Origin: Planctomycetes bacterium syqfu | GTDB taxonomy: Bacteria > Planctomycetota > Phycisphaerae > Phycisphaerales > Phycisphaeraceae | Assembly (NCBI GenBank): GCA_020974905.1 | Contig: CP087563.1 | Location: 4,960,001-5,024,000 of the forward strand | Direction: 5' to 3' | Length of the DNA stretch: 64,000 nt | In this document: positions 1 through 64,000 of the stretch, piece after piece | Position numbering within the stretch: the first letter of the stretch is position 1 | How the letters are laid out: every line of letters starts with the position of its first letter | Notes under the pieces: generated by a model | The model's input: the letters and a program-made list of their open reading frames with translations, nothing else | The model's database searches: none | What the model was told of the DNA's origin: nothing | Program-made: the position numbers and the translations under genes

Positions 1-1470
1 CTTGAGGAAGTCGCGGAAGTCATCGAGTTGGGGCATTTGCAGTTGCTCAGCACGTTGGCGACGTTCGGGTACCGGGCCACCCATGGCTTCGCGGCGTTCC
101 TTGAGATATTTTGCTTCGTGGCTGTCTGCCGGCGGGACATAGAACGGAGCATCTGCCACGTCCTTGTCGGAGATCGGAATGCCGAAGCGTGTGCGGAACT
201 CGCGGAGTTCTTCTTCGTTGAGTTTCTTCTGCTGGTGGGTGATGTTCTTGCCTTCACCGGCTTCGCCCAGGCCATAACCCTTGACGGTCTTGGCGAGGAT
301 GACGGTGGGCATGCCCTTGGTCTCGGTGGCTGCTTTGTATGCAGCGTAGACCTTGTCCGGGTCGTGACCACCACGGCGGAGTTTGATGAGGTCTTCATCA
401 GAAAGGTGCTCGACGAGTTTGGCCACTTCGGGATACTTGCCAAAGAAGTGCTCGCGGATGTACTCACCACTGCTGACGGTATATTTCTGGTATTGACCGT
501 CGACGACTTCACCCATGCGCTTGACGAGTTGGCCGGTCTTGTCCTGGGCGAGAATCGGGTCCCAGTCATCACCCCAGATAACCTTGATGACGTTCCAGCC
601 GGCACCGCGGAAGATGCCTTCGAGTTCCTGAATCATCTTGCCGTTGCCACGGACCGGGCCGTCAAGGCGTTGGAGGTTACAGTTGATGACCCAGACGAGA
701 TTGTCGAGTTTTTCGCGGCTTGCCAGCGTGATGGCGCCCAGTGTTTCCGGTTCATCGCATTCACCGTCACCCAGAAACGCCCAGACCTTGGCACCCTTGT
801 CTTCTGCTAACCCGCGGTCATAGAGATATTCCATGAAGCGGGCGCGGTAGATGGACATGATCGGGCCAAGACCCATGGACACCGTGGGATATTCCCAGAA
901 GTTGGGCATCAACCACGGGTGGGGATAGCTCGATAAGCCGGGCTCAGGTTGGAGTTCACGGCGGAAGTTTTCCAAGTGTTGATCGCTGATACGTCCTTCG
1001 ACATACGCACGGGCATAGACACCGGGGGAGGCGTGACCCTGGAAGTAGACGACGTCGCCACCGCATTCGTGATCCTTGCCACGGAAGAAGTGGTTGAAAC
1101 CGACTTCCAGAAGTGTGGCTGAGGATGCGAAGGTGGAGATATGTCCGCCGACGGCACCGGGCTTCTTGTTGGCTTTGACAACCATGGCCATGGCGTTCCA
1201 GCGGATGATGCTCTTGATGCGGCGTTCGAGTTCACGGTTCCCCGGATACTTGGGTTGCTTGTTGCGGGGGATGGTGTTGATGTAGGGCGTGGTCTGCGTG
1301 TAAGGCAGTTCGATGCCCAGACGCTGAGCGTTTTCATCAAGGATGGACAGCAGATATTGGACACGTGCCGGGCCTTTGTCCTTGAGGACGTACTCCAGTG
1401 ATTCAAGCCACTCGGAGGTTTCTGCGGGATCGACATCAACGTCTTGTGTTCTTGCGAGGTCTTTTGCCAT
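1..1470 (-). CDS. aceE: Pyruvate dehydrogenase E1 component, homodimeric type (3' end outside window)
   Basis: Thiamine-diphosphate-dependent decarboxylase of the pyruvate dehydrogenase complex: oxidatively decarboxylates pyruvate and passes the acetyl group to the E2 lipoyl domain in the cytoplasm. About 490 residues are present; the family is usually near 890, and the reading frame stays open to base 1. The ThDP motif is visible as FLGDGECDEPE followed about 25 residues later by WVINCN. HASPGVYARAY and GGHISTFASSA are also typical of AceE. The start is ATG at 1468-1470 (MAKDLARTQDVDVDP). The next gene upstream on the same strand is lpdA, so the two probably share a transcript; E2 would be expected beyond the left edge. 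A large G-rich hairpin lies between the two genes. A plus-strand ORF over 28-810 is an antisense shadow. Confidence 0.95.
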   Translation of the reverse strand, partial: MAKDLARTQDVDVDPAETSEWLESLEYVLKDKGPARVQYLLSILDENAQRLGIELPYTQTTPYINTIPRNKQPKYPGNRELERRIKSIIRWNAMAMVVKANKKPGAVGGHISTFASSATLLEVGFNHFFRGKDHECGGDVVYFQGHASPGVYARAYVEGRISDQHLENFRRELQPEPGLSSYPHPWLMPNFWEYPTVSMGLGPIMSIYRARFMEYLYDRGLAEDKGAKVWAFLGDGECDEPETLGAITLASREKLDNLVWVINCNLQRLDGPVRGNGKMIQELEGIFRGAGWNVIKVIWGDDWDPILAQDKTGQLVKRMGEVVDGQYQKYTVSSGEYIREHFFGKYPEVAKLVEHLSDEDLIKLRRGGHDPDKVYAAYKAATETKGMPTVILAKTVKGYGLGEAGEGKNITHQQKKLNEEELREFRTRFGIPISDKDVADAPFYVPPADSHEAKYLKERREAMGGPVPERRQRAEQLQMPQLDDFRDFLK

Positions 1471-1480
1471 GGGTATTAAT

Positions 1481-1592
1481 CGGGGTTTGGGGTTTAGGGT
1501 TTGGGGTGTAGGGTTTGCAGGCTGAGGTTGTGTTGGTTTGAGGTCTTTAATGTCTTGACCCTAAACCCCACACCCTAAACCCCAAACCCCGG
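1481..1592. repeat. Telomere-like G-rich inverted repeat (lpdA-aceE spacer)
   Basis: Left arm 1482-1516 is made of GGGGTTT and AGGGTTT units. Right arm 1557-1591 is its near-perfect reverse complement, with units such as CCCTAAACCCC. A 40-nt loop separates them. As RNA this would be a long stable hairpin; the G-rich strand also has G-quadruplex potential. It fills almost the whole lpdA-aceE spacer and so could attenuate or process the operon mRNA (inference). Confidence 0.85.
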
Positions 1593-1595
1593 TTT

Positions 1596-3023
1596 TCATT
1601 TCTTCGGACGACGGGGGCGGTAAATTTCCGTGGCCACGCCGTGGTGTGCGTCGCCTGCGTGCGGCAGGGTTTCACTCATGGTCGGGTGCGGGTGGATACA
1701 CTCGGTCATGTCATGCACAACAGCACCCATCTCGATGGCCAAGGTGGCTTCACCGATGAGTTCTCCAGCTCCACTACCGACGATACCCACACCCAGCACG
1801 CGGTCGGTACCCGGTTCGATGATCATCTTGGTCAAGCCGTCGGGCCGACCCATCGCCTGAGCGCGACCCGATGCACCCCATGGGTACACAGCGATTTCCA
1901 CGTCGATGCCCTGTTCCTTGGCTTGACGTTCGGTGATGCCCGCCCAAGCCAGTTCCGGGTCGGTGAAGACCACAGCGGGGATGGCCTGTGCGTCGAAGGT
2001 GGAGTTTTCACCCTTGATCACTTCCACAGCGATTTTGCCTTCGTAGGATGCCTTGTGAGCGAGCATTGGATTACCAATCACGTCGCCGATGGCATAGATC
2101 GACGGATCGTCGGTCTTCTGCTGGTTATCCGTTTGGACAAAGCCGCGATCGTCGACGACGACCTTGGTGTTCTCCAGGCCGATGCCATCGGAGTTGGGGC
2201 GGCGACCAATGCACACCAGCACGCGGTCAAAGGCTTCGGTGTAGGTCTTGTCACCCTTTTCGAAGGTCGCGATGATCTTGTTATCTTTCTCTTCAACGCC
2301 TGCGACCTTGGTGCCCAGTTCGATGGATTCAAACAGGTGATCCAAACGCTTCTTGAGCTGACGGGCCAGGTCGGCATCGGTGGTCGGCAGGAAGGTGTCC
2401 ATCATTTCGACGACCTTGACCTTCGAGCCCAGTGACGCGTAGACAGTGCCCATTTCCAGGCCGATGTAGCCTGCACCAACAACCAGCAGGTTTTCAGGAA
2501 TGTCGGCAAGTTCCAGTGCACCCGTCGAATCCATGATGCGGTCCGAACCGATGTTGAACATGCCGGGCATGGCCGGTTCCGAGCCGGTTGCCAGAATGCA
2601 GGTGTCAAAGCTGATGCAGCCGGTGGAAGGATGCGTGGAAGGATCACCACCTTCAATGCGCAGACGGTTGGAGTCTTCAAAGACCCCACTGCCGATGACG
2701 ACTTTGACGTTGCGTTTCTTGGCCAGGGTGCTCAAACCGCCCGAGAGCGTATCGATGATCTGCTGCTTGCGGGCACGCATGGCATCCAGATCGATCTGAG
2801 GCTTGTCGAACTTGACGCCCCAATCGTCCATTTCGACGGATTCGTTGATGACCTTGGCCACGTGCAGTAACGCCTTGGACGGGATACACCCACGAAGCAG
2901 GCAGGTGCCGCCGAGCTTGCCGACCTTGTCGACGATGGTCACTTCCATTCCCAGGTCCGCTGCGAAGAAGGCTGCCGCGTAACCGCCGGGCCCACCCCCC
3001 AAAACCAGAACTTGCGTATGCAT
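1596..3023 (-). CDS. lpdA: Dihydrolipoyl dehydrogenase (E3)
   Basis: FAD- and NAD-dependent disulfide oxidoreductase that reoxidises the lipoyl arm of 2-oxoacid dehydrogenase complexes. Near residue 8 is the FAD Rossmann motif GGGPGGYAAA; GGTCLLRGCIPSK holds the redox-active Cys pair; VVGAGYIGLEMG binds NAD; AIGDVIG is the second FAD motif; HPHPTMSET near the C terminus carries the catalytic His-Glu dyad. About 475 residues, normal for the family. ATG at 3023 is chosen because GGAG sits 11 nt upstream; the longer frame begins with GTG at 3035, on top of that GGAG. It is immediately upstream of aceE in the same direction, consistent with service to pyruvate dehydrogenase. Confidence 0.95.
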   Translation of the reverse strand: MHTQVLVLGGGPGGYAAAFFAADLGMEVTIVDKVGKLGGTCLLRGCIPSKALLHVAKVINESVEMDDWGVKFDKPQIDLDAMRARKQQIIDTLSGGLSTLAKKRNVKVVIGSGVFEDSNRLRIEGGDPSTHPSTGCISFDTCILATGSEPAMPGMFNIGSDRIMDSTGALELADIPENLLVVGAGYIGLEMGTVYASLGSKVKVVEMMDTFLPTTDADLARQLKKRLDHLFESIELGTKVAGVEEKDNKIIATFEKGDKTYTEAFDRVLVCIGRRPNSDGIGLENTKVVVDDRGFVQTDNQQKTDDPSIYAIGDVIGNPMLAHKASYEGKIAVEVIKGENSTFDAQAIPAVVFTDPELAWAGITERQAKEQGIDVEIAVYPWGASGRAQAMGRPDGLTKMIIEPGTDRVLGVGIVGSGAGELIGEATLAIEMGAVVHDMTECIHPHPTMSETLPHAGDAHHGVATEIYRPRRPKK

Positions 3024-3304
3024 GGTTCGGTTCACTCCATATAAGGTTTCAGTTCACGGTCAGCGTCTTTGAATGATTCCAATTAAGCCGCTGACAAGCC
3101 GCTATCGTAGCAAGTTTAGGGGCGATTGGTAAATCACGTTTGGCTTTGACGCAATCCTAATTGCCCAAGATTCGGTCTGACCGGATAAAATCGTGTAAAT
3201 CGAACTGTAATCGCACGATAAAACACTGATCGGTCCGGTGTTTTGCGTCAAAATGCCGTCTTGATCCGACTCAATGATCGGTCTGTGAGATCGTATTTAG
3301 CGGC

Positions 3305-3529
3305 TCAGTTACTTTCAGGCACCAGTTTGACCTGGACAGTTGCAGGTAAGCCGTCAATATTCAAATTGATACGATTGGGAATTGAGAATTCTGGTGGGCG
3401 GTTGTGACGGGCAGCGTCTTCATAATGCTTGCCGACCTTTTCAGCAGTTTTGCATACCATGGTCGTTGAGATAACCAATGCGCCTGCCCAGATCAGACTC
3501 ACCAATACCGATTGCTTTTTCAATTTCAT
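3305..3529 (-). CDS. Small secreted or membrane-anchored hypothetical protein
   Basis: Unrecognised. From the preferred ATG at 3529 the protein has 74 residues: a basic start (MKLKKQ), a hydrophobic segment of about 18 residues ending near a Cys, then a soluble tail rich in Asn and Pro ending VQVKLVPESN. It looks like a signal peptide or a single membrane anchor. The frame is open to 3601, which would overlap the end of the DUF3891 gene by 23 nt, so the start is uncertain. GGGAG precedes the 3529 start but is too close for a good ribosome binding site. It lies just downstream of the DUF3891 gene on the same strand and may be cotranscribed. Confidence 0.5.
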   Translation of the reverse strand: MKLKKQSVLVSLIWAGALVISTTMVCKTAEKVGKHYEDAARHNRPPEFSIPNRINLNIDGLPATVQVKLVPESN

Positions 3530-3578
3530 TCTCCCGGAGTAAATGTTTTCAATTAGTCGCTTTACAACATCGCGAACT

Positions 3579-4337
3579 TTATTCCTGTTTGAGGTGAACA
3601 TCGGTCACCACCGGCTTGGCGGTCTCAAGGGCATGGTGGAAACTTTCGCGGTCTTCCCATGCGTTGTCCGCTAACTGCATCCCCTGAATCGAAATCGGCA
3701 GTTGATTCTCCACCAGTAGCCAAGGCGAAATCGCAAAGGTATTGGCGTCGAGCTTTTTGACATGCAACATGGATCGACCGTCGTCGTACTGCCAATCCGC
3801 CTGCCAGGGCAGACCCCCCAGCAGCGTCAGACTCAAGCCGTCCCAGAACGTGAACATCGACAAGAGTGTCGAAAGGCAAGCCGGGGCAACAATCTTGCGG
3901 TCCTCGCCATCGCGCTTGATCGCATCCTGAATCGTCCGACTCGTCACATCACCGAGCTCATTAATGAACGCCTGATCCGCATCGCCATGTTGACCATAGC
4001 TGACATACAGATCCTTGGCATACATCGTGGTCAGCAAACCCGCTAACCAGTCACGACCCATCGCCAGCGCGATACTCCGGCGCCAGATCTCCCGGTGCTG
4101 ATGCATCGGCATACATTTGAAGTCATGCGGCTGGCCATGCTCATCAAGTGTCGGTTCATTGTCGTGACTCAACCAACCATCATCATGATGATCAACCGCA
4201 TCAAGCAGACGATCCCACAACGGTTGGGTCACATGCTCCGGCCGTTTCCATGCCTTGGCAATCAGCCCCGCCATCTTCGCGTGCGCCATCTGCTTGTAGA
4301 GAATCAAACTGTCATCCGGGCCGTGGAGTACGATCAT
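3579..4337 (-). CDS. DUF3891 family protein
   Basis: Soluble 252-residue protein of unknown function. The pattern fits DUF3891: a start like MIVLHGPDDSLILYKQMAHA, then DHHDDGWLSHDNEP with clustered His/Asp, a Pro-His-Asp-Phe motif, and an MYAKDLYVSYGQHGD region. The His/Asp clusters resemble HD-type metal sites, but I do not infer catalysis. The start is ATG at 4337. It is followed closely by the small hypothetical gene on the same strand. Identification is by overall pattern only, so the family name is moderately secure and the function is unknown. Confidence 0.75.
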   Translation of the reverse strand: MIVLHGPDDSLILYKQMAHAKMAGLIAKAWKRPEHVTQPLWDRLLDAVDHHDDGWLSHDNEPTLDEHGQPHDFKCMPMHQHREIWRRSIALAMGRDWLAGLLTTMYAKDLYVSYGQHGDADQAFINELGDVTSRTIQDAIKRDGEDRKIVAPACLSTLLSMFTFWDGLSLTLLGGLPWQADWQYDDGRSMLHVKKLDANTFAISPWLLVENQLPISIQGMQLADNAWEDRESFHHALETAKPVVTDVHLKQE

Positions 4338-4456
4338 GCGTTTATTCTAGGATGTTTACAGGGGTTTTTAAATTCAAACCTTTGAAAAAAGAACGTCTTC
4401 ATAGTCGTCAAGACATGAATAGATGTCCCTTTTTCAAAGTAAGAAAAGTTGGCGGG

Positions 4457-5086
4457 TTACTTCAATTCCACCGACCAGTACGCGTTGTCCAGAAAGGCTT
4501 GCCAACAGGCGAAGCGGTCGGTTGAGAGTTTGAGGTTGATCGCGGGATTGCGCTTGGGCTTGTAAGGTTCGCGGATCAGTTTCATGTTTGCCTGCTCGGG
4601 GGTGCGTCCGCCTTTTTTCGCATTGCATTTCACGCAACTGCACACCAGGTTTGTCCACGTACTCAGACCACCCTGCGTGCGTGGCTTGACGTGATCCAGA
4701 CTCAGTTCGGATGTCGGGAAACTGCCACCACAATATTGGCAGAGACTCTTGTCACGTGCATAGATGTTCCGACGGTTGAGTTTGACCTCCTGCTTGGGCA
4801 GGCGGTCATAGCCGAACAGACGAATGATTTTGGGAACGACAAGTTGCATACGCGGCGTGCGGATGCGTTGGTAGTTCTGCTTCTCAAAACTCTGCCACTG
4901 CTGGGAGACTTCGGTCCAGTCTTCGAAATCGTAACTCATATAGCTGTCATCTTCAGCGTGAATGACTTCAGCCATATTGCGGACCAAAAGTGAGAAGGCA
5001 CGACGGGCGTCTGTGACCCGAATGGCCATCCAGAGCTTGTTGAGCACCAGAACCGGTGCATTGGCGGTGGGTGCAATTGCACTCAT
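4457..5086 (-). CDS. HNH endonuclease family protein
   Basis: About 209 residues. An N-terminal region (APVLVLNKLWMAIRVTDAR) typical of stand-alone bacterial HNH proteins leads into a zinc/HNH module: CQYCGG, then LSLDHVKPRTQGG with the catalytic DH pair, then WTNLVCSCVKCNAKKGGRTP, whose CxxC completes the metal site. Such proteins cut DNA, but chromosomal lone copies like this one, common in Planctomycetes and Bacteroidetes, have no established role. ATG at 5086 is preferred over the upstream TTG at 5101 because AGGA lies 8 nt before it. No methyltransferase or mobile element is adjacent, so there is no sign of a restriction system. Confidence 0.85.
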   Translation of the reverse strand: MSAIAPTANAPVLVLNKLWMAIRVTDARRAFSLLVRNMAEVIHAEDDSYMSYDFEDWTEVSQQWQSFEKQNYQRIRTPRMQLVVPKIIRLFGYDRLPKQEVKLNRRNIYARDKSLCQYCGGSFPTSELSLDHVKPRTQGGLSTWTNLVCSCVKCNAKKGGRTPEQANMKLIREPYKPKRNPAINLKLSTDRFACWQAFLDNAYWSVELK

Positions 5087-5200
5087 GGTACGAATCCTCA
5101 ATAAGAGGTTTATCGGACTCGGATTGTAACGTCTGAATTAACAGTGTTCAAAAATGAGAAAGGGATGAGCAGATCGTGAGTAGAAAATCAGCGCGGCAGG

Positions 5201-5228
5201 TTGAAATTTCTTTTCCAAGACGTATACT
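5201..5228 (+). promoter_or_regulatory. Promoter of the tRNA-Tyr gene
   Basis: TTGAAA at 5201-5206 and TATACT at 5223-5228 with a 16-bp spacer, ending 20 nt before the mature tRNA 5' end. This is close to the sigma-70 consensus and suitably placed for a stable RNA gene. Confidence 0.7.
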
Positions 5229-5248
5229 GTTCCTTCTCACAACGCATC

Positions 5249-5330
5249 GGGAGTATGCCGGAGTGGTCAAACGGGGCAGACTGTAAATCTGCTGGCTTAG
5301 CCTTCATTGGTTCGAATCCAATTGCTCCCA
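5249..5330 (+). tRNA. tRNA-Tyr (GTA)
   Basis: Class II tRNA with a long variable arm. Acceptor GGGAGTA (5249-5255) pairs with TGCTCCC (5323-5329), with discriminator A at 5330. The anticodon stem GCAGA/TCTGC encloses loop CTGTAAA, with anticodon GTA at 5283-5285. The T arm is ATTGG-TTCGAAT-CCAAT. The 3' CCA is not encoded and must be added after transcription. A promoter precedes it and a terminator follows at once, so it is a single-gene unit. Confidence 0.97.
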
Positions 5331-5340
5331 CTTTTGAATA

Positions 5341-5371
5341 AACACCTGTGTCCCACGACGCAGGTGTTTTT
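5341..5371 (+). terminator. Intrinsic terminator of tRNA-Tyr
   Basis: Stem AACACCTG...CAGGTGTT (inner GT/GC pairs) followed by TTTTT, starting 10 nt after the tRNA. Confidence 0.85.
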
Positions 5372-5482
5372 CGTTGCGCATTGATCCTTGATGACATCGC
5401 TTCGTCGTATGTTTAACACGCAATAGCTGCGACACTGCGTGTCGCTGATGTCTTTGAAGTCGTGTGAATAATGAAATGTATC

Positions 5483-6358
5483 TCAACCTTTGCACGCATC
5501 GCGCAGTCGTTCATAGACTTCACGGGGTACGTTTTGTGAGCCGAGTTTGACCGTCTTGCGTTCGCCATGAAAATCACTGCCACCGGAGGTCAGCAGATTA
5601 AACTGTTTTGCCAACTTCTCGTATTGCGCAACCAACGCGGGGGTGTGATCGCTGTGACGCGTCTCAATGCCATCAAGCCCCATGTCGGTGAGGCGTTTGA
5701 CGGCATGCTCCAACTCATCGGCATTGGGCATCACCAGTTGGACCGGGTGAGCAAGAATCGCCAGACCACCTGCATGATGGATCGCATCAATCGCATGCGC
5801 CGGTTCGAGATAGTCTCTCCGGATAAAGGCAGGGGCACCAAATTTCAGATACTTGGTAAACGCATCCGACACGCTCTTGGCATAGCTCTTGGAAACCAAC
5901 ACCTGCGCGATGTGCGGGCGACCGATGATCTGCGTGCCCTGACCGTGAGCCAGTTCCTCGACTTCTTCGTAGGTGATGCGCACGCCAAGTTCCTGGAGTT
6001 TTTCAACCATCGCCGGGTTACGACTGTTGCGCGCTTCACGCATCCGTTCAGAGATCTTCGCAAGCTCCGTATCATCATGACGAACGAATAAGCCTAGAAT
6101 ATGCAATGTCCCACGGCGACGCTCAACGCCATCCGTGTCCACACGCGGGCCGGGGTCAGCGGAAATCTCAATGCCCGGGACAAAGTCGATTCCCGTCGAT
6201 TCACATGCCGCAGCACATGCCTGCAAGCCATTGGTCGAATCATGATCGGTTAGCGCGATCGCTGATAAACCCAACTCCACCGCCTGCATCGGCAACAACT
6301 CCGGTGGCACAGTACCATCGGAAGCAGTCGAGTGTGTATGTAAATCCACATAACTCAT
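5483..6358 (-). CDS. PHP-domain phosphoesterase (TrpH/RNase AM-like)
   Basis: 291-residue PHP metallophosphoesterase, similar in layout to proteins that hydrolyse 3',5'-nucleoside bisphosphates or act as 5'-3' exoribonuclease on short RNAs. Metal ligands of the PHP barrel are visible in order: DLHTHSTASDG at the N terminus, ALTDHDS, VPGIEIS, HILG, LAHPVQL, and TSGGSDFHG near the C terminus. The middle helical insertion (RMREARNSRN...) is usual for this subfamily. The start is ATG at 6358. The gene stands alone between the tRNA unit and a methyltransferase gene. A perfect small palindrome covers the start region (6358-6373). Confidence 0.85.
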   Translation of the reverse strand: MSYVDLHTHSTASDGTVPPELLPMQAVELGLSAIALTDHDSTNGLQACAAACESTGIDFVPGIEISADPGPRVDTDGVERRRGTLHILGLFVRHDDTELAKISERMREARNSRNPAMVEKLQELGVRITYEEVEELAHGQGTQIIGRPHIAQVLVSKSYAKSVSDAFTKYLKFGAPAFIRRDYLEPAHAIDAIHHAGGLAILAHPVQLVMPNADELEHAVKRLTDMGLDGIETRHSDHTPALVAQYEKLAKQFNLLTSGGSDFHGERKTVKLGSQNVPREVYERLRDACKG

Positions 6359-6440
6359 AGGATGAGAATCCTAGGGGAAAAAGCGGGTTTTGGGAAATGC
6401 GTGGCTTAAATCACCCGATGCATTGGTGACATGAAACCCT

Positions 6441-7283
6441 TTATGCCTTGTGTGCCTGCAAGGTGTATTCGAATGGGACAAAGCCATCCAGTGCTGGTGG
6501 TAACTGCCACCAACCCGGTCGGCTGGGCGTCATGTTTTCAAACGCTTTGTAACAGCAGGTACTCGATTCATCCAGACTATCGATCACCAACCCGACCCGG
6601 ATCAGGGCGGTCATCACTTCGCCGATGGGATGGTTCCACTCTACGGTTCGATTTTGTTTAAAACCGGTCTCGCTGCTGGCATAACTTCCGTCTTCTTCAA
6701 GCACAACCGCCTTGTCCTGAAAATAAGGGAAATGCACCTGCATCAGATCGTGTTCTTTGTTGTAGTCCAGCGTGCTGGCCATGGGGTGACTGTCAATGAA
6801 ATACAACCGTCCGCCCGGATGCAGCAGGTTGCCGATCAATGCTGCCCATCTCGGGACATCAGGCAACCAGCAAAGCGCACCGAGCGAAACAAACACCAGA
6901 TCAAATGTCTGATCGACATGTTCGAGCGTGTCATAGACATTGCAACAGTGAAATGTCGCAGTCAGTCCCAATTCATCTCGCAAGGTGCAGGCATGTTCCA
7001 ATGCCGGTTTGGAAAAATCAATGCCAACGGTTGTTGTTGCACCCAGTCGCTCAAGTGAAAGCGTCTCCATGCCCATGTGACATTGCAGATGGATCGCTGA
7101 TTGACCGGTCAGATCCCCAAGCGTCTTGATCACCTGGTCGTCAAGCGCGATACCGCCCGCCCGTAAATCCCGGGCATGCTGCTGATACATCTGCGACCGC
7201 CAATGCGATGGGACACGCTCATCCCAGAAAAGCTGGTTGCTGTGAAAACCGTCTTGTGCTTGATCGTCCCATTGTGTTTGCAT
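6441..7283 (-). CDS. SAM-dependent methyltransferase
   Basis: Class I methyltransferase, about 281 residues from the preferred ATG at 7283. The SAM-binding region reads SAIHLQCHMGMETLSLERLG (motif I, with Gln-Cys in place of the common Gly-rich start), then VGIDFSKPALEHA and FDLVFVSLGALCWLPD (post-I and motif II/III). The substrate is unknown. The frame is open to 7427, but the extra 48 codons come from an intergenic repeat (7371-7449), so the longer start is rejected. A TATACT box ends 7 nt upstream of ATG 7283 with no Shine-Dalgarno, suggesting a leaderless mRNA. The C terminus (PFEYTLQAHKA) is complete. Confidence 0.8.
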   Translation of the reverse strand: MQTQWDDQAQDGFHSNQLFWDERVPSHWRSQMYQQHARDLRAGGIALDDQVIKTLGDLTGQSAIHLQCHMGMETLSLERLGATTTVGIDFSKPALEHACTLRDELGLTATFHCCNVYDTLEHVDQTFDLVFVSLGALCWLPDVPRWAALIGNLLHPGGRLYFIDSHPMASTLDYNKEHDLMQVHFPYFQDKAVVLEEDGSYASSETGFKQNRTVEWNHPIGEVMTALIRVGLVIDSLDESSTCCYKAFENMTPSRPGWWQLPPALDGFVPFEYTLQAHKA

Positions 7284-7290
7284 GAGTTGA

Positions 7291-7296
7291 AGTATA
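7291..7296 (-). promoter_or_regulatory. -10 box placed for leaderless transcription of the methyltransferase
   Basis: TATACT on the minus strand, separated from ATG 7283 by 7 nt. A CTGACC -35-like hexamer lies 16 bp further upstream (weak). No purine-rich ribosome binding site fits in between. Confidence 0.5.
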
Positions 7297-7370
7297 GCAG
7301 CGATGCGCTTGCGGTCAGTATCACCTGATGATGCAGCAAGTGGTTCGTTGCAGTCGAATTGTTCGTCACG

Positions 7371-7449
7371 TTGAGCACCAGATGTGAATCTGGTGCCCGT
7401 TTGAAGGTGCGTCAACGTATTGGGCACCGGGTTAACACCCGGTGCTCAC
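7371..7449. repeat. GAGCACCGG repeat, copy 1
   Basis: Two small hairpins, GAGCACCAGATGTGAATCTGGTGC and GCACCGGGTTAACACCCGGTGC with closing CTCA, joined head to head by about 30 nt. The same architecture recurs at 19833-19898, 29100-29182 and 38265-38343. It overlaps the rejected N-terminal extension of the methyltransferase ORF. Confidence 0.8.
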
Positions 7450-7507
7450 ATCAATACAAAGACTGACGAAGCACTCGAACGTTTTGCAATCAACACTCGT
7501 CCGGGTA

Positions 7508-7535
7508 AAGCCGTGTCACTCCTGTGACACGGGTC
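7508..7535. repeat. CCGTGTC/GACACGG hairpin repeat
   Basis: AAGCCGTGTCACTCCTGTGACACGGGT forms a hairpin. It is a member of a short family also seen at 9786-9815, 9838-9879 and 29012-29047, where related arms flank CGCAGGAG or CTCC loops. Confidence 0.65.
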
Positions 7536-7558
7536 GATTCACCCTTGTCCGATGGGTA

Positions 7559-7598
7559 TAAAAAAAGCGAAGACCGTTGCCGATCTCCGCTTTGGATT
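7559..7598 (-). terminator. Intrinsic terminator downstream of rpsA
   Basis: On the minus strand, AAAGCGGAGATCG pairs imperfectly with CGGTCTTCGCTTT around a GCAA loop and is followed by a run of T. It lies about 120 nt past the rpsA stop codon. Confidence 0.7.
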
Positions 7599-7719
7599 TA
7601 TTTAATTGTCGTTTCACGCGGTGAATCGGGATGATTCGTCTGCGTGGGTTGAAGCGCTAAACCGCAAGCGGTTGAGCGAAGGAAGCCGTCCGTATACACG
7701 GGGAAAACTTCCGGGGGGG

Positions 7720-9498
7720 TTAGCTGGACTTCGTGCCGCCGGGGCCGAAGGTGATCTTGTCGGTACCCATGGCACCGTGGGTGTCCATACCACCGGTGAG
7801 ATTCTGCTTCTCGGCCTTGGCTTCGCGACCTGCATCTTCTTCCGGGTCAGCCGTCCACTGGGCACGCTTGAGGCTCAGGCCGATCTTGCGATCGTCCAGG
7901 TCCACACGCAGGATCTTCACTTCGACATCTTCGCCGACCTTGACGATGTCCTGTGGGTTTTCGACCTTGTGGTCAGCCAGTTCGGAGATGTGCAGCAGGC
8001 CTTCCAGATCGTCTTCCAGTTCGACGAACACGCCGAAGTTGGTGATCTTGGTGACCTTGCCCTGCACGATCATACCCGGCTGATAATGCGTCGGGATGGC
8101 TTCTGCCCAGAGGTCTTCGGTCATCTGCTTCAGACCCAGAGCAACACGCTGCTTGGACTGGTCGACTTCGAGCACCACGCAACGGGTGTTGTCGCCCTTC
8201 TTGAGCAGTTCGTTGGGGTGGGTGAGTTTCTTGGTCCAGCTGATGTCGGACACGTGAAGAAGACCGTCGATACCCGGTTCGATTTCGACAAACGCACCGT
8301 AGCTGGTGAGGTTGCGAATCTTGCCTTCGACCACCGTGCCGGGAGGATACTTCTCGGCAACCAGATCCCAGGGGTTGACTTCGACCTGCTTCATGCCCAG
8401 GCTGATTTCCTGCTTGTCCTTGTTGATGTCAAGCACAACGACTTCGACTTCCTCGCCGATGGAGACCATTTCCGAGGGGTGGTTGATGCGCTTGGTCCAG
8501 GACATTTCGGAGATGTGGACCAGACCTTCGACACCTTCTTCGAGCTTGACGAAGGCACCGTAGGACATGATGTTGGTGACGTGGCCCTTGATACGAGCGT
8601 TGACAGGATACTTGTTTTCGACTTCCTGCCAGGGGCTGTCTTCCTTCTGCTTGAGCCCCAGGGCGATCTTGCCTTTTTCCTGTTCGATGGACAGGATTTT
8701 GACTTCGACTTCCTGGTCGATCTTGAGCATGTCGGAGGGGTGATTGATACGACCCCAGGACATGTCGGTGATGTGCAGCAGACCGTCGATGCCGCCGAGG
8801 TCGACGAATGCACCGAAGTCGGCGATGTTCTTGACAACACCCTTGACCAAGTCGCCTTCGTTGACGTTGTCCAGCAGACGCTTGCGGGCTTCTGCACGTT
8901 CGTCTTCGATGAGCTTACGACGGGAGATGACGATGTTGCGGCGTTCTTCGTCGATTTTGAGGATCTGGGCCTGAATGGTCTGGCCGATGAAGTCGCCGAT
9001 GTCGCCGGGGCGACGGATGTCGACCTGCGACGCGGGCAGGAAGACCGGCACGCCGATGTCCACGAGCAAGCCACCCTTGATTTTACGCATGACTTTACCG
9101 TCGACGACGTCGCCTTCGGCATTTTCGTTGATGATGCGTTCCCAACCACGGATGCGGTCGGCTTTACGCTTGGAGACGAGGATGTCGCCGGTGTCCGATT
9201 CGATGTCCAGAAGCAGGACTTCGACGGTATCGCCGATTTCGACTTCTTCGGGGTTATCAAATTCGTTGCGACGCAGGGTGCCTTCGCTCTTGAGTCCGAC
9301 TTCAACGAGGAAGTCATCGCCAGCACGACCGATGATCTTGCCGGTGAGGATCGTGCCGGTGTTCAGGTCGTCGGAGATGGTTCCCAGAAGGGATTCCATA
9401 TCGCCGGAAGCGACGGCTTCACCGAGTTCGGCTTCGAGCATGTTCAATGCTTCGTCGTCTTCAATACCCAGCGTTGCAATAAGGTTCTTATCTACCAT
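7720..9498 (-). CDS. rpsA: 30S ribosomal protein S1
   Basis: 592 residues with six S1/OB-fold RNA-binding repeats. The last four are the most canonical; each contains a variant of GxVxNIxxFGAFVxLxxGIDGLLHISDMSW followed by HPSxxxxxGxEVEVxVLxID. S1 docks on the 30S subunit and unfolds mRNA for initiation. Domains 1-2 are the diverged, ribosome-binding ones (TGKIIGRAGDDFLVEVGLKSEG; KVMRKIKGGLLVDIGVPVFLP). The C-terminal tail after the last domain is Gly-rich and unstructured (GGMDTHGAMGTD). No clear Shine-Dalgarno precedes ATG 9498, which is common for rpsA. A sigma-70-like promoter about 200 nt upstream and two leader hairpins suggest control in the 5' leader. A 639-codon plus-strand ORF over the same bases is an antisense shadow. 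Confidence 0.97.
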   Translation of the reverse strand: MVDKNLIATLGIEDDEALNMLEAELGEAVASGDMESLLGTISDDLNTGTILTGKIIGRAGDDFLVEVGLKSEGTLRRNEFDNPEEVEIGDTVEVLLLDIESDTGDILVSKRKADRIRGWERIINENAEGDVVDGKVMRKIKGGLLVDIGVPVFLPASQVDIRRPGDIGDFIGQTIQAQILKIDEERRNIVISRRKLIEDERAEARKRLLDNVNEGDLVKGVVKNIADFGAFVDLGGIDGLLHITDMSWGRINHPSDMLKIDQEVEVKILSIEQEKGKIALGLKQKEDSPWQEVENKYPVNARIKGHVTNIMSYGAFVKLEEGVEGLVHISEMSWTKRINHPSEMVSIGEEVEVVVLDINKDKQEISLGMKQVEVNPWDLVAEKYPPGTVVEGKIRNLTSYGAFVEIEPGIDGLLHVSDISWTKKLTHPNELLKKGDNTRCVVLEVDQSKQRVALGLKQMTEDLWAEAIPTHYQPGMIVQGKVTKITNFGVFVELEDDLEGLLHISELADHKVENPQDIVKVGEDVEVKILRVDLDDRKIGLSLKRAQWTADPEEDAGREAKAEKQNLTGGMDTHGAMGTDKITFGPGGTKSS

Positions 9499-9537
9499 GA
9501 GAAAATGTTACCAATCTGTCAGTGACACTTACCCGGC

Positions 9538-9612
9538 CTGCCGCGCGGCAGACTACCTCGGGTCGCAGGGGTCTGTTTGGGTCGGGAAAGATCGCTCGAA
9601 CGAGCACCCGAC
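9538..9612 (-). promoter_or_regulatory. Structured 5' leader of rpsA
   Basis: Two hairpins lie in the predicted untranslated leader: CTGCC-GCGC-GGCAG (9538-9551) and a larger one, GTCGGG...CCCGAC (9581-9612), with inner GCTCG/CGAGC around AA. Autoregulatory leaders are established for S1 in gamma-proteobacteria. The role here is inferred from position and structure only. Confidence 0.5.
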
Positions 9613-9693
9613 TTTCACAACACCTGCCTGATTTAGCACTTACACGGACCCCACACGCGCGGAGTTCTAGCCGTGAAAATGGCAAAGAGTCAG

Positions 9694-9722
9694 ATTGTAG
9701 CATGCCCAAGTGGGTTTGTCAT
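9694..9722 (-). promoter_or_regulatory. Promoter of rpsA
   Basis: On the minus strand ATGACA (-35), a 17-bp spacer and TACAAT (-10) predict a transcript start near 9687. This leaves a leader of about 190 nt before the S1 start codon. Confidence 0.6.
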
Positions 9723-9785
9723 CATGACTGTGGATACTTTGTGGAATATGAGTCATTGAAAAACCGGGGGTTAGCGCGATTCCCC

Positions 9786-9879
9786 AAAGCCGTGTCCCTC
9801 CCGGGGCACGGGTTGCCTCGCTGTGAATCCCCTGTGATTAAAAAGCCAACCCGTCACGCAGGAGCATGACGGCTTTTGG
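9786..9879. repeat. Two CCGTG/CACGG-type hairpin repeats
   Basis: AAGCCGTGTCCCTCCCGGGGCACGGGTT (9786-9815) and AACCCGTCACGCAGGAGCATGACGGCTTTT (about 9848-9877) are the same kind of short stem-loop, in opposite orientations. The second ends in CTTTT and could also act as a weak terminator. Confidence 0.6.
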
Positions 9880-9961
9880 TGAATGTCCTGATTGTTTGTC
9901 AGATACGCCGTATCACCAAAATAACCTTGAAACGTTCCGTGCTGAATCTTAGGGTTAAGGT

Positions 9962-10255
9962 ATGAGTACCACCCCCACCAAATTGGCTGACGCACAGATA
10001 TCTGACCGATTGGAAAAGCATCCGGAATGGTCCCGTGAAAATCATGCCCTGACCCGGACGTTTGTTTTTGAGGATTTCGATCAGGCCTTTGCGTTCATGA
10101 GCAAGGTCGCTGAGATTGCCAAAAAGATGAACCACCACCCCGATTGGCAGAACGTCTACAACAAACTCACCATCAATCTCTCCACGCACGATGTCGATGG
10201 CATCAGTGATCTGGATTTTGAGATGATGGAACAGATCGACGCGCTGCTGGATTGA
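9962..10255 (+). CDS. 4a-hydroxytetrahydrobiopterin dehydratase (pterin-4a-carbinolamine dehydratase)
   Basis: 97 residues, the usual size of this small alpha/beta enzyme. It dehydrates 4a-hydroxytetrahydropterin to regenerate the pterin cofactor of aromatic amino acid hydroxylases, and in some bacteria acts in folate metabolism. The family signature is clear: MNHHPDW with the catalytic His pair, followed by VYNKLTINLSTHDVDGISDLD. No phenylalanine hydroxylase gene is in the window, so the physiological partner is unknown. ATG at 9962 is preceded by an AAGG element. The gene is monocistronic, with repeat DNA on both sides. Confidence 0.93.
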   Translation: MSTTPTKLADAQISDRLEKHPEWSRENHALTRTFVFEDFDQAFAFMSKVAEIAKKMNHHPDWQNVYNKLTINLSTHDVDGISDLDFEMMEQIDALLD

Positions 10256-10263
10256 TGAGCATT

Positions 10264-10424
10264 AGGGCGTTTTCAGGAATTAATATCCACCCTCCGTCAC
10301 TCCCGCGCAGGCGGGAGTCCAGTGATAGATGCAAGCGTCAACTGCATGCCACTGGATTCCCGCCTGCGCGGGAAGGACGAACAAATGTGATGACATGGAT
10401 ATTATTTTTTGAACCGCTCTAAGC
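10264..10424. repeat. MITE-like palindromic repeat, copy A
   Basis: About 160 bp with outer inverted ends (GGAATTAATATCC ... GGATATTATTTTTTGAACCGCTC) and inner arms built on CACTCCCGCGCAGGCGGGAGTCCAG and CTGGATTCCCGCCTGCGCGGGA. Five other copies occur in the window. Confidence 0.85.
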
Positions 10425-10536
10425 AATCGACCATGATAGCGTGATATTACGATCCTCCGTTGTCTTCGCGAGCCGGCTCGTGTCGAGCCGGTCGGACTGT
10501 TAAGCGCGTTCGCCATCAACACCAACTTAACGCCAA

Positions 10537-10572
10537 CAAAAAAAACCGCGTGCATGACACACGCGGTTTTTC
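10537..10572 (-). terminator. Intrinsic terminator of the TolC-like gene
   Basis: Stem AAAACCGCGTG-CATGA-CACACGCGGTTTT with an 8-A run on one side and TTTTT on the other, so it can work in both directions. It lies 31 nt past the stop of the TolC-like gene. Confidence 0.85.
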
Positions 10573-10602
10573 GTTGATGGTTTGTGCTGTAGTTGGTCAG
10601 AT

Positions 10603-12339
10603 TTACTGTCCCGAGGCATCGTTAAAGTTGATGCCGTTGCGTTCGAGTAAGGTGCCCATGGCCTGGTAGTATGCACTGATGGCGATGTTGTAGTCGACGA
10701 CCGCTTGAATCTCGCGGGCTTCGGCGTTGGCCAAGGCTTCCTGACGACGGAGTTTGAGGTCGAGGAATTCAGGACTCAAGGCTGCACCGGCTTCTTCCTG
10801 GGCTTCCAACGCACGCAGGTTTTCCGCAGCGGCGCGACGCGAGGCCTGCTCTGCACCAATGACGCGATACGCAGTGATCAAATCACGCTGAGCGTTCTTG
10901 ATCTCCAACACCACGGATTGGGCCTGGTTCTGATAGTTGATCACCGAGGCGCGACGTTCGATTTTACGCTGTTCGTACAACGCTTCGGCTGCGCGGTTAC
11001 CCAGTGGGGCTTCAAACTGACCACTGATCAGATAGTCGATCAACTTCGCTTCGCCGGCTGAATCCAGGGTGTCGGGCATGGATTCGCCAACACCGTTAAA
11101 CCGCATGGAAGCTGACAGATTCAAGACTGGTAAACGCTGGTTATCCGCAACACGCTGACGCACGGCAGCATCATCAATCTCAAGCAAGGCTTTGCGAAGT
11201 TCCGGGCGGTTCTGCAGGGCAATGCTGATCGCATCAAGCAGACTCACCTGCATCGGGGCGTCCACCGGGGTGTCCAAAGGAACAATCAACGTTTCGTCGG
11301 AGACCGGCAGGTTCGGATCGTTGACCAACTGCTTTAACGCGTCGGATGCTGCACGCACGGTGTTCTGGGCACGAATCACATCTGCACGACGTTCTTCCAC
11401 GAAGCTGTTGGCTTCGGTGATCGTGGCAGGGGAGGCGTCGAGGACCGAACGCTTTTCGATCTGGTCGCGGTCTTTGATGGTTCGCTCAAGCAGACGTTCC
11501 TGAATGAGCAGGTTCTGACGGGCAAGGACCAAAGCCCAGTAAGCCGACTCGGCATTGTGGACCGCAGCGAGCAGTTGGCTGCGCAGGTCTTCGATGCTCT
11601 GTTTGCGGCTGGAGACGTTGAGCTCGATCTGGGCCATGTTCACATCCGTGCCGAAGTTGCGAAGCAGCGGTTGCTGGATGTTCAGCAGTAAGCCCGAGGT
11701 GTACCAGTTGTCGGTGGAGTACCACGACGAGGAGCGGTAGTTGCTGACGATTTCCTGTTGGATGGCCACGGTCCCGCCGGTGGTCAGCGTTTTACGAAGT
11801 CCCAGGGTGGTTGTTGTTGTGGTGGTCTGGTTGGGACTCAACGCCAGACTGCTGGTGGGCGGCTGAGCGTTATCGACTTTCTGGTAATCCACCGAAGCGT
11901 AGAACGTGGCATCGAACACCGCCTGGGCCTGGGTGATCAGTGTGTCATCTACGGAGGGGACCAGTCGGGCGATCTGCAGTGTGAGGTTGTTTTCGACCGT
12001 GCTCTGGATCACACGTTGGAGATTCATCGAGACGGTGGGGGTGTTGGTGGTATCAAAGAGGTCCGGGCCGTAGTCCGCCTGAGCCGAGATGTACGCGGTG
12101 GGGCCGGACATGTTGTCCAGTTCGTTGCGCTGCTCGGTGGTGAGTTTCTGCTCGACGGTACTCACCGGGCGGCTGACCTGCACCGGCTTGGCGTCGGCAA
12201 TGCGATCGGTATAACGCGCATTGGTAGCAAGCAGTCGCTGATGTAGTTCAGACTCCATCGAGCGATCCAGTGGACTGTTACAGGCTGAAAGCGTCATGGC
12301 CCCCAGCAACGCAGTGATAATGATTGTGCCGTGTCTCAT
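10603..12339 (-). CDS. TolC-family outer membrane efflux lipoprotein
   Basis: 578 residues from ATG 12339. The start gives a lipoprotein signal peptide, MRHGTIIITALLGAMTLSAC, with lipobox LSAC. The body shows the two long coiled-coil repeats of outer membrane factors, for example RKQSIEDLRSQLLAAVHNAESAYWAL and the matching second-half NYQNQAQSVVLEIKNAQRDLI, each followed by a long helix. Such proteins form trimeric channels for RND/MFP exporters or type I secretion. No membrane-fusion or pump gene is adjacent, so the cargo is unknown. The longer frame (to 12411) would run through the divergent promoter region and is rejected. Transcription diverges from murC. Confidence 0.88.
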   Translation of the reverse strand: MRHGTIIITALLGAMTLSACNSPLDRSMESELHQRLLATNARYTDRIADAKPVQVSRPVSTVEQKLTTEQRNELDNMSGPTAYISAQADYGPDLFDTTNTPTVSMNLQRVIQSTVENNLTLQIARLVPSVDDTLITQAQAVFDATFYASVDYQKVDNAQPPTSSLALSPNQTTTTTTTLGLRKTLTTGGTVAIQQEIVSNYRSSSWYSTDNWYTSGLLLNIQQPLLRNFGTDVNMAQIELNVSSRKQSIEDLRSQLLAAVHNAESAYWALVLARQNLLIQERLLERTIKDRDQIEKRSVLDASPATITEANSFVEERRADVIRAQNTVRAASDALKQLVNDPNLPVSDETLIVPLDTPVDAPMQVSLLDAISIALQNRPELRKALLEIDDAAVRQRVADNQRLPVLNLSASMRFNGVGESMPDTLDSAGEAKLIDYLISGQFEAPLGNRAAEALYEQRKIERRASVINYQNQAQSVVLEIKNAQRDLITAYRVIGAEQASRRAAAENLRALEAQEEAGAALSPEFLDLKLRRQEALANAEAREIQAVVDYNIAISAYYQAMGTLLERNGINFNDASGQ

Positions 12340-12348
12340 GATCGGGCC

Positions 12349-12404
12349 ATTGTACGTAAATGGTTTGCGATGTGCGCATTTGTTTGTCCAAATCCGGTTA
12401 CAAT
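12349..12404. promoter_or_regulatory. Divergent -10 boxes for the TolC-like gene and murC
   Basis: Minus-strand TACAAT at 12349-12354 ends 9 nt before the TolC-like ATG. Plus-strand TACAAT at 12399-12404 ends 7 nt before the murC ATG. Neither gene has a Shine-Dalgarno, and only 72 bp separate the two start codons, so the -35 regions must interleave. The -35 hexamers are weak. Confidence 0.5.
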
Positions 12405-12411
12405 TTCCCAA

Positions 12412-13803
12412 ATGAGTGAAATTTCTTCAGATCAACAGGCCATGGAACTGGCAGACCAGCACCTGCACTTCGTGGGGATCGGTGGGTGTGGCATGTCCGG
12501 TTTGGCAAGAATCGTCCGAGGCCGCGGCGCCCACTGCACCGGCAGCGATATGACCGACACGGATGTCACGCAATCTCTCATTGCAGACGGCATCCCCGTC
12601 GTGCTCCAGCAGACCGCCGAGAGTGTCCCCGCCGACTGTGACATGCTCGTGATCTCTGCTGCGATCAAGGCTGATCACCCTGAAGTCCGCGAGGCCAATC
12701 GTCGTAACCTGCCGGTGATCAAGTACGCCCAATTGCTCGGTCGCCTGATGATCGGCCACGCCGGGATCGCCATTGCAGGCACGCATGGCAAGAGCACCAC
12801 CACCAGCATGCTCTGTCACCTGCTCATCCAATCCGAGCTTGACCCCAGCTTCATCGTCGGGGCGACCTGCGCACAAATTGGTGGCGGGTCACGCGTCGGC
12901 AAGTCCGACATGCTCGTGGCCGAAGCCTGCGAATTTGACCGATCGTTCCATAATTTCCACCCGACCCACGCAGCGATTCTCAATGTCGAGGAAGACCACC
13001 TGGACATCTACAAAAACCTGGATGACATCATTGATGCCTTCCACGTCTTTGCCCAGAAACTCCCCGAGCAGGGCAGCCTGCTGATTCATCACGATGTCCG
13101 CACGCGCATTGCTGCCGGCTTGGATTGTGATATTCAGACCATCGGCTTTGCACCGCTTGCGGATTGGCAGGTCCTGGTCAACGGTTCATCCGTCGTCCTC
13201 AAGGAGCATGGCTCGCCCGTCGCCCAATGGCAGAATCCCATGCCCGGTGAACACATGGCCTACAATGCTGCGGTTGCCATGGTGCTTGCGCATCAGCGCG
13301 GTGCCCCATGGTCCAAACTTGTCTCTGCCATCGAGAGTTTCCGTGGGCTTGACCGACGCATGCAGGTCCTCGGTGATGTGAAGCTTGAGAGTGGTACGGT
13401 GAAGGTCATTGACGACTACGGTCATCATCCCACCGAGATTGATACCACGCTCCGGGCGCTGAAGCGTCATTACCAACCCAAGCGATTGATCTGCGTGTTC
13501 CAGCCGCATCAGCACAGCCGGACGCGCTTTTTGCTTGACCAGTTTGCAACGAGTTTTTCTGCTGCGGACATGGTCATCGTGCCGGAGATTTACTTTGTGC
13601 GTGACTCCGAAGCCGAGCGACAGTCCGTGAGCAGTCGTGATCTGGTCGAACGATTACAGAAGAAAAACATCGATGCTCAGCAGCTTGATCCCTTTGAAAA
13701 AATCACCGACCACCTTACCTGGATCGCCCGTGACGGTGACTTGATCGTCACCATGGGTGCTGGCCCGGTCTGGAAAGTCTCGCATGCCTTGATGAGCAAG
13801 TGA
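12412..13803 (+). CDS. murC: UDP-N-acetylmuramate--L-alanine ligase
   Basis: 463-residue Mur ligase that adds L-alanine to UDP-MurNAc with ATP, the first peptide-forming step of peptidoglycan synthesis. Visible motifs: N-terminal UDP-binding HFVGIGGCGMSGLA, P-loop GIAIAGTHGKSTTTSML, the central AEACEFDRSFHNF and NVEEDHLDIY, and C-terminal VIDDYGHHPTEI plus VFQPHQHSRT. All catalytic motifs are intact. ATG 12412 gives the normal N terminus; the frame extends upstream to 12331 but that part overlaps the divergent promoter. It sits away from any dcw cluster. Its presence argues that this planctomycete makes peptidoglycan. Confidence 0.96.
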   Translation: MSEISSDQQAMELADQHLHFVGIGGCGMSGLARIVRGRGAHCTGSDMTDTDVTQSLIADGIPVVLQQTAESVPADCDMLVISAAIKADHPEVREANRRNLPVIKYAQLLGRLMIGHAGIAIAGTHGKSTTTSMLCHLLIQSELDPSFIVGATCAQIGGGSRVGKSDMLVAEACEFDRSFHNFHPTHAAILNVEEDHLDIYKNLDDIIDAFHVFAQKLPEQGSLLIHHDVRTRIAAGLDCDIQTIGFAPLADWQVLVNGSSVVLKEHGSPVAQWQNPMPGEHMAYNAAVAMVLAHQRGAPWSKLVSAIESFRGLDRRMQVLGDVKLESGTVKVIDDYGHHPTEIDTTLRALKRHYQPKRLICVFQPHQHSRTRFLLDQFATSFSAADMVIVPEIYFVRDSEAERQSVSSRDLVERLQKKNIDAQQLDPFEKITDHLTWIARDGDLIVTMGAGPVWKVSHALMSK

Positions 13804-13829
13804 TCCTGTTACGCCAACCGAGATGCAAC

Positions 13830-14612
13830 ATGAAACAACACCAATTCATCGCAACCCTGTTTGGACTTCTGGTAAACGTGTTTTTTGTGTTTGCTGTCCA
13901 CGCTGCATCCGTTGGCAATGACACGATGCTCACTACTCCAAGAACTGCTGAGAAACCCCAAGCAGCCAAACCGGTGTTTCTTGATGGCCAGCGCATTCAG
14001 GCCATGATCGATCACGCACACAACGGTGATGTTCTGCGCATCCCGCCGGGGGTGTATGTGATGGATACACCGTTGAAGATGGAGAAAAAATCCGATCTGA
14101 CTTTGCTGTGCAAAGGCGTACACTTGAAGACGCGTGATCTGATGGCACCGGTCTTCATCATCAAGGACTCTGAAAACATCAACATCATCGACGGCCACTT
14201 TCAGCATCTAGAACCACTTGGCGAATACCAATGTGATGGCCCGGTTTTCTCCATTGCTAATACCAAAGCGATTCGGATCATGGGAACAGAAATCAACGGA
14301 TGTGGCGCAATTGGGATATCGGCCAATCGTTCAAATGATTTGATGGTTTATCAGTGTGAAATTCACCACAACACGTTCACTGCTTTCTACCTCACAAGTT
14401 GTAAAAAGGTTGAGATTTTTGACAACCTGATCCATCACAATGGACAGTCACTTTGGTCTGCTTCAAGTCGTTCAATCTCCATGCAAGGCAACGAGATGTA
14501 TCTAAACAAGTCTTTCCCTTCCGCTGCTAAAGAGGCTCAGGGGATTTACAACCAATTACGTGATCAACTCAAAGAACCTGTGTTGAATTTAAACAAGAAG
14601 AATGCGGAGTAA
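13830..14612 (+). CDS. Secreted right-handed beta-helix repeat protein
   Basis: 260 residues. ATG 13830 gives a clean signal peptide (MKQHQFIATLFGLLVNVFFV... ending VHAAS). A pectate-lyase-like beta-helix follows: IQAMIDHAHNGDVLRIPPGVYVMD is a typical first coil, then short repeats such as NINIIDGHFQ, AIRIMGTEINGCG, LMVYQCEIHHN and KVEIFDNLIHHNG, with stacked Asn/His ladders. No catalytic residues can be assigned, so it may bind or process polysaccharide outside the cell. An alternative GTG at 13800 overlaps murC and lacks a signal peptide. It lies 27 nt after murC and just before the serine hydrolase gene. Confidence 0.8.
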   Translation: MKQHQFIATLFGLLVNVFFVFAVHAASVGNDTMLTTPRTAEKPQAAKPVFLDGQRIQAMIDHAHNGDVLRIPPGVYVMDTPLKMEKKSDLTLLCKGVHLKTRDLMAPVFIIKDSENINIIDGHFQHLEPLGEYQCDGPVFSIANTKAIRIMGTEINGCGAIGISANRSNDLMVYQCEIHHNTFTAFYLTSCKKVEIFDNLIHHNGQSLWSASSRSISMQGNEMYLNKSFPSAAKEAQGIYNQLRDQLKEPVLNLNKKNAE

Positions 14613-14624
14613 TCACAGAAAATC

Positions 14625-15722
14625 ATGTCCGACGCACAGCAAAAACTCACCGAACTCATCGGCAAGCTCATCGACGAAGGCAGCGAATGGGGTGTCCAAC
14701 TGGTTGCCTATCTTGATGGGCAATGTGTCGTTGATCTTGCCATGGGCATCATGGATGACAAGACACGCAGGCCGGTGACAAAAGACACGCTTTTCCCCGT
14801 GTTTTCCATCAGTAAAGGTTTCACAGCAACGTTGATGCATCGGCTCGTTTCTCGCAGTGAACTCACATATGACACGCCCATCTGTGAAATCTGGCCGGAG
14901 TTTTTGCATGGCGGTGAGGACAAGAGAAAGATCACCATCAAACATGTCATGGGTCACGTCTCAGGGATGCACAACATGCCCATGGGTTTGGATGTTGATC
15001 GGTTTTGTGATTGGGATGCAATGATTGATGCCATCGCCAAAGACAAGCCTGCCTATGCACCGGAGACGGGTAAAGACTATCACGCGATCACGTACGGCTT
15101 TTTGCTTGGCGAGGTGATGCGTCGCGTGGATGGGCGCTCAGTGCCTCAGATGTTGCGTGAGGAAATTGCTTTGCCGCTGGGGTTGGAGAATGACTTGTTT
15201 ATGGGGATTCCTGATGCGGTGGAAGATCGTGTTGCCACACTGATGCACATTTATCCTGATGGTCCGCCGGATACGGATTGTTCAACGCCTCAGCCGATTC
15301 CCGGCTGGACACAACCGATTTACAACATGATGAATCAGTCTGGGCCCCGCAGGTCATGCAGCCCCGGTTCGGGTGGGATCATGAATGCACATGCCATTGC
15401 CAGACATTACGCGTCACTGCTTCCCGGTGGCGTGGATGGTGTGCAACTCATTGATGATGCAACACGCGAACTTGCCACCACACCGTCCTACCCGCAACTT
15501 GAAGGCCAGAACTTTGGCTTGGGCTACATACTCGAAAAAGACAACCTGCCATCGGGCAACGTGTATCCGACGTTTGGTCACGATGGGCATGGCGGATCAC
15601 AAGGCTATGCCGACAAGTCATGCAAGCTTGCAGTGGGCATGACACACAACCTGTTCAGTCCGGATCACCAGGGCGGTTTGATCATGGCAGCGCTGCGCGA
15701 ATCACTGGGTTTGCCTGCGTGA
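14625..15722 (+). CDS. Beta-lactamase/esterase family serine hydrolase
   Basis: 365 residues of the class C beta-lactamase fold (COG1680), usually esterases or peptidases rather than lactamases. The nucleophile motif SxxK is in FSISKGFTATL (about residues 65-75). The Tyr motif is YHAITYGFLLGEVMRR, the variant common in EstB-like esterases. The third motif region is GHDGHGGSQGYADKS, with HxG. No signal peptide is seen, so it is likely cytoplasmic. A GGAG lies 14 nt before the ATG. It follows the beta-helix gene by 12 nt and is probably cotranscribed; a strong terminator follows. Confidence 0.88.
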   Translation: MSDAQQKLTELIGKLIDEGSEWGVQLVAYLDGQCVVDLAMGIMDDKTRRPVTKDTLFPVFSISKGFTATLMHRLVSRSELTYDTPICEIWPEFLHGGEDKRKITIKHVMGHVSGMHNMPMGLDVDRFCDWDAMIDAIAKDKPAYAPETGKDYHAITYGFLLGEVMRRVDGRSVPQMLREEIALPLGLENDLFMGIPDAVEDRVATLMHIYPDGPPDTDCSTPQPIPGWTQPIYNMMNQSGPRRSCSPGSGGIMNAHAIARHYASLLPGGVDGVQLIDDATRELATTPSYPQLEGQNFGLGYILEKDNLPSGNVYPTFGHDGHGGSQGYADKSCKLAVGMTHNLFSPDHQGGLIMAALRESLGLPA

Positions 15723-15749
15723 TGGTTGCCTGCTGAGAGACAGAAACAA

Positions 15750-15795
15750 CAAAAAACCCCGGACCGTTCAATGGGTCCGGGGTTTGTTTTTTTTG
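15750..15795 (+). terminator. Intrinsic terminator after the serine hydrolase gene
   Basis: Stem AAACCCCGGACC / GGTCCGGGGTTT with loop GTTCAATG and a following run of T. An A run on the other side makes it potentially bidirectional. Confidence 0.9.
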
Positions 15796-15862
15796 TCTGG
15801 TTTTACAGGGGTTTTTCAAGATCAGTGCAAAGAAATGTTTTCCTGTCACGAACTCAAAAAAC

Positions 15863-15960
15863 ATTCCGTTACTCCCGCGCCCCCGGAAGTCTGGAGTCCA
15901 GTGGAACCTGCAAGCGTCAACTCAATGCCACTGGATTCCCGCCTGTGCGGGAATGACGAT
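15863..15960. repeat. MITE-like palindromic repeat, copy B (core)
   Basis: The arms CGTTACTCCCGCGC...GTCCAGTGG and CCACTGGATTCCCGCCTGTGCGGGAATGACG are recognisable, but the outer ends are degraded. The left arm carries the short CCCCCGGAAG motif at about 15879-15888, replacing the usual AGGC. Confidence 0.75.
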
Positions 15961-15977
15961 GCAGTCGCTAACCGTCG

Positions 15978-16781
15978 TTAGTGGTTATCACCATCGAGTA
16001 AACCGCCGAGTCCGCCGAGGACGGAGCCTTCGCCCTTGGTGTTACTGGTGCGTTGCGGGGCGTAGGCAAGGATGCGTCCAGCCAGTCGCGAGATGGGCAG
16101 TGACTGAATCCATACCGTACCTGGGCCGCGGAGTTCAGCAAAGAACAAACCTTCACCGCCAAAGATGGCAGACTTGAGTTTACCGACATATTTGATATCA
16201 AAATCAACGGTCGGTTCATAGCCTACAACACAGCCGGTATCGACGCGGAGTGTTTCGCCAGCAGCAAGTGTACGTTTGGCCAGTGTGCCACCTGCGTGGA
16301 CGAAGGCCATGCCATCACCTTCGAGTTTCTGCATGATGAAACCTTCACCGCCGAAAAGTCCGACACCGATTTTCTTCTGGAAGGCGATACCCAGAGAGAC
16401 ACCACGTGCAGCACAGAGGAAGGCATCTTTCTGACAGATGAATTGCCCGCCCATGGTTGAGAGATTGATGGGGATGATTTTACCGGGATAGGGTGCAGCA
16501 AAGCCGACGCGTTTTTTGCCTGCGCCTTCGTTATGGAAGATGGTGGTAAACAGGGATTCGCCGGTGATCAGTCGTTTGCCTGCGCCCATGAGTTTGCCCA
16601 ATAAGCCTGAGCTTGCCATTTGTTCTGAGCCGTCACCAAAGACGGTGTCCATGTCGATGCCATCATCCATCATCATCATGGCACCGGCTTCGCCGATTGC
16701 GGCTTCACCTGGGTCCAGCTCGATTTCGACATACTGCATGTCATCACCAAAAATTTCGTAATCTACTACGTCCATTGCCAT
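15978..16781 (-). CDS. AIM24/TIGR00266 family protein
   Basis: 267 residues of the AIM24-like family (TIGR00266), a beta-barrel protein of unknown biochemical role; the mitochondrial homologue is linked to inner membrane organisation. Typical pattern: an early [78 protein letters not shown], and [19 protein letters not shown]. The C-terminal tail is Gly-rich. ATG 16781 has a good AGGAG 8 nt upstream. No membrane segment is obvious. The gene is monocistronic between repeat DNA and a divergent oxidoreductase gene. Confidence 0.88.
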
Positions 16782-17015
16782 CGCATTGTCTCCTGAAGTT
16801 TTTTTTAGGGTTCCCGGAACAGTTTAAATATGGATGAAAGGATCACCCGGACTTCTGATTATGATACTGGATGGCGACATGTTTTGGGGGCATGTGCAAG
16901 GTCTTTTGTGGATGTGAGAAAATCATCACTGGGCGCGCGAAAATGCCTTGTTTTTTGCCTTGGCATGTTGACATAATCAGATCATCTCAAGACTCAAAGC
17001 GAGAGGATCACGATC

Positions 17016-18026
17016 ATGTCCACAGTCAAAATAGCATTCCTGGGTTGCGGCGGATACATGCGCAATCACGCTCAACGGATTCTCACGATTGATGATGCAA
17101 AGTTGGTTGGGCTTTGTGATGTGACCACCGAGCAGGTCAACCAATTCATTGCCACCTATCTCAAGGATGTTGCAGATAAGCCTGCGGTGTTTACGGATGC
17201 CGCTCAGATGTACGCTGTGGCCAAGCCCGACGCGGTGTTCATTGCCACGCCGCATACATTGCACTTTGAACATGCCTGCCAGGCATTGGATGCGGGCTGT
17301 CATGTCTATCTTGAAAAGCCGATGGTCACCAACCTGGATCAGGCCTATGCGTTGGCTGAAAAGGTCAAAGCTGCGGGCAAGATTCTCGTGGTCGGGTACA
17401 ACAGTCCATGCTCGCCGGAGTTTGCGTTTCTCAAGTCTGTCATTGCCTCCGGTGAATTGGGCAAGCTTGAGATGGTCAACGGTCACATCACGCAGGATTG
17501 GCGTGAACTGACGATTGGCCTCTGGCGTCAGGTGCCTGAACTTTCCGGTGGTGGGATGGCATATGACTCGGGGGCGCATCTACTCAACAGTCTCTGCTGG
17601 TCGGTTGAGAGTGATGTCGATACGGTCTTTGCGATGGTGGATAATCACGACACGCCGGTGGACATCAACAGTGTGTTTGTCATCAAGTTTGCCAACGGTG
17701 TGATGGCGAGCATCGCTGTCAACGGCAACTGTCACAGTCATGCCGGCCCGCTGACATTTATGTTCGAACGTGGTCGGATCGACATTGACGGTTGGGCGGG
17801 GACATGGCTGAAAATGTTCAAGGACGGCAAGGAAATCAAGTACCCGCCGATCCGCGATGACATGGGGCATCTGACCCCAACCCATAACTTTATTGATACC
17901 ATTCAGGGTAAGGCGCAGCCGCGCACCAGTCCGCGCAACGGCATCATTCAAAGCCAACTCATGGATGCAATTTATGCGTCCGCCGAGTCCGGTTTGCCGG
18001 TAAAAGTACCTGCTAAAGCCGTGTGA
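17016..18026 (+). CDS. Gfo/Idh/MocA family oxidoreductase
   Basis: 336-residue NAD(P)-dependent oxidoreductase, probably acting on a sugar or inositol-like substrate. N-terminal Rossmann fold: VKIAFLGCGGYMRNHA with a GxGGxxxxH variant, then PDAVFIATPHTLHFEHA, and the family hallmark YLEKPMVTN with catalytic Lys. The C-terminal half is the mixed alpha/beta domain; GGGMAYDSGAHLLN carries the conserved Asp and His. The family is strongly expanded in Planctomycetes, so the exact substrate cannot be told. A GAGG lies 9 nt before ATG 17016. It stands alone. Confidence 0.92.
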   Translation: MSTVKIAFLGCGGYMRNHAQRILTIDDAKLVGLCDVTTEQVNQFIATYLKDVADKPAVFTDAAQMYAVAKPDAVFIATPHTLHFEHACQALDAGCHVYLEKPMVTNLDQAYALAEKVKAAGKILVVGYNSPCSPEFAFLKSVIASGELGKLEMVNGHITQDWRELTIGLWRQVPELSGGGMAYDSGAHLLNSLCWSVESDVDTVFAMVDNHDTPVDINSVFVIKFANGVMASIAVNGNCHSHAGPLTFMFERGRIDIDGWAGTWLKMFKDGKEIKYPPIRDDMGHLTPTHNFIDTIQGKAQPRTSPRNGIIQSQLMDAIYASAESGLPVKVPAKAV

Positions 18027-18148
18027 GAACGTCAATTTATGCAAAAAATGGATTTTTTTGAGATGTTGGGCAATAACTTTGCCGATGGCTCGTTCTACAC
18101 GAACCTACCGCGACACCTGCAATATGCTCACTTGCAAGGAAGCACCTC

Positions 18149-18895
18149 ATGAAAAACCCAATCATCCCAGGCATCATCATTGTCCAATTTCTCATGCTCG
18201 GCATCATCCTGAGTATGGGGGCTCAAGCTGATCAGGAAGAGCAACAGCGACAAGCTCAATACAAACCCGCTGCCTGTGAAAGGGATGGACTCAATGGTCC
18301 ACCGCGTCATGCGATGCGTCACATACCCCCGCAGCAACTCATTGAATCCCTTGCCAAGGAGTTGGGTGTTGAGGCTGCCAGGTTTGATGAAGTGTTTCGA
18401 AATCTCGAACATCCTCATCCTGGATTGACACACGACGAAGCCCAGGCCATCAAGGATAACAATCACCAGGTCATCGCCAAGGCCTTTGATCTTGATGAAG
18501 ACACGGTTGCTCAGGCGATGCACAAATTCCGCCCCGGTGGTCCGATGACGCCGCGTCGAGGCGGGATGGATCAACCACAGGATTCCCAATACCCACAAAT
18601 GCAACAGCGTGACGATCGTGATCACGGACGCCCCGTGGAAGCGATTGCCAAAGAACTGGGTGTGACGGCGGATCAGTTCCGTGAAGCGTTCAAGAAGGTG
18701 ATGCCTGCCCCGCGTGGTACCCAACCCACACAAGCCCAGCGTCAGCGTAATCGCCATGTGCTCTCCGAAGCCTTGGGTGTTGATCCTGAAAAACTTGACG
18801 CGGTCATGGACAAGTATCGCCCAGAAGGTCCGAACCAGCGCCCGCCACGCCGTGAGCCTATGGCAGCATCAACGCATGCCGATTGGGCCGAATAA
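18149..18895 (+). CDS. Secreted protein with an internal duplication
   Basis: 248 residues, unrecognised. N-terminal signal peptide or anchor (KNPIIPGIIIVQFLMLGIIL then a GAQAD cleavage-like site). Two copies of a roughly 65-residue helical module follow: the first from about 62 (IESLAKELGVEAARFDEVFR ... QAMHKFRPGGP), the second from about 168 (VEAIAKELGVTADQFREAFK ... AVMDKYRPEGP). A Pro/Gln/Arg-rich linker joins them. Both copies alternate an AKELGV helix with a second LGVD/FDLDED helix, resembling small repeats of secreted actinobacterial and planctomycetal proteins. Good AAGGAAG before ATG. A terminator follows at 18948. Function unknown. Confidence 0.75.
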   Translation: MKNPIIPGIIIVQFLMLGIILSMGAQADQEEQQRQAQYKPAACERDGLNGPPRHAMRHIPPQQLIESLAKELGVEAARFDEVFRNLEHPHPGLTHDEAQAIKDNNHQVIAKAFDLDEDTVAQAMHKFRPGGPMTPRRGGMDQPQDSQYPQMQQRDDRDHGRPVEAIAKELGVTADQFREAFKKVMPAPRGTQPTQAQRQRNRHVLSEALGVDPEKLDAVMDKYRPEGPNQRPPRREPMAASTHADWAE

Positions 18896-18947
18896 TCCAA
18901 CTGTAAATTCTCCCGTTGGCATTCTGCTGCCAACCCTATTCTTAAGC

Positions 18948-18986
18948 AAACCAGTGTCCACCCCACACTGGTTTGTTTTTTTTTTG
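18948..18986 (+). terminator. Intrinsic terminator after the duplicated-module protein
   Basis: AAACCAGTGT-CCACCCC-ACACTGGTTT followed by a long T run. Confidence 0.9.
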
Positions 18987-19056
18987 TTGGAATCAAATGT
19001 CACGTTTGTATGTTGAACCAATACACTATGGTTCAAGACACACAAGGATTCCGCGC

Positions 19057-19620
19057 ATGTCCACGACGCCCAAACTCACCGCCAGGCAACGCGACTTTAT
19101 TCTCAGCCAACACATGTTCTTCGTCGGTACCGCACCCATGGTCGGCGGGGAAGACGGGCATATCAATATCTCACCCAAGGGATTGGCAGACAGCTTTGCG
19201 ATTCTTGATGACAGCAACGTGGCTTACCTGGACTTCACAGGCTCAGGCGTGGAGACCATTGCGCATGTCCGTGAGAACAAGCGTATCTGTATCATGTTCT
19301 GTGCCTTTGAGGGTTCGCCCAACATTCTTCGCATCCATGGCAAGGGGCGCGTGGTCTTGCCGAGTGATGATGCGTTTGAAAACATGCTCAAACATTTCGA
19401 AGTGGACCCACAACATGTACCGGGCATTCGTTCAATCATCTGTGTGACCGCCCAACGGATCAACGATTCATGTGGCTTTGGTGTCCCGTTGTACGAATAC
19501 CAGGGCCAACGCACCCGCTTGACCGAATGGGTCCAGAAAAAGGGCGTCGAAGGTATTGCAGACTATCAAGCCCGGAAAAATCTCACCAGCCTCGATGGCT
19601 TACCGGGACTGGATCGCTGA
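19057..19620 (+). CDS. Pyridoxamine 5'-phosphate oxidase-fold (flavin-binding split barrel) protein
   Basis: 187 residues from ATG 19057 (AAGGA 10 nt upstream; the longer frame to 18973 runs into the terminator). Pattern of the PNPOx-like family: FILSQHMFFVGTAP, GHINISPKGLADSFAILDDSNVAYLDFTGSGVETIAHVRENKRICIMFC split into beta strands, then ILRIHGKGRVVLP. This subgroup usually binds FMN or F420/heme-like cofactors and has no agreed reaction; it is not the biosynthetic PdxH, whose substrate residues are absent. Single gene; repeat DNA follows. Confidence 0.85.
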   Translation: MSTTPKLTARQRDFILSQHMFFVGTAPMVGGEDGHINISPKGLADSFAILDDSNVAYLDFTGSGVETIAHVRENKRICIMFCAFEGSPNILRIHGKGRVVLPSDDAFENMLKHFEVDPQHVPGIRSIICVTAQRINDSCGFGVPLYEYQGQRTRLTEWVQKKGVEGIADYQARKNLTSLDGLPGLDR

Positions 19621-19644
19621 GCCTTTTGTTACCCATCATGTTTT

Positions 19645-19792
19645 AGAGCCTTTCAAACCATTAATCTCCTTTGAGTCTCTGATTGCGTCATTCCCGCGCC
19701 CCCGGAAGGCGGGAATCCAGTGGCATTCTGTTGACGCTTGCAGTTCTCACTGGACTCCCGCCTGCGCGGGAATGACGAAAATTTGACGTCTG
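19645..19792. repeat. MITE-like palindromic repeat, copy C
   Basis: Outer end TTTCAAACCATTAATCTCC, inner arms GCGTCATTCCCGCGC...GGCGGGAATCCAGTGGCATT and CTGGACTCCCGCCTGCGCGGGAATGACG. A CCCCGGA insertion sits between CGCGC and AGGCGGG of the left arm (about 19694-19704). Confidence 0.85.
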
Positions 19793-19832
19793 AATTTCGT
19801 CATTGCGATGATCAATCAATGACAGCGCCTTT

Positions 19833-19898
19833 GTTGAGCACCGGATGTGAATCCGGTGCAGGTGACTTGATTCATATCACGACCTGCACCAGATTGAG
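19833..19898. repeat. GAGCACCGG repeat, copy 2
   Basis: GAGCACCGGATGTGAATCCGGTGCAGG hairpin plus a degenerate second hairpin (CCTGCACCAGATTGAGAT). Confidence 0.75.
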
Positions 19899-19930
19899 AT
19901 TTCGTGCGCATGTTATTGAGTCTTGTTTGA

Positions 19931-20785
19931 TCACGACTGAATATGCACATCGGTGAGTTCTTCTTCATGCGTGTGATAGGCAGGATGGATGACGTATTGG
20001 AACACACCTGCCCCGATGAGACTGCCGATGATGGGAGCGAGGATGTAGACGGTGAAGAATCCGCTGCGAGGTCCGGGGATGGCGATTTCGCCCCAACCTG
20101 CAAAGTAGGCAACCAGTCTCGGCCCAAAGTCACGGGCCGGGTTAAAGCCTGCCTGAGACAGTGGGGCGATGATGCAGATGAGCATGGCCACCGTCAGACC
20201 AATCGAAGCAGGTAACAGATATTTGCCCGGCCCACTGGCGTTGCGCGGTTCGGTGACAGCAAAGACGAAGAACGCCAGGAACGCCGTGCCGATGAGTTCA
20301 CCCATGAAGGCCTGCATCGTGGTGACGCTTGCGCCCGTCCAGTTCATCGTCTTGGCGGTGGCCGGGTTGGGGAAGTATTCGCCGTAGATCATGGCTGAGA
20401 GTTCACTGCCTGATTCACCACGTGTGATGGCGTTGGCAGTTTCAAAATCCGTGATCAAATGTTGAAAGAGCAGATACAACGTTGCTGCTGCCAGGATCGC
20501 ACCGAGCAGTTGACTGCTGATGTAGCTGGGGACTTTCTTCCATTCAAAGTCGCGGAAAACTGCAAAGGCAAGTGTGATCGCGGGATTGATATGCGAACCG
20601 GAGATGCTGCCAAAGGTGTAGATGGCCATGGCGATGGCAACTGCCCAGATCGTTGCGACCTGCCAGATACCCGAAATCATCCCAGTCAGCACAGCCACGT
20701 GGACCGACCCGACTCCGAAGAAAACCAGAATATATGTGCCCAGACACTCAGCGACACATTGACGAAACAAAGGCGGTTGTTTCAT
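19931..20785 (-). CDS. MIP family channel, aquaglyceroporin (GlpF-like)
   Basis: 284-residue integral membrane channel for glycerol, water or small neutral solutes. Six membrane helices with two half-helix NPA motifs: SGSHINPAITLAF and QAGFNPARDFGPRL. The Asp after the second NPAR is the usual mark of glycerol facilitators as opposed to strict aquaporins. An extended periplasmic loop lies between helices 3 and 4 (ITDFETANAITRGESGSE). The His/Glu-rich C-terminal tail (HPAYHTHEEELTDVHIQS) is cytoplasmic. No glycerol kinase gene is adjacent. ATG 20785. The cluster of repeats at 19645-19898 lies after its stop. Confidence 0.95.
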   Translation of the reverse strand: MKQPPLFRQCVAECLGTYILVFFGVGSVHVAVLTGMISGIWQVATIWAVAIAMAIYTFGSISGSHINPAITLAFAVFRDFEWKKVPSYISSQLLGAILAAATLYLLFQHLITDFETANAITRGESGSELSAMIYGEYFPNPATAKTMNWTGASVTTMQAFMGELIGTAFLAFFVFAVTEPRNASGPGKYLLPASIGLTVAMLICIIAPLSQAGFNPARDFGPRLVAYFAGWGEIAIPGPRSGFFTVYILAPIIGSLIGAGVFQYVIHPAYHTHEEELTDVHIQS

Positions 20786-20929
20786 GTTCAGTGACTCTAA
20801 ATCAAATTGTTTTCACATACCCCAAAGGACTAACACAAATGGTAACAGGATTATTTCGAGAAAATGCGAAATGAGAATTTTTAACACAAAATCGACATTC
20901 AGCAATCGCGTCCATTCTCAGCGATCGAC

Positions 20930-20963
20930 ACCTCAGGCGATCCGTGTTGTTTCAACACGGGTA
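20930..20963. repeat. CCTCAGGCGA hairpin repeat, copy 1
   Basis: ACCTCAGGCGATCCGTGTTG then TTTCAACACGGGT: an 8-bp stem CCGTGTTG/CAACACGG with a conserved 5' flank. A second copy is at 37048-37080 with compensatory changes (CCGCGTTG/CAACGCGG). Confidence 0.7.
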
Positions 20964-21034
20964 ATCACCAGAGACATGATGGCCAGCAGCGATGACGCAG
21001 ACATCACTTGGCAGTGACCCTTTACCGGGGTACC

Positions 21035-22054
21035 ATGCCCGACGTGACACAACATATCAACATCAAATCGTTTACTCCCAACCAGTTCATCGATGGCACC
21101 TACGCCATCCAGAACTGTCAGCTCGGTCAGACCCGCACCGGTAAGCCCTTCCTCAAGTGTCTGCTTCAAGATGCAACAGGTCGCGCGCCCGGTCGCATGT
21201 GGAATGCCACCGAAGAGCTCTTCAGCCAACTCCCCACCAACGGTTTTGTCTGGCTTGAAGGTCAAACCCAACCGTATCAGGGTGAGATGCAGATCATCAT
21301 CCAGAAAATCGCTGCCATTGATCCGACGCCTGAGGATTTGGCGATGCTCCTGCCGACCACGGATCGGGATGTCGAGGAGATGTTCAGCCAGCTTTATATG
21401 TTGGTAATGAGCCTGGAAAATCCTGCGATCAAAGCCCTGGCAGAGACGTATATGGCTGACGCCGCGTTGATGGAAAAATTCCGCGTTGCGCCCGCTGCGA
21501 TGACCTTGCACCACGCCTACCTCGGCGGACTCCTCGAACACACCTTGAGTTTGATGCAACTCGCTGACGGCATGCTCGAACATTATCCCCAGCTTAATCG
21601 CGACATCGTCCTCATGGGCCTGTTCCTCCACGACCTGGGCAAGACCAGTGAACTCACCTGGCAAACCGGCTTCGGCTACACCGACGAAGGCCAACTCGTC
21701 GGACACATCGGCCGCGGACTCACCATGCTTCATGACTACATCCGTCAATGCGAAGCCGATGGCACGAAAATTCCGGGGGCTATCGTCATGGTCCTCGAAC
21801 ACGTCATCCTCTCCCATCACGGCAAGCCGGAGTTCGGTGCCTTGAAAATCCCTTCAACTCCCGAAGCGATTTTCATCTCACATCTGGACGACCTCGACGC
21901 CAAGATGCAGATGGCGATCTCCACCAGCCGCAATGACGACGAAGCTGCTGAAGGCACCGACCAAAACGAACAAGCCGGTGGCAACTTCACCGAAAAAATC
22001 TGGGCTCTGGAAACCCGCTTGTATCGCCCTGATCCGACGACGCTGACGGAGTAA
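21035..22054 (+). CDS. YhaM-like 3'-5' exonuclease (OB fold + HD domain)
   Basis: 339 residues. N-terminal OB-fold nucleic-acid-binding part (FLKCLLQDATGRAPGRMWNA...VWLEGQTQPYQGEMQIII), then an HD phosphohydrolase domain: HHAYLGGLLEHTLS, FLHDLGKTSEL, HIGRGLTM, and EHVILSHHGKPEFGA. This order matches YhaM/CBF1-type nucleases that degrade RNA and DNA 3' to 5'. The C-terminal acidic, Gln-rich stretch before WALETRLYRPDP is a family feature. ATG 21035 follows a GGGG element; an in-frame TTG at 21008 is rejected for lack of conservation. Cytoplasmic. Confidence 0.88.
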   Translation: MPDVTQHINIKSFTPNQFIDGTYAIQNCQLGQTRTGKPFLKCLLQDATGRAPGRMWNATEELFSQLPTNGFVWLEGQTQPYQGEMQIIIQKIAAIDPTPEDLAMLLPTTDRDVEEMFSQLYMLVMSLENPAIKALAETYMADAALMEKFRVAPAAMTLHHAYLGGLLEHTLSLMQLADGMLEHYPQLNRDIVLMGLFLHDLGKTSELTWQTGFGYTDEGQLVGHIGRGLTMLHDYIRQCEADGTKIPGAIVMVLEHVILSHHGKPEFGALKIPSTPEAIFISHLDDLDAKMQMAISTSRNDDEAAEGTDQNEQAGGNFTEKIWALETRLYRPDPTTLTE

Positions 22055-22124
22055 ACTAAGACAATTACTCACGCAAAGACGCAAAGTCTAAGCATAATTC
22101 GTAGCACACTTGGGAATACATGAA

Positions 22125-22373
22125 TTAATCAAACAAGTTTTTCCATCCTTGAAATATCGTAATCAAACTTGCTAAAGTTGTGATTAACGATAAACATACG
22201 GCCAGAAATCCCTTCATTGTTATTTTATTTGCAATACGTTCAGGAACGGGGAATTGCCAGGCGTAATGGGAAAATCCTGAGTATTGATCTATATGTCTTT
22301 CAACTCTTAAACTATCCCGATCATCTTTTCTCTTACAAGATCCTAAAAATAGCTTTTTGAAGTAACTAAACAA
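22125..22373 (-). CDS. Small membrane protein, unknown function
   Basis: 82 residues starting with TTG (22371-22373). AAGGAG lies 6 nt before it, which makes this a believable gene despite its size. The first half is basic and charged (CKRKDDRDSLRVERH), with HYAWQFPVPERIANKITMKG before a hydrophobic helix (FLAVCLSLITTLASLITIF) and a short tail. The local DNA is clearly more AT-rich than the neighbouring genes, as for the other small membrane proteins of this window. No family recognised. It converges with the YhaM-like gene. Confidence 0.5.
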   Translation of the reverse strand: MFSYFKKLFLGSCKRKDDRDSLRVERHIDQYSGFSHYAWQFPVPERIANKITMKGFLAVCLSLITTLASLITIFQGWKNLFD

Positions 22374-22587
22374 ACTTTTCTCCTTAAATTAGAGTGACTT
22401 AGAAGCAAAAAAGAACGAGTTTTTCGTCTTTTACATATAGTTATTTATATGTTTCGATCACTCTAATTTGTTAGAATTGTGTTAATTTATAAAGTTCATC
22501 AACTTTTCATAACACAGTGAACTGAACATGATTCATTTGGTGGTCTGGCAATTGCGAGCCGTTTTACACAGCCCATCCACAAACCCC

Positions 22588-22616
22588 TTGCATTGGCAAC
22601 GCGACTCTGATATATT
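22588..22616 (+). promoter_or_regulatory. Promoter of rplU
   Basis: TTGCAT, 17-bp spacer, TATATT, about 45 nt before the rplU start codon. Confidence 0.65.
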
Positions 22617-22663
22617 GCTCGGCTCGAATTGTTTATCCGCTAATTGAAATAGAAGGTGATGCC

Positions 22664-22981
22664 ATGTTTGCAGTCATCGAAGATCTCGGCAATCAAATTC
22701 AAGTCTCCGAAGGTGACATTATCAAAGTCGCCAATCGTGAGCTTTCCGAAGACGTCGCAACCCTGACCTTCGACAAGGTGCTCTTTGTCGGTGGCGAAGG
22801 TGAAGAATCCAAGGTCGGCCAGCCGGTTGTCGAAGGTGCCAAGGTCACCGCAGACATCCTTGCTGAAGAAGCTGGCGAAAAGATCTACATCACCAAGTTT
22901 AAGCGCCGCAAGGGTTACAAGCGTAAGAACGGTCACCGTCAGCCCTACATCAGCGTCAAGATCACCTCGATCCAGGCCTGA
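22664..22981 (+). CDS. rplU: 50S ribosomal protein L21
   Basis: 105 residues, standard length. The start MFAVIEDLGNQIQVSEGD and the end KRRKGYKRKNGHRQPYISVKI are characteristic of L21, which binds 23S rRNA domain II in the large subunit. AGAAGG lies before the ATG and a promoter is visible upstream. In most bacteria rpmA (L27) follows directly. Here the next 0.9 kb has a terminator and repeats but no L27 gene, so rplU is transcribed alone. Confidence 0.96.
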   Translation: MFAVIEDLGNQIQVSEGDIIKVANRELSEDVATLTFDKVLFVGGEGEESKVGQPVVEGAKVTADILAEEAGEKIYITKFKRRKGYKRKNGHRQPYISVKITSIQA

Positions 22982-23116
22982 TTCCCCGGACCCCGGAAGT
23001 TAAACTTTGGGTGATGGACGTTGGGTGATATGCGGCGAACTGGTTTCTCAGGCCGGTGATGAAGCAAATCTAAATCCCTAAAGTCCGGCATGACAGACGA
23101 ATACAGACAGAACACG

Positions 23117-23147
23117 AAGGCTGTGATCGCAAAGGTCACAGCCTTTT
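23117..23147 (+). terminator. Intrinsic terminator downstream of rplU
   Basis: AAGGCTGTGA-TCGCAAAGG-TCACAGCCTT followed by TTT. It lies 136 nt after the L21 stop. Confidence 0.9.
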
Positions 23148-23218
23148 TGCTGCGCGGATGTTGAGTCGCTTCTGGTTTATCACCTGCGTTTTGGATAAAG
23201 AAGGTTGCCAGTTTTGCC

Positions 23219-23311
23219 AGGGATTCGTGATGAGAGATTTGGGATTCGGGTTGTAGTTGGAGGTTCCTTGGCTTGATTTTGCTTTTTCCTAATCCCTCAT
23301 CACAAATCCCT
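23219..23311. repeat. GGGATT-type long inverted repeat
   Basis: Left arm 23219-23244 (AGGGATTCGTGATGAGAGAT...) and right arm 23287-23311 (TCCTAATCCCTCATCACAAA...) are reverse complements with a few mismatches around a 42-nt loop. Same build as 1481-1592 and 51984-52084. Confidence 0.75.
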
Positions 23312-23325
23312 TTTTAACGCGTTTT

Positions 23326-23494
23326 GAGCAGTTCAACGAATTAATCTCCACCTTCCGTTACTCCCGCGCCCCCGGAAGACGGGAGTTCAGTGAAATTTGT
23401 CATGTTCAGCTGCATGCCAATGGATTCCCACCTTCCGAGTGCGAGGGAATGACGAAATCTAAGACGCATGGAGATTAATGACTGGAACTGCTCT
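23326..23494. repeat. MITE-like palindromic repeat, copy D (most complete ends)
   Basis: About 169 bp. Terminal inverted repeats of about 25 bp with a few mismatches: GAGCAGTTCAACGAATTAAT at the left end, read back as GAGCAGTTCCAGTCATTAAT on the other strand at the right end, both followed by CTCCA. The inner arm carries the CCCCCGGAAG motif (about 23359-23369). Confidence 0.85.
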
Positions 23495-23558
23495 AATGCT
23501 TAACCAAAACGCAGGTTTATTGGTTTTCCCGTGATAGCTGTTTGAGGGCTGTTGATAT

Positions 23559-23591
23559 AAAAACTCCGAACCACCAGACGGTGATTCGGAG
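23559..23591 (-). terminator. Intrinsic terminator of the candidate RNA
   Basis: Minus strand CTCCGAATCACC-GTCT-GGTGGTTCGGAG followed by TTTTT; a 12-bp stem with one mismatch. Confidence 0.9.
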
Positions 23592-23797
23592 CCGTATGGG
23601 TTCATCGTGTGCCATGGCAGCATCGATGATTTTGCTTCCTGTAAGCAGGCCTCGTTGGCCAGATTGACCCGGGATGATTTGAGCTACCGATTTGTATCCG
23701 TGTTCTGCTCGTGTACCCCCCGCACACATGACGAGCACTAGGTTTCCACCGGAAAGCTTTCAACAATCTGCCAGTACACCTGACATCACATGAAGCT
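23559..23797 (-). ncRNA. Candidate structured RNA of about 240 nt, unidentified
   Basis: A strong promoter (23803-23830) points leftwards and a near-perfect intrinsic terminator lies at 23559-23591. The transcript between them is rich in local stems: GTGCTCGT/ACGAGCA around a GTGTGCGGGGGGTAC loop, GGCC-AACGA-GGCC, GCTT-ACAGG-AAGC and GCTGCCATGGC. A 73-codon frame (GTG at 23738) crosses it but runs straight through the terminator hairpin, which argues against coding. I checked by eye for hallmark motifs of SRP RNA, tmRNA, RNase P RNA and c-di-GMP or cobalamin riboswitches and saw none. A small protein gene remains possible. Confidence 0.45.
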
Positions 23798-23802
23798 TGT
23801 TT

Positions 23803-23830
23803 ATTATAATATCACATGTGTACACGTCAA
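23803..23830 (-). promoter_or_regulatory. Strong promoter with overlapping palindromes
   Basis: Minus strand TTGACG, 16-bp spacer, TATAAT. The spacer contains two interlocked 8-bp palindromes, CACATGTG (23813-23820) and GTGTACAC (23818-23825), which could be an operator. Confidence 0.75.
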
Positions 23831-23920
23831 TATGAAATGTGTTATATTTCTACCACTTGTTATCTATTTAATTTGCGCCAAGTTACTTGCAATCACAAAA
23901 AAATAAACGACCATAGCACC

Positions 23921-24337
23921 ATGACGAAGCGTCGGTTTAATGTGTTGCATGTGTCGGACCAGGCCAAAGAGTTTGTCGATGAGATGAGCGATTGGTCGGG
24001 CATTGATCGTAAAACCATTGCAGATCGTGTTTTCAATTGGTTAGGGCATCAGCCACGTGAGTTACAGGCAGCGATTCTGATGTCTTTCCCCCAGGCGTTT
24101 CAGCAGGATTTTGCCGAATTGATGCTCAGACGATTGGCCCAGCAAGAGACTACTGATGAATCATCCTGGTTGACCGGTAACAAACCTCGTCCTGAGCAAG
24201 CTTCTGATTCGCAGGCGGCGTCCACCATGCCGTCAGACGATGCCTCTTCCACCAAGCGATATGCGGCCAAAAGCAATCAACGCTACAGTTCGGGAACACG
24301 TCGCCCCCAACCTCCGAAGTCGGATTCAGGTGACTGA
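23921..24337 (+). CDS. Hypothetical protein next to an ImmA/IrrE-like gene
   Basis: 138 residues from ATG 23921 (MTKRRFNVLHVSDQ); the frame is open to 23816 but that part is AT-rich promoter DNA. The first 75 residues form a compact helical domain (AKEFVDEMSDWSGIDRKTIADRVFNWL...). The rest is a polar, Ser/Gln/Arg/Pro-rich tail that looks disordered and could bind nucleic acid or partner proteins. A small DNA-binding domain is conceivable but no signature is secure. It is followed after 188 nt by a metallopeptidase gene in the same direction. The nearby ncRNA promoter points away from it. Confidence 0.6.
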   Translation: MTKRRFNVLHVSDQAKEFVDEMSDWSGIDRKTIADRVFNWLGHQPRELQAAILMSFPQAFQQDFAELMLRRLAQQETTDESSWLTGNKPRPEQASDSQAASTMPSDDASSTKRYAAKSNQRYSSGTRRPQPPKSDSGD

Positions 24338-24525
24338 TATGTGGCCGGCATGGCGTCGATATTGCCCTCTTGATTTTAGTGATTCGTTTTTGAGCAGTTC
24401 ATGCGCTGTGGTCTCGCATGTTGAGACGCTTGTCGGTGTCCATGGTGATATTCTGAAATTGACGTTGGGTTCTGCCAGCATTGTTCAGATGTCAGTTATC
24501 GTAAATTTCAAATCAGGGAAATGCC

Positions 24526-24897
24526 ATGCATTTGACGGTGGGTCCGTATAGTTATGAAGTGCTCAAGGCGCATCAGCTTATTCACCCTATGTCGGGAGAT
24601 AAGCTTGATGGCCTGATCGACTTTGCGACGGGGACGATCTGGATTGACGACACCGTGCCGACGCATCGCCGGTTGGATGTGATTCTTCACGAGTATTGGC
24701 ATGCATGGCGTCATCACTTTGGCAAGCCGGAGAACGAAGAGGCGCAATGCGATTGGTTTGCCGCTGCGACCATGCAATTTCTGCGCGAATGGCATTTGCA
24801 GGGCTGTGAATTTTCGCTGACCTGTCTGGATGCTGAAGATGCCGGTCAACGTCACCGCCCGCAATTGAGGATGGTGGGCAAAGCGATGATCGGGTGA
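24526..24897 (+). CDS. ImmA/IrrE-like metallopeptidase
   Basis: 123 residues. Zinc-peptidase signature HEYWHAWRHHFG (HExxH-like; the second position is Glu as required), followed 10 residues later by ENEEAQCDWFAAATMQFL, which supplies the third ligand as in ImmA/IrrE proteins. Those peptidases cleave cognate repressors, often in stress responses or mobile-element control. No XRE-type repressor is fused or adjacent; the upstream 138-residue gene is the only candidate partner. AGGGAA lies upstream of the ATG. Short for the family but complete around the active site. Confidence 0.75.
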   Translation: MHLTVGPYSYEVLKAHQLIHPMSGDKLDGLIDFATGTIWIDDTVPTHRRLDVILHEYWHAWRHHFGKPENEEAQCDWFAAATMQFLREWHLQGCEFSLTCLDAEDAGQRHRPQLRMVGKAMIG

Positions 24898-24905
24898 GGG
24901 GGGAT

Positions 24906-25616
24906 TTATTGAGTGTGTAACTGTTTTAGCTTTTTGCTTGCCAGGATAGCTGCATCCGATTGAGGGAATGTGTCGATGATCATCTGGAGTTTGGTTACTG
25001 GTTGACTGGTAGCCAACGCATCGTAGACCATACAATGCTGGTGAGCTAGAAGCATGAGTTTGATCGTCTTTTTGAGTTGCTCAGCATCTTTTTGACGATC
25101 ACCATTGACTATTATTGGATGATACTTGGGATACCACTGCTTGGTCACGGTTGCATGTAGCAGGGGGAAAGCCCACTGGCAAAAATCCATCCTTTTCTGA
25201 AATTGATCGCTGTCTACGTGAGACGGTAAGATCATCATGGACCGGGCGCGAATCACATCATGTGTGATACGGTTGCCGGTGAGTTCAATGCACTTGGCAA
25301 AATAGCGATTCGCTTTTGGGAAGTTTGCTTTTTCGCCCCGTATGGGATCAAAGTTCGTCGAGTAGAGGGCGCCTAATCTGCAATAAACCCATGCCTGTGC
25401 TTGCCAGTCTGATGTTCTTGTGAGAAATTCCAGGTAGTGTTGTTCGGCCTTAAGCTGATTGCCTGGTTTGCCACCATTGCGTTCAGGGTCGAAGCTCTCA
25501 GCAAGTTTCAGGAGTTGGTTACTCTCGATGGCTTTAAGATTGTCGTCGGCATGACTGGTTTGTGTGATAAGGATGATTGCAATAAGACAAATTGTATTGA
25601 ATGGGTATTGATACAT
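24906..25616 (-). CDS. Secreted protein with TPR-like helices, unknown function
   Basis: 236 residues with a signal peptide (YPFNTICLIAIILITQTSHA, cleavage near SHADD). The mature part is all-helical with TPR-like spacing: NQLKAEQHYLEFLTRTSDWQ, AWVYCRLGALYSTNF, ANRYFAKCIELTGN, and a C-terminal TKLQMIIDTFPQSDAAILASKKL that resembles the last TPR of periplasmic Ybg/Tol-type proteins. No specific family. GGAGG lies 7 nt before ATG 25616. It converges with the ImmA-like gene and lies 28 nt after the rdgB stop codon on the same strand, so the two could be cotranscribed. Confidence 0.7.
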   Translation of the reverse strand: MYQYPFNTICLIAIILITQTSHADDNLKAIESNQLLKLAESFDPERNGGKPGNQLKAEQHYLEFLTRTSDWQAQAWVYCRLGALYSTNFDPIRGEKANFPKANRYFAKCIELTGNRITHDVIRARSMMILPSHVDSDQFQKRMDFCQWAFPLLHATVTKQWYPKYHPIIVNGDRQKDAEQLKKTIKLMLLAHQHCMVYDALATSQPVTKLQMIIDTFPQSDAAILASKKLKQLHTQ

Positions 25617-25644
25617 GACATCCTCCGGAATCGTGAAAAGCTAA

Positions 25645-26349
25645 TTAGATGAGATTTTTCAACTGATCCCAAATCAAGCGGCTGGCTTTGCCTCGGTGAC
25701 TGATGCTGTTTTTGTGGTCGGGGGTGAGTTGGGCGGTGGTTTTGCCTAACTCGGGGACGAAGAACAGCGGGTCATAACCAAAGCCGTTTTCGCCGATGCC
25801 TTTGGGGTTGTCGATGGCATAACCGTCATCACCGGGGCCGAGAATCCGACCTTCGATGGTGCCACGCACGACGATGGGTTCATGTTTGATCGAAACGGGG
25901 TCAGACCCCGTTTGGCTGGGTCTTTGGTCACTTCCGGGGGTGGGGCTTCCGGGGGGGAAGCATAGAGCCATGGCACAGACGAACCGCGCGGTGCGCTGCT
26001 CCGTTGGCCGGTCGCCCAACTCATTGAGCAGTTTCTGATTGTTGGCAGGGTCCACCACATCTCGACCGCCGGTCATGCCCGAGTATCGCGCGCTGTAGAC
26101 GCCGGGAGCGCCATCCAACGCATCGACTTCCAGACCACTGTCATCGGCAAAGCACGACAAGCCCGCAGCGTTCGCGTAGTACTGTGCTTTGAGCAGCGCG
26201 TTACCTTCAAAAGTCGGTTGGTCTTCCACCGGTTCGTCGATTTCCAGACCGATATCTTTGAGCGTAACAATCTCCAACTGCGGGTCAGTGATGACCGCTT
26301 TGATCTCATCGAGCTTGTGTGGGTTGGATGTGGCTAAGAGAAATCTCAT
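25645..26349 (-). CDS. rdgB: XTP/dITP diphosphatase (RdgB/HAM1) with a repeat-derived insertion
   Basis: Hydrolyses non-canonical purine nucleoside triphosphates such as dITP and XTP to monophosphates, keeping them out of DNA. About 234 residues from MRFLLATSNPHKLDEI. Key motifs intact: TSNPHK (substrate), FADDSGLEVDALDG (catalytic Asp), GENGFGYDPLFF and SHRGKA. Between MALCF and VVRGTIEGRI there are about 27 extra residues. Their DNA contains the palindrome ACGGGGTCAGACCCCGT and two copies of CTTCCGGGGG, so a non-coding repeat seems to have been captured in frame, in a surface loop. ORF extension beyond ATG 26349 comes from another repeat and is rejected. Confidence 0.92.
   Translation of the reverse strand: MRFLLATSNPHKLDEIKAVITDPQLEIVTLKDIGLEIDEPVEDQPTFEGNALLKAQYYANAAGLSCFADDSGLEVDALDGAPGVYSARYSGMTGGRDVVDPANNQKLLNELGDRPTEQRTARFVCAMALCFPPGSPTPGSDQRPSQTGSDPVSIKHEPIVVRGTIEGRILGPGDDGYAIDNPKGIGENGFGYDPLFFVPELGKTTAQLTPDHKNSISHRGKASRLIWDQLKNLI
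25893..25965. repeat. Palindromic and CTTCCGGGGG repeats inside rdgB
   Basis: AAACGGGGTCAGACCCCGTTT (25893-25913, near-perfect palindrome) followed by CACTTCCGGGGGTGGGG and GGCTTCCGGGGGGG. The same short motif is found between genes elsewhere in the window. Confidence 0.8.
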
Positions 26350-26363
26350 GGCTGTTTTTTGAA

Positions 26364-26404
26364 CCACAGATGCACAGAGCAAACTCTGAGTCTCTGTGGT
26401 TACA
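26364..26404. repeat. CACAGAG-type repeat
   Basis: CCACAGATGCACAGAGCAAA and CTCTGAGTCTCTGTGG are inverted arms of a short palindrome upstream of rdgB. Confidence 0.7.
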
Positions 26405-26417
26405 TTTCTTTTCATTC

Positions 26418-26565
26418 GCGCTAAACCACCCCGGAAGCAAGCGGTTTACTATTCGGACGAAATCCGAAATCCGAAATCCGAAATCCGAAATCCGCCACCG
26501 AAGGTACTGCGAAGCACAATCCGAAACTTCCGGGGGCCGGGGAAAACTTCCGGGGGGGGGTTACA
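26418..26565. repeat. Composite intergenic repeat: CTAAACC hairpin, 7-bp tandem repeat, CTTCCGGGGG motifs
   Basis: CGCTAAACC and GCAAGCGGTTTA would form a hairpin but are split by ACCCCGGAA. Then GAAATCC is repeated five times (26459-26493), then two CTTCCGGGGG copies (26524-26558). It fills the spacer between the GH57 gene and rdgB. Confidence 0.75.
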
Positions 26566-28264
26566 TCTTCCACCAGTCGAGTTCGATTTCGTTGAAGATG
26601 ATGTCGTGGATGTTGGCATCTTCGACTTCGAATTTTTCGATCTCGTTGAGTTTGCCCAGGTAGCTGGTGTCCTCTGCGAGTTTTTCACTCAGTGCAAGTA
26701 GCGTCTCAAAGCGGGAGACGTGTTGCATGAATCGTTTGATACCGTAGTCGACAGCCTGGCCGCGCGTGATGATGAACTGCCAGTCGGACGCCTGGAGCAG
26801 GAACAGTTCGCGTCCAGCCTTCTTGAGCAGGTCTTCGATCTGCGGGTTGGTCCGCCAGGGCAGGTCCATGGTGGCTTTGCCGAAGTTGGCTTCGCAGCGG
26901 TATTCGATATCCCACATCCAGTTGACCTTGTCGTTGGTCCACACACGGTGATCGCCTTCCTCGCCCCACGAACCTTCGGGCATGGAGACCACCTTGTCCG
27001 GCGGGTTCATCTCAAGCATCTCATCACTGGCACGCAGGTCCACATCGGGATCAGCGTTGAGCGTCATGATCACATCACGCAGGAACTTGGGACCTTCAAA
27101 CCACCAGTGACCAAACAACTCTGCGTCGAATGTAGCGACGACATGAGCGTGACGGCCAGTGCGATGGTGGTACTCGTTGACACGATCGTGGACAAGTTTT
27201 GCAAAGTGCTGAGCATGCTGATGAATGTGATGCTCGGTGTCATTGGGATAGTAAAGGTGTTTTTCACCGAGGTCGACCTTGTTGCCGGTGACCTTCCAGT
27301 AACGCAGGCCGCGCTTTTCACCCCATTGTTTGTGGAATTCCAGGTAGACACCGTCTGCCGGGTATCCGATCGCGCCACTCCAGACCTGTTCACAGACGCG
27401 CGGGTCGCGGCCGAAGACTGCAACGCGACCGAGTCCCGTGCCATCGGAGTTGACCAGGTGCGGTTCATGGACGGAGTGCCAGCCGCGGTTGACGTATTTC
27501 TTGCCTTCTTCCCAATCGACTTTCCACCACTTGCCATCGTTGAAAAGCTGTTCGGAGTGTGAGCCTTCGATCAGATGATTTTCGACAAAGAAGTGGTTGA
27601 TGGTTTCATCAGCAATGAGATGCTCGATGCCGATGCGGTTGCCTTTGCCCGCCCAACCGATGGGAGAATTCCACGGACCGCCGGGACGGTAAGCACATTC
27701 GGGTAACCACATGCCCGTGGGCTTGTAACCGAGAATGCGATGACTCGACGCCAAACCTGCACGCAACTGTGCCCGGATGGAGGAGTCTTCAAAGAGCAGT
27801 GGCAGGTACGCATGTGTTGCGGTGGAGGTCAGCAATTCGATGTGACCGTCACGAGCATGCTTGCCGTACGCCGCAGGGATGTCGCGCTTGATGGCTTTGA
27901 ACTGGTTGAGCAGTCGCTCGTAGGTTTCAGCCCATTGCTGAGCGAGATACGCCATGTGCCCGTTGTCGAGGTCTTCGAATTCTTTGAGATCTTTCTCTGC
28001 GCGTTCGATGCGATCAAGGAGGTATTTCTCGAAGCCTTCCTTGAAGTGATCATGTGCCAACTGTTCAAGGAGCACCGGCGTTAAACCAATGGTGAACTTG
28101 GGCGAGATTTCATGCAGGACGCAATGCCCGATGATGTCCAGGATCGGCAGGTAGGTTTCGGCGGCGGCTTCATAGAGCCAGTCTTCGCCGTGCGGCCAGA
28201 CGCCGTGCCGGAGGACATAAGGAAGGTGACCGTGAAGGACGAAAGTGAAGCTGCCTTTTGCCAT
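26561..28264 (-). CDS. Glycoside hydrolase family 57 (DUF1957-type, alpha-glucan branching-like)
   Basis: 567 residues. GH57 enzymes act on alpha-1,4-glucans (amylase, branching enzyme or 4-alpha-glucanotransferase). The N terminus GSFTFVLHGHLPYVLRHG is the first conserved region. The nucleophile region is GMWLPECAYRPG with Glu; the acid/base region is VATFDAELFGHWWFEG with Asp. C-terminal helical part NPQIEDLLKKAGRELFLLQASDWQF is typical of the branching-enzyme subgroup (TK1436-like). It therefore likely takes part in glycogen synthesis. ATG 28264 is chosen because MAKGSFTF matches the family start; TACACT lies 10 nt upstream with no Shine-Dalgarno. Confidence 0.9.
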   Translation of the reverse strand: MAKGSFTFVLHGHLPYVLRHGVWPHGEDWLYEAAAETYLPILDIIGHCVLHEISPKFTIGLTPVLLEQLAHDHFKEGFEKYLLDRIERAEKDLKEFEDLDNGHMAYLAQQWAETYERLLNQFKAIKRDIPAAYGKHARDGHIELLTSTATHAYLPLLFEDSSIRAQLRAGLASSHRILGYKPTGMWLPECAYRPGGPWNSPIGWAGKGNRIGIEHLIADETINHFFVENHLIEGSHSEQLFNDGKWWKVDWEEGKKYVNRGWHSVHEPHLVNSDGTGLGRVAVFGRDPRVCEQVWSGAIGYPADGVYLEFHKQWGEKRGLRYWKVTGNKVDLGEKHLYYPNDTEHHIHQHAQHFAKLVHDRVNEYHHRTGRHAHVVATFDAELFGHWWFEGPKFLRDVIMTLNADPDVDLRASDEMLEMNPPDKVVSMPEGSWGEEGDHRVWTNDKVNWMWDIEYRCEANFGKATMDLPWRTNPQIEDLLKKAGRELFLLQASDWQFIITRGQAVDYGIKRFMQHVSRFETLLALSEKLAEDTSYLGKLNEIEKFEVEDANIHDIIFNEIELDWWKM

Positions 28265-28404
28265 AATGTAAATCAGTGTACCAGATTGCGCCATGCATGA
28301 CAGTGGACCGAACCCGATTGAAACTTTTTCTGATATTTGTAAGTTGCATTTGCGTTACAACCTATATCACGAACCTCATGAACATCCGACTTAGGAGTAT
28401 GAAA

Positions 28405-28932
28405 ATGTCCATCCTCGTCATCAGCACTTCACTGAACCCCGGCAGTCGCAGTCGCATCATGGCCAAACAAGCCATCGCCGATTTGCAGGCAGCCGACATC
28501 GAAACCGACTACCTGGATTTGCAGGACATATCCCTGCCGATCTGTGACGGGGGTGTTTGTTATGGCGATAAACAACTTCCGGGGGTAAAGCAGAAAATCA
28601 TCAATGCCACCGGCGTGATCATGGCGGTGCCGATTTACACATTTGATGTCAGCGCCGCCGCCAAGAACCTCATCGAGATGACCGGCCGGGATTGCTGGAC
28701 GGACCACGTCGTCGGATTCATCTGTGCAGCAGGGGGGCAAGGCAGTTACATGTCGGTGATGCAGATCGCCTGCTCATTGATGTTGGACTTCAGAACCTTC
28801 ATCGTGCCGCGCTTTGTCTATGCGACCAAGGGTGCATTCGACGGTGATGTCATTGCAGATGATGAAGTGAAGACACGCATCACAGAGTTGAGCAAGGAAG
28901 TGGTTCGCGTGTCCAACGCGCTGCGCGGGTGA
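28405..28932 (+). CDS. NADPH-dependent FMN reductase family flavoprotein
   Basis: 175 residues from ATG 28405, chosen over ATG 28399 because AGGAG lies 7 nt upstream of the former. Flavodoxin-like fold: MSILVISTSLNPGSRSR is the FMN phosphate loop, VIMAVPIYTFDVSAAAKNLIEM the second FMN contact, and GFICAAGGQGSYMSVMQIA the third. Such enzymes reduce FMN, quinones or azo/nitro compounds. A DNA copy of the CTTCCGGGGG motif encodes Gln-Leu-Pro-Gly-Val at about residue 60 in frame. Two hairpins follow the stop. Divergent from the GH57 gene. Confidence 0.85.
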   Translation: MSILVISTSLNPGSRSRIMAKQAIADLQAADIETDYLDLQDISLPICDGGVCYGDKQLPGVKQKIINATGVIMAVPIYTFDVSAAAKNLIEMTGRDCWTDHVVGFICAAGGQGSYMSVMQIACSLMLDFRTFIVPRFVYATKGAFDGDVIADDEVKTRITELSKEVVRVSNALRG

Positions 28933-28944
28933 ACGCATTGTCGA

Positions 28945-28972
28945 AACCCGCGACTCTCCCGAGTCGCGGGTT
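28945..28972 (+). terminator. Probable terminator after the FMN reductase gene
   Basis: AACCCGCGACTC-TCCC-GAGTCGCGGGTT, a perfect 12-bp stem 13 nt after the stop; the following T tract (GTCTT) is weak. Confidence 0.65.
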
Positions 28973-29011
28973 GTCTTGGTGTTGATCGATGTGTTTGATC
29001 GAACAAATCGC

Positions 29012-29182
29012 ACAAGGCAACCCGTGCCGCAGGAGCGACACGGCTTTGTTTTCTCTCAGTGAGTGAATCACATCGTATTCAACAGAGCGTGTTCTCACGT
29101 TGAGCACCGGGTGTGAACCCGGTGCAGGTTCTTGTGCGTTGCGTGACGCGTGAGCTTGCACCGGATTGACATCCGATGCTCA
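29012..29182. repeat. CCGTG hairpin plus GAGCACCGG repeat, copy 3
   Basis: GCAACCCGTGCCGCAGGAGCGACACGGCTTTG (about 29015-29046), then GAGCACCGGGTGTGAACCCGGTGC ... GCACCGGATTGACATCCGATGCTCA (29100-29182). The stop codon of the next gene lies at the edge of the second element. Confidence 0.75.
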
Positions 29183-29893
29183 GGTAACTGCGTTTATCGG
29201 TGTTTTCACATCTTTCTCCCACCCACACTCCGGACAATACTCGGGTGTGCCGGTGAGGTTGTAGTTGCATTTGGGGCAGCCGTTTTTTGTTGGGAACCTC
29301 GCCCAACGCGCGGTGAAGGCAGCGATCAGACAACCCACTAGTAACCCCGCAACGGTGTGCATGGGGACGTTGTAGTATATATATCTCGTGATGTTTACTT
29401 TGTATACCCAAACCCTAGTGAAATAAATATCACCTGTATCCAGTACGATCTGCATTTCACCGAGGCCCATAAAGTATTTGAAAAGGAAAAAAAATGGAGA
29501 GTCATTATGCATATCAATGATTCGATTTGTAACCAGTAAAATGAACGTCAGTGTAACTGTGCCAGACAAGCCTGCAAAAAGATAACCATATCGCCGGATT
29601 CTTTTCCGATGCCTGGCTGTTAATGGCGGAGTTGCCCAAGCCAATAGCATGCCGACAATACTCCAGAGCAGGATGTTGAAACACACTACACTTAGTATGC
29701 CAGTCCGTTGATCTACAATCTTCTCAACAACATCACCGTAAAGAAGAGATGATACGTAATCGCCTGGTAGAGAAATGATCGCTGCGGAAACATACAGATA
29801 CGGCAATTCGAACAGCCACACGATCCCAGCCATACCGTGGATCAATAGCGAAGTAATTCCAAAACCGATGGCATATTTGCGTGTGCGATTCAT
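29180..29893 (-). CDS. Membrane protein with C-terminal zinc ribbon
   Basis: 237 residues. Four to five hydrophobic helices (for example YAIGFGITSLLIHGMAGIVW, ILSVVCFNILLWSIVGMLLA, LFAGLSGTVTLTFILLVTN, TVAGLLVGCLIAAF) and, after the last helix, a cytoplasmic ribbon GCPKCNYNLTGTPEYCPECGW with CxxC...CxxC. This ribbon is a recurring planctomycetal module of unknown purpose. The DNA is more AT-rich than the neighbouring enzymes. A paralogue-like protein with the same ribbon is at the right end of the window (63384). The 3' end coincides with a repeat. Function unknown. Confidence 0.75.
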   Translation of the reverse strand: MNRTRKYAIGFGITSLLIHGMAGIVWLFELPYLYVSAAIISLPGDYVSSLLYGDVVEKIVDQRTGILSVVCFNILLWSIVGMLLAWATPPLTARHRKRIRRYGYLFAGLSGTVTLTFILLVTNRIIDMHNDSPFFFLFKYFMGLGEMQIVLDTGDIYFTRVWVYKVNITRYIYYNVPMHTVAGLLVGCLIAAFTARWARFPTKNGCPKCNYNLTGTPEYCPECGWEKDVKTPINAVT

Positions 29894-29921
29894 GTGTCGT
29901 CCCGGAATGATAGTCTGGTGA

Positions 29922-30353
29922 TTAATCCGTTATTTCACTCACATCCATTATGACAAGTTGCGTGTCAATGGTCTGCAATTTAGGTCCAAACGAGCGATGA
30001 TCAAAATGGGATTGCATGACTAGGTATGCTTTGTTGTCGTGTATATCCATAAGGACGAAAGTGGTCTTGCCGTGATCGTCGTCTAACTCATACGGTGTTT
30101 GGCCGACGAGGGTGATGTTGTTGTTGGCGGTGGGTGATGGGGTGAGTGTATAGGTTTTGCCTTGTGCGTCGGGCCAATGCAGGGCTTTGATTCGGGCTTT
30201 GAGAAATTGTGTTGCTTGCGTGTTGTTCAGAGCAATGCTTGAGTGGATGGCAGGTTCGCGGGGTGTGATGGATTGGTGGAAAGCAATGCCCAATCCAAAG
30301 CCGATGATCAGCATTGTTATGCCTGCGATGATGAATTTGATTTTGCGATTCAT
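29922..30353 (-). CDS. Single-pass membrane protein, unknown function
   Basis: 143 residues: MNRKIKFIIAGITMLIIGFG is an N-terminal membrane anchor, followed by a periplasmic domain of about 115 residues (ATQFLKARIKALHWPDAQGK ... KTTFVLMDIHDNKAYLVMQS ... TQLVIMDVSEITD). No family recognised. ATG 30353 is used because the anchor starts there and GGGGAACAA precedes it; that GGGG belongs to a CTTCCGGGG repeat motif, so a repeat may be serving as the ribosome binding site. Next to the zinc-ribbon membrane protein on the same strand. Confidence 0.6.
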   Translation of the reverse strand: MNRKIKFIIAGITMLIIGFGLGIAFHQSITPREPAIHSSIALNNTQATQFLKARIKALHWPDAQGKTYTLTPSPTANNNITLVGQTPYELDDDHGKTTFVLMDIHDNKAYLVMQSHFDHRSFGPKLQTIDTQLVIMDVSEITD

Positions 30354-30375
30354 TTGTTCCCCGGAAGCGTGCAAA

Positions 30376-30425
30376 CGCTTTTGCCTTGCATCTGTGTTTA
30401 TCTGTGTGCATCTGTGGCTAATATG
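30376..30425. repeat. CACAGAT repeat at the 3' end of lpxK
   Basis: GCATCTGTGTTTATCTGTGTGCATCTGTGGC; on the minus strand this supplies the last six codons and the TAA stop of lpxK. Confidence 0.75.
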
Positions 30426-31462
30426 CCTTGAACCATTTGGGCCAACGCATTCTGTTCAGACGCATCGCTAAACCCCATGGCCAACTTCACGCGATAGACC
30501 GGGTCGTTAGCATCGAGTTTGGGCCATTTCACGTAGTCTTTTTCCGTGGTGATCAACACTGCATTGTCTGCCTTGGCACGTTCGACCAGTGCGGTGATTT
30601 CTTCGCTGGTCCATGCGTGGTGATCAGGTTGGATGATGATGTCGTTGATGTTCGTTGCATGCGACTGCAAGGTGTTGCTGAAGGCATCAGGATTGCCAAT
30701 GGCGATGGCGGCGAGACACGGCTTGCCGTTTAGCAGTTCCAGACTGTGTTCGTTGTCCTGCGTGTCGAGCAGTGAGACCCATTGATGCGAAGCATGCGCG
30801 ATGGGCGCGTTGCCGGTGATGCGGGTGATGGTTTGATCCAGCTCGACGATTGCTTGCGGGGGGACTTGATCGCTGCGTGTGACGATGATGGCATCAGCAC
30901 GTTTGAGCGCAGACTTGGGTTCACGCATCAGACCACGTGGCAGGAGATGACCATAACCAAACGGGTTGGTTGCATCGATCAACACGATGTCCAGATCGCG
31001 CTTGGCTTGGCGATGTTGAAAGCCATCATCCAACACGAAGCAGGTGGTCTGCGGAAATTTTTTCAGGGCTTGTTGTGCACCTTCCACGCGTGAGGGGTTG
31101 GCAATGACGGGGACTTGTTCGCCGAATTGTTTGACGTAGACCGCTGCTTCATCCGAGCCGTGGGTATCGGTGGACTTGTACCCGCGGAGCAGGATGGTGG
31201 GGCGGTGTCCCATGGCAAGTAGGCTTTGGACGAGAAAAGCGACCATGGGGGTTTTGCCGGTGCCCCCGGTGGTGAGATTTCCCACAGACAAGGTGGGGCG
31301 TCCCAGTGCATGGGATGGCTTGAGACCAGCATCAAAGAGTTTCTGTCGGACGCCGTTGGCAAGGGCGTAGCCTGGGGTGAGGATCGACATCATGCCGCGT
31401 GTGAGGGATGCGGTGAGTGAGGTGTCTTTGCCACTGATGATGTCGAGGATGCGTTGGGTCAT
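30398..31462 (-). CDS. lpxK: Tetraacyldisaccharide 4'-kinase
   Basis: 354 residues. Phosphorylates the 4' position of the lipid A disaccharide at the inner membrane, so a lipid-A-like glycolipid and an outer membrane are implied. Walker A is GNLTTGGTGKTPM (the family's GTGKT loop), LDDGFQHR is the diagnostic catalytic motif, and DLDIVLIDATNPFGYGHLLPRGLMREP follows as usual. N-terminal amphipathic helix LTRGMMSILTPGYALANGVRQ is the membrane-binding part. The C terminus (GILATDAHR) and stop codon lie in a CACAGAT repeat, so the native end may have been replaced. ATG 31462. It lies downstream of maf on the same strand, with a repeat between. Confidence 0.94.
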   Translation of the reverse strand: MTQRILDIISGKDTSLTASLTRGMMSILTPGYALANGVRQKLFDAGLKPSHALGRPTLSVGNLTTGGTGKTPMVAFLVQSLLAMGHRPTILLRGYKSTDTHGSDEAAVYVKQFGEQVPVIANPSRVEGAQQALKKFPQTTCFVLDDGFQHRQAKRDLDIVLIDATNPFGYGHLLPRGLMREPKSALKRADAIIVTRSDQVPPQAIVELDQTITRITGNAPIAHASHQWVSLLDTQDNEHSLELLNGKPCLAAIAIGNPDAFSNTLQSHATNINDIIIQPDHHAWTSEEITALVERAKADNAVLITTEKDYVKWPKLDANDPVYRVKLAMGFSDASEQNALAQMVQGILATDAHR

Positions 31463-31477
31463 GTGTGTTTTTCGTTG

Positions 31478-31640
31478 AAAGACAAGTAATCACAGATGAA
31501 CACAGATAAACACAGATGTCCAATTGTATATGCGGCTCACATATCAATGAGGTCACCGATTGGCATCATGTGCTTATCAAAACGGATTGTTTGGATTGGT
31601 TGTCTTTATCTGTGTTCATCTGTGGTTAATTGTCTTGGAA
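31478..31640. repeat. CACAGAT-type palindromic element, copy 1
   Basis: Left arm GACAAGTAATCACAGATGAA...CACAGATAAACACAGATG (31482-31519), right arm TGTCTTTATCTGTGTTCATC...TGTGGTTAATTGTCTT (31602-31637). The arms are reverse complements; about 160 bp in all, MITE-sized. Confidence 0.8.
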
Positions 31641-31647
31641 CAGAGAG

Positions 31648-32229
31648 CTATTGACCAGTCAGAAAATCCTTGAGCAATCTCATCGGCAAGCCCACGACAG
31701 TTGTTTCATCACCCTCCACGGTCACCGGCCAACCCGCTTTCTGGCGGTCAAACAGGTTGTATCCGCCTGCTTTACCCTGCCACTGTTGGGTGTCCAAATA
31801 GGCATTTATTTCACTTTCTGGGAGATTTCCCAGGGTCACCTGCGCCCGATCTGCCAGTTGGACAGGGTCATTTTGACCGGGAATGATCATTGTGACACCG
31901 GTGACGACCCAGTGGGCACAATTGAGCATATCGGTGATCTGCTGCCTGGCTTCGTCGCGTGTAACAGGGGTTCCCGCCAGCGATCCATCGGGCATGACGA
32001 TGAGGGTATCGGCAGCCAAAATGTGGTTTTGAGGGTGAATGTTTTTGACGCTAAGTGCTTTTTGAAGCGATAATTGCATGGCAATCTGCTCGGGTGTCGC
32101 TCCCGTGTCCTCAGGCTGTGGCGGGTCGTCGTAGGGGGGCTTGATGGCCTCGAATGTGACACCTGCCTCGGTGAGTAACTGGGCTCGACGGGGTGATTGG
32201 CTGGCAAGTGTCCATGAAATTTTATGCAT
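31648..32229 (-). CDS. maf: Maf-like nucleotide pyrophosphatase
   Basis: 193 residues. House-cleaning enzyme that hydrolyses non-standard or modified (d)NTPs such as dTTP/UTP or methylated forms. Start motif WTLASQSPRRAQLLTEAG; the second conserved block AADTLIVMPDGSLAGTPVTRDEAR; then LNCAHWVVTGVTMI. The Maf PxDxDE block is degenerate here (KPPYDDPPQPEDTG), within the range seen for divergent members. ATG 32229 is chosen because MHKISWTLASQSP is the normal beginning; the 50 upstream in-frame codons look non-coding. Located just upstream of lpxK. Confidence 0.88.
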   Translation of the reverse strand: MHKISWTLASQSPRRAQLLTEAGVTFEAIKPPYDDPPQPEDTGATPEQIAMQLSLQKALSVKNIHPQNHILAADTLIVMPDGSLAGTPVTRDEARQQITDMLNCAHWVVTGVTMIIPGQNDPVQLADRAQVTLGNLPESEINAYLDTQQWQGKAGGYNLFDRQKAGWPVTVEGDETTVVGLPMRLLKDFLTGQ

Positions 32230-32504
32230 GACTTTTTTCGCAAAAGGACTTATGTTCAATTCAAAGACCAGTAAAATGACAGATATGCACAAGTTATTCA
32301 AGGTTTCCAAGAGTCTTGCCCGATAATGAACATTGAACCAGAAGCGTAAGCATGTCGCTGAGGGGCAAACACAGCACATGCATGGACATAAGATGTAGGG
32401 TGGTCAACCCCCGATTTTCCAAAGTGTCACCGTGGCACGAGAGAAAACCTTCGGGGGGGGCAGGCAAGGACGTCTGCTCGGAGAATTGATGCAAGGATAG
32501 CGCG

Positions 32505-33800
32505 TTGCGGACCATCGCCATCATTAACCAGAAAGGCGGCTGCGGGAAGACGACCGTGTCGATCAACCTCGCGGCTGTGCTTGCTGCTCAAGGCCAACGG
32601 ACCCTGCTTGTGGATATGGATCCGCAGGGCCATTGTGCGTTGGGGTTGGCAGTCCCCGAAGCCCAGATCAATCAGTCCATGGCGGACATGATGATGGCAG
32701 GCCTCGACGGTTCACTGGCGATGGCTGACGTCGTCTGGCAAATCTCTCGCAACTTCGACCTGGCGCCAGCCACCACGGCTTTGGCGGGTGTCGAAGTCCA
32801 ACTGGCAAACGCTTCGGATCGTGATCGTCGCCTGGTTCAGGTGCTCAGCACGATTCAATCCAATTACGATATCTGCATTATTGACTGTCCCCCGTCGATC
32901 GGACTTTTGACCTTCAACGCGCTGCGTGCGTGTGATGAAGTGATCGTGCCTGTCGAGACGGGGTATTTTGCGTTACAGGGCTCCTTCAAACAGGAAGCGA
33001 CCGTCGAAATGATGGTCCGCCGCACCGGTCATCAGGTCCGCCATAAAGTTTTGGCCACCATGTATGACGTGCGGACGAAACTGGCTCGCGAAATCTTAAG
33101 TGAACTCAAGAAACACTTCGGCGAATCGCTTTTGCCGGTGGTGGTGAACTTCAACGCCAAACTCAAGGAAGCTGCCAGCTTCGGTCAGCCGATCACGGAA
33201 TATGATCCGACGAGCCGTGGCATGCAGGACTTTGAGCAGTTGTCCGCGTGGCTGCTTGCCAACCCACCGATTCCAGCAACGGTACCACAGAGTGAACAAG
33301 AGGAAGAAGCACCCGCCGCCAATCCCGCATTGAGTCGTGCCGCTGAACTCGTTGAACGTGCCCGCGCTTTGTCGGCTCGCACAGCCACTTTGGCCAACAA
33401 GATTGCCTCCGATCCGGCTGTGGCTCGCACGGGTTTGATGCAGGAAGCCGAGCGTCAGCGTGAAGACCGCGCACTGGATCCGGTGATCGTCTCGGAAAAC
33501 GTTAAACGCATGGAACGCCTCTTTGGTGTCCGCAAGACCCAGCAAGGTGTTCTCTTTGTCCAGCCACAACAGACCGCCAGCACCATCAGCGTTGCCGGTG
33601 ACTTTAACAACTGGTCACCCACTGCCACGCCACTGAAGCGTGACACCGACCTGGGTGTCTGGCAGACCTGTGTCCCGATCCCGCCTGGTCGCTACCGCTA
33701 CCGCGTGGTCATCGACGGACAATGGAAGCACGATCAATACAACTCGTCGATCGAAACCAATCCTTTCGGCGAACTGAATAGCATTCTTGAAGTGGGATAA
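32505..33800 (+). CDS. ParA/MinD-type ATPase fused to a C-terminal CBM48/AMPK-beta glycogen-binding domain
   Basis: 431 residues starting at TTG 32505 (AGGA 7 nt upstream; no ATG fits the family start). Residues 1-255: SIMIBI ATPase with deviant Walker A INQKGGCGKTTVSINLAAVL, LLVDMDPQG, and Walker B region IDCPPSIGLLTFNAL. Such ATPases cycle on DNA or membrane to position cargo. Residues 265-345: Glu/Ala/Arg-rich linker with helical heptads (AAELVERARALSARTATLANK). Residues 345-431: SVAGDFNNWSPTATPLKRD, GVWQTCVPIPPGRYRYRVVI, DGQWKHDQYN and FGELNSILEV match the AMPK-beta/CBM48 consensus closely, including the Trp and Lys residues that bind glycogen. A glycan-sensing positioning ATPase is the inference. 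A terminator follows. Confidence 0.88.
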   Translation: MRTIAIINQKGGCGKTTVSINLAAVLAAQGQRTLLVDMDPQGHCALGLAVPEAQINQSMADMMMAGLDGSLAMADVVWQISRNFDLAPATTALAGVEVQLANASDRDRRLVQVLSTIQSNYDICIIDCPPSIGLLTFNALRACDEVIVPVETGYFALQGSFKQEATVEMMVRRTGHQVRHKVLATMYDVRTKLAREILSELKKHFGESLLPVVVNFNAKLKEAASFGQPITEYDPTSRGMQDFEQLSAWLLANPPIPATVPQSEQEEEAPAANPALSRAAELVERARALSARTATLANKIASDPAVARTGLMQEAERQREDRALDPVIVSENVKRMERLFGVRKTQQGVLFVQPQQTASTISVAGDFNNWSPTATPLKRDTDLGVWQTCVPIPPGRYRYRVVIDGQWKHDQYNSSIETNPFGELNSILEVG

Positions 33801-33847
33801 ACAGGCAACGGTTGTTTGATCCTCTGTCGAACAGGTGAACTCAAAGG

Positions 33848-33966
33848 CTTTGAATCACAGAGTCACAGTGACACAGAGTTGATCACAGAGAAGAAGCAAG
33901 CCTTTGAAAACAACTGTTTATCTCGGCAATTAAAACTCTGTGCCTCTGTGTCTCTGTGGTCAAGAC
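33848..33966. repeat. CACAGAG-type palindromic element
   Basis: ATCACAGAGTCACAGTGACA...CAGAGTTGATCACAGAG and CTCTGTGCCTCTGTGTCTCTGTGG form inverted arms about 55 nt apart. Confidence 0.75.
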
Positions 33967-34046
33967 TGCAAAGCCCGTTGGCACGAACTGGTTTTCAAAG
34001 TTTCATGGATGAGACGCGAAAATCGTTACAACAGGAACCGAAACGA

Positions 34047-34076
34047 TGATCCAGCAGGGCAGCGGATCATTTTTTT
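34047..34076 (+). terminator. Intrinsic terminator of the ParA-CBM48 gene
   Basis: TGATCC-(AGCAGGGCAGC)-GGATCA with TTTTTTT. It separates the ATPase gene from the 34185 gene. Confidence 0.7.
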
Positions 34077-34181
34077 GAGCAATCAAACGTCCGGTAACTG
34101 TACAATAGGGGCGGATTGGGAAAGACGGCTGCGGAGTTGCGGCTGTGATTTGAGACGAAGACCCTGCAAGTAAAGGGCGTT

Positions 34182-36716
34182 GTGTTGGATCGACAACGCA
34201 CCGATAAAGAGCTCGACGCATTGGCGGATTTGTACCTCACAGGTCCCGATGACACCGAAGATACGTCCTCCAACAGCGAGGCAATCGGTATCGGTGCGCA
34301 ACGCGATTCGACTTCCCGTCGCCGTAAAGGTCCGGGTAAAGCTCAGGCTGCAGATAGTGCGGACACCTATGACCGCTACCCCGGCACGCGATCCACGGGT
34401 TTGATGACCCAGCCGCAGCCTGCCAAACTCAATCCCAAAATCACCGCCAACCCAACCAACAAAAACAAGACCGACCAGTCTGCGGGTTCCGCCGCATCGC
34501 CGTCCGACGAAGAACTGCTTGCCGAGCAGCTTGCTGAACTCTCCGAGCAGACCAAGCGTGATGAGCCGACGCTGCGACTGGTGAATCTTGAACTTGAATC
34601 CGCCATGCCCGATACCGATGATTCTCAAACGAATCAACAAACTTTCGATCAATCCGATGACCATGCCGACGCGCAGCATGCTGCGATGGATTTACAGGCC
34701 ATGAAGTCTGCCTCGGCATCCGACGAAACGAAGGAGTCGATCCTTCAGATTGACGAACCCATTGCCATTGTCGATAAACGTGTCGAAGTGGTTTTCCTGG
34801 GTAATCTCCCCGGCTTTGCTTCGCCATGGATGACGCAATACGCACAGCATGTCGCCCTGGAGTGTGGCGTGGTGGGTGTCTTGCACATTGATGATGAACA
34901 GATCGATCTTGATTTTGTCACCACCCCCGCCAACCGCGTCAAGCTTGATAACCTGCATCGCCAGGTGATGGATTTTGATCAGGCTGACGACCTCATTGCC
35001 GTATTGGATTTGCTTAACCAAGGTGCTGACCCCGTCGTCGGTGCCTGGCTGATTCATCTGGCCACACCTCTGACCGCCACCACCAAGACCATTGCCCGGT
35101 CGCTTCCGGTATGGACGCTATTGTCAGGGGTTGATGAGGCAGCCGGTGCCCGGGCGATGGATTGGTTGTCACATTGCATGAAAGTCGCTGACCCCGCGAA
35201 TATGAGTCATGTCCAGTTCATGGGCATGGGTTGTGACATTGATCGCGCAGTCGCGCTGATTCGCCAACTTGATGAACGTGCTCTGGATCAGTGGGACACC
35301 TCCATCGAACTCGTCGGCGTTCAGCGTCAGATGGTTCCCGTGCACCTGCAAACGCTCGGCAGTTTCCCGACCATGCTCGAACAGTGGCCGGTGATTGCAC
35401 GTCTGGTTGCAGGTGATTCAGCCAGCTCGGATCACCGCAACTCGCTGGTCACACGCATTGATCCTGCAAGCCAGCAATCGCAAACCAAAGTCACGCCACC
35501 GCAGCCGGAGTTGGATGACGATGATCAAACCATCGATGCATCCAAATCTGGCAGCCATGATTTTGAAGCCACCGTCACCGCTGAAGAAGCACGCAGCCTG
35601 CTCATGGCAGCAGCCAAAATGGACGGCATCAGCATTCAAGGTGTCGAACTCGAAGAGACCGAATCCGAGAATGTCGAAGATGAGATCGACGAAGTGTTAA
35701 CCGCGTCATCGACTGAAGCAACATCATCGAACATCTCCCCGTTGGAAGCATCACACAGTGAAGATCTTTCGGACACCGGCGCGTTTGATGCCTTGGCTGA
35801 CGAGGACGCGGTCGATGAACTCGATGAGATGGAAGCCGAGGCCGTGCAGGTGGATGATGATGTCCAACTGACCGGCCACGACATTGCCACCCAGGCCGTC
35901 CCCGAACCGGAAGTGGTTTCGGAAACGGTTCGCAGTTTTGTCGAACGTCTCAAGCAACAGGAATTGGAAAAACGTCGTCAGGCCAAAGCCGATGGCAAAG
36001 CGAATGTCGATGCCGACGTTGCCGCCTCCGAGCCGATGCTTGATGAACTGGAAGATGTCGATTCGGATGCGGGTGATGATTTCGTTGAGCCTGCGCATGA
36101 TCCGGAACCTGCAATGCGTGTCGCCCAGATCGCTCGCAAGTCGCAGCGTGGTGGTGATGTGCATGCTCACATTCTGCATCACCAGACAACGCAACAGTCC
36201 GAATCGCAGCCTGGCAAACATAAGGCTCAGCCGACCACGCAGCGTGTGGTTGCCTCGCAAAGCCAACCCAAGCCGCGTCCGACTGCTGAGCCGGATCATG
36301 TGCATTCGCATGAGACTTCGCAGCCGCACTTGGCCAGTTTCCTGCAGGAAGCAGGTATGATCAGCCTTACCGCACGTTGCCCAAATCACCCGCAGGTGGA
36401 ACTCACCCTCGATGAGTCCGGCGGATTGCATTTGCTCGCCCGTCATCAGCAAGCCACCGGCAAGTCGGTCAATGATGCCATCTACGAACTGCTCGATGCT
36501 CGCGGCTGGGTCGATCAGCATATCTCCCTGTTGAGCATGACCCAGAAGCAGCTCCGCTTCGACATGCAGATTCGCCCGGTGGTGCATCTGTTCACCGATG
36601 ATGCCAAAGCTGCTGCGAAATTGGTCGCCAACAGCGCCCGTTTCGTGAAGCTGCACCTGCTCTCGGAAGTGACGGTCGGCCATGACAAAGCCTTCTACTG
36701 CACCGAACTCAACTGA
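34182..36716 (+). CDS. Large acidic protein with a putative degenerate SIMIBI-like domain
   Basis: 844 residues. Start is GTG 34182 or TTG 34185; AGGG fits the latter at 7 nt. Residues 1-200 are polar and probably disordered. Residues 200-405 form a folded alpha/beta domain: VEVVFLGNLPGFASPWMTQY begins it in a way that resembles a MinD/FlhG-type core lacking the Gly-Lys-Thr loop, then VVGVLHIDDEQIDLDFV and GAWLIHLATPLTATTKTIA. Residues 430-720 are extremely acidic and Ser/Thr/Gln-rich. Residues 725-844 form a second compact domain (LTARCPNHPQVELTLDESGG ... VHLFTDDAKAAAKLV). No membrane segment. I know no named family. Neighbours are the ParA-CBM48 gene and bactofilins, so a scaffold role is plausible. 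Confidence 0.75.
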   Translation: MLDRQRTDKELDALADLYLTGPDDTEDTSSNSEAIGIGAQRDSTSRRRKGPGKAQAADSADTYDRYPGTRSTGLMTQPQPAKLNPKITANPTNKNKTDQSAGSAASPSDEELLAEQLAELSEQTKRDEPTLRLVNLELESAMPDTDDSQTNQQTFDQSDDHADAQHAAMDLQAMKSASASDETKESILQIDEPIAIVDKRVEVVFLGNLPGFASPWMTQYAQHVALECGVVGVLHIDDEQIDLDFVTTPANRVKLDNLHRQVMDFDQADDLIAVLDLLNQGADPVVGAWLIHLATPLTATTKTIARSLPVWTLLSGVDEAAGARAMDWLSHCMKVADPANMSHVQFMGMGCDIDRAVALIRQLDERALDQWDTSIELVGVQRQMVPVHLQTLGSFPTMLEQWPVIARLVAGDSASSDHRNSLVTRIDPASQQSQTKVTPPQPELDDDDQTIDASKSGSHDFEATVTAEEARSLLMAAAKMDGISIQGVELEETESENVEDEIDEVLTASSTEATSSNISPLEASHSEDLSDTGAFDALADEDAVDELDEMEAEAVQVDDDVQLTGHDIATQAVPEPEVVSETVRSFVERLKQQELEKRRQAKADGKANVDADVAASEPMLDELEDVDSDAGDDFVEPAHDPEPAMRVAQIARKSQRGGDVHAHILHHQTTQQSESQPGKHKAQPTTQRVVASQSQPKPRPTAEPDHVHSHETSQPHLASFLQEAGMISLTARCPNHPQVELTLDESGGLHLLARHQQATGKSVNDAIYELLDARGWVDQHISLLSMTQKQLRFDMQIRPVVHLFTDDAKAAAKLVANSARFVKLHLLSEVTVGHDKAFYCTELN

Positions 36717-37035
36717 GCCGTTTTTCCCAATTGCTTTTCTGATGCAATTAATGTTCCTGATTACAGGTGGCAGTATTGTTGGTTTTATTCTTTGGTGTGT
36801 TCTTGATTATTATCTGGTTGTATACGCACCATCAGAAATTCATAATTTTAATTGGGTGGGTTTTGTTTATTTGTTCGTTCTCGTGGCGGTGATCAAGAGA
36901 TTGCTACGTATACGCGGTTTTGAAAAGACCATTGTTCTTGGGTTCTTTGTCTCAGTGATGGTTACTGCGTTGACATCGGCCTTGATTTATGCGTTTGGTA
37001 TTGGTTTTCATTTTTCAATTGGTGGCACGCTTTAG
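36682..37035 (+). CDS. Small integral membrane protein, unknown function
   Basis: 117 residues. ATG 36682 overlaps the previous gene by 35 nt; ATG 36742 is an alternative. Three or four hydrophobic helices: PIAFLMQLMFLITGGSIVGF, FVYLFVLVAVIKRLL, and IVLGFFVSVMVTALTSALIY. The sequence outside the overlap is AT-rich compared with the gene before it. Possibly translationally coupled to the acidic protein, but composition suggests an independent history. Confidence 0.55.
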   Translation: MTKPSTAPNSTEPFFPIAFLMQLMFLITGGSIVGFILWCVLDYYLVVYAPSEIHNFNWVGFVYLFVLVAVIKRLLRIRGFEKTIVLGFFVSVMVTALTSALIYAFGIGFHFSIGGTL

Positions 37036-37047
37036 CAAATCGATACC

Positions 37048-37080
37048 ACCTCAGGCGAGCCGCGTTGTGTCAACGCGGGT
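37048..37080. repeat. CCTCAGGCGA hairpin repeat, copy 2
   Basis: ACCTCAGGCGAGCCGCGTTGTGTCAACGCGGGT, 8-bp stem; see 20930-20963 for the other copy. Confidence 0.7.
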
Positions 37081-37162
37081 TGAGCGAAGCTCAACATCGA
37101 TGCACTGTGATTGATCGCTAATCGTCTATCCATCTCAATGGTGTTCAAGGCAATGATTACAA

Positions 37163-37385
37163 CGATTCGAATCATTAATCTCCATGCCATCTCTCATTTC
37201 GTCATTCCCGCGAAGGCGGGAATCCAGTGGCATTCTGGTGACGCTTGCAGTTCTCACTGGACTCCCGCCTGCGCGGGAGTGACGGAAATCGGAGATTAAT
37301 TATTTGAACTGCTATAGCCACACAAATACACAGATGCCAAGGCAGGGGCAATGTGTTTTGTCTTCATCTGTGGCAAAAAATGTCT
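37163..37385. repeat. MITE-like repeat copy E followed by a CACAGAT-like element
   Basis: Copy E (37163-37315): ends GAATCATTAATCTCCAT / CGGAGATTAATTATTTGAAC, inner arms CGTCATTCCCGCGAAGGCGG and CCGCCTGCGCGGGAGTGACG. Adjacent to it, 37318-37377 has CACAAATACACAGATGCCAAGG ... CTTCATCTGTGGC inverted arms. No gene is seen in this stretch. Confidence 0.8.
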
Positions 37386-37656
37386 TGGGCGCAAATGACT
37401 CACGAATGCCAGTGATTCATCACGTCCGACACGGTTACACGTCTGATGTCATGGCCACGAATTCCCATGATTTGTGGACGTCTGGTGGACAACTCGGTGT
37501 TGTGGTGCGGTTTTACGTCCGAGAACTCCACGAAAGCTGTTCATTTTCGGGCTGTTGGAGATTTGGTTGCCAAAGGGTCGATTCAATGGATCGAGGCATG
37601 ACAATGTTTGTGGTGCCCGAAGTATTGAAATTTTCACACTAGACGGAGTGGAAGCT

Positions 37657-38202
37657 GTGAGCGACAACAAGAATACCAAGACCGTTCTGGGCCCGGATGT
37701 CAAAATCAAGGGTCAGATTTCTCTGGACAACGATGCAGTGATCATGGGCGAAGTGTCCGGACAGATCCGCGTCGGTGGCATGCTCGAATTGACCGAAACC
37801 TCCCGCGTCGAAGGTCTCGTCGTGGCAGGCGGTCTGCGTCTGGGCGGTCAGGCCAAGGCGGACATCGTGGCGGAACACGGCATGGAACTGCTGGCTTCGG
37901 CCCAGTTGACCGGCCAACTCTACACCTCGCGTCTTTCCGTCGTCGATGGTGCCATGTTCGAAGGTCACGTCGTTGTGGGTCCCAATGCCATGCAGGCTGC
38001 CAGCGATGTGATGCAGGGCGTCGAAGACATTCAGGTCGACACCCAGCACGAACAGTTCAGCCCGGCTAATGGTTCCAAGCCCGACATCAATACCGTGCCC
38101 CGTTCACTGGACGAAATCCTGGCACGTCGTCGCAGCAAGACCAACGGTCAGGCTGTCCCCCAACATGTCGGTGCTGGTGCGGCAGAAGAGACAGACGAGT
38201 AA
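37657..38202 (+). CDS. Bactofilin (polymer-forming cytoskeletal protein)
   Basis: 181 residues from GTG 37657; GGAG lies 8 nt upstream. The longer in-frame ORF (to 37474) is rejected because it has no such site and reads as non-coding. Residues about 10-115 are a right-handed beta-helix bactofilin domain (DUF583): GPDVKIKGQISLDNDAVIMG, GQIRVGGMLELTETSRVEGL, GGLRLGGQAKADIV, LTGQLYTSRLSVVDGAMFEG. Bactofilins polymerise without nucleotide and localise cell-wall enzymes, stalk machinery or, in Myxococcus, ParABS. The C-terminal tail is polar and includes RSLDEILARRRSKTNGQ, a basic patch that may anchor partners. No membrane segment. A zinc-ribbon bactofilin gene follows. Confidence 0.9.
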   Translation: MSDNKNTKTVLGPDVKIKGQISLDNDAVIMGEVSGQIRVGGMLELTETSRVEGLVVAGGLRLGGQAKADIVAEHGMELLASAQLTGQLYTSRLSVVDGAMFEGHVVVGPNAMQAASDVMQGVEDIQVDTQHEQFSPANGSKPDINTVPRSLDEILARRRSKTNGQAVPQHVGAGAAEETDE

Positions 38203-38264
38203 GACGCATACCGCTTGATTGACAATATCTACTCAGTGGTTTGTTGCTCGCAATGAAATGGATG

Positions 38265-38343
38265 AGTTGAGCACCGCATGTTAATGCGGTGCAGGTTCAG
38301 GTGTCGTTTCAGACGCTTGCACCGGATTGACATCCGGTGCTCA
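38265..38343. repeat. GAGCACCGG repeat, copy 4
   Basis: GAGCACCGCATGTTAATGCGGTGCAGG (with compensatory G-C changes in the stem) and CTTGCACCGGATTGACATCCGGTGCTCA. Confidence 0.8.
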
Positions 38344-38438
38344 TGGACACAAAGCATTCTTCAGGTTTCGTAGCAATGATAGAGTAGATGTGATTCGCCA
38401 TGTGCAACATGGTGTCTCGATCAGATGCAAGGTGCTGT

Positions 38439-38924
38439 ATGCCGTTAAAGCCATCCATGTTGACGACCCACCCGCGCAAGCCTCAGCCGCGCGAGGTCCG
38501 GTCGCTGAGTTGCCCCAATTGCGGTGCGCCCATCGAGGTGAGCCGTCGGGCGATGAGCTATCGCTGTGGCAAGTGTTCGATGCCGATGAAGCTCGAAGAT
38601 GTCACCGTGGATCAACTCAACAACACGCGAACGCTCAACACCATGGGGCACATCCATCTTACCGCTCACAGCAAGGTGGACGGCGAATTGCGATGTGGTG
38701 AACTGACCGTCAGCGGTTCCTACCATGGCAATGCTCACGTGCATGGTAAGGTACACATGCAGTCACACAGCCACTGTTCCGGCGAGATCAATGCCCGGTC
38801 ATTGACCATTGATGACGGGGCGAGCTTTGAAGGCCAACTTCGCATCGGCCCCAAGGCACGCATCGAAGCGCCACAGCTCGAACCGCCGGAGTTCCACGAT
38901 CCCATGATCGACCCGGCAGCCTAA
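38439..38924 (+). CDS. Zinc-ribbon bactofilin-like protein
   Basis: 161 residues from ATG 38439 (AAGG 6 nt upstream). N-terminal zinc ribbon SCPNCGAPIEVSRR ... YRCGKCSMPM (CxxC, 16 residues, CxxC), then a short bactofilin/DUF583 beta-helix: GHIHLTAHSKVDGELRCGEL, VSGSYHGNAHVHGKVHMQSH, CSGEINARSLTIDDGASFEG. The order ribbon-then-bactofilin, with no long tail, differs from the upstream bactofilin. The ribbon may bind nucleic acid or a protein partner and dock it on the filament (inference). Gene order suggests both bactofilins work together, though a repeat separates them. A terminator follows. Confidence 0.85.
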   Translation: MPLKPSMLTTHPRKPQPREVRSLSCPNCGAPIEVSRRAMSYRCGKCSMPMKLEDVTVDQLNNTRTLNTMGHIHLTAHSKVDGELRCGELTVSGSYHGNAHVHGKVHMQSHSHCSGEINARSLTIDDGASFEGQLRIGPKARIEAPQLEPPEFHDPMIDPAA

Positions 38925-38947
38925 AACAACTATCAGGAAACTGGGAA

Positions 38948-38986
38948 TACACCCTTGATGCAGAAATGTGTCGAGGGTGTTTTTTC
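38948..38986 (+). terminator. Intrinsic terminator after the zinc-ribbon bactofilin
   Basis: TACACCCTTGA ... TCGAGGGTGT followed by TTTTTT. Confidence 0.8.
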
Positions 38987-39037
38987 ATGCGCCGGTGAGT
39001 CGTGTGATGTGATGATTTGTTTGGCGTAGAGACGAAT

Positions 39038-39180
39038 ATTGCATTTTTCACTCAAATGTAGCGTCTGACGCGCTCATGTCTGCGTGCGTCTTCAATGAAA
39101 AACCAATTCAGTAGCTGCGAGCTGACAGCTGACAGCTCGCGCGTCACCCGTCGACGCGACACTTGAGTGAAAAATGCAAT
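39038..39180. mobile_element. 143-bp MITE-like element with 18-bp perfect terminal inverted repeats
   Basis: Begins ATTGCATTTTTCACTCAA and ends with its exact reverse complement TTGAGTGAAAAATGCAAT. Subterminal GTCTGACGCGC / GCGCGTCACCCGTCGACGCG are also partly inverted. The centre has AGCTGACAGCTGACAGCT. No coding capacity. Right next to it are a half GAGCACCGG repeat (39184-39207) and MITE copy F. Confidence 0.75.
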
Positions 39181-39207
39181 AGTGATGTGATTGACATCCG
39201 GTGCTCC

Positions 39208-39361
39208 ACATTTCAAATAATTCATCTTCATGCTATCGTTCATTTCGTCATTCCTGCGCAGGCGGGAATCCAGTGGCATTTAGTTGACGCTTGCAAGTTC
39301 CACTGGACTCCCGCCGGTGCGGGAGTGACGGGAAGTGGAGATGAATTGTTTGAAGCGCTCT
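39208..39361. repeat. MITE-like palindromic repeat, copy F
   Basis: Ends TTTCAAATAATTCATCTTCA / GTGGAGATGAATTGTTTGAAGCGCTC; inner arms CGTCATTCCTGCGCAGGCGG and CCGCCGGTGCGGGAGTGACG. Similar to copies A, C and E. Confidence 0.85.
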
Positions 39362-39381
39362 GTGCTTCGTTATCCAACCAC

Positions 39382-39419
39382 AAAAAAAAACGTGCTGCAT
39401 GTTGGGATGCAGCACGTTT
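39382..39419 (-). terminator. Intrinsic terminator of infC
   Basis: Minus strand AAACGTGCTGCAT-CCCAAC-ATGCAGCACGT then nine T; perfect stem, 26 nt after the stop. Confidence 0.92.
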
Positions 39420-39444
39420 GAAATGGGTAGTTGATGAACTTTGC

Positions 39445-40080
39445 TTACGCCGTTTCGGCTTCGGGTTGCTTTTGAGCTTCGGGAGCCGGTGCAGCAGCGG
39501 GTTTATCGCTCTTGCGTTTTTCGTTGGAAGCCACCTTGTCCGGCGACAGGATCATCGTCATACGACGGCCTGCCATACGGGCGGGGGTTTCAACTTTGCT
39601 GATCGGGGCAAGCAGTTCGATGATGCCCTGCATGGTTCGCATGCCCAGATCCTGGTGAGCCATTTCGCGGCCACGGAAGAGCATGGTGAATTGAACCTTG
39701 TTGCCGGCCTGCAGGAACTGCGTGGCCTTGTTGGTTTTGATCTCAAGGTCATGCGGGTCGATCTTGGGGCGCAGACGAACTTCTTTGAGTTCACTGGCTT
39801 TGGAGTGACTCTTGGCTTTCTGTTCTTTTTTACTCTGCTGATACTTCCACTTGCCGTAGTCCATGATACGGCAGACGGGCGGTTGAGCCTGAGGGGCGAC
39901 TTCGACGAGGTCCAGACCGGCATCACGTGCACGGTTCTTGGCGACGTCAGTATTCACAACGCCGATTTTCTCGTTGTTTTCGTCGACCAGAAAGACAGTG
40001 GGGGTGCGAATGTAATCATTGACGCGGAGACGTTTGCTCGACGATTCTTGATTTCGCGGACGAAATGATCTGCTAGCGAT
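39445..40080 (-). CDS. infC: Translation initiation factor IF-3 with an ATC start codon
   Basis: 211 residues. IF-3 keeps 30S subunits apart from 50S and checks the start codon-anticodon match. N domain: RVNDYIRTPTVFLVDENNEK, PPVCRIMDYGKWKYQQSKKE. C domain: VRLRPKIDPHDLEIKTNKAT, QFTMLFRGREMAHQDLG. A 25-residue Ala/Pro/Glu/Lys tail is added at the C terminus. A strong GGAGG is centred 8 nt before ATC at 40078-40080, and no ATG, GTG or TTG fits. Rare AUU/AUC starts are established for infC and let IF-3 repress its own translation. rpmI and rplT do not follow; a terminator does. Confidence 0.93.
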   Translation of the reverse strand: MASRSFRPRNQESSSKRLRVNDYIRTPTVFLVDENNEKIGVVNTDVAKNRARDAGLDLVEVAPQAQPPVCRIMDYGKWKYQQSKKEQKAKSHSKASELKEVRLRPKIDPHDLEIKTNKATQFLQAGNKVQFTMLFRGREMAHQDLGMRTMQGIIELLAPISKVETPARMAGRRMTMILSPDKVASNEKRKSDKPAAAPAPEAQKQPEAETA

Positions 40081-40153
40081 GGCTTGTTCCTCCAAGCTCA
40101 ACCAATAAACAAGTAACCGTCTACGGTGACGGTTGCTGACTTCATATCGACAC

Positions 40154-40159
40154 ATTATA
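40154..40159 (-). promoter_or_regulatory. -10 element upstream of infC
   Basis: TATAAT on the minus strand, about 75 nt before the infC start. A small hairpin AACCGTC-ACCGTA-GACGGTT lies in the predicted leader (about 40114-40133). The -35 is weak. Confidence 0.5.
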
Positions 40160-40325
40160 GGGGGTCAGGCCAGTTAAATGCGAATCGATTGGCCCAAAAT
40201 TGGAGAAATAATGGGGTTTGGGACTCCAAAATCACTGTTCAGGGCATCAGATGACGGGTAAATCCCTGTTTGGCAGCACATTGGACGGGTGTTTACCCAT
40301 TTGGCTACTCCATCTGGAATCATGA

Positions 40326-41279
40326 TCAAAGACCCGTGCCGTACCAGAGAAGCCAGTACGCCAGCGGCGCAACGACCACCGGGGAGTCCACGACATCCAG
40401 CACGCCACCGAATCCGGGGATACTGTTACCCGAGTCCTTGATGCCTGCATCACGCTTAAACAGGCTGGCTGTCAGATCACCGAACTGCCCGACCGCACCC
40501 ATGAGCAGGCCTGCTGCAAAAGTCCGGGGTAGGTGAAAGTCGTTGGAGACAAACGTGCGTACGCCATCGACGGTGTGATAAATCCCTGCGACATCAAATT
40601 TGTTGGACAGGTAGGCCAAAAGCAGGGCGATGCATCCTGAAAACAGCACGCCACCGATGAGGCCTTCCCATGTTTTACCCGGTGACAGCCAGGGGATGAG
40701 CTTGTGCTTGCCGATCGCGCGACCGGTGAAATATGCGCCGATGTCACAGCTCTTAACCACCAGCAACACGGCCAGCAAAACCCATGGCGAATACCAACGT
40801 CGGATGGCAACCAGGAATCCGGGCATCAGGCCCATGTAAATCAGCGCGAACATGGTCACCGCAGCAGCTGCCACCGCGCCGTCCGTCCGCTTGTGAATCC
40901 AGCATTGTTTGATCAGCGATAACACGAACAGAATGCAGATCACCGTCCCGGCCACCGCCATGGTCATTTTCGCATCGGCGGTGTGCGGGATGGCATACAT
41001 CATCATGCAGCCACTCATCCCCGCCAACGTCACCACCGACCGGCTGGCGGCAATGCCCTTGGCGTTGAAGATCCGACAGAGTTCGCCTGCACCCAACAGG
41101 ATCAGCAGGAAAATCGTCGCAAGCAGGATCAGTCCAGCGGGCAAATAAGTCCGGCCTGAAAACACATCCTGCAAGACGGTTCCCGTGATATCCAGGCGAT
41201 CGAGTTTGCTGTCCAGATAGAAGATCAGCAGCATGATCCCGATCATGATCGGGCCAAATGTCAGGCGATACTTAAGCAT
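40326..41279 (-). CDS. cdsA: Phosphatidate cytidylyltransferase
   Basis: 317 residues, eight or so membrane helices. Makes CDP-diacylglycerol from phosphatidate and CTP in the inner membrane, the branch point of phospholipid synthesis. Signature regions: PWLSPGKTWEGLIGGVLFSG and GQFGDLTASLFKRDAGIKDSGNSIPGFGGVLDVVDS (split here by the reader into LFKRDAGIKDSG and PGFGGVLDVVDS). The metal-binding Asp residues and the KRD..KD core are intact; the usual HGG is FGG, a variant seen elsewhere. ATG 41279. The 245-bp spacer to infC holds the infC promoter only. The upstream spacer is repeat-rich. Confidence 0.93.
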   Translation of the reverse strand: MLKYRLTFGPIMIGIMLLIFYLDSKLDRLDITGTVLQDVFSGRTYLPAGLILLATIFLLILLGAGELCRIFNAKGIAASRSVVTLAGMSGCMMMYAIPHTADAKMTMAVAGTVICILFVLSLIKQCWIHKRTDGAVAAAAVTMFALIYMGLMPGFLVAIRRWYSPWVLLAVLLVVKSCDIGAYFTGRAIGKHKLIPWLSPGKTWEGLIGGVLFSGCIALLLAYLSNKFDVAGIYHTVDGVRTFVSNDFHLPRTFAAGLLMGAVGQFGDLTASLFKRDAGIKDSGNSIPGFGGVLDVVDSPVVVAPLAYWLLWYGTGL

Positions 41280-41307
41280 GCCCCGTATGGTATCAAACCC
41301 CTCGCCC

Positions 41308-41376
41308 TTTAGCGCCCCGGAAGTCCCCCGGAAGCTCCCCGGAAGTTCATCTCAAACCGCTTGCGGTTTAGCGCGT
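41308..41376. repeat. Triple CCCCGGAAG motif and CTAAACCGC hairpin
   Basis: GCGCCCCGGAAGTCCCCCGGAAG and CTCCCCGGAAGTTC give three tandem copies of the CCCCGGAAGT motif, followed by AAACCGCTTGCGGTTTAGCG, a hairpin also seen at 7650-7672 and, split, at 26419-26449. Confidence 0.75.
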
Positions 41377-41486
41377 CCCCATTTTCCCATTTTCAATAAA
41401 AATCAAAACAATTTCACCGAACCTGAAACACTCACAACCTCATTCCGTCTATACAATGAATACCATGCCATTCTTGGGGTGTCGCA

Positions 41487-42326
41487 ATGGGCGAAATGGA
41501 TCGACAACTGCTTGAGGAGTTTAGCCAGTGTGGCAACGAGCTTGCCTTTGCCCGACTGGTTAATCGCTATTCCGCGCTGGTGTACTCAGCAAGCTATCGT
41601 GTGCTCAACAATCATGCTCAGGCTGAGGAAATCTGTCAGGAGACGTTTTTTAAACTTCTCAACCACTCCCGCCAGATCACCACATCGCTTTCAGGCTGGT
41701 TGTATCAAACCGCTGTCCGTCTTTCCATCGACATGATCCGATCCGATCAGGCCCGCAATTCGCGCGAGCGCAACTATGCTCATGATCAATTTAAAGCCGC
41801 TCAGCAGGTGACCAGTTGGAAAGAACTCGAATCGCATTTGGATGAAGCTTTGGATCAACTGCCTGATGATCAGCGTGATTTACTGGTCGAGCATTTTCTC
41901 CAGGGCATCAGTCAACGCCAGATCGCTGCCAAGCATGGCTGGTCTACCGCAACGACCAATCGCTATATCAAGCATGCCATCGAGAAACTCCGCGAGCAAC
42001 TCAACGAAAAACGCCTGAGTGTCGCAGCCCTCCCCGCCATCCTTGGCAGCTACTCGCACATGGTTGTCCCACCGGAACTGTCCATGAAACTCGGCAAGAT
42101 GGCGCTGGCCAGCGGTTACGCCCAGACAGCCATCGGCGGTGTTCCCAAAATCGTGCTGCTCTGGGGCTCAATCAACAAGTTCTGGCTCGTACTCAGCCTC
42201 GCGTTGGCCATGGCCTTCGGCGTAGCCCTGTGGCGATCCCTCGACGACCATCAACCCACTCCCCGCCCTGAACAATCACAGACCATTAATCTTTTCGGGG
42301 AGACCACCACCATGCCCGGGCAATAG
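41487..42326 (+). CDS. ECF-type RNA polymerase sigma factor with C-terminal membrane extension
   Basis: 279 residues. Sigma region 2 at about 8-80: ELAFARLVNRYSALVYSASY and AEEICQETFFKLLNHSRQI with GWLYQTAVRLSIDMIRSDQA. Sigma region 4 at about 125-180: LDQLPDDQRDLLVEHFLQGI then SQRQIAAKHGWSTATTNRYI. Beyond region 4 are 100 extra residues containing a membrane helix (IVLLWGSINKFWLVLSLALAMAFGVALW) and a Pro-rich tail, so the factor may be held at the membrane, as described for planctomycetal ECF groups. Start is ATG 41487 or 41496. Followed by a membrane-anchored protein gene and the pseudopilus operon, which it may control (inference). Confidence 0.88.
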   Translation: MGEMDRQLLEEFSQCGNELAFARLVNRYSALVYSASYRVLNNHAQAEEICQETFFKLLNHSRQITTSLSGWLYQTAVRLSIDMIRSDQARNSRERNYAHDQFKAAQQVTSWKELESHLDEALDQLPDDQRDLLVEHFLQGISQRQIAAKHGWSTATTNRYIKHAIEKLREQLNEKRLSVAALPAILGSYSHMVVPPELSMKLGKMALASGYAQTAIGGVPKIVLLWGSINKFWLVLSLALAMAFGVALWRSLDDHQPTPRPEQSQTINLFGETTTMPGQ

Positions 42327-42348
42327 TTTGGGATAAGGGGGAACAACA

Positions 42349-42735
42349 TTGAAAAAACAGTTCAAACCAACGTCACTGCTGGCAGTCCTTTTGATCGTGT
42401 CGCTTTTGTGTAATGCAGCCATGGCCATCCTGTGGATGCAGGAGCGATCGTACGCAATCAACAAAGTTCGAGAAGGAGCTGGATCGATTGGCTTTTTAAG
42501 GGCTCGGTTGGATTACCAGGATGGCCATCGACGTTTGTTTCAGATTCAAGATCGACCTGAATTTTCAAAACCGGGCGCACACGAATTAAACACCGGGGTC
42601 GTAAAAAATGGTTTGGAAATCTGGGCAGTAGGAAGCTACTCCGGCAAACCCTATCTCTGCGACTTTGGGGATGGTTTTTTAAATGCCTATAACCAAACGA
42701 TGAGGCGTTTGGTTGTTGAAAAGTCAGATCATTAA
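42349..42735 (+). CDS. Membrane-anchored small protein, unknown function
   Basis: 128 residues from TTG 42349, with AGGGGGAACAACA just upstream. N-terminal anchor (KPTSLLAVLLIVSLLCNAAMAILWM) and a periplasmic part of about 95 residues (RARLDYQDGHRRLFQIQDRP ... ELNTGVVKNGLEIWAVGSYS). It starts 22 nt after the sigma factor stop and precedes the pseudopilus operon by 51 nt, so one transcript is likely. Could be the sensor or anti-sigma partner, but it lacks a recognisable anti-sigma domain. Confidence 0.65.
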   Translation: MKKQFKPTSLLAVLLIVSLLCNAAMAILWMQERSYAINKVREGAGSIGFLRARLDYQDGHRRLFQIQDRPEFSKPGAHELNTGVVKNGLEIWAVGSYSGKPYLCDFGDGFLNAYNQTMRRLVVEKSDH

Positions 42736-42786
42736 TTCTGGTTTGCTGTCACATTGCTCAACGATCAATCACCTTTCGGAGTACCC

Positions 42787-43887
42787 ATGTCCACAGACAT
42801 ACGCAAGACGTTATCCGACACGCAGGACACACCGCTGCGTGTCACCGCCATGTTGCAGTTGGCGATCAACCAGCAGGCATCGGACATTCATCTGGAGCCC
42901 ATAGCCCAAGGTTATGAACTTCGCATGCGCGTTGATGGTTTACTTTCCGTCATCGAGCAATTCGAAACCGCAGTCGGCCGGAGCATGGTCACGCGCCTGA
43001 TGGTGATGGCACAGTTGCTTACGTACCGACAGGACTTGCCACAGGAAGGTCGCATTGATGCAGCGCTGCCAACGTTGGATAAGGCGCTGCAGTTACGACT
43101 GTCGATCATGCCGACCACGCAGGGCATGCGAGCCGTGGTGCGGATGCCCGCCGAATTGATTCAACCTAAAAAACTCAGCGAACTTGGGCTGCCATCCTCG
43201 GTCAGTCATGCACTAAGCCGGTTCATCGCGCAGCAGCAGGGGATGCTTCTCATCACGGGCCCTTCCGGATCAGGGAAAACCACAAGCATCTACGCACTGC
43301 TCGATGAACTGGCTAACGTGCAGCCCGGCCAAAGCATCATTGCCTTGGAAGACCCAGTCGAACGCGATCTCCCGGGAGTGACTCAGATACAAGTTCAGCC
43401 ATTTGGTGAACTGACCTACGAACGTGCGCTGCGCAGTGTTCTGCGTCAAGACCCACAGGTGCTCATGCTCGGTGAGATTCGCGATCACACGACCGCTTCC
43501 ATAGCGATGGGGGCTGCACTTTCAGGGCATCGTCTTATTGCTACGTTTCATGCCGGTTCACCAGCAGGCGCTATCGCACGGTTACTTGAGATGGACATTC
43601 CTGCCTATCAGATCACCAGCGCGGTTTACGCGGTCATGACACAACGTTTGTTACGCAGTCTGGATGACAACGGTCAATATCATGGCCGAATACCAGTCGC
43701 GGAGGTCGCTTTGATGGACGATGCGCTGCGAACTGCGATTCTCAAGGGTGATGATTTGCCAACGCTTTCACGCACCATTTCACAACAAGCCGGATACCAA
43801 CCCATGCGCGAGATCGCAAAGCAGATGGTCACCGCCGGACTAACCGATACCGCCGAAGTTGGGCGCATTCTGGGAGATGATCAATGA
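42787..43887 (+). CDS. GspE/PilB-type secretion ATPase
   Basis: 366 residues from ATG 42787 (GGAG 5 nt upstream). Cytoplasmic hexameric ATPase that powers pseudopilus or pilus assembly. N2-like part with QQASDIHLEPIAQGYELRMRVDG, Walker A TGPSGSGKTTSIY, the Asp box IALEDPVERDL, Walker B VLMLGEIRDHTTA and the His box FHAGSPAGAIARLLEM. The long N1 domain and the tetracysteine zinc module of classical GspE are absent, making this a short form. Its stop overlaps the start of the next gene (ATGA). Confidence 0.92.
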   Translation: MSTDIRKTLSDTQDTPLRVTAMLQLAINQQASDIHLEPIAQGYELRMRVDGLLSVIEQFETAVGRSMVTRLMVMAQLLTYRQDLPQEGRIDAALPTLDKALQLRLSIMPTTQGMRAVVRMPAELIQPKKLSELGLPSSVSHALSRFIAQQQGMLLITGPSGSGKTTSIYALLDELANVQPGQSIIALEDPVERDLPGVTQIQVQPFGELTYERALRSVLRQDPQVLMLGEIRDHTTASIAMGAALSGHRLIATFHAGSPAGAIARLLEMDIPAYQITSAVYAVMTQRLLRSLDDNGQYHGRIPVAEVALMDDALRTAILKGDDLPTLSRTISQQAGYQPMREIAKQMVTAGLTDTAEVGRILGDDQ

Positions 43888-45089
43888 GTCAATGTATGAC
43901 CCTCCAATACCGGGCGCAAGGCCCTGACGGCAGTCCGTTCAACGGCACGCTTGAAGCAACCGACGTGCAGTCCGGCCGTGAACAACTCGTGAGTCTGGGA
44001 CTGACCGTGCTGGAAATGAAACCCACTGAAAAGTCGCTTTTTAACTGGCCCCGTCGTGCCATCACCAGCACGGATTTACACCTGTTTAACGAACAACTCA
44101 TCAACCTCACCAAGTCCGGTATGCCCGTCGAACAAGGCTTGAAACTCATCGCTCAAGACCTGCAATCTTCGCGACTCAAAACCGCCGTTGAGCATGTCAT
44201 CGCTGAACTGAATCAAGGTAAATCACTCGCTGAAGCCTTCGAATCTCAACGCCAGCATTTCCCCGTCATGTATGCCCGACTTATCGAAGTGGGCACGAAG
44301 ACCGGCCGACTTCCCGGCGTGCTGTTTAATCTCGGGCAACATCTCAAACTCGTCGGCCAACTCAAGACTTCGCTGGCACGCGCCTTTGCTTATCCCATCA
44401 TCGTGCTGCTGTTTTTCATTGCGATCATGGGCTTCATGTCGTTTTATGTCGGCCCGCAATTTGAACACATCTATGAAGACTTTGATACCGAGCTGCCAGG
44501 CTTGACGGTGATGATGCTCGCGTTTTTCAACATGGGATACATCATCGTCCCGACGTTGCTTATCACCATTGGTGGGTTTGTTTTTGTGACCATCACCATG
44601 CGATTCACACCATGGTGGCAGGACCTGCTTGATCGTGTGATGCGCTTTGTCCCGTTCGTCGGGCCGGTGTTACGACGCAATGCCATTGCGCGTTGGTGTG
44701 ACAGTGTTCGGATGGGGATTAACGCGTCAATGGATTTGCCGCATGCGATGGCATTGTCGTCGGACCTTATTGGTTTGCCTTCAGTCAAAGCCGATACCCG
44801 CAAGGTGATTGATTGTGTCGAACAGGGCAGAGCCTTTGTGAGCATTGAGACGTTAACCGTTCTGCCCCCCACGGTGTTGGCCACCATCGAGTTGGCAGAG
44901 AATGCTGCAGCACTTGAATCCTCGCTGGAAGATTTATCCAGCATGTATCGACAACAAGCTTACCTGCGCACGATGTCCATGGAGACCGTTCTGACGCCGA
45001 TTTTGATGATCGGTATGGGCCTGCTAATCGGATTCAGTGTGTTGGGATTGTTCCTGCCACTGGTCAAGCTGCTGACGAATTTGACGTGA
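43884..45089 (+). CDS. GspF/PilC-type inner membrane platform protein
   Basis: 401 residues. Two repeated GspF domains, each followed by membrane helices: ITSTDLHLFNEQLINLTKSG, IAELNQGKSLAEAFESQRQH, FPVMYARLIEVGTKTGRLPG in the first half, then DSVRMGINASMDLPHAMALS in the second. Helices: YPIIVLLFFIAIMGFMSFYV, IIVPTLLITIGGFVFVTITM, and a last one ending LFLPLVKLLTNLT. It couples the ATPase to pilin extraction. Starts with the ATGA overlap at 43884. Followed by a second, larger GspF-like gene. Confidence 0.92.
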   Translation: MSQCMTLQYRAQGPDGSPFNGTLEATDVQSGREQLVSLGLTVLEMKPTEKSLFNWPRRAITSTDLHLFNEQLINLTKSGMPVEQGLKLIAQDLQSSRLKTAVEHVIAELNQGKSLAEAFESQRQHFPVMYARLIEVGTKTGRLPGVLFNLGQHLKLVGQLKTSLARAFAYPIIVLLFFIAIMGFMSFYVGPQFEHIYEDFDTELPGLTVMMLAFFNMGYIIVPTLLITIGGFVFVTITMRFTPWWQDLLDRVMRFVPFVGPVLRRNAIARWCDSVRMGINASMDLPHAMALSSDLIGLPSVKADTRKVIDCVEQGRAFVSIETLTVLPPTVLATIELAENAAALESSLEDLSSMYRQQAYLRTMSMETVLTPILMIGMGLLIGFSVLGLFLPLVKLLTNLT

Positions 45090-45172
45090 TCAATGGTGAT
45101 CGTGATGGTCGTTTTGTTAATCGCTGCGGCACGTTCCGGGGGTGTCGCGGATGCTTTGAGAAAGCGTTGGCT

Positions 45173-46825
45173 ATGAAATACCTGTTTCGATACATCAATC
45201 TATTTGTTCTCCTGAGCTTGTATGGTTTATCCAAAAGCTTTGGTGGCGAGCACGAAACGCTGCAATCACAATTGGCGTTGATTGCGATCCCCGTTTTCCT
45301 TTTTCTGGTGATTCCCAAACAGATTTGGAGATTGAAGTGGCAGTGGGGTTCTCGCATTGTCTCACTGCTGAGTCTGGCTGGGGTGATCATTTGGCAATTC
45401 TATTTTATTGAAGAATTTGGTGAATACTCCGTGTATTCAGGGGGTGTTGCAGAACTGCTGTTAGGCTGGATCTGTCTCGTTGGTTTTCTGAGTCTGCTTG
45501 TGTTTGCATTGACGCTGATCCCGTGGAAGAAAATGATCGTCAGCGAAGCCTGGTCGGAATTTATCGAGTTTGTTTATGGTGGTTTGAAGCTGGTGCTTTA
45601 TGCACTGGTAGTGGTTGAAGTGCTTGTGATCCTGGTGGGGGTGCTGGTCTCCATTGCTGATATTCGTGAAGCGTTTGCTGCCATTTTTTTGTTCACCACC
45701 CTCTACATCCCCGGCATGCTTTTCCCACTATTGGTGCTACATCCGACAGTGGTGCGGATTCGTCAGCGTCGGGCGATGCGGGTGCTCATGCATGTCAAAC
45801 GCGCACTCAACGCACGCTTGCCGTTGGTGCATGTGCTTCAGTCTGCAGCAAAGTCCGAGTATGGCAAACTCAGTCAACGTTTGGAATCGGTCGCGGTGCA
45901 GATTGAACAGGGGTTAAGCATCAGTGATGCACTGGCGATGAGTGTGCATGAGATTCCCAGACAACAGATTCGTCTGCTTCAGGCATCGGATCGTATTGGC
46001 TATCTGCCACAGGCGATTGAGCGGTATCTGGATGAGCAGATGGTCAACCAAACCAACCGCATGACACATGGCGGGCCGGGTTGGCGGTACCTGATTTTAA
46101 ATTTCTTCGTTGGCAGTTTCCTGCTTTCAGCCCTGATGATTTTCATTGTGCCCAAGTTCGAGAAAATCTTTGAGGACTTTGGCACGGAGTTACCACCGAT
46201 GACACAGTCGGTGATGAACTTGTCGCGGTGGTTGGGCGGGTCCATGCCCGGGCAGATATTTCCGGGGTCGATTTTGCTGATCCCGATTTTGGCAACAGGG
46301 CTGGTACTTTGGTACGCACGCAATCGTGATGGGATTCTCGGTGCGTGTTCACAGTTTGTGGGTTGGTATCTACCGGGATTCCGGTCGGTTCATCGACCCG
46401 GTCAATGGGCCAAAGCTGCACACCAGATTGCTGATGGGTTGGCGGTGTCTTTGCCACTGCATCAAGCAGTCAATCTGACGCATGAGAGTGTGTCGCATGC
46501 GATCCTCAAACCCAAACTCAAGCGGTTTGCGTTTTTTCTCAACCATGGTGAGGACGCGGTTCGGGCAGCGCGTTATGCAGGTTTTCCCAAGACGTTTATC
46601 ACCATGCTCAACAGTTCAACGCAGCAGTATTCGCCACAATCGCTGCGTTATTTGGCGGAGTATTACACGGTGTTGGCCCAGCAGCGCGTGGTCTGGTTCA
46701 GTGCCATGACCGCGCCGGTGACGATCATGCTCATTGCCATTCCTGTGGGCTGGATCTGCATCGGCATGTTCTCGCCTTTGGTTCACCTGATTCAACACTG
46801 TGCAGAATATACGGGGATGTATTGA
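45173..46825 (+). CDS. Second GspF-like protein with an N-terminal multi-helix extension
   Basis: About 550 residues from ATG 45173. An in-frame GTG at 45086 overlaps the previous stop, but its extra 29 codons read as repeat-like (they include GTTCCGGGGG), so the later start is preferred. The first 200 residues add about five membrane helices (INLFVLLSLYGLSKS, LIAIPVFLFLVIP, LLLGWICLVGFLSLLVFAL and others), unlike ordinary GspF. From about 230 on there are two GspF domains: VKRALNARLPLVHVLQSAAK with EQGLSISDALAMSVHEIP, and later AHQIADGLAVSLPLHQAVNL. Two platform proteins behind one ATPase is unusual and suggests a heterodimer. Confidence 0.85.
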   Translation: MKYLFRYINLFVLLSLYGLSKSFGGEHETLQSQLALIAIPVFLFLVIPKQIWRLKWQWGSRIVSLLSLAGVIIWQFYFIEEFGEYSVYSGGVAELLLGWICLVGFLSLLVFALTLIPWKKMIVSEAWSEFIEFVYGGLKLVLYALVVVEVLVILVGVLVSIADIREAFAAIFLFTTLYIPGMLFPLLVLHPTVVRIRQRRAMRVLMHVKRALNARLPLVHVLQSAAKSEYGKLSQRLESVAVQIEQGLSISDALAMSVHEIPRQQIRLLQASDRIGYLPQAIERYLDEQMVNQTNRMTHGGPGWRYLILNFFVGSFLLSALMIFIVPKFEKIFEDFGTELPPMTQSVMNLSRWLGGSMPGQIFPGSILLIPILATGLVLWYARNRDGILGACSQFVGWYLPGFRSVHRPGQWAKAAHQIADGLAVSLPLHQAVNLTHESVSHAILKPKLKRFAFFLNHGEDAVRAARYAGFPKTFITMLNSSTQQYSPQSLRYLAEYYTVLAQQRVVWFSAMTAPVTIMLIAIPVGWICIGMFSPLVHLIQHCAEYTGMY

Positions 46826-47184
46826 TGATTCAAACCAATGCACAATCGAAACGACATGGCTACGTTCTGATGGAGTTCATGGTGGGCTTGTCGGTGGTCA
46901 TGTTCATGTTGGTGTTACTGCTGGCAACACTGGGTAAAGTCCGCGAGTCGCAGATCATCATGGCAAGTCGTCGTCAGGCGGTGTTCCTGGCTGAAGCACA
47001 ATTGGCGGACATGCAGGTGCCGGGCCAGACGGTCGTGTGCAACGAGTCAACCACCATGACATTGCTCGATGAACAACCCGCCGATCATCGCTATGCCTGG
47101 GTTCGCCTGACGGTTACACACGATGGGCAGCAGGCCTCATTGGTCGGACTGATTTGCAGAGAGTACGTGGGAGCCATGCCATGA
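46825..47184 (+). CDS. Type IV prepilin-like protein (pseudopilin 1)
   Basis: 119 residues. Class III signal: KRHG^YVLMEFMVGLSVVMFM, with prepilin peptidase cleavage after Gly and Glu at +5, then the hydrophobic assembly helix. Mature head of about 85 residues with a possible disulfide (two to three Cys). ATG 46825 overlaps the upstream stop codon by one base. No prepilin peptidase gene is in the window. Confidence 0.85.
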   Translation: MIQTNAQSKRHGYVLMEFMVGLSVVMFMLVLLLATLGKVRESQIIMASRRQAVFLAEAQLADMQVPGQTVVCNESTTMTLLDEQPADHRYAWVRLTVTHDGQQASLVGLICREYVGAMP

Positions 47185-47639
47185 AAAGACAACACGGTTA
47201 CACGTTGATTGAGATGCTCTTTGTGATTGGCTTCTGCCTCCTGCTGTTGCTGTTGACCTCGTTCATCTTCACAACATCCACAAGATTGATCAAAGCCCAG
47301 CACACGGTGATCCCCGAACTCAAGCAGGTGGATGCGATGGTCGAACAATTGCGGGAAGATGTCTGGAAGGCAAAGACCGTTACAGTGGTCTCAGAGCGTG
47401 AACTGCAATTGGCAACCGGTGACGGACTGACTCGCTGGTCATTGGATGATGCAGGCTTGCAATGGGTGCGCAAGCAGTCGGATCGTCAACGTTACTTTCC
47501 AACCAACATGGTTCAGATGAATTTTCAGGTTGCACCAGCCGGTGTCACGGCAGTGATTGCCAATCAACAATCACGTGATCCGGTGACCATGCGTTTACTC
47601 AGTGCGCCGATGCTCAAGGAGGTGCAACATGACCGGTAA
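47181..47639 (+). CDS. Type IV prepilin-like protein (pseudopilin 2)
   Basis: 152 residues from ATG 47181 (ATGA overlap with the previous gene). KRQHG^YTLIEMLFVIGFCLL is a textbook class III signal peptide with Glu+5. The rest (IPELKQVDAMVEQLREDVWK, ATGDGLTRWSLDDAGLQWVR, NFQVAPAGVTAVIAN) resembles GspJ/PilW-type minor pseudopilins that compare line by line with a beta head. Likely a tip subunit. Confidence 0.88.
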   Translation: MKRQHGYTLIEMLFVIGFCLLLLLLTSFIFTTSTRLIKAQHTVIPELKQVDAMVEQLREDVWKAKTVTVVSERELQLATGDGLTRWSLDDAGLQWVRKQSDRQRYFPTNMVQMNFQVAPAGVTAVIANQQSRDPVTMRLLSAPMLKEVQHDR

Positions 47640-47865
47640 ACGTCAAGCAAATCGTGTGACATCAAGCAGGCGTCGCGGATTCAGCATGCTAGTGGTGGTT
47701 GGCGTGGCAGGGATCATCACGTTGGCCATCACCGCCATGTCAGCGATGTTTGCCCATCAGGCTCTACGGACCCGGATGATGCAACAGCAGGCTCAGCAGC
47801 GTCAATTGGAGATTGCGCAGGTATTGTTGGGGAATGAAAAAGTGCGTGTTCAAGAACACGAATAG
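47629..47865 (+). CDS. Short GspK-like prepilin protein (pseudopilin 3)
   Basis: 78 residues from ATG 47629 (AGGAGG 6 nt upstream). RRRG^FSMLVVVGVAGIITLAI has a cleavable-looking site but Val at position +5 instead of Glu, as is usual for GspK. Only a short helical tail remains (ALRTRMMQQQAQQRQLEIAQ), so there is no GspK alpha-domain. It overlaps the end of pseudopilin 2 by 11 nt. Last gene of the operon. Confidence 0.75.
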   Translation: MTGKRQANRVTSSRRRGFSMLVVVGVAGIITLAITAMSAMFAHQALRTRMMQQQAQQRQLEIAQVLLGNEKVRVQEHE

Positions 47866-47898
47866 TGGTGTTGGCTGTTTGATGGGGCAATATTTCAC

Positions 47899-48225
47899 TG
47901 GTCAGGAGCTTCGCCCCCCCCCCGGACCCCCTTGCGAGTTCGGAACACCTTGGCAAGTGGGTTGTATGCTTGCATCCGAAGGAATTGAAGACTGATATGA
48001 GTTGGGGTGCTGCCCCAAACCCCGCCAGCGTTTCGTCGCTGGACTGGGCCCCCCAGAAGGGCTTTGGCCTTGGATAACTGGTCTATGCAGATCAAACGCT
48101 TATTCGGAGATTGATTGGAACACACAACACGCATGGCATGTTCATCGCTTGATGATCGCGTCGTGAACTGATGTTATGCACCGTTGAAATAACCCCACTT
48201 CCGGAGGGCGAAGCTCCCTGGCCAG
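47899..48225. repeat. 327-bp element bounded by CTGGTCAGGAGCTTCGCCC-type inverted ends
   Basis: Left end CTGGTCAGGAGCTTCGCCC (47899-47917); right end GGGCGAAGCTCCCTGGCCAG (48206-48225), its near reverse complement. Inside: a poly-C/CCCCGGACCCC tract, GGGGTGCTGCCCCAAACCCC, and a CCAGCG-TTTCGT-CGCTGG hairpin. No credible ORF in 47866-48507, so this whole 640-bp gap is repeat-like. Confidence 0.65.
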
Positions 48226-48507
48226 TCATTCAGATTCGCTGAACCGATATTCCGCTGACCCTTCAAAGCGTCACACATTCATTGCCTGCGATCCAACAAG
48301 CCATCTCATCCCATTTCAAACAAATGGTTACATTTTCGGCATCTTGTTTGCATATCTGTCTTTTGCATAAAATAAATGCATCTGTCGCCCTGATAACCGA
48401 GGCGTTTGTGTACGATCAACAGGCACGAGACCGACAGGTGCATAAGAACTAGGCACTCCGACATGGGTGTAACGCCTGTTGATTGGCTGTGAGGAACTTT
48501 TTCTGCC

Positions 48508-51500
48508 ATGACCATCCGCGTTGCGCTCAATCATAAGACTGAATACCACTATGACCGCCTCGTGGAACTTGGGCCGCAGGTTGTCCGACTCAGGCCGGCA
48601 CCGCATTGTCGGACGCCGATTGTCAGTTACTCGATGAAGGTCAAACCCGACGGCCACTTCATCAACTGGCAGCAGGACCCGCAAAGCAACTATCTTGCGC
48701 GACTGGTCTTTCCCGAAAAGACCCGCATTTTCAGTCTCGAAATCGACCTGATCACGGATATGACCGTTATCAACCCCTTCGACTTCTTCCTGGAGAAGGG
48801 GGCGGAGCATTACCCGTTTACCTACTCCAAGCAGGTGACGCGTGAGCTTCGTCCGTTTTTTGCCAAGATGCCGCTCAAGGGGCGGTTCAAGGAGTTGTTT
48901 GACCAGATCGATCTGTCCAAGCAACAGACGATTGATTTTCTCGTGCAGGTCAACCAACTGGTCAACCGATCGGTTGGCTACACCATCCGTATGGACCCGG
49001 GGGTCTACACGCCTGAACGCACACTCAAGGAAGGCAAGGGGTCGTGCCGCGACTTTGCCTGGTTGATGGTGAACCTATTCAGACGTGCAGGGGTGGCAGC
49101 CCGTTTTGTCTCAGGCTATTCCATTCAACTTGCCCCCGATCTCAAACCCGTGGATCCCAATGCGCCCGCAGGGGTGGCGCATGATGTGTGTGATCTACAT
49201 GCCTGGTGTGAGGTGTACCTGCCCGGGGCCGGTTGGGTGGGACTTGATGGCACAAGCGGTCTTCTCTGTGGTGAAGGGCACATCCCCCTGGCCACCTCCG
49301 CCAACGCCATTGGTGCAGCCCCCATCGAAGGTGGCGTCACCGAATCCAAGGTCGACTTTAACGTCGAAATGTCGGTCACCCGTATCCACGAAGACCCGCG
49401 CGTCACCAAGCCTTACACCGAAGGCCAGTGGCAATCCATCAATGAACTCGGTGATGTCGTCGATCAACGCCTGTTTAACAACGACGTCCGATTGACCATG
49501 GGCGGTGAACCGACATTCGTTTCCATTCTCGATCAGGAAGGCGAAGAGTGGAACACCGGCGCGGTTGGCCCAACCAAAAAACCGATGGCAGATGAACTGA
49601 TCAAGCGCCTGCGCGCCAAGTTCGGCCCCGGTGGTCTGCTGCATTACGGACAGGGCAAATGGTATCCCGGCGAACAACTCCCACGCTGGGCATTGGGTTT
49701 GTATTGGCGACGTGACGGTGTTCCCATCTGGGAAGACGATTCGCTGATTGGTGATGAAACCAAGGACTATGGCTTGACGCATGAGGATGCGCTGAAGTTC
49801 ATGGTTGAGTTTGCACGCCAGATGGAAGTCAAAGATCACTACATCATCCCGGCATATGAAGACCCCGTTAAGTATGCGTTGCGCGAACGTGAATTGCCGG
49901 TGAATGTCGATCCCAGTGACTCCAAGTTGGATGACGCTGAGGAACGTGCGCGCCTGCTGCGCGTGTTTGAGCGTGGATTGGGCACGCCGGTGGGATACGT
50001 CCTGCCGATTGAACGCAACTTCACCTATGACGGGCCGGCGTGGCATAGCGGGTTGTGGATGCTGCGTGGTCAACGACTGTATCTGATCCCCGGTGACTCG
50101 CCGGTGGGACTTCGTTTGCCGCTTGAATCATTGCCCTGGGTCAAGGAGGAGGAGTACCCGTACCTGCATCCGGCGGACCCGATTGTACAGCGTCCTGCGT
50201 TGCCAACCCGTCGTGCGATGATCATGCCACAAAGCAAGCATCACCCCGGTGCGGTTTGGGAAGAGGAGATTGAAGATGACGATCCATCAACACCCGGTCA
50301 AGGCAAAAAAGCCTTGAAAAAAGCTTCCGGGGGCAGGCGTCGGATCACGCATGTGGGTCAGGGTTGGGATGAGCCGGAAGTGGTCCCCTATGGCTATGCC
50401 GAGTCGATCGACAACGCGCCGTGGAACCGTATGCCCAAGCCCGGTGAGTCGGCACATTGGGTGATGCGCACCGCCATTTGCACCGAAGCGCGTGAGGGTC
50501 GGATGTATGTTTTCATGCCACCGACCAAGACCATTGAGGATTATTTGGACCTGGTCGCTGCAGTCGAACACACGGCAGCCATGCTTGAGATGCCAGTCCT
50601 CATTGAAGGTTACACACCGCCTTACGACAGTCGCGTGGACATGCTCAAGGTGACGCCGGACCCGGGTGTCATTGAGGTGAACATCCAGCCGACGCATTCA
50701 TGGCGGCAGATGGTCGATGTGACCAACACCATTTACGACGAAGCACGCAACACCTACCTGGGCACCGAGAAATTCCAACTCGACGGACGTCACACCGGAA
50801 CCGGTGGTGGCAATCACATCGTCGTCGGCGGGCGCACGCCTGCAGACTCACCGTTCCTGCGTCGGCCTGATCTGCTCAAATCCATGATCGGATACTGGGT
50901 CAACCACCCGTCACTGAGTTACCTGTTTTCCAGCATGTTCATCGGCCCGACTTCCCAGGCACCGCGCGTGGATGAAGGTCGGCCTGATGCTGCCTACGAA
51001 TTGGAAATCGCCTTTTCCCAGACACCCAAACCCGGCGGGATGTACATGCCCCCGTGGATTGTCGACCGTCTGTATCGTCACCTGCTTACCGACCTGACGG
51101 GCAATACGCATCGTGCAGAGTTCTGCATCGACAAGCTGTACTCGCCTGACAGTGTGACCGGCCGACTGGGTTTGCTTGAGTTGCGTGGTTTTGAGATGCC
51201 ACCTCATGCGCGGATGTCATTGACGCAGCAATTGCTTATCCGTGCGTTGATCGCGCATTTCTGGGAGACGCCTTACACCGCGCCGTTAACGCGATGGGGG
51301 ACGGCATTGCATGACCGGTACCTGCTGCCGCATTATGTGTATGAGGATTTCAATCAGGTGTTGCGCGATCTGCATGATGCGGGCATGTCCTTTCACCCCG
51401 ACTGGTTTGCAACGCACTTTGAGTTCCGTTACCCGGTGGTCGGTCGCGTGACCTATGATGGGGTGACCATTGAATTGCGTCAGGCCATCGAGCCCTGGCT

Positions 51501-51978
51501 TGTGCTTGGCGAAGAAGCCACGCAGGGCGGGACCGCGCGTTATGTCGATTCGTCCTTGGAACGTGTACAGGTCAAAGTCACCGGCATGATTGAAGGTCGC
51601 CATGCGGTGTCGGTCAATGGTGTTGAATTGCCGTTAACACCCACCGGTGAACCGGGGACGTTTGTAGCAGGTCTGCGCTTCAGAGCCTGGCAGCCGCCCA
51701 ACTGTCTGCATCCGACCATCCCGGTGCATGCGCCCTTGGTGGTGGACCTGTTTGACCGCTACAACTCCCGTGCGATTGGTGGCTGTACGTATTACGTCTC
51801 GCATCCGGGCGGGCGTTCGCATGAAATCTTTCCCGTCAATGCCTTGGAAGCCGAGACCCGTCGTGTTGAACGCTTCCACAGCATCGGCCACACCCCCGGC
51901 CCGATTCAGGTCCGCCAACTTGAACGCAGCTCCGAGATGCCGGTCACACTCGACCTGCGACGTTTGCCGTTACAATGA
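48508..51978 (+). CDS. Transglutaminase-like protein with DUF2126 domain
   Basis: 1156 residues. N-terminal bacterial transglutaminase beta domain (IRVALNHKTEYHYDRLVELG), then the papain-like core at about 165-260: KEGKGSCRDFAWLMVNLFRR with the nucleophile Cys, VCDLHAWCEVYLPGAGW with His, WVGLDGTSG with Asp. Residues 330 to the end are DUF2126: LTMGGEPTFVSILDQEGEEW, GPGGLLHYGQGKWYPGEQLP, TGTGGGNHIVVGG, and further blocks. Proteins of this layout are large cytoplasmic peptidase/amidohydrolase-like enzymes that travel with circularly permuted ATP-grasp and alpha-E proteins, as here. A Gly/Lys-rich stretch KKALKKASGGRRR near 610 contains a CTTCCGGGGG DNA motif. ATG 48508. Confidence 0.93.
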   Translation: MTIRVALNHKTEYHYDRLVELGPQVVRLRPAPHCRTPIVSYSMKVKPDGHFINWQQDPQSNYLARLVFPEKTRIFSLEIDLITDMTVINPFDFFLEKGAEHYPFTYSKQVTRELRPFFAKMPLKGRFKELFDQIDLSKQQTIDFLVQVNQLVNRSVGYTIRMDPGVYTPERTLKEGKGSCRDFAWLMVNLFRRAGVAARFVSGYSIQLAPDLKPVDPNAPAGVAHDVCDLHAWCEVYLPGAGWVGLDGTSGLLCGEGHIPLATSANAIGAAPIEGGVTESKVDFNVEMSVTRIHEDPRVTKPYTEGQWQSINELGDVVDQRLFNNDVRLTMGGEPTFVSILDQEGEEWNTGAVGPTKKPMADELIKRLRAKFGPGGLLHYGQGKWYPGEQLPRWALGLYWRRDGVPIWEDDSLIGDETKDYGLTHEDALKFMVEFARQMEVKDHYIIPAYEDPVKYALRERELPVNVDPSDSKLDDAEERARLLRVFERGLGTPVGYVLPIERNFTYDGPAWHSGLWMLRGQRLYLIPGDSPVGLRLPLESLPWVKEEEYPYLHPADPIVQRPALPTRRAMIMPQSKHHPGAVWEEEIEDDDPSTPGQGKKALKKASGGRRRITHVGQGWDEPEVVPYGYAESIDNAPWNRMPKPGESAHWVMRTAICTEAREGRMYVFMPPTKTIEDYLDLVAAVEHTAAMLEMPVLIEGYTPPYDSRVDMLKVTPDPGVIEVNIQPTHSWRQMVDVTNTIYDEARNTYLGTEKFQLDGRHTGTGGGNHIVVGGRTPADSPFLRRPDLLKSMIGYWVNHPSLSYLFSSMFIGPTSQAPRVDEGRPDAAYELEIAFSQTPKPGGMYMPPWIVDRLYRHLLTDLTGNTHRAEFCIDKLYSPDSVTGRLGLLELRGFEMPPHARMSLTQQLLIRALIAHFWETPYTAPLTRWGTALHDRYLLPHYVYEDFNQVLRDLHDAGMSFHPDWFATHFEFRYPVVGRVTYDGVTIELRQAIEPWLVLGEEATQGGTARYVDSSLERVQVKVTGMIEGRHAVSVNGVELPLTPTGEPGTFVAGLRFRAWQPPNCLHPTIPVHAPLVVDLFDRYNSRAIGGCTYYVSHPGGRSHEIFPVNALEAETRRVERFHSIGHTPGPIQVRQLERSSEMPVTLDLRRLPLQ

Positions 51979-51983
51979 GAGAG

Positions 51984-52084
51984 AGGGAGTAGTGATTAGG
52001 GAGTAGGACAAGACATGACAACACAGGGCTATACCAACATTCAAATGCCTTTTTCTATTCCCTAATCCCTAATCACTACTCCCT
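51984..52084. repeat. GGGATTA-type long inverted repeat
   Basis: Left arm AGGGAGTAGTGATTAGGGAG (51984 on), right arm CCTAATCACTACTCCCT-type reverse complement ending at 52084; 24-bp arms with one mismatch, 53-nt loop. It fills the spacer between the transglutaminase and ATP-grasp genes. Confidence 0.85.
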
Positions 52085-52093
52085 GAGAAAACC

Positions 52094-54643
52094 ATGCCAA
52101 CACCCGTGACGACGTACAAGCTTGAAGATGGGACGTTCGACGAGATGCTCGACGCTCGGGGGCAGATGCGCCCGCATTGGTCACGTTTTGTCACCGGTTT
52201 GCAGCAGTTGGACGTGCCCACGATCAACACGCGTTGGCAGAACGCCCAGCGTCTCATCCAGGACAACGGGGTGACCTACAACGTCTACGGTGACCCGCGT
52301 GGCATGGAGCGGCCTTGGGTGCTTGATCCGATCCCGCTTGTCATTGGTCATGATGAATGGGCGAAGCTGGAAAAAGCCTTGATCCAACGAGCGACGGTGC
52401 TCAACCATGTTTTGACGGATCTCTATGGCCCGCGAAAACTCATCCGTGAGAACGTCCTGCCTGCGGATTTGATTTATGGCAACCCGCATTACCTGCGACC
52501 CTGCAATGCCATTCGCCCGCGCAATGATCAGCATCTGGTGCTTTATGGCGTTGACCTGGCGCGGAACCCATCGGGTCAATGGTGGGTGGTCGATGACCGA
52601 ACCCAGGCACCCTCCGGTGCAGGCTATGCGCTGGAGAATCGCGTGGTCATGTCCCGCACCTTCCCCGGACTCTTCCGTCAATGTGGTGTGCAGCGATTAG
52701 CCATGTTCTTTTCCAAACTCCGTGAGACTTTGGCAAGGCTCGCACCCCCCGGTCGCGATAACCCGCGCATCGTGCTTCTCACCCCCGGTCCCTACAATGA
52801 AACCTATTTCGAACATGCATACCTTGCCCGCTACCTGGGTTTGACCCTCGTCGAGGGTGGTGATCTGGCGGTGCGGGATAACAAGGTGTATCTCAAAACG
52901 CTCAGCGGTTTGCAACGTGTCGATGTGATTCTTCGACGTACCGATGATGAATACTGTGACCCGTTGGAACTCCGCGCCGATTCTCAACTGGGCATCTCCG
53001 GCTTGGTTCAGGCGGCTGCAGCAGGTGAAGTGACCATTGCCAACGCGCTGGGTAGTGGTGTGATTGAAACCCCGTCGTTCATGCCGTTCTTCCGGCCGCT
53101 ATGTCGAAAGATCACCGGCGAAGAAGCCATGCTCCCGAGTTTGGCAACGTGGTGGTGTGGTCATGAAAAAGAGCGTCAATACGTCCTGAAGCATCTGAAC
53201 CAATTGGTGATCAAACCAGCCTTCCAGGGACATCATGCCCGCCCGATTTTTGGTGAGACGCTTAGCAAAGATGAGATGGATGATTTGCGCGAAAAAATCC
53301 TTGCCAAGCCGCATCACTACATTGGCCAGGAAAGTGTCACGCTCTCAACCGCGCCCATCTGGCAGGACGGGCAATTGGTCCCGCGACATCTGATGCTGCG
53401 TGTGTATGTCGCTGCGACCGGTGATGGCAGTTACACCGTCATGCCCGGCGGACTCTCACGTATCAGTTCCGCACAGGACTCCAAGATCGTCTCCATGCAG
53501 CAGGGCGGTGGTTCCAAGGACGCATGGGTGCTCTCCGACGGACCGGTCAATCCCTTCAGCATGCTCAACAGTGATGTGCATAACGTCAAACTCGCTCGCC
53601 AGACCCAGGATTTACCTTCCCGTGTGGCAGACACCATGTTCTGGTTGGGGCGCTATGTCGAGCGTGCCGAATCACTGGTGCGACTTTCGCGGGCGATGAT
53701 GTATCGCATGGTCGAACAGGCAGAGGAAATTTCCTGCCCTGAGTTGCCCCACCTGTTTTTGCTCATGGGCCGCAAGACGTATGTGACACCTGAAGGTGGG
53801 CCGATTGATTCACCGTTGCAGGACTTTGATCGCTCGATGGCTTATCTGCAATCGGTGATCTTTGATGAAGAGATGGACTTTGGTTTGCTGTCGATTTGTC
53901 ATCACATCCGTCGGCTGGGTGCCGTGGTGCGAGACCGCATCAGCCTGGACACCTGGCGGTTGCTCAGTCAGATTTACCGCCGTTTAGCCGATGCCTCCAA
54001 GTCAATTGACATGAGTGAACTGCTGGGACTTCTTGATGAGTTGCTCGTTCCGTTTACCGCCTTTGCCGGGTTCAGTCATGAGAGTATGACGCAGGGGCAA
54101 GGCTGGCGATTTTTGATGATGGGTCGTCGCCTGGAACGCGCGATGTTCACCGCGACATTGCTCGATGAACTGGTGGTCCCACAAGCCGAGCATGAGTTAC
54201 CGTTGCTTGATGCGGCATTGGAGATTGCCAGCAGTAACATGACTTACCGCAGCCGATACCAGACCACCGTTGCCGCCATGCCGGTGCTTGACTTGCTGCT
54301 TTTTGATGAGACCAACCCGCAGAGTGTCGGCTTCCAATTCACACAGTTATCGCAGCACATTGACACACTGCCCCACGAATCCATTGACGGACAACGCAGC
54401 AGTGAGCAGCGGCACATACTCATGCTGCTCTCGGCGTTACGGCTTGCAGATGTTCAGCAAATCTCCAAACGCGATAACCTCGGCCGACGCGAAGAACTTT
54501 CGACGCTGCTTAACCGGATCATCAGCGAATTACCCGTGCTCAGTGACCAGTTGACACAGCGGTATCTCGTGCATGCTCAGCCCGTGCAGTCGTTGTCACT
54601 GGCTTCGCAGAACCCTGCTTCACTGGGCATGGAAGCGGTTTAA
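52094..54643 (+). CDS. Circularly permuted ATP-grasp (DUF404/DUF407) fused to an alpha-E domain (DUF403)
   Basis: 849 residues. Residues 1 to about 480: circularly permuted ATP-grasp type 2, with NVYGDPRGMERPWVLDPIPL, DVILRRTDDEYCDPLELRAD, ANALGSGVIETPSFMPFFRP and LVIKPAFQGHHARPIFGE. From about 510 on: alpha-E helical domain starting LPSRVADTMFWLGRYVERAE, with LDELLVPFTAFAGFSHESMT and RRLERAMFTATLLDELVVP. ATP-grasp enzymes of this class are predicted amide/peptide ligases. The two domains are often separate genes; here they are one protein. It sits between two transglutaminase-like genes. ATG 52094; spacing after the inverted repeat is 9 nt. Confidence 0.93.
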   Translation: MPTPVTTYKLEDGTFDEMLDARGQMRPHWSRFVTGLQQLDVPTINTRWQNAQRLIQDNGVTYNVYGDPRGMERPWVLDPIPLVIGHDEWAKLEKALIQRATVLNHVLTDLYGPRKLIRENVLPADLIYGNPHYLRPCNAIRPRNDQHLVLYGVDLARNPSGQWWVVDDRTQAPSGAGYALENRVVMSRTFPGLFRQCGVQRLAMFFSKLRETLARLAPPGRDNPRIVLLTPGPYNETYFEHAYLARYLGLTLVEGGDLAVRDNKVYLKTLSGLQRVDVILRRTDDEYCDPLELRADSQLGISGLVQAAAAGEVTIANALGSGVIETPSFMPFFRPLCRKITGEEAMLPSLATWWCGHEKERQYVLKHLNQLVIKPAFQGHHARPIFGETLSKDEMDDLREKILAKPHHYIGQESVTLSTAPIWQDGQLVPRHLMLRVYVAATGDGSYTVMPGGLSRISSAQDSKIVSMQQGGGSKDAWVLSDGPVNPFSMLNSDVHNVKLARQTQDLPSRVADTMFWLGRYVERAESLVRLSRAMMYRMVEQAEEISCPELPHLFLLMGRKTYVTPEGGPIDSPLQDFDRSMAYLQSVIFDEEMDFGLLSICHHIRRLGAVVRDRISLDTWRLLSQIYRRLADASKSIDMSELLGLLDELLVPFTAFAGFSHESMTQGQGWRFLMMGRRLERAMFTATLLDELVVPQAEHELPLLDAALEIASSNMTYRSRYQTTVAAMPVLDLLLFDETNPQSVGFQFTQLSQHIDTLPHESIDGQRSSEQRHILMLLSALRLADVQQISKRDNLGRREELSTLLNRIISELPVLSDQLTQRYLVHAQPVQSLSLASQNPASLGMEAV

Positions 54644-54826
54644 CACCGTTATGTGTCTTGCAGTAGCGTTGGTTTTCCATTGTGATTCATCCGTTGTGAA
54701 TACCGGTGCATGTGTTTTTAAGCGTGAAACACCGCGAAGCAGTAAAATACTTTGACCTTGCATTGCCGGATGCGTTATGTCCTGCGATTGTTTTTTTGTG
54801 TTGGAACAGAATCAAGCTTCACCGCC

Positions 54827-55780
54827 ATGCTTTACCGCGTTACGCATATCACCGAGTATCACTATGGCCTGCCTGCCACGGTCAGCCACAGTGCTTTGCA
54901 TATGCTCCCGCGACCGGTCAAAAATCAGGATTGGCAGAGTTATGATCTGAGCATTACACCCCGGCCGGATGTGATTAATCGACGCAATGATTTCTTTGGC
55001 AATCGCATTGCCTTTGCCTCGTTGGAACATCCGCACACTCAGATGATCGTCAAGTCCGTCGGCACGGTGCAGGTTCAACCCCGCCAACCGATGCTCCAGA
55101 ATATGTCGCGTCCCTGGGAACAGGTCCGTGACAGTTTGATGAGCGATCTGACGGATGACGGTTTGGACGCTTACCAATACACGTTCGATTCAGCTTTGGC
55201 ACCGGGTTTGGAGTTGCTCTGTGACTATACGCTCCAATCCTTTAGGCCCAATCGCCCGATTCTCGATGCTGCTCATGAACTGTGTGAACGCATTCATGAG
55301 GATTTTAAATTCGATCCGACCAGCACGACGATTTACACCACCGTGGATAAAGTCTTCGAGCAGCGCAGCGGTGTCTGCCAGGACTTTGCACATTTGATGA
55401 TTGCCTGCCTGCGGAGTTTGGATTTACCCGCGCGGTATGTCAGTGGTTACCTGCGCACCGTCCCGCCACCGGGTCAGCCGCGTCTGGTGGGTGCCGATGC
55501 GTCGCATGCCTGGGTTGCCGTGTATTGCCCGGACCAGGGATGGATCGACTTTGATCCGACCAACTCTGCGATCGTCAACGACCAACACATCACGCTTGCC
55601 TGGGGTCGGGATTTTGAAGACGTTTCACCGGTTAAAGGCGTGGTGTTGGGGGGTGGGTTCCACAACATCAAGGTCAGTGTGGATGTCGAACCCCTGAATC
55701 AACCCATGCGCCCCAACACGCAAACGCAGACCAATAGCACTGGCCAGGTTCAATCGCAATCCCAAGTACAGTCTCAGTGA
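54827..55780 (+). CDS. Transglutaminase-like cysteine peptidase
   Basis: 317 residues from ATG 54827 (MLYRVTHITEYHYGLPATVS is the family start; the longer frame is rejected). N-terminal beta domain, then the core: QRSGVCQDFAHLMIACLRSL with nucleophile Cys, GADASHAWVAVYCPDQGW with His, IDFDPTNSAI with Asp. The tail is Asn/Gln/Thr/Ser-rich and repetitive (QTQTNSTGQVQSQSQVQSQ), probably disordered. Third gene of the ATP-grasp/alpha-E cluster; the likely role is cutting or rearranging the peptide-like product of the ligase (inference). Confidence 0.92.
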   Translation: MLYRVTHITEYHYGLPATVSHSALHMLPRPVKNQDWQSYDLSITPRPDVINRRNDFFGNRIAFASLEHPHTQMIVKSVGTVQVQPRQPMLQNMSRPWEQVRDSLMSDLTDDGLDAYQYTFDSALAPGLELLCDYTLQSFRPNRPILDAAHELCERIHEDFKFDPTSTTIYTTVDKVFEQRSGVCQDFAHLMIACLRSLDLPARYVSGYLRTVPPPGQPRLVGADASHAWVAVYCPDQGWIDFDPTNSAIVNDQHITLAWGRDFEDVSPVKGVVLGGGFHNIKVSVDVEPLNQPMRPNTQTQTNSTGQVQSQSQVQSQ

Positions 55781-55899
55781 GATGCATTTTGATGCATGAA
55801 TCATGCGATTTTGCATCTTGTTATCCCGTGATTCCCATATCCGCATCAATTAATCCTGTTACACTGTGAACATGAATCGGATCTGCTCGGGGCAAATAC

Positions 55900-56637
55900 A
55901 TGCTTGAATTACTGACGCTGGAAAACGGTCTTGCGCTGTTGACGTTGACCGTTCTGGAAATCGTGCTTGGCATCGACAACGTGGTGTTCATTTCCATTCT
56001 CACCAACAAACTCCCTGCAAAGCAACAGGCTCTGGCGCGGCGATTGGGTTTGCTCTTGGCGATGGCTGGACGTATCGGTTTGCTTTTTGGGATCAGTGCG
56101 ATCATGAAAATGCGCGAACCGCTGTTTGCCGTCATGGACCATGAAATCTCCGGCCATGACATTATCCTGCTCATCGGCGGGATGTTTCTCATCGGTAAAG
56201 CCACCATGGAGATTCATCACAAACTCGAAGAGCCCAGCAAAAAAGAACTCAAAGCCGAGAAAGCCAAAGCGCAGATGGCAGCGGTTCTTCTGCAGGTGTT
56301 GATGTTGGATATGGTCTTTTCCATGGACTCGGTCATCACGGCGGTGGGGATGGTCAAGCACATTCCCGTGATGATTACAGCGATCGTTTTAGCCGTGACC
56401 GTGATGATGATTTTCGCTGGGCCGATCAGTCGCTTCGTTGAAAGTCACCCGACCATGAAGATGCTTGCTTTGGCGTTTCTGGTCCTCATCGGTGTCGTGC
56501 TCGTTGCAGAAGGTTTGGGACAACACATCAATAAGGGTTACATCTACTTTGCCATGGCATTTAGCTTTGGCGTGGAAGTGCTCAATCTCAAAGTCCGCAA
56601 GAATCGCAACAAAGCCCGGAAGCTGACCTACTCGTGA
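55900..56637 (+). CDS. TerC-family integral membrane protein
   Basis: 245 residues, seven membrane helices. TerC proteins are linked to tellurite resistance and, in several bacteria, to manganese export to secreted metalloenzymes. Typical features: LEIVLGIDNVVFISILTN in helix 1 with the conserved Asp-Asn, and VLMLDMVFSMDSVITAVGM with the second Asp pair. A Lys/Glu-rich cytoplasmic loop (EEPSKKELKAEKAKAQ) joins the halves. ATG 55900; an earlier ATG at 55872 is out of frame. No tellurite operon partners. It overlaps convergently with the next gene by 10 nt. Confidence 0.92.
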   Translation: MLELLTLENGLALLTLTVLEIVLGIDNVVFISILTNKLPAKQQALARRLGLLLAMAGRIGLLFGISAIMKMREPLFAVMDHEISGHDIILLIGGMFLIGKATMEIHHKLEEPSKKELKAEKAKAQMAAVLLQVLMLDMVFSMDSVITAVGMVKHIPVMITAIVLAVTVMMIFAGPISRFVESHPTMKMLALAFLVLIGVVLVAEGLGQHINKGYIYFAMAFSFGVEVLNLKVRKNRNKARKLTYS

Positions 56638-56921
56638 TCGTTGGGATGGGTGTTTGAAGTCCTGTCCTGATACCGACGTTTCAACACATACTTGCCAAAG
56701 TCGATGAGTCCTGCGAATTTAAACTCGGGGTCGATGTAGTGTTCGATGACGTAGAACACAAAGTAGTAAGCACGCGCAAAGGCCCAGACCATCACGCCAA
56801 GCAGAATCGCCAGTCGCCAATCCGGGTATAGCAGTAACACGATCACCGCTGCCAGAACACCGAGTGTAAAGAATAAAAAACCCTTGAAATATAGCAGTTT
56901 GGGACTTTTGATGTCACCCAT
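56628..56921 (-). CDS. Two-helix membrane protein, unknown function
   Basis: 97 residues from ATG 56921 (GGAG 5 nt upstream). KLLYFKGFLFFTLGVLAAVI and WRLAILLGVMVWAFARAYYF are two hydrophobic helices; the C terminus is basic and polar (KYVLKRRYQDRTSNTHPND). Third gene of a small run 57691-56628 on the minus strand. Not recognised. Confidence 0.65.
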   Translation of the reverse strand: MGDIKSPKLLYFKGFLFFTLGVLAAVIVLLLYPDWRLAILLGVMVWAFARAYYFVFYVIEHYIDPEFKFAGLIDFGKYVLKRRYQDRTSNTHPNDHE

Positions 56922-56944
56922 GCCATCTCCAGCTAGTTTGATGG

Positions 56945-57187
56945 TTATGCAATCCAAACACATGTGATGGCTACTGCAAGCAATCCGAGTAAACCGGTTT
57001 TTACGATGGGGCGCCACGTGTGATCATCGCGGAAACAGATCTTTCGAATCAATTGCCAGTCATTGCTATGGTAAAAGACAGCGTGCAATCCTGTTGCGTT
57101 TGGGCTACGTCCATTGGATATCAGGATCAGAAACATGGGGATCGCAATGAGGATTGTCACCACAATTTTTTCAGTGAGATCAATCAT
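56945..57187 (-). CDS. Small membrane protein, unknown function
   Basis: 80 residues: LTEKIVVTILIAIPMFLILI and VKTGLLGLLAVAITCVWIA are hydrophobic helices flanking a polar loop containing HSNDWQLIRKICFRDDH. Placed 18 nt after the cupin gene and 23 nt before the next small gene, all in one direction, which supports it being real. AT-rich. Confidence 0.55.
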   Translation of the reverse strand: MIDLTEKIVVTILIAIPMFLILISNGRSPNATGLHAVFYHSNDWQLIRKICFRDDHTWRPIVKTGLLGLLAVAITCVWIA

Positions 57188-57205
57188 CTGATACCAGTTT
57201 GTGAT

Positions 57206-57691
57206 TTACTCCCCGGGCACGTTGACGAAACGGATGTCCTTACCCTGGTAGGCCGGGGTGAAGACCGCAAAGGCTTCAGCGGGTGGGCCTGAGGGGTTGA
57301 GATTTTCGACCCAGTGCAATGTGCCCCGTGGGACCTCCACAACATCGCCGGGATTTAAGTCATATGTCTTCATGTTCAGGTGCAGGCGCGTTTGACCGGA
57401 GAGCACGGTGACCACCATGTCATGCTTATCATGGACATGGGGTTTTTCGGCTTTGTTCAAGCAGATCATGTGATAGCTGGCATTGCGTGTGACGCGAATG
57501 GAGCGTGTTGCCACATCCTGTGAAAGCTCCGCTGCCGACCAGCGATTAGTGGTATACACCTGTCCGGGTGTGATCACACGGACACGTGGGCGTTTGGTTG
57601 ACTTGGTTGAGCCGGTGGACTCACAGCCGACAAGAAAGAATACCAGTGACAAGGTGGCAACGACAAAGCCCAAGCCGGATCGATTGATCAT
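57206..57691 (-). CDS. Cupin-domain lipoprotein
   Basis: 161 residues from ATG 57691 (GGGG 7 nt upstream). Signal peptide with lipobox (GLGFVVATLSLVFFLVGC). After a basic linker, a single cupin barrel: KPHVHDKHDMVVTVLSGQTR with three His as metal ligands, then LNPGDVVEVPRGTLHWVENL with the fourth. Likely a metal-binding or small-molecule-binding protein of the cell envelope. First gene of the three-gene minus-strand run. Confidence 0.8.
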   Translation of the reverse strand: MINRSGLGFVVATLSLVFFLVGCESTGSTKSTKRPRVRVITPGQVYTTNRWSAAELSQDVATRSIRVTRNASYHMICLNKAEKPHVHDKHDMVVTVLSGQTRLHLNMKTYDLNPGDVVEVPRGTLHWVENLNPSGPPAEAFAVFTPAYQGKDIRFVNVPGE

Positions 57692-57858
57692 CTCAATTCC
57701 CCATGACAAGAAAACAGTTAGCGCCCCCGACTTGCGGGTTTTCGTGATGAAAGCCCAAGAGTCAAGTACGATTCATGATACCCCAAGTTCAGCTCCGTGT
57801 CCGGGAAAATGTGCGGGTATTTTCTCAGGTCTAACGCCCAAGGCATTTAATTGTTGCA

Positions 57859-58146
57859 TTAGCGGTTGTTGTTTCGGTTGTACTGCCAGTTTGTACGATT
57901 TATTCGCTGGTTCCAGGTTTGATGGTATTGTCTCTGTGCCACGTCGATATTCGAACCCCGGTTCTGGATCTGATTGAGTTCATTCAACCGCTGATCTGTC
58001 AGTGGATCCCATTTTGGCTTGTCTTGGACATTGTCTTGATAATGGACCAATGGGCTGTAAATGCATTTTTGCTCGGTTTGACAACCTGATGAAACCACGC
58101 AGATGCAAAGCAGCATGCCTGAGAACAATATTCGGAAGCGAATCAT
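57859..58146 (-). CDS. Small Asn/Gln-rich lipoprotein
   Basis: 95 residues from ATG 58146 (GGGGG 6 nt upstream). MIRFRILFSGMLLCICVVSS then Gly-Cys is a lipoprotein signal peptide. The mature chain is polar and rich in Asn, Gln, Arg and Tyr (RQYHQTWNQRINRTNWQYNR), with no known domain. Between the cupin operon and ruvC. Confidence 0.7.
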   Translation of the reverse strand: MIRFRILFSGMLLCICVVSSGCQTEQKCIYSPLVHYQDNVQDKPKWDPLTDQRLNELNQIQNRGSNIDVAQRQYHQTWNQRINRTNWQYNRNNNR

Positions 58147-58228
58147 ATGAATCCCCCGTACTGGATAAAACACATCAAAGATACCATAGCATAACGTAAC
58201 AAACCAGACTTTGCAGTCTCTTGATCTG

Positions 58229-58723
58229 TTACCCCAATTGTTTCACTGCAATTCGCCGGGCATGGGTCGTGGCAATGGCAATGGCGTCAGCGACGTCCGG
58301 CGGGGAGGGTGGCTCGGGCAGGTTGTACTGCGTCTGCACCGCGAGTTGGATTTGTGATTTGGAAGCATGCCCATAGCCGGTGAAGGATTTTTTGACTTCC
58401 GTGGAGGGTAAGTCGATCACAGGTATTTTTACCTGCTTGGCACATAACAGGATCACACCCCGGGCATGGCCCATGAGAATCGCGGTCCGCGGGTGTTTGT
58501 AATGGGCATAGAGTTTTTCGACCGCCATCTGATCGGGCTTGATCTCGGTGATGAGTTCGGTGAGTTCTTCATGCAACTGCATCAGGCGATCAGGGATGTC
58601 CGCCTTGGTGTTGAGTTTGATGATACCTGCTTCAACAAGGGTCGGCTCGAGCGCTCCAGGTTTGATCTGGACGCACCCATAGCCACAGATTCGCAGGCCA
58701 GGATCAATGCCGATGATTCGCAT
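58229..58723 (-). CDS. ruvC: Holliday junction resolvase RuvC
   Basis: 164 residues. Dimeric endonuclease that cuts four-way junctions made by RuvAB in homologous recombination. Catalytic acids visible: first Asp in IIGIDPGLRICGYG, Glu in MAVEKLYAHYKHPRTAILMG, and the C-terminal Asp pair in PPDVADAIAIATTHA. Helix ARGVILLCAKQVKIP and TEVKKSFTGYGHASKSQIQ are standard. ATG 58723 is the normal start; TACACT ends 6 nt before it and there is no Shine-Dalgarno, another leaderless-type arrangement. ruvA/ruvB are not in the window. Confidence 0.95.
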   Translation of the reverse strand: MRIIGIDPGLRICGYGCVQIKPGALEPTLVEAGIIKLNTKADIPDRLMQLHEELTELITEIKPDQMAVEKLYAHYKHPRTAILMGHARGVILLCAKQVKIPVIDLPSTEVKKSFTGYGHASKSQIQLAVQTQYNLPEPPSPPDVADAIAIATTHARRIAVKQLG

Positions 58724-58729
58724 GGGGAT

Positions 58730-58735
58730 AGTGTA
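58730..58735 (-). promoter_or_regulatory. -10 box placed for leaderless ruvC mRNA
   Basis: TACACT on the minus strand, 6 nt from ATG 58723. Confidence 0.45.
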
Positions 58736-58789
58736 TCCCATCATCTGATACTTGGGTTAACAGCCCAGTGAACTATTCTGGATAAAGAC

Positions 58790-58890
58790 ATGTAACCACA
58801 GATAAACTCAGATGAACACAGATAAAGACAGGAACAATCGAATAAGAATACTGCCTTGAAATCTGTGTTTATCTGTGGATAAAATGCCTT
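58790..58890. repeat. CACAGAT-type palindromic element, copy 2
   Basis: Left arm AACCACAGATAAACTCAGAT...AACACAGATAAAGACAG, right arm AAATCTGTGTTTATCTGTGG. It abuts the pyrE promoter region. Confidence 0.8.
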
Positions 58891-58932
58891 GGCACATGGT
58901 GCGACCGTTTTTTCAAATCACACAAAAAACCG

Positions 58933-58938
58933 TATACT
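58933..58938 (+). promoter_or_regulatory. -10 box placed for leaderless pyrE mRNA
   Basis: TATACT, 7 nt before ATG 58946, with TTTCAA 16 bp further upstream as a weak -35. Confidence 0.5.
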
Positions 58939-58945
58939 CTGGCCC

Positions 58946-59470
58946 ATGGAAACAGCACAACTCATCGAACGGATCTCTGAAGCGGCCCTGTTGCGTGGTG
59001 AATTCACGTTGCGCTCCGGTCGCAAGAGCAAGTATTACCTGGATAAATATCTTTTTGAAACCCAGCCGGACATTCTCGCGGAACTGGGCAAGCGCTTTGC
59101 TGAGCATGTGGATGACTCGGTCGACCGCCTTGCCGGTGCCGAACTCGGCGGGATTCCGCTGGTTGCCGCGACTTCCATGGCAACGGGTAAGCCCTCGATT
59201 CTCATCCGTAACCAGAAGAAAGACTACGGCACGGCCAAGCAACTCGAAGGCAAGTTCGAAGAAGGCGACCGCGTCGTCATCGTCGAAGACATCGCCACCA
59301 CTGGCGGTCAGGTCCTCGAAGCAGCCAAGCTGCTGACTTCGCTGGGAGTCACGGTTGTGAAGATCGTTGCAGTGATTGATCGCCAGGAAGGCGCCCGCGA
59401 GAACATCGAAGGTGCCGGTTTTGTCTTTGAGTCGCTGCTGACCAAGGGCGATCTGGGCATCGACGAGTAA
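58946..59470 (+). CDS. pyrE: Orotate phosphoribosyltransferase
   Basis: 174 residues. Joins orotate to PRPP to make OMP in pyrimidine synthesis. The PRPP loop is VVIVEDIATTGGQVLEAAKL with the VVxDDxxTTGG-type signature; the flexible loop region is LIRNQKKDYGTAKQLEGKFE; the N terminus GEFTLRSGRKSKYYLDKYLF matches the OPRT start. The shorter archaeal/Planctomycete-like size is in the normal range. ATG 58946 is preferred; the longer frame starts inside a repeat and crosses the -10 box. No other pyr genes are nearby. Confidence 0.93.
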   Translation: METAQLIERISEAALLRGEFTLRSGRKSKYYLDKYLFETQPDILAELGKRFAEHVDDSVDRLAGAELGGIPLVAATSMATGKPSILIRNQKKDYGTAKQLEGKFEEGDRVVIVEDIATTGGQVLEAAKLLTSLGVTVVKIVAVIDRQEGARENIEGAGFVFESLLTKGDLGIDE

Positions 59471-59499
59471 AATGATCTCGGTACCGGCTGCTTTGGGTT

Positions 59500-59505
59500 T
59501 ATAAT
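59500..59505 (+). promoter_or_regulatory. -10 box placed for leaderless transcription of the 59514 gene
   Basis: TATAAT, perfect consensus, 8 nt before ATG 59514; no Shine-Dalgarno. Confidence 0.55.
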
Positions 59506-59513
59506 CGATCATT

Positions 59514-60014
59514 ATGAAGACTCACACGCTCCTGATCGTGACGTGCTTTGTCATGTGCCTGTTTTCCGGTTCATCAAAAGCCGTCGAATCTGCCAAGCCG
59601 TCGAAATCCCAGGTTGATGTGCTCGTTCAGAAGCTCATTGATCTTTCGGGCCAATACTATCCCAAAGCGGTGGTGTCCCATGCAGACGGCAAGCTGTCAA
59701 TCAAGCATGGCACGATGCTCTTTACCGTGCATGGCCGCAGCAAGACAGGCGAAGTGTATCCCGAAACCCACCAGGAGGAAGGTCCCAACTTCAAAGGCTT
59801 TATCCTGACATTGCATGTTGAATCAGGTCGATATGAAGGTGCCGCTAACATCCCACAGACGATCAATTACCCATACTGGAAGACGTATATCGATCGCCCG
59901 ATGTTACCTGGTGGTCAACAGCATTATGTGATTAATTTCGCCTATGGAAGTCGGCTGGATCCCAAGTTCATGCAGGCGATTTTTGAAACATTGCCCAATT
60001 CATGGCCTCAATGA
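59514..60014 (+). CDS. Secreted protein, unknown function
   Basis: 166 residues with signal peptide (THTLLIVTCFVMCLFSGSSK, cleavage near SKAVES). The mature domain of about 140 residues has alternating strands (KLSIKHGTMLFTVHGRSKTG, GFILTLHVESGRYEG, HYVINFAYGSRLDPKFMQAI). It resembles small periplasmic proteins of Planctomycetes with no assigned role. A consensus -10 sits 8 nt before the start codon. Confidence 0.7.
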   Translation: MKTHTLLIVTCFVMCLFSGSSKAVESAKPSKSQVDVLVQKLIDLSGQYYPKAVVSHADGKLSIKHGTMLFTVHGRSKTGEVYPETHQEEGPNFKGFILTLHVESGRYEGAANIPQTINYPYWKTYIDRPMLPGGQQHYVINFAYGSRLDPKFMQAIFETLPNSWPQ

Positions 60015-60129
60015 ATCAATGACCGGCCAATACGACAGATGTGGTGTGAAATAGTCTGACTCGGTTATGCAGTTGGTTTTGAACTCTGCTTTGATCAGGT
60101 GATCAAGGAATGGGATATGTCTGGATCAA

Positions 60130-62373
60130 TCAGCCGATCATCCCGGCTTTGCCTTCATCCAGGCCGCGGATGATGACGGATTCGAGTTGGGTTTCGATGA
60201 CCACGCGGCAGACGTCTTCGTCATCGCCACAGTCCACGACACACACCGGAATCTTGCCCGCTTTCCAATCGGCGAGTGGCAATAGCGGCCAGCGCTGAGC
60301 ATAGCCATGATCCGGATCGACACTGATGCGAGCACCACCGGGAGCAAGTCGGTCGATGATGAGACGGGGATAGGAGAGCAGGTAACCGAACGTGGTCGCA
60401 CCACGCGGGTAGAAGCTCAGATTGTTGGTGACATACGTATCGACAAAGCCGTAGGATTGGCCGAACGTGTTACTCATGATCTGCATGTCCCAGTACCCCT
60501 GTGCACGGTTGGGACCTGAAGCACCAAGGTAACGCATCATGTGATCACGCCAGAGATTTTGTGAGACCCAGACATTTTCGATTTCCTGGTCGTTATGCCC
60601 ACAGCCGTAGTGTCCGAGCGTTTCGCGGACCGCACTGACCAGGTCACGACGGATTTTGCTTTCGGAGATGAGCCACGGTTGGCCGCACATCATCGGCAGA
60701 AGCAATCCATTGGACGAGTAAATGCTGTACGCATCAGCACCGTCGATTTCATCATCGGTTAGCGGGCGATTGGTCCACGCATCGCGCACGCCCACCGTGG
60801 AGCGATCCACACAGACTGCAAAGTGATCGCCACGCCATGCCGTTTTCTCGACGATGGGCGAAAAGCGGTCGACGATGTCCTGGTACATCTGTCCCAGTTC
60901 CGTCTTGTTGATCTGCATGAGCATGTCGCTGACCGCCGCCAGGGCTGCAAGACGTTTGAGTGCAAGGTAGGTTTGCTTACGTGAATACTGCTGCGCCGCA
61001 GTGGCATCGTCGATGGTGTTGGCAACGCCCTTGGAGGGAAAGCCGCTGTCATCCGTGTCCGTCCACAGCAGGTAGTCCGCGAGTTTGAGCAGCAAATCTT
61101 CATGCTTGCGGATCGGGATCAGATCACCCGTCCAGTGCGCATAAGCCTGCATCATCAGCAGGAAGTTGCAATTCTCTTCCACCGGCATGTGATGGTCATA
61201 ACCCATCGTTGTCGCATCAAAGCCAACCCCCAGATCATGCGCCAGGTACATCCCATTGGATGCTTCATGGGCTTCGCCGCGTGTCGCCCATTGGTCAAAC
61301 TGCATGGATAGCAGACTCGGCCATAGCGACAGGTACATCGGCGTGAGGTTGTATTCGACATCCAGCGTGGAGTGGAAGAAGCAACTGCCTTCCCAGACGC
61401 TAAACCAATCCGTTCGGTCGGGCAGTTCGCACCAGAACGTGTTACTCAGATATTGCTGAAAACTCTGGTTAAGCAAATGGCGTTGGGCAGCACGCAAGGG
61501 CGCTTGTTCGAGCAGCTTTTCAAAGTTGCGGGACAGTACCAAGCGTTCGTCGCGGCCTTTGATCGCAGCATACATCACATCATCAAGCGATGGCCAGATT
61601 GAGGCATAACGGAACTTGGCGCGTTCGACTTCATTGCCTTGCTTGATGTTGAGAATCGGATCACCGCAAAAGGCGCCCCAGACCAATCGCCACTTGATGC
61701 CACTGCCTTCTTCACTGACGGGTAATTCGATCTGTAAACCATCACCTTCGGATGTCGGGATGGCGCCGGGGTTCAGACTGATGATGCGCTCGGAAGCATG
61801 CACCTTGCGACTGGCAGCAGCAAGCTTCTCGTTCACCGGCAAGTGATCGAGCTTCGGCGTTAAGTCCACGTCATATTCCAGATCAATCCGACCACCCAGT
61901 CCGTCGGACTCATTGGGGCAGTAGACCTGGATATCCGTATCCGGTCGCTTAAGCTTGAGAAACAGCTTGACCTTTTTCGGAGTTGGGAATTTGGGTTCCA
62001 CCCAGCGGATAGGCTTGCTGGGGTTGATGCGCATCTCAAGATAAATGGCAGGCAGCAGACACAACGATTCATCCTGCGGGTAGAACGTGCTGTGGATGTT
62101 GAACTCAAAGCGGAGTTGGTAATCGCTGGAATAAGCCCGGAAGGTGATGGAGTTGGCACGCTCGAATTGCTCGACGGTGTGGAAGGATTCGCCTTCCTGT
62201 GTGAAAGGCAGCACACGCACCTTGCCATCCGGTCCTTCCAGACCGACCGCCAGATCCAGTGGCGCATCAAGGAAACGCCCCAGGGCCGAATGTCGCACGC
62301 GCTTGTGATGCGGCTCAAACAGCAGCCCGAACCGACTACCCAGTCGCGCAATGGACCAACTCATCAACTGCAT
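60130..62373 (-). CDS. (alpha/alpha)6-barrel glycoside hydrolase, GH52-like
   Basis: 747 residues from ATG 62373 (AGGAGG 10 nt upstream; an in-frame TTG at 62400 places that site inside the gene). N-terminal beta-sandwich (SRFGLLFEPHHKRVRHSALG ... DLAVGLEGPDGKVRVLPFTQ). The catalytic part has VWEGSCFFHSTLDVEYNLTP, MYLAHDLGVGFDATTMGYDH and FYPRGATTFGYLLSYPRLII. The first two and the YPRG motif line up with memory of GH52 beta-xylosidases (EG...NTFDLTVD, THDMGVAN, YYPRGV), so a xylosidase-like activity is likely. GH116 and glutaminase-A-like families share the fold and remain alternatives. No signal peptide, so cytoplasmic. Confidence 0.6.
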   Translation of the reverse strand: MQLMSWSIARLGSRFGLLFEPHHKRVRHSALGRFLDAPLDLAVGLEGPDGKVRVLPFTQEGESFHTVEQFERANSITFRAYSSDYQLRFEFNIHSTFYPQDESLCLLPAIYLEMRINPSKPIRWVEPKFPTPKKVKLFLKLKRPDTDIQVYCPNESDGLGGRIDLEYDVDLTPKLDHLPVNEKLAAASRKVHASERIISLNPGAIPTSEGDGLQIELPVSEEGSGIKWRLVWGAFCGDPILNIKQGNEVERAKFRYASIWPSLDDVMYAAIKGRDERLVLSRNFEKLLEQAPLRAAQRHLLNQSFQQYLSNTFWCELPDRTDWFSVWEGSCFFHSTLDVEYNLTPMYLSLWPSLLSMQFDQWATRGEAHEASNGMYLAHDLGVGFDATTMGYDHHMPVEENCNFLLMMQAYAHWTGDLIPIRKHEDLLLKLADYLLWTDTDDSGFPSKGVANTIDDATAAQQYSRKQTYLALKRLAALAAVSDMLMQINKTELGQMYQDIVDRFSPIVEKTAWRGDHFAVCVDRSTVGVRDAWTNRPLTDDEIDGADAYSIYSSNGLLLPMMCGQPWLISESKIRRDLVSAVRETLGHYGCGHNDQEIENVWVSQNLWRDHMMRYLGASGPNRAQGYWDMQIMSNTFGQSYGFVDTYVTNNLSFYPRGATTFGYLLSYPRLIIDRLAPGGARISVDPDHGYAQRWPLLPLADWKAGKIPVCVVDCGDDEDVCRVVIETQLESVIIRGLDEGKAGMIG

Positions 62374-62575
62374 GTCGTCTAGACCTCCTGCCTTACTCAA
62401 CCATATTGTGCGATATTGCCAACCCTGAGTAAAGCGAGGTGTCGGTAATTGACAAAAGTGTCACTGGTTATGCGATGCATGTTCACCGGATATACCCCGC
62501 AAACCTACCCCATCTGGTTGCCTGCTTGCGGTATAATCCAACCCCGATTCGCATCTCAAACGAAAGCCCTCGCTC

Positions 62576-63412
62576 ATGGCCGACCTTGCCCAATATGTCC
62601 AGCAACTCACCCCGGTCTTCATCACCGCACCGACTGCGCGCAACGGTGTGACCCTGCTCCAACGCCTGATTAATTCCTCCAGGCAGATGATTGTCTACGG
62701 CGAGAACACCAATTTCATGTCCGTGGTCCCCAAGCTTGTCCACTCATCAGTCCAGGTCCACAACGAACGCTCCGCTGAGTTCAATGAAGCCCGTAAGCAA
62801 TTTCTCCAGCAAACCACCGAAGGCTGGACGAGTAATCTCTGGCCCGACCCCCAGCCGTTGATGATGATCGCCTTCGAAGCGTTCTACAAGTCCGTCCTCG
62901 TCTATCAGCAATGCAGCGAGAAGTACGGCTACCAGCGTTGGGGGATCAAGAATCCACTCAACGAACCCCAGATGATCGAACGTCTGCGCATCCTCATGCC
63001 CAAAGCAAGATATCTGTTTATCTACCGCAATCCCATTGACGTCATCAAGTCCGCCAAAAGTCGCAAGTTCATCACCACCACCGACCAACTCAAGCAATAC
63101 GCAGCCCAGTGGGCAGGCATTCTCACCACCGTCGTCAACTACGGTTTTGAACAGGTCAAAGTCATCAAGTACGAAAACCTCATCGACAATCCCGACCCCA
63201 TCATCGATCAGATCGAACGCTTTGCAGGCATCACCGGCATTGATCGCAGTGTCATGAAACGCAAGATCAACACCTTCGCTGTCTCCAGTGAATTGATGGA
63301 AGGTTCCAATGAAAAAGGCTACGTCAAACCCGATGATCTGAGTGCAGATGAAAAGAAAATGATCACCGACATTGCCGGCAACGTCATGCAGCAGTTCGGT
63401 TATTCGGTTTGA
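62576..63412 (+). CDS. Sulfotransferase family protein
   Basis: 278 residues. PAPS-dependent sulfotransferases move a sulfuryl group to a sugar, lipid or protein. The 5'-phosphosulfate loop is TAPTARNGVTLLQRLINSSR, in place of the usual GxxRSGTT; the 3'-phosphate loop is YLFIYRNPIDVIKSAKSRKF, which is typical, and WGIKNPLNEPQMIERLRILM precedes it. C-terminal helical part ISTFAVSSELM-like region is usual. TATAAT lies 38 nt upstream of ATG 62576. The family is highly expanded in Planctomycetes, where sulfated polysaccharides matter. Its end overlaps the convergent zinc-ribbon gene by 29 nt. Confidence 0.85.
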   Translation: MADLAQYVQQLTPVFITAPTARNGVTLLQRLINSSRQMIVYGENTNFMSVVPKLVHSSVQVHNERSAEFNEARKQFLQQTTEGWTSNLWPDPQPLMMIAFEAFYKSVLVYQQCSEKYGYQRWGIKNPLNEPQMIERLRILMPKARYLFIYRNPIDVIKSAKSRKFITTTDQLKQYAAQWAGILTTVVNYGFEQVKVIKYENLIDNPDPIIDQIERFAGITGIDRSVMKRKINTFAVSSELMEGSNEKGYVKPDDLSADEKKMITDIAGNVMQQFGYSV

Positions 63413-64000
63413 TATGTTGCATGATCTGATCAGCCACAATGCCAATCAGCAGGGCAATCGTGCTGTCCAAAATGAAATTGACTGCTGATAGGTTCATGTG
63501 AAATGAAGTGTAGTACCCACCGGGTCGATAGTATGTTGCCGGCCATCCGATTTCATAGACGACCCACCGCCAGTTCATACTGGCGATTGCCGAGATAATC
63601 GAACTGACAACGATAAACAATACTGTCAGCATGCAGACCTGTTTCCAACGAATGGGTCTGGTTTTCTCGTTGTATTTGTTTCTGAATTGTTCGTTGGTCC
63701 ACTGAATCTCATGGCCGCATTCCGGACACTGACCTGATCCCGAATCAAGAATGCCTTGCAGGTTGTAATCACATTTTACGCAGGTTGGATGCCAACGAAT
63801 GATGCGTGCTGATCGGGTGTAAACCTGATACACCCATGCGAGCATGATGGACACGCACAGCAACATCACAAACCAACTTGGCATGTCGACGATCCGGATC
63901 AGAATCGATGAAATGACCGTGAGCATGACAGTCATGGTTAGACAACGGATACCATGCCACACACCTGAGAGTTTGGCCTGATTGCGTTCTATTTGAAGTA
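63384..64000 (-). CDS. Membrane protein with zinc ribbon (possibly 5'-incomplete)
   Basis: At least 192 residues. Two N-terminal helices (LTMTVMLTVISSILIRIV, WFVMLLCVSIMLAWVYQVY), then the zinc ribbon TCVKCDYNLQGILDSGSGQC with CPECGHEIQW, then two more helices (VCMLTVLFIVVSSIISAIAS, NFILDSTIALLIGIVADQI). Same ribbon type as the protein at 29180. The frame is open from the GTG at 63962 to the window edge with protein-like codons and no good ribosome binding site at that GTG, so the true start may lie beyond 64000. Function unknown. Confidence 0.7.
   Translation of the reverse strand, partial: LQIERNQAKLSGVWHGIRCLTMTVMLTVISSILIRIVDMPSWFVMLLCVSIMLAWVYQVYTRSARIIRWHPTCVKCDYNLQGILDSGSGQCPECGHEIQWTNEQFRNKYNEKTRPIRWKQVCMLTVLFIVVSSIISAIASMNWRWVVYEIGWPATYYRPGGYYTSFHMNLSAVNFILDSTIALLIGIVADQIMQHIKPNNRTAA

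Follow-up and report, generated by a model that had tools for sequence, protein, structure and literature searches.

A ParA-type ATPase fused to a CBM48 domain in Phycisphaerae and its possible role in positioning glycogen

The gene at 32505-33800 of the 64,000-nucleotide stretch of DNA analysed here (the window) is a genuine fusion of a ParA-type ATPase with a CBM48 domain. With a probability of about 0.42, we read this fusion and the gene downstream of it as a two-gene ParA-type positioning or partition system of the Phycisphaerae, tied to glycogen through its ATPase. The original prediction had placed a ParA/CBM48 open reading frame at these positions; its coordinates were right, and both domains came through Pfam, PDB sequence matches and an AlphaFold2 model. 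ParA-family ATPases position DNA, carboxysomes, chemotaxis arrays and other protein complexes, and we know of no member of the family with a glycogen-binding domain. Nor did our search of the literature, in which subscription journals were thinly covered, find a paper on a ParA-CBM48 fusion.

Architecture of the fusion and its ATPase half

The features of the fusion gene are as follows.

32493..32497, + strand: AAGGA, Shine-Dalgarno-like, 7 nt 5' of the TTG, read from the sequence
32505..33800, + strand: ParA-CBM48 fusion gene, 431 aa, TTG start (Pfam, PDB sequence search, AlphaFold2)
32505..33278, + strand: Soj-type ParA ATPase domain, residues 1-258 (Pfam AAA_31, structural matches)
32532..32555, + strand: deviant Walker A, KGGCGKTT, residues 10-17, with signature lysine K10
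32613..32627, + strand: Walker A', DMDPQ, with catalytic D39, aligned to M. xanthus ParA D60
32883..32897, + strand: Walker B region, DCPPS, residues 127-131
33279..33524, + strand: linker, residues 259-340, helical, low confidence (AlphaFold2)
33525..33797, + strand: CBM48 / AMPK1_CBM domain, residues 341-431 (Pfam; beta-sandwich in the model)
33612..33614, + strand: W370, equivalent of AMPK beta-1 W100; W in 109/109 CBMs
33702..33704, + strand: R400, equivalent of AMPK beta-1 K126; R in 107/109 CBMs
33723..33725, + strand: W407, equivalent of AMPK beta-1 W133; W in 107/109 CBMs
33777..33779, + strand: N425, equivalent of AMPK beta-1 N150; N in 102/109 CBMs

At the position matching the TTG start, orthologues have L, V or M as their first residue. 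Pfam AAA_31 matched residues 1-172 (E 1.2e-47), and the PDB sequence search aligned residues 2-252 with ParA/Soj of M. xanthus (8ray, E 5e-50) and T. thermophilus (1wcv, E 1.9e-44). The C-terminal half exceeded the curated cut-offs of both AMPK1_CBM (PF16561, residues 355-430, E 1.2e-12, 48.2 bits against 26.8) and CBM_48 (PF02922, E 5.6e-9, 36.7 bits against 22.4), and residues 342-430 matched the glycogen-binding domain of AMPK beta-2 (2lu3, E 4e-8); the profile searches that had been proposed as a check thus returned both halves. The AlphaFold2 model, likewise proposed and built with 37 aligned fusions, had a mean pLDDT of 88 and two confident domains, the ATPase and a C-terminal beta-sandwich (341-431, pLDDT about 95), joined by a linker (about 259-340) with pLDDT of 40-84 in blocks and a length that differs among orthologues. 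Compared with solved structures, the modelled ATPase domain reached Z 36.7 with Soj 9a6n and Z 36.0 with M. xanthus ParA 8ray. Across the 7.38 Mb genome, which is a single contig, AMPK1_CBM matches nowhere but in the fusion. Dozens of independent genomes have the same architecture, which excludes chance and misassembly.

All ATPase motifs are intact and conserved in the aligned fusions, as the claim of complete ParA motifs had it. K10, G11, G12, G14, K15, T16 and T17 show no variation across the 37 aligned fusions, D127, C128 and P130 are invariant, and the D39 column has D in 110 of 112 rows and a gap in the other two (columns of the ParA half were counted over 112 rows, those of the CBM over 109 aligned fusion CBMs). 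On a presumed numbering of B. subtilis Soj, R189 corresponds to R190 of the fusion (R in 84/112 rows; about one orthologue in four lacks a basic residue there) and R218 to K219 (K or R in 101/112 rows). Both Soj arginines are DNA-binding residues (PMC3778016, PMC10120649). The idea that the canonical DNA-binding residues had been lost (IPRNVRL to VNFNAKL) was dropped on this mapping, and the ParA half may bind DNA. The pocket of M. xanthus ParA that binds the ParB peptide includes L150, L152, L155, V116 and L192 (PMC12462528). The first three correspond to I132, L134 and F137 and are mostly hydrophobic family-wide; V116 and L192 are poorly kept in the family, the V116 position being mostly Q or A.

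Its fold and motifs make the ATPase a ParA. By the features tested it does not belong to a ParABS system, as it has no ParB alongside and lies below the NCBIfam ParA_partition cut-off (110.7 bits against 180). It was also under the NCBIfam cut-offs for BcsQ (cellulose_yhjQ, 108.2 against 157.85) and minD_bact (43.6 against 212.9). No cognate ParB (ParB_N) was found beside the fusion, where the neighbour has no Pfam match. As a close Soj homologue, the ATPase half could simply be the ParA that serves the chromosome, its C-terminal tail being incidental, but this is very improbable: the genome encodes another ParA (a paralogue at C1:4636674) and a typical ParB (C1:4571976, with LGRGLSALL at its N-terminus, about 420 kb from the fusion), the fusion has no adjoining ParB, and the tail is kept across the class. 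That explanation was dropped on account of the separate ParA and ParB, which make the fusion an extra ParA. The parB gene and the parA paralogue of this genome are about 64 kb apart and not in one operon, and ParA paralogues of the family have Q at the Soj R189 position.

The partner gene and other neighbours

The partner gene and the neighbours named below lie in the window as follows.

34182..36716, + strand: conserved partner gene, 844 aa; commonest conserved neighbour of the fusion
34191..34238, + strand: partner N-terminal helix ...ELDALADLYLTG, residues 4-19; candidate ParA-binding or ParA-activating peptide (AlphaFold2 helix)
34773..35417, + strand: partner degenerate MinD/FlhG-fold domain, residues 198-412; predicted alpha/beta (Foldseek, VIA)
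36360..36707, + strand: partner C-terminal alpha/beta domain, residues 727-842 (predicted; pLDDT over 90 for most)
31648..32379, - strand: Maf-like gene, divergent upstream neighbour; conserved neighbour in the family
30398..31462, - strand: lpxK, upstream neighbour, conserved in the family
26561..28294, - strand: GH57 alpha-glucan branching enzyme (Pfam Glyco_hydro_57 E 8.9e-29, BE_C E 1.7e-16)

The partner family adjoins the fusion in 55 of 108 loci, some of which share a genome and are not all independent; 54 of these partners are on the same strand, with a median gap of 28 bp. The next commonest neighbours are Maf (17 loci) and LpxK (14); larger neighbour clusters in this count overlap the fusion, represent shadow frames and were set aside. 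About half of the fusion loci have no partner alongside. The partner gene of a ParA is usually immediately downstream (PMC8262871), and its place as the commonest conserved neighbour of the fusion fits this rule. In the window the two genes are 381 bp apart. The gap holds an imperfect inverted repeat (33856-33958) with 25-nt arms that are 88% complementary and with CACAGAG units; this unit occurs seven times in the window against 0.5 expected, and the repeat therefore looks like a dispersed intergenic element.

The partner of the window gave no Pfam or NCBIfam match, and its folds are predicted from an AlphaFold2 model, in which long disordered stretches accompany helix 4-19 and the domains at 198-412 and 727-842. 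The best structural matches of the middle domain are the MinD-like ATPases FlhG and FleN, including FlhG 4rz2 (Foldseek E 1.4e-6; VIA Z 12.2, rmsd 4.3 over 169 residues), all obtained with the model, from which the link to this fold comes, as a sequence profile of the domain against the ParA domain was not significant. Unlike FlhG and FleN, to which it has about 10-12% identity, the domain has no recognisable P-loop motif in its sequence. The C-terminal domain had no clear fold match among hits that mostly belonged to the middle domain.

Unlike most of the remaining partner sequence, the N-terminal helix is conserved. A seven-residue LADLFLT-like pattern occurs in the helix in 46 of 61 distinct partners, against 0.21 expected from shuffles and none in control stretches, a figure that measures conservation and is no independent test, the pattern having been derived from the same partners. 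Partners of the Sedimentisphaerales type have [KR]RGIESIAHLFLS as their N-terminal peptide, and the neighbour of a fusion from outside the class Phycisphaerae (L098, genome G058) begins VMKRKKLGRGIEDFIGAFVS. The organism's own ParB begins MAESRARSPRLGRGLSALLSQ and contains LGRGLSALLSQ. In M. xanthus, the ParB motif L11, R13, L15, L18, I19 binds at the ParA dimer interface (PMC12462528). Judged by these sequences, the partner helix may be the counterpart of the ParA-stimulating peptide of ParB.

The original prediction had drawn attention to a GH57 branching-like gene 4 kb away. The gene at 26561-28294 does encode a branching enzyme, but among 40 related loci, viewed up to 20 kb each, it is near the fusion solely in a same-genus genome, and as the proximity is genus-specific we dropped it as a functional neighbour. 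Downstream of the fusion, at 3.7-4.6 kb, are two bactofilin genes (37474-38202 and 38400-38924), the only bactofilin matches of the genome. We rejected them as parts of the system because the other loci examined have no bactofilin gene close to the fusion; the contig of the same-genus genome stops too early to show it either way.

The CBM48 half and its distribution across the class

W100, K126, W133 and N150 of AMPK beta-1, which we take, in the usual AMPK numbering, to be its glycogen-contact positions, have equivalents that are almost invariant in the aligned fusion CBMs, with R in place of K126. The identification of the C-terminal module as a CBM48 is thus upheld by the sugar-contact residues as well as by the profile cut-offs, and the isolated CBM would quite probably bind alpha-glucan. 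Short stand-alone CBM48 open reading frames (115-125 aa; L144, L145, L147, L176), closely related to the CBM of the fusion, occur in the same class.

The organism probably has glycogen metabolism, since its genome encodes an eukaryote-type GT3 glycogen synthase (C1:4619214-4621001, L190 in genome G000; PF05693, 702 bits), the GH57 branching enzyme, a glycogen phosphorylase match and a GT4/GT5-like glycosyltransferase. GT3 synthase is widespread in the organism's family and patchy in the remaining class.

Whole-protein matches to the fusion were found in 38 of 41 relatives, and a search with the CBM by itself gave matches in 110 of 392 genomes of the phylum. Among the best 80 CBM matches in GTDB genome contigs, 72 have a ParA in the same open reading frame, nearly all from Phycisphaerae, which answers the proposal to look for the fusion across Planctomycetes with a class-wide distribution. 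Four of the eight without ParA (L106, L148, L160, L179) begin at a contig edge and are uninformative. The contig titles name Phycisphaerae, Phycisphaeraceae, Phycisphaerales, Sedimentisphaerales and unspecified Planctomycetota; one short contig is labelled Kuenenia and may be mis-binned. None of nine CBM hits that we sampled elsewhere in the phylum was a ParA fusion; one fusion, L098 (G058), does lie outside the class. Spread through plasmids or phages was also dropped, as neither collection of records contains a CBM match. Given the spread mostly within one class and the absence from plasmid and phage records, the architecture looks old and vertically kept in one bacterial class.

The CBM is not kept everywhere. 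The ATPase orthologue ends without it in six genomes (G220, G295, G356, G372, G380, G388), and in five of these the partner was detected beside the CBM-less ATPase; because these genomes keep the ATPase, the function of ATPase and partner does not always need the CBM, and glycogen may be an accessory or a signal. In G348 and G251 the sugar-contact residues have decayed. G348 has lost the equivalents of W407 and N425 and has no match to PF08323, PF00343 or PF05693. Loss or decay of the CBM is commoner in genomes without GT3 synthase (7/8 against 19/44, Fisher p 0.05 with kinship ignored). This association is only weak, and G220 retains intact glycogen genes despite having lost the CBM; loss of glycogen genes was therefore rejected as the explanation of CBM loss. 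GT3 synthase or phosphorylase went undetected in several CBM-bearing genomes.

These patterns bear on two other readings of the domain. CBM48 could be an allosteric sensor of glycogen or malto-oligosaccharide as in AMPK beta, where bound glucan would alter ParA dimerisation or hydrolysis and so couple some other cargo (chromosome, division or envelope machinery) to carbon reserves. The nearest PDB relatives of the CBM by sequence are AMPK beta subunits, in which CBM48 has a regulatory use; the ParA persists without the CBM, mostly with its partner, as it would with an optional sensor; and the excess of CBM loss or decay where GT3 synthase is missing points the same way. We nevertheless consider it somewhat unlikely, as the conserved neighbourhood shows no second cargo or effector and the long, variable linker suggests a tether more than tight allostery. 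Less likely again is a CBM48 fold reused to bind a protein, perhaps the partner or a scaffold, unrelated to glycogen. CBM48 is among the early-set folds, which also mediate protein contacts, CBM loss does not track loss of all glycogen genes, and phosphorylase is undetectable in several CBM-bearing genomes. Against this, exactly the sugar-contact positions are near-invariant in the 109 CBMs, and it is G348, lacking all three glycogen-gene profiles, that has lost two of them.

Proposed mechanism and relation to known systems

The reading that we prefer is a glycogen-linked positioning or partition system. Sequence and tool evidence provides the fusion, its intact motifs, the conserved sugar-site residues, the linkage to the partner, the glycogen genes and the separate ParA and ParB; from this we infer DNA binding, glycogen binding, activation by the peptide and movement of glycogen. 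The ParA half would bind ATP, dimerise and then bind nucleoid DNA, while the C-terminal CBM48 would place the same dimer on the alpha-glucan chains of glycogen. The partner, with its putative ParA-activating peptide, disordered linkers, degenerate MinD-fold domain and C-terminal domain, would trigger ATP hydrolysis and release. Through rounds of binding and release, glycogen granules would be spread along the nucleoid and shared between daughter cells, or kept off the chromosome. The glycogen-linked ATPase of the original prediction agrees with the domains, sugar-site residues, motifs, glycogen genes and class-wide keeping; its use of GH57 as functional context does not stand, and it had left out the partner gene, the separate chromosomal ParA and ParB and the repeated loss of the CBM.

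Several observations speak against positioning. The system can run without the CBM (six genomes, among them G220 with its glycogen genes), roughly half of the loci lack a partner beside the fusion, GT3 synthase or phosphorylase is missing from several CBM-bearing genomes, and the family mostly has Q or A at the position of V116 in the M. xanthus ParB pocket. Moreover, known systems put the cargo-binding part on the partner and not on the ATPase.

Compared with known systems, the fusion shares with ParA/Soj of chromosomal ParABS the fold, the deviant Walker A with its signature lysine, the catalytic aspartate, most DNA-contact residues and a partner immediately downstream with an N-terminal hydrophobic peptide. 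It differs in that the ATPase is fused to CBM48, the partner is predicted to be degenerate MinD-like and has no ParB match, and the organism keeps a separate ParA and ParB for its chromosome. BcsQ of cellulose secretion is also a ParA-like ATPase linked to a polysaccharide, but the fusion is below the BcsQ cut-off, no cellulose genes were seen alongside it, and BcsQ is not known to carry a CBM. The CBM is like the glycogen-binding domain of AMPK beta in sequence and in W100, W133 and N150, with K126 changed to R; in AMPK it sits on a kinase subunit and here on a ParA ATPase. McdA-McdB of carboxysomes likewise combines a ParA-family ATPase with a downstream partner (PMC8262871), and both systems have a probable non-DNA cargo of carbon metabolism. 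In McdAB it is the partner that connects to the cargo, whereas the presumed cargo-binding domain is here on the ATPase itself, which is nearer in sequence to Soj than to McdA (PDB sequence search). By analogy, the fusion system would work most like McdAB, its ATPase and downstream partner serving a metabolic body. A bolder proposal, which we make with some doubt, is that it would be the first ParA-type system for a storage polysaccharide, in which an ATPase with its own CBM and a pseudo-MinD partner with a ParB-like peptide would partition granules class-wide.

The distribution of glycogen matters to a dividing cell: in an E. coli csrA mutant, glycogen piles up at the old pole, chromosome-less cells follow, presumably by spatial exclusion, and replicative lifespan is shortened (PMC4836754). 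The class-wide fusion and its partner make active partitioning of a bacterial carbon store directly testable, and they may be a bacterial counterpart of the way AMPK senses glycogen. As the ATPase-CBM fusion is found class-wide and is often followed by a conserved partner gene, these results suggest that Phycisphaerae place, apportion or sense their glycogen reserve with machinery resembling that of chromosome segregation.
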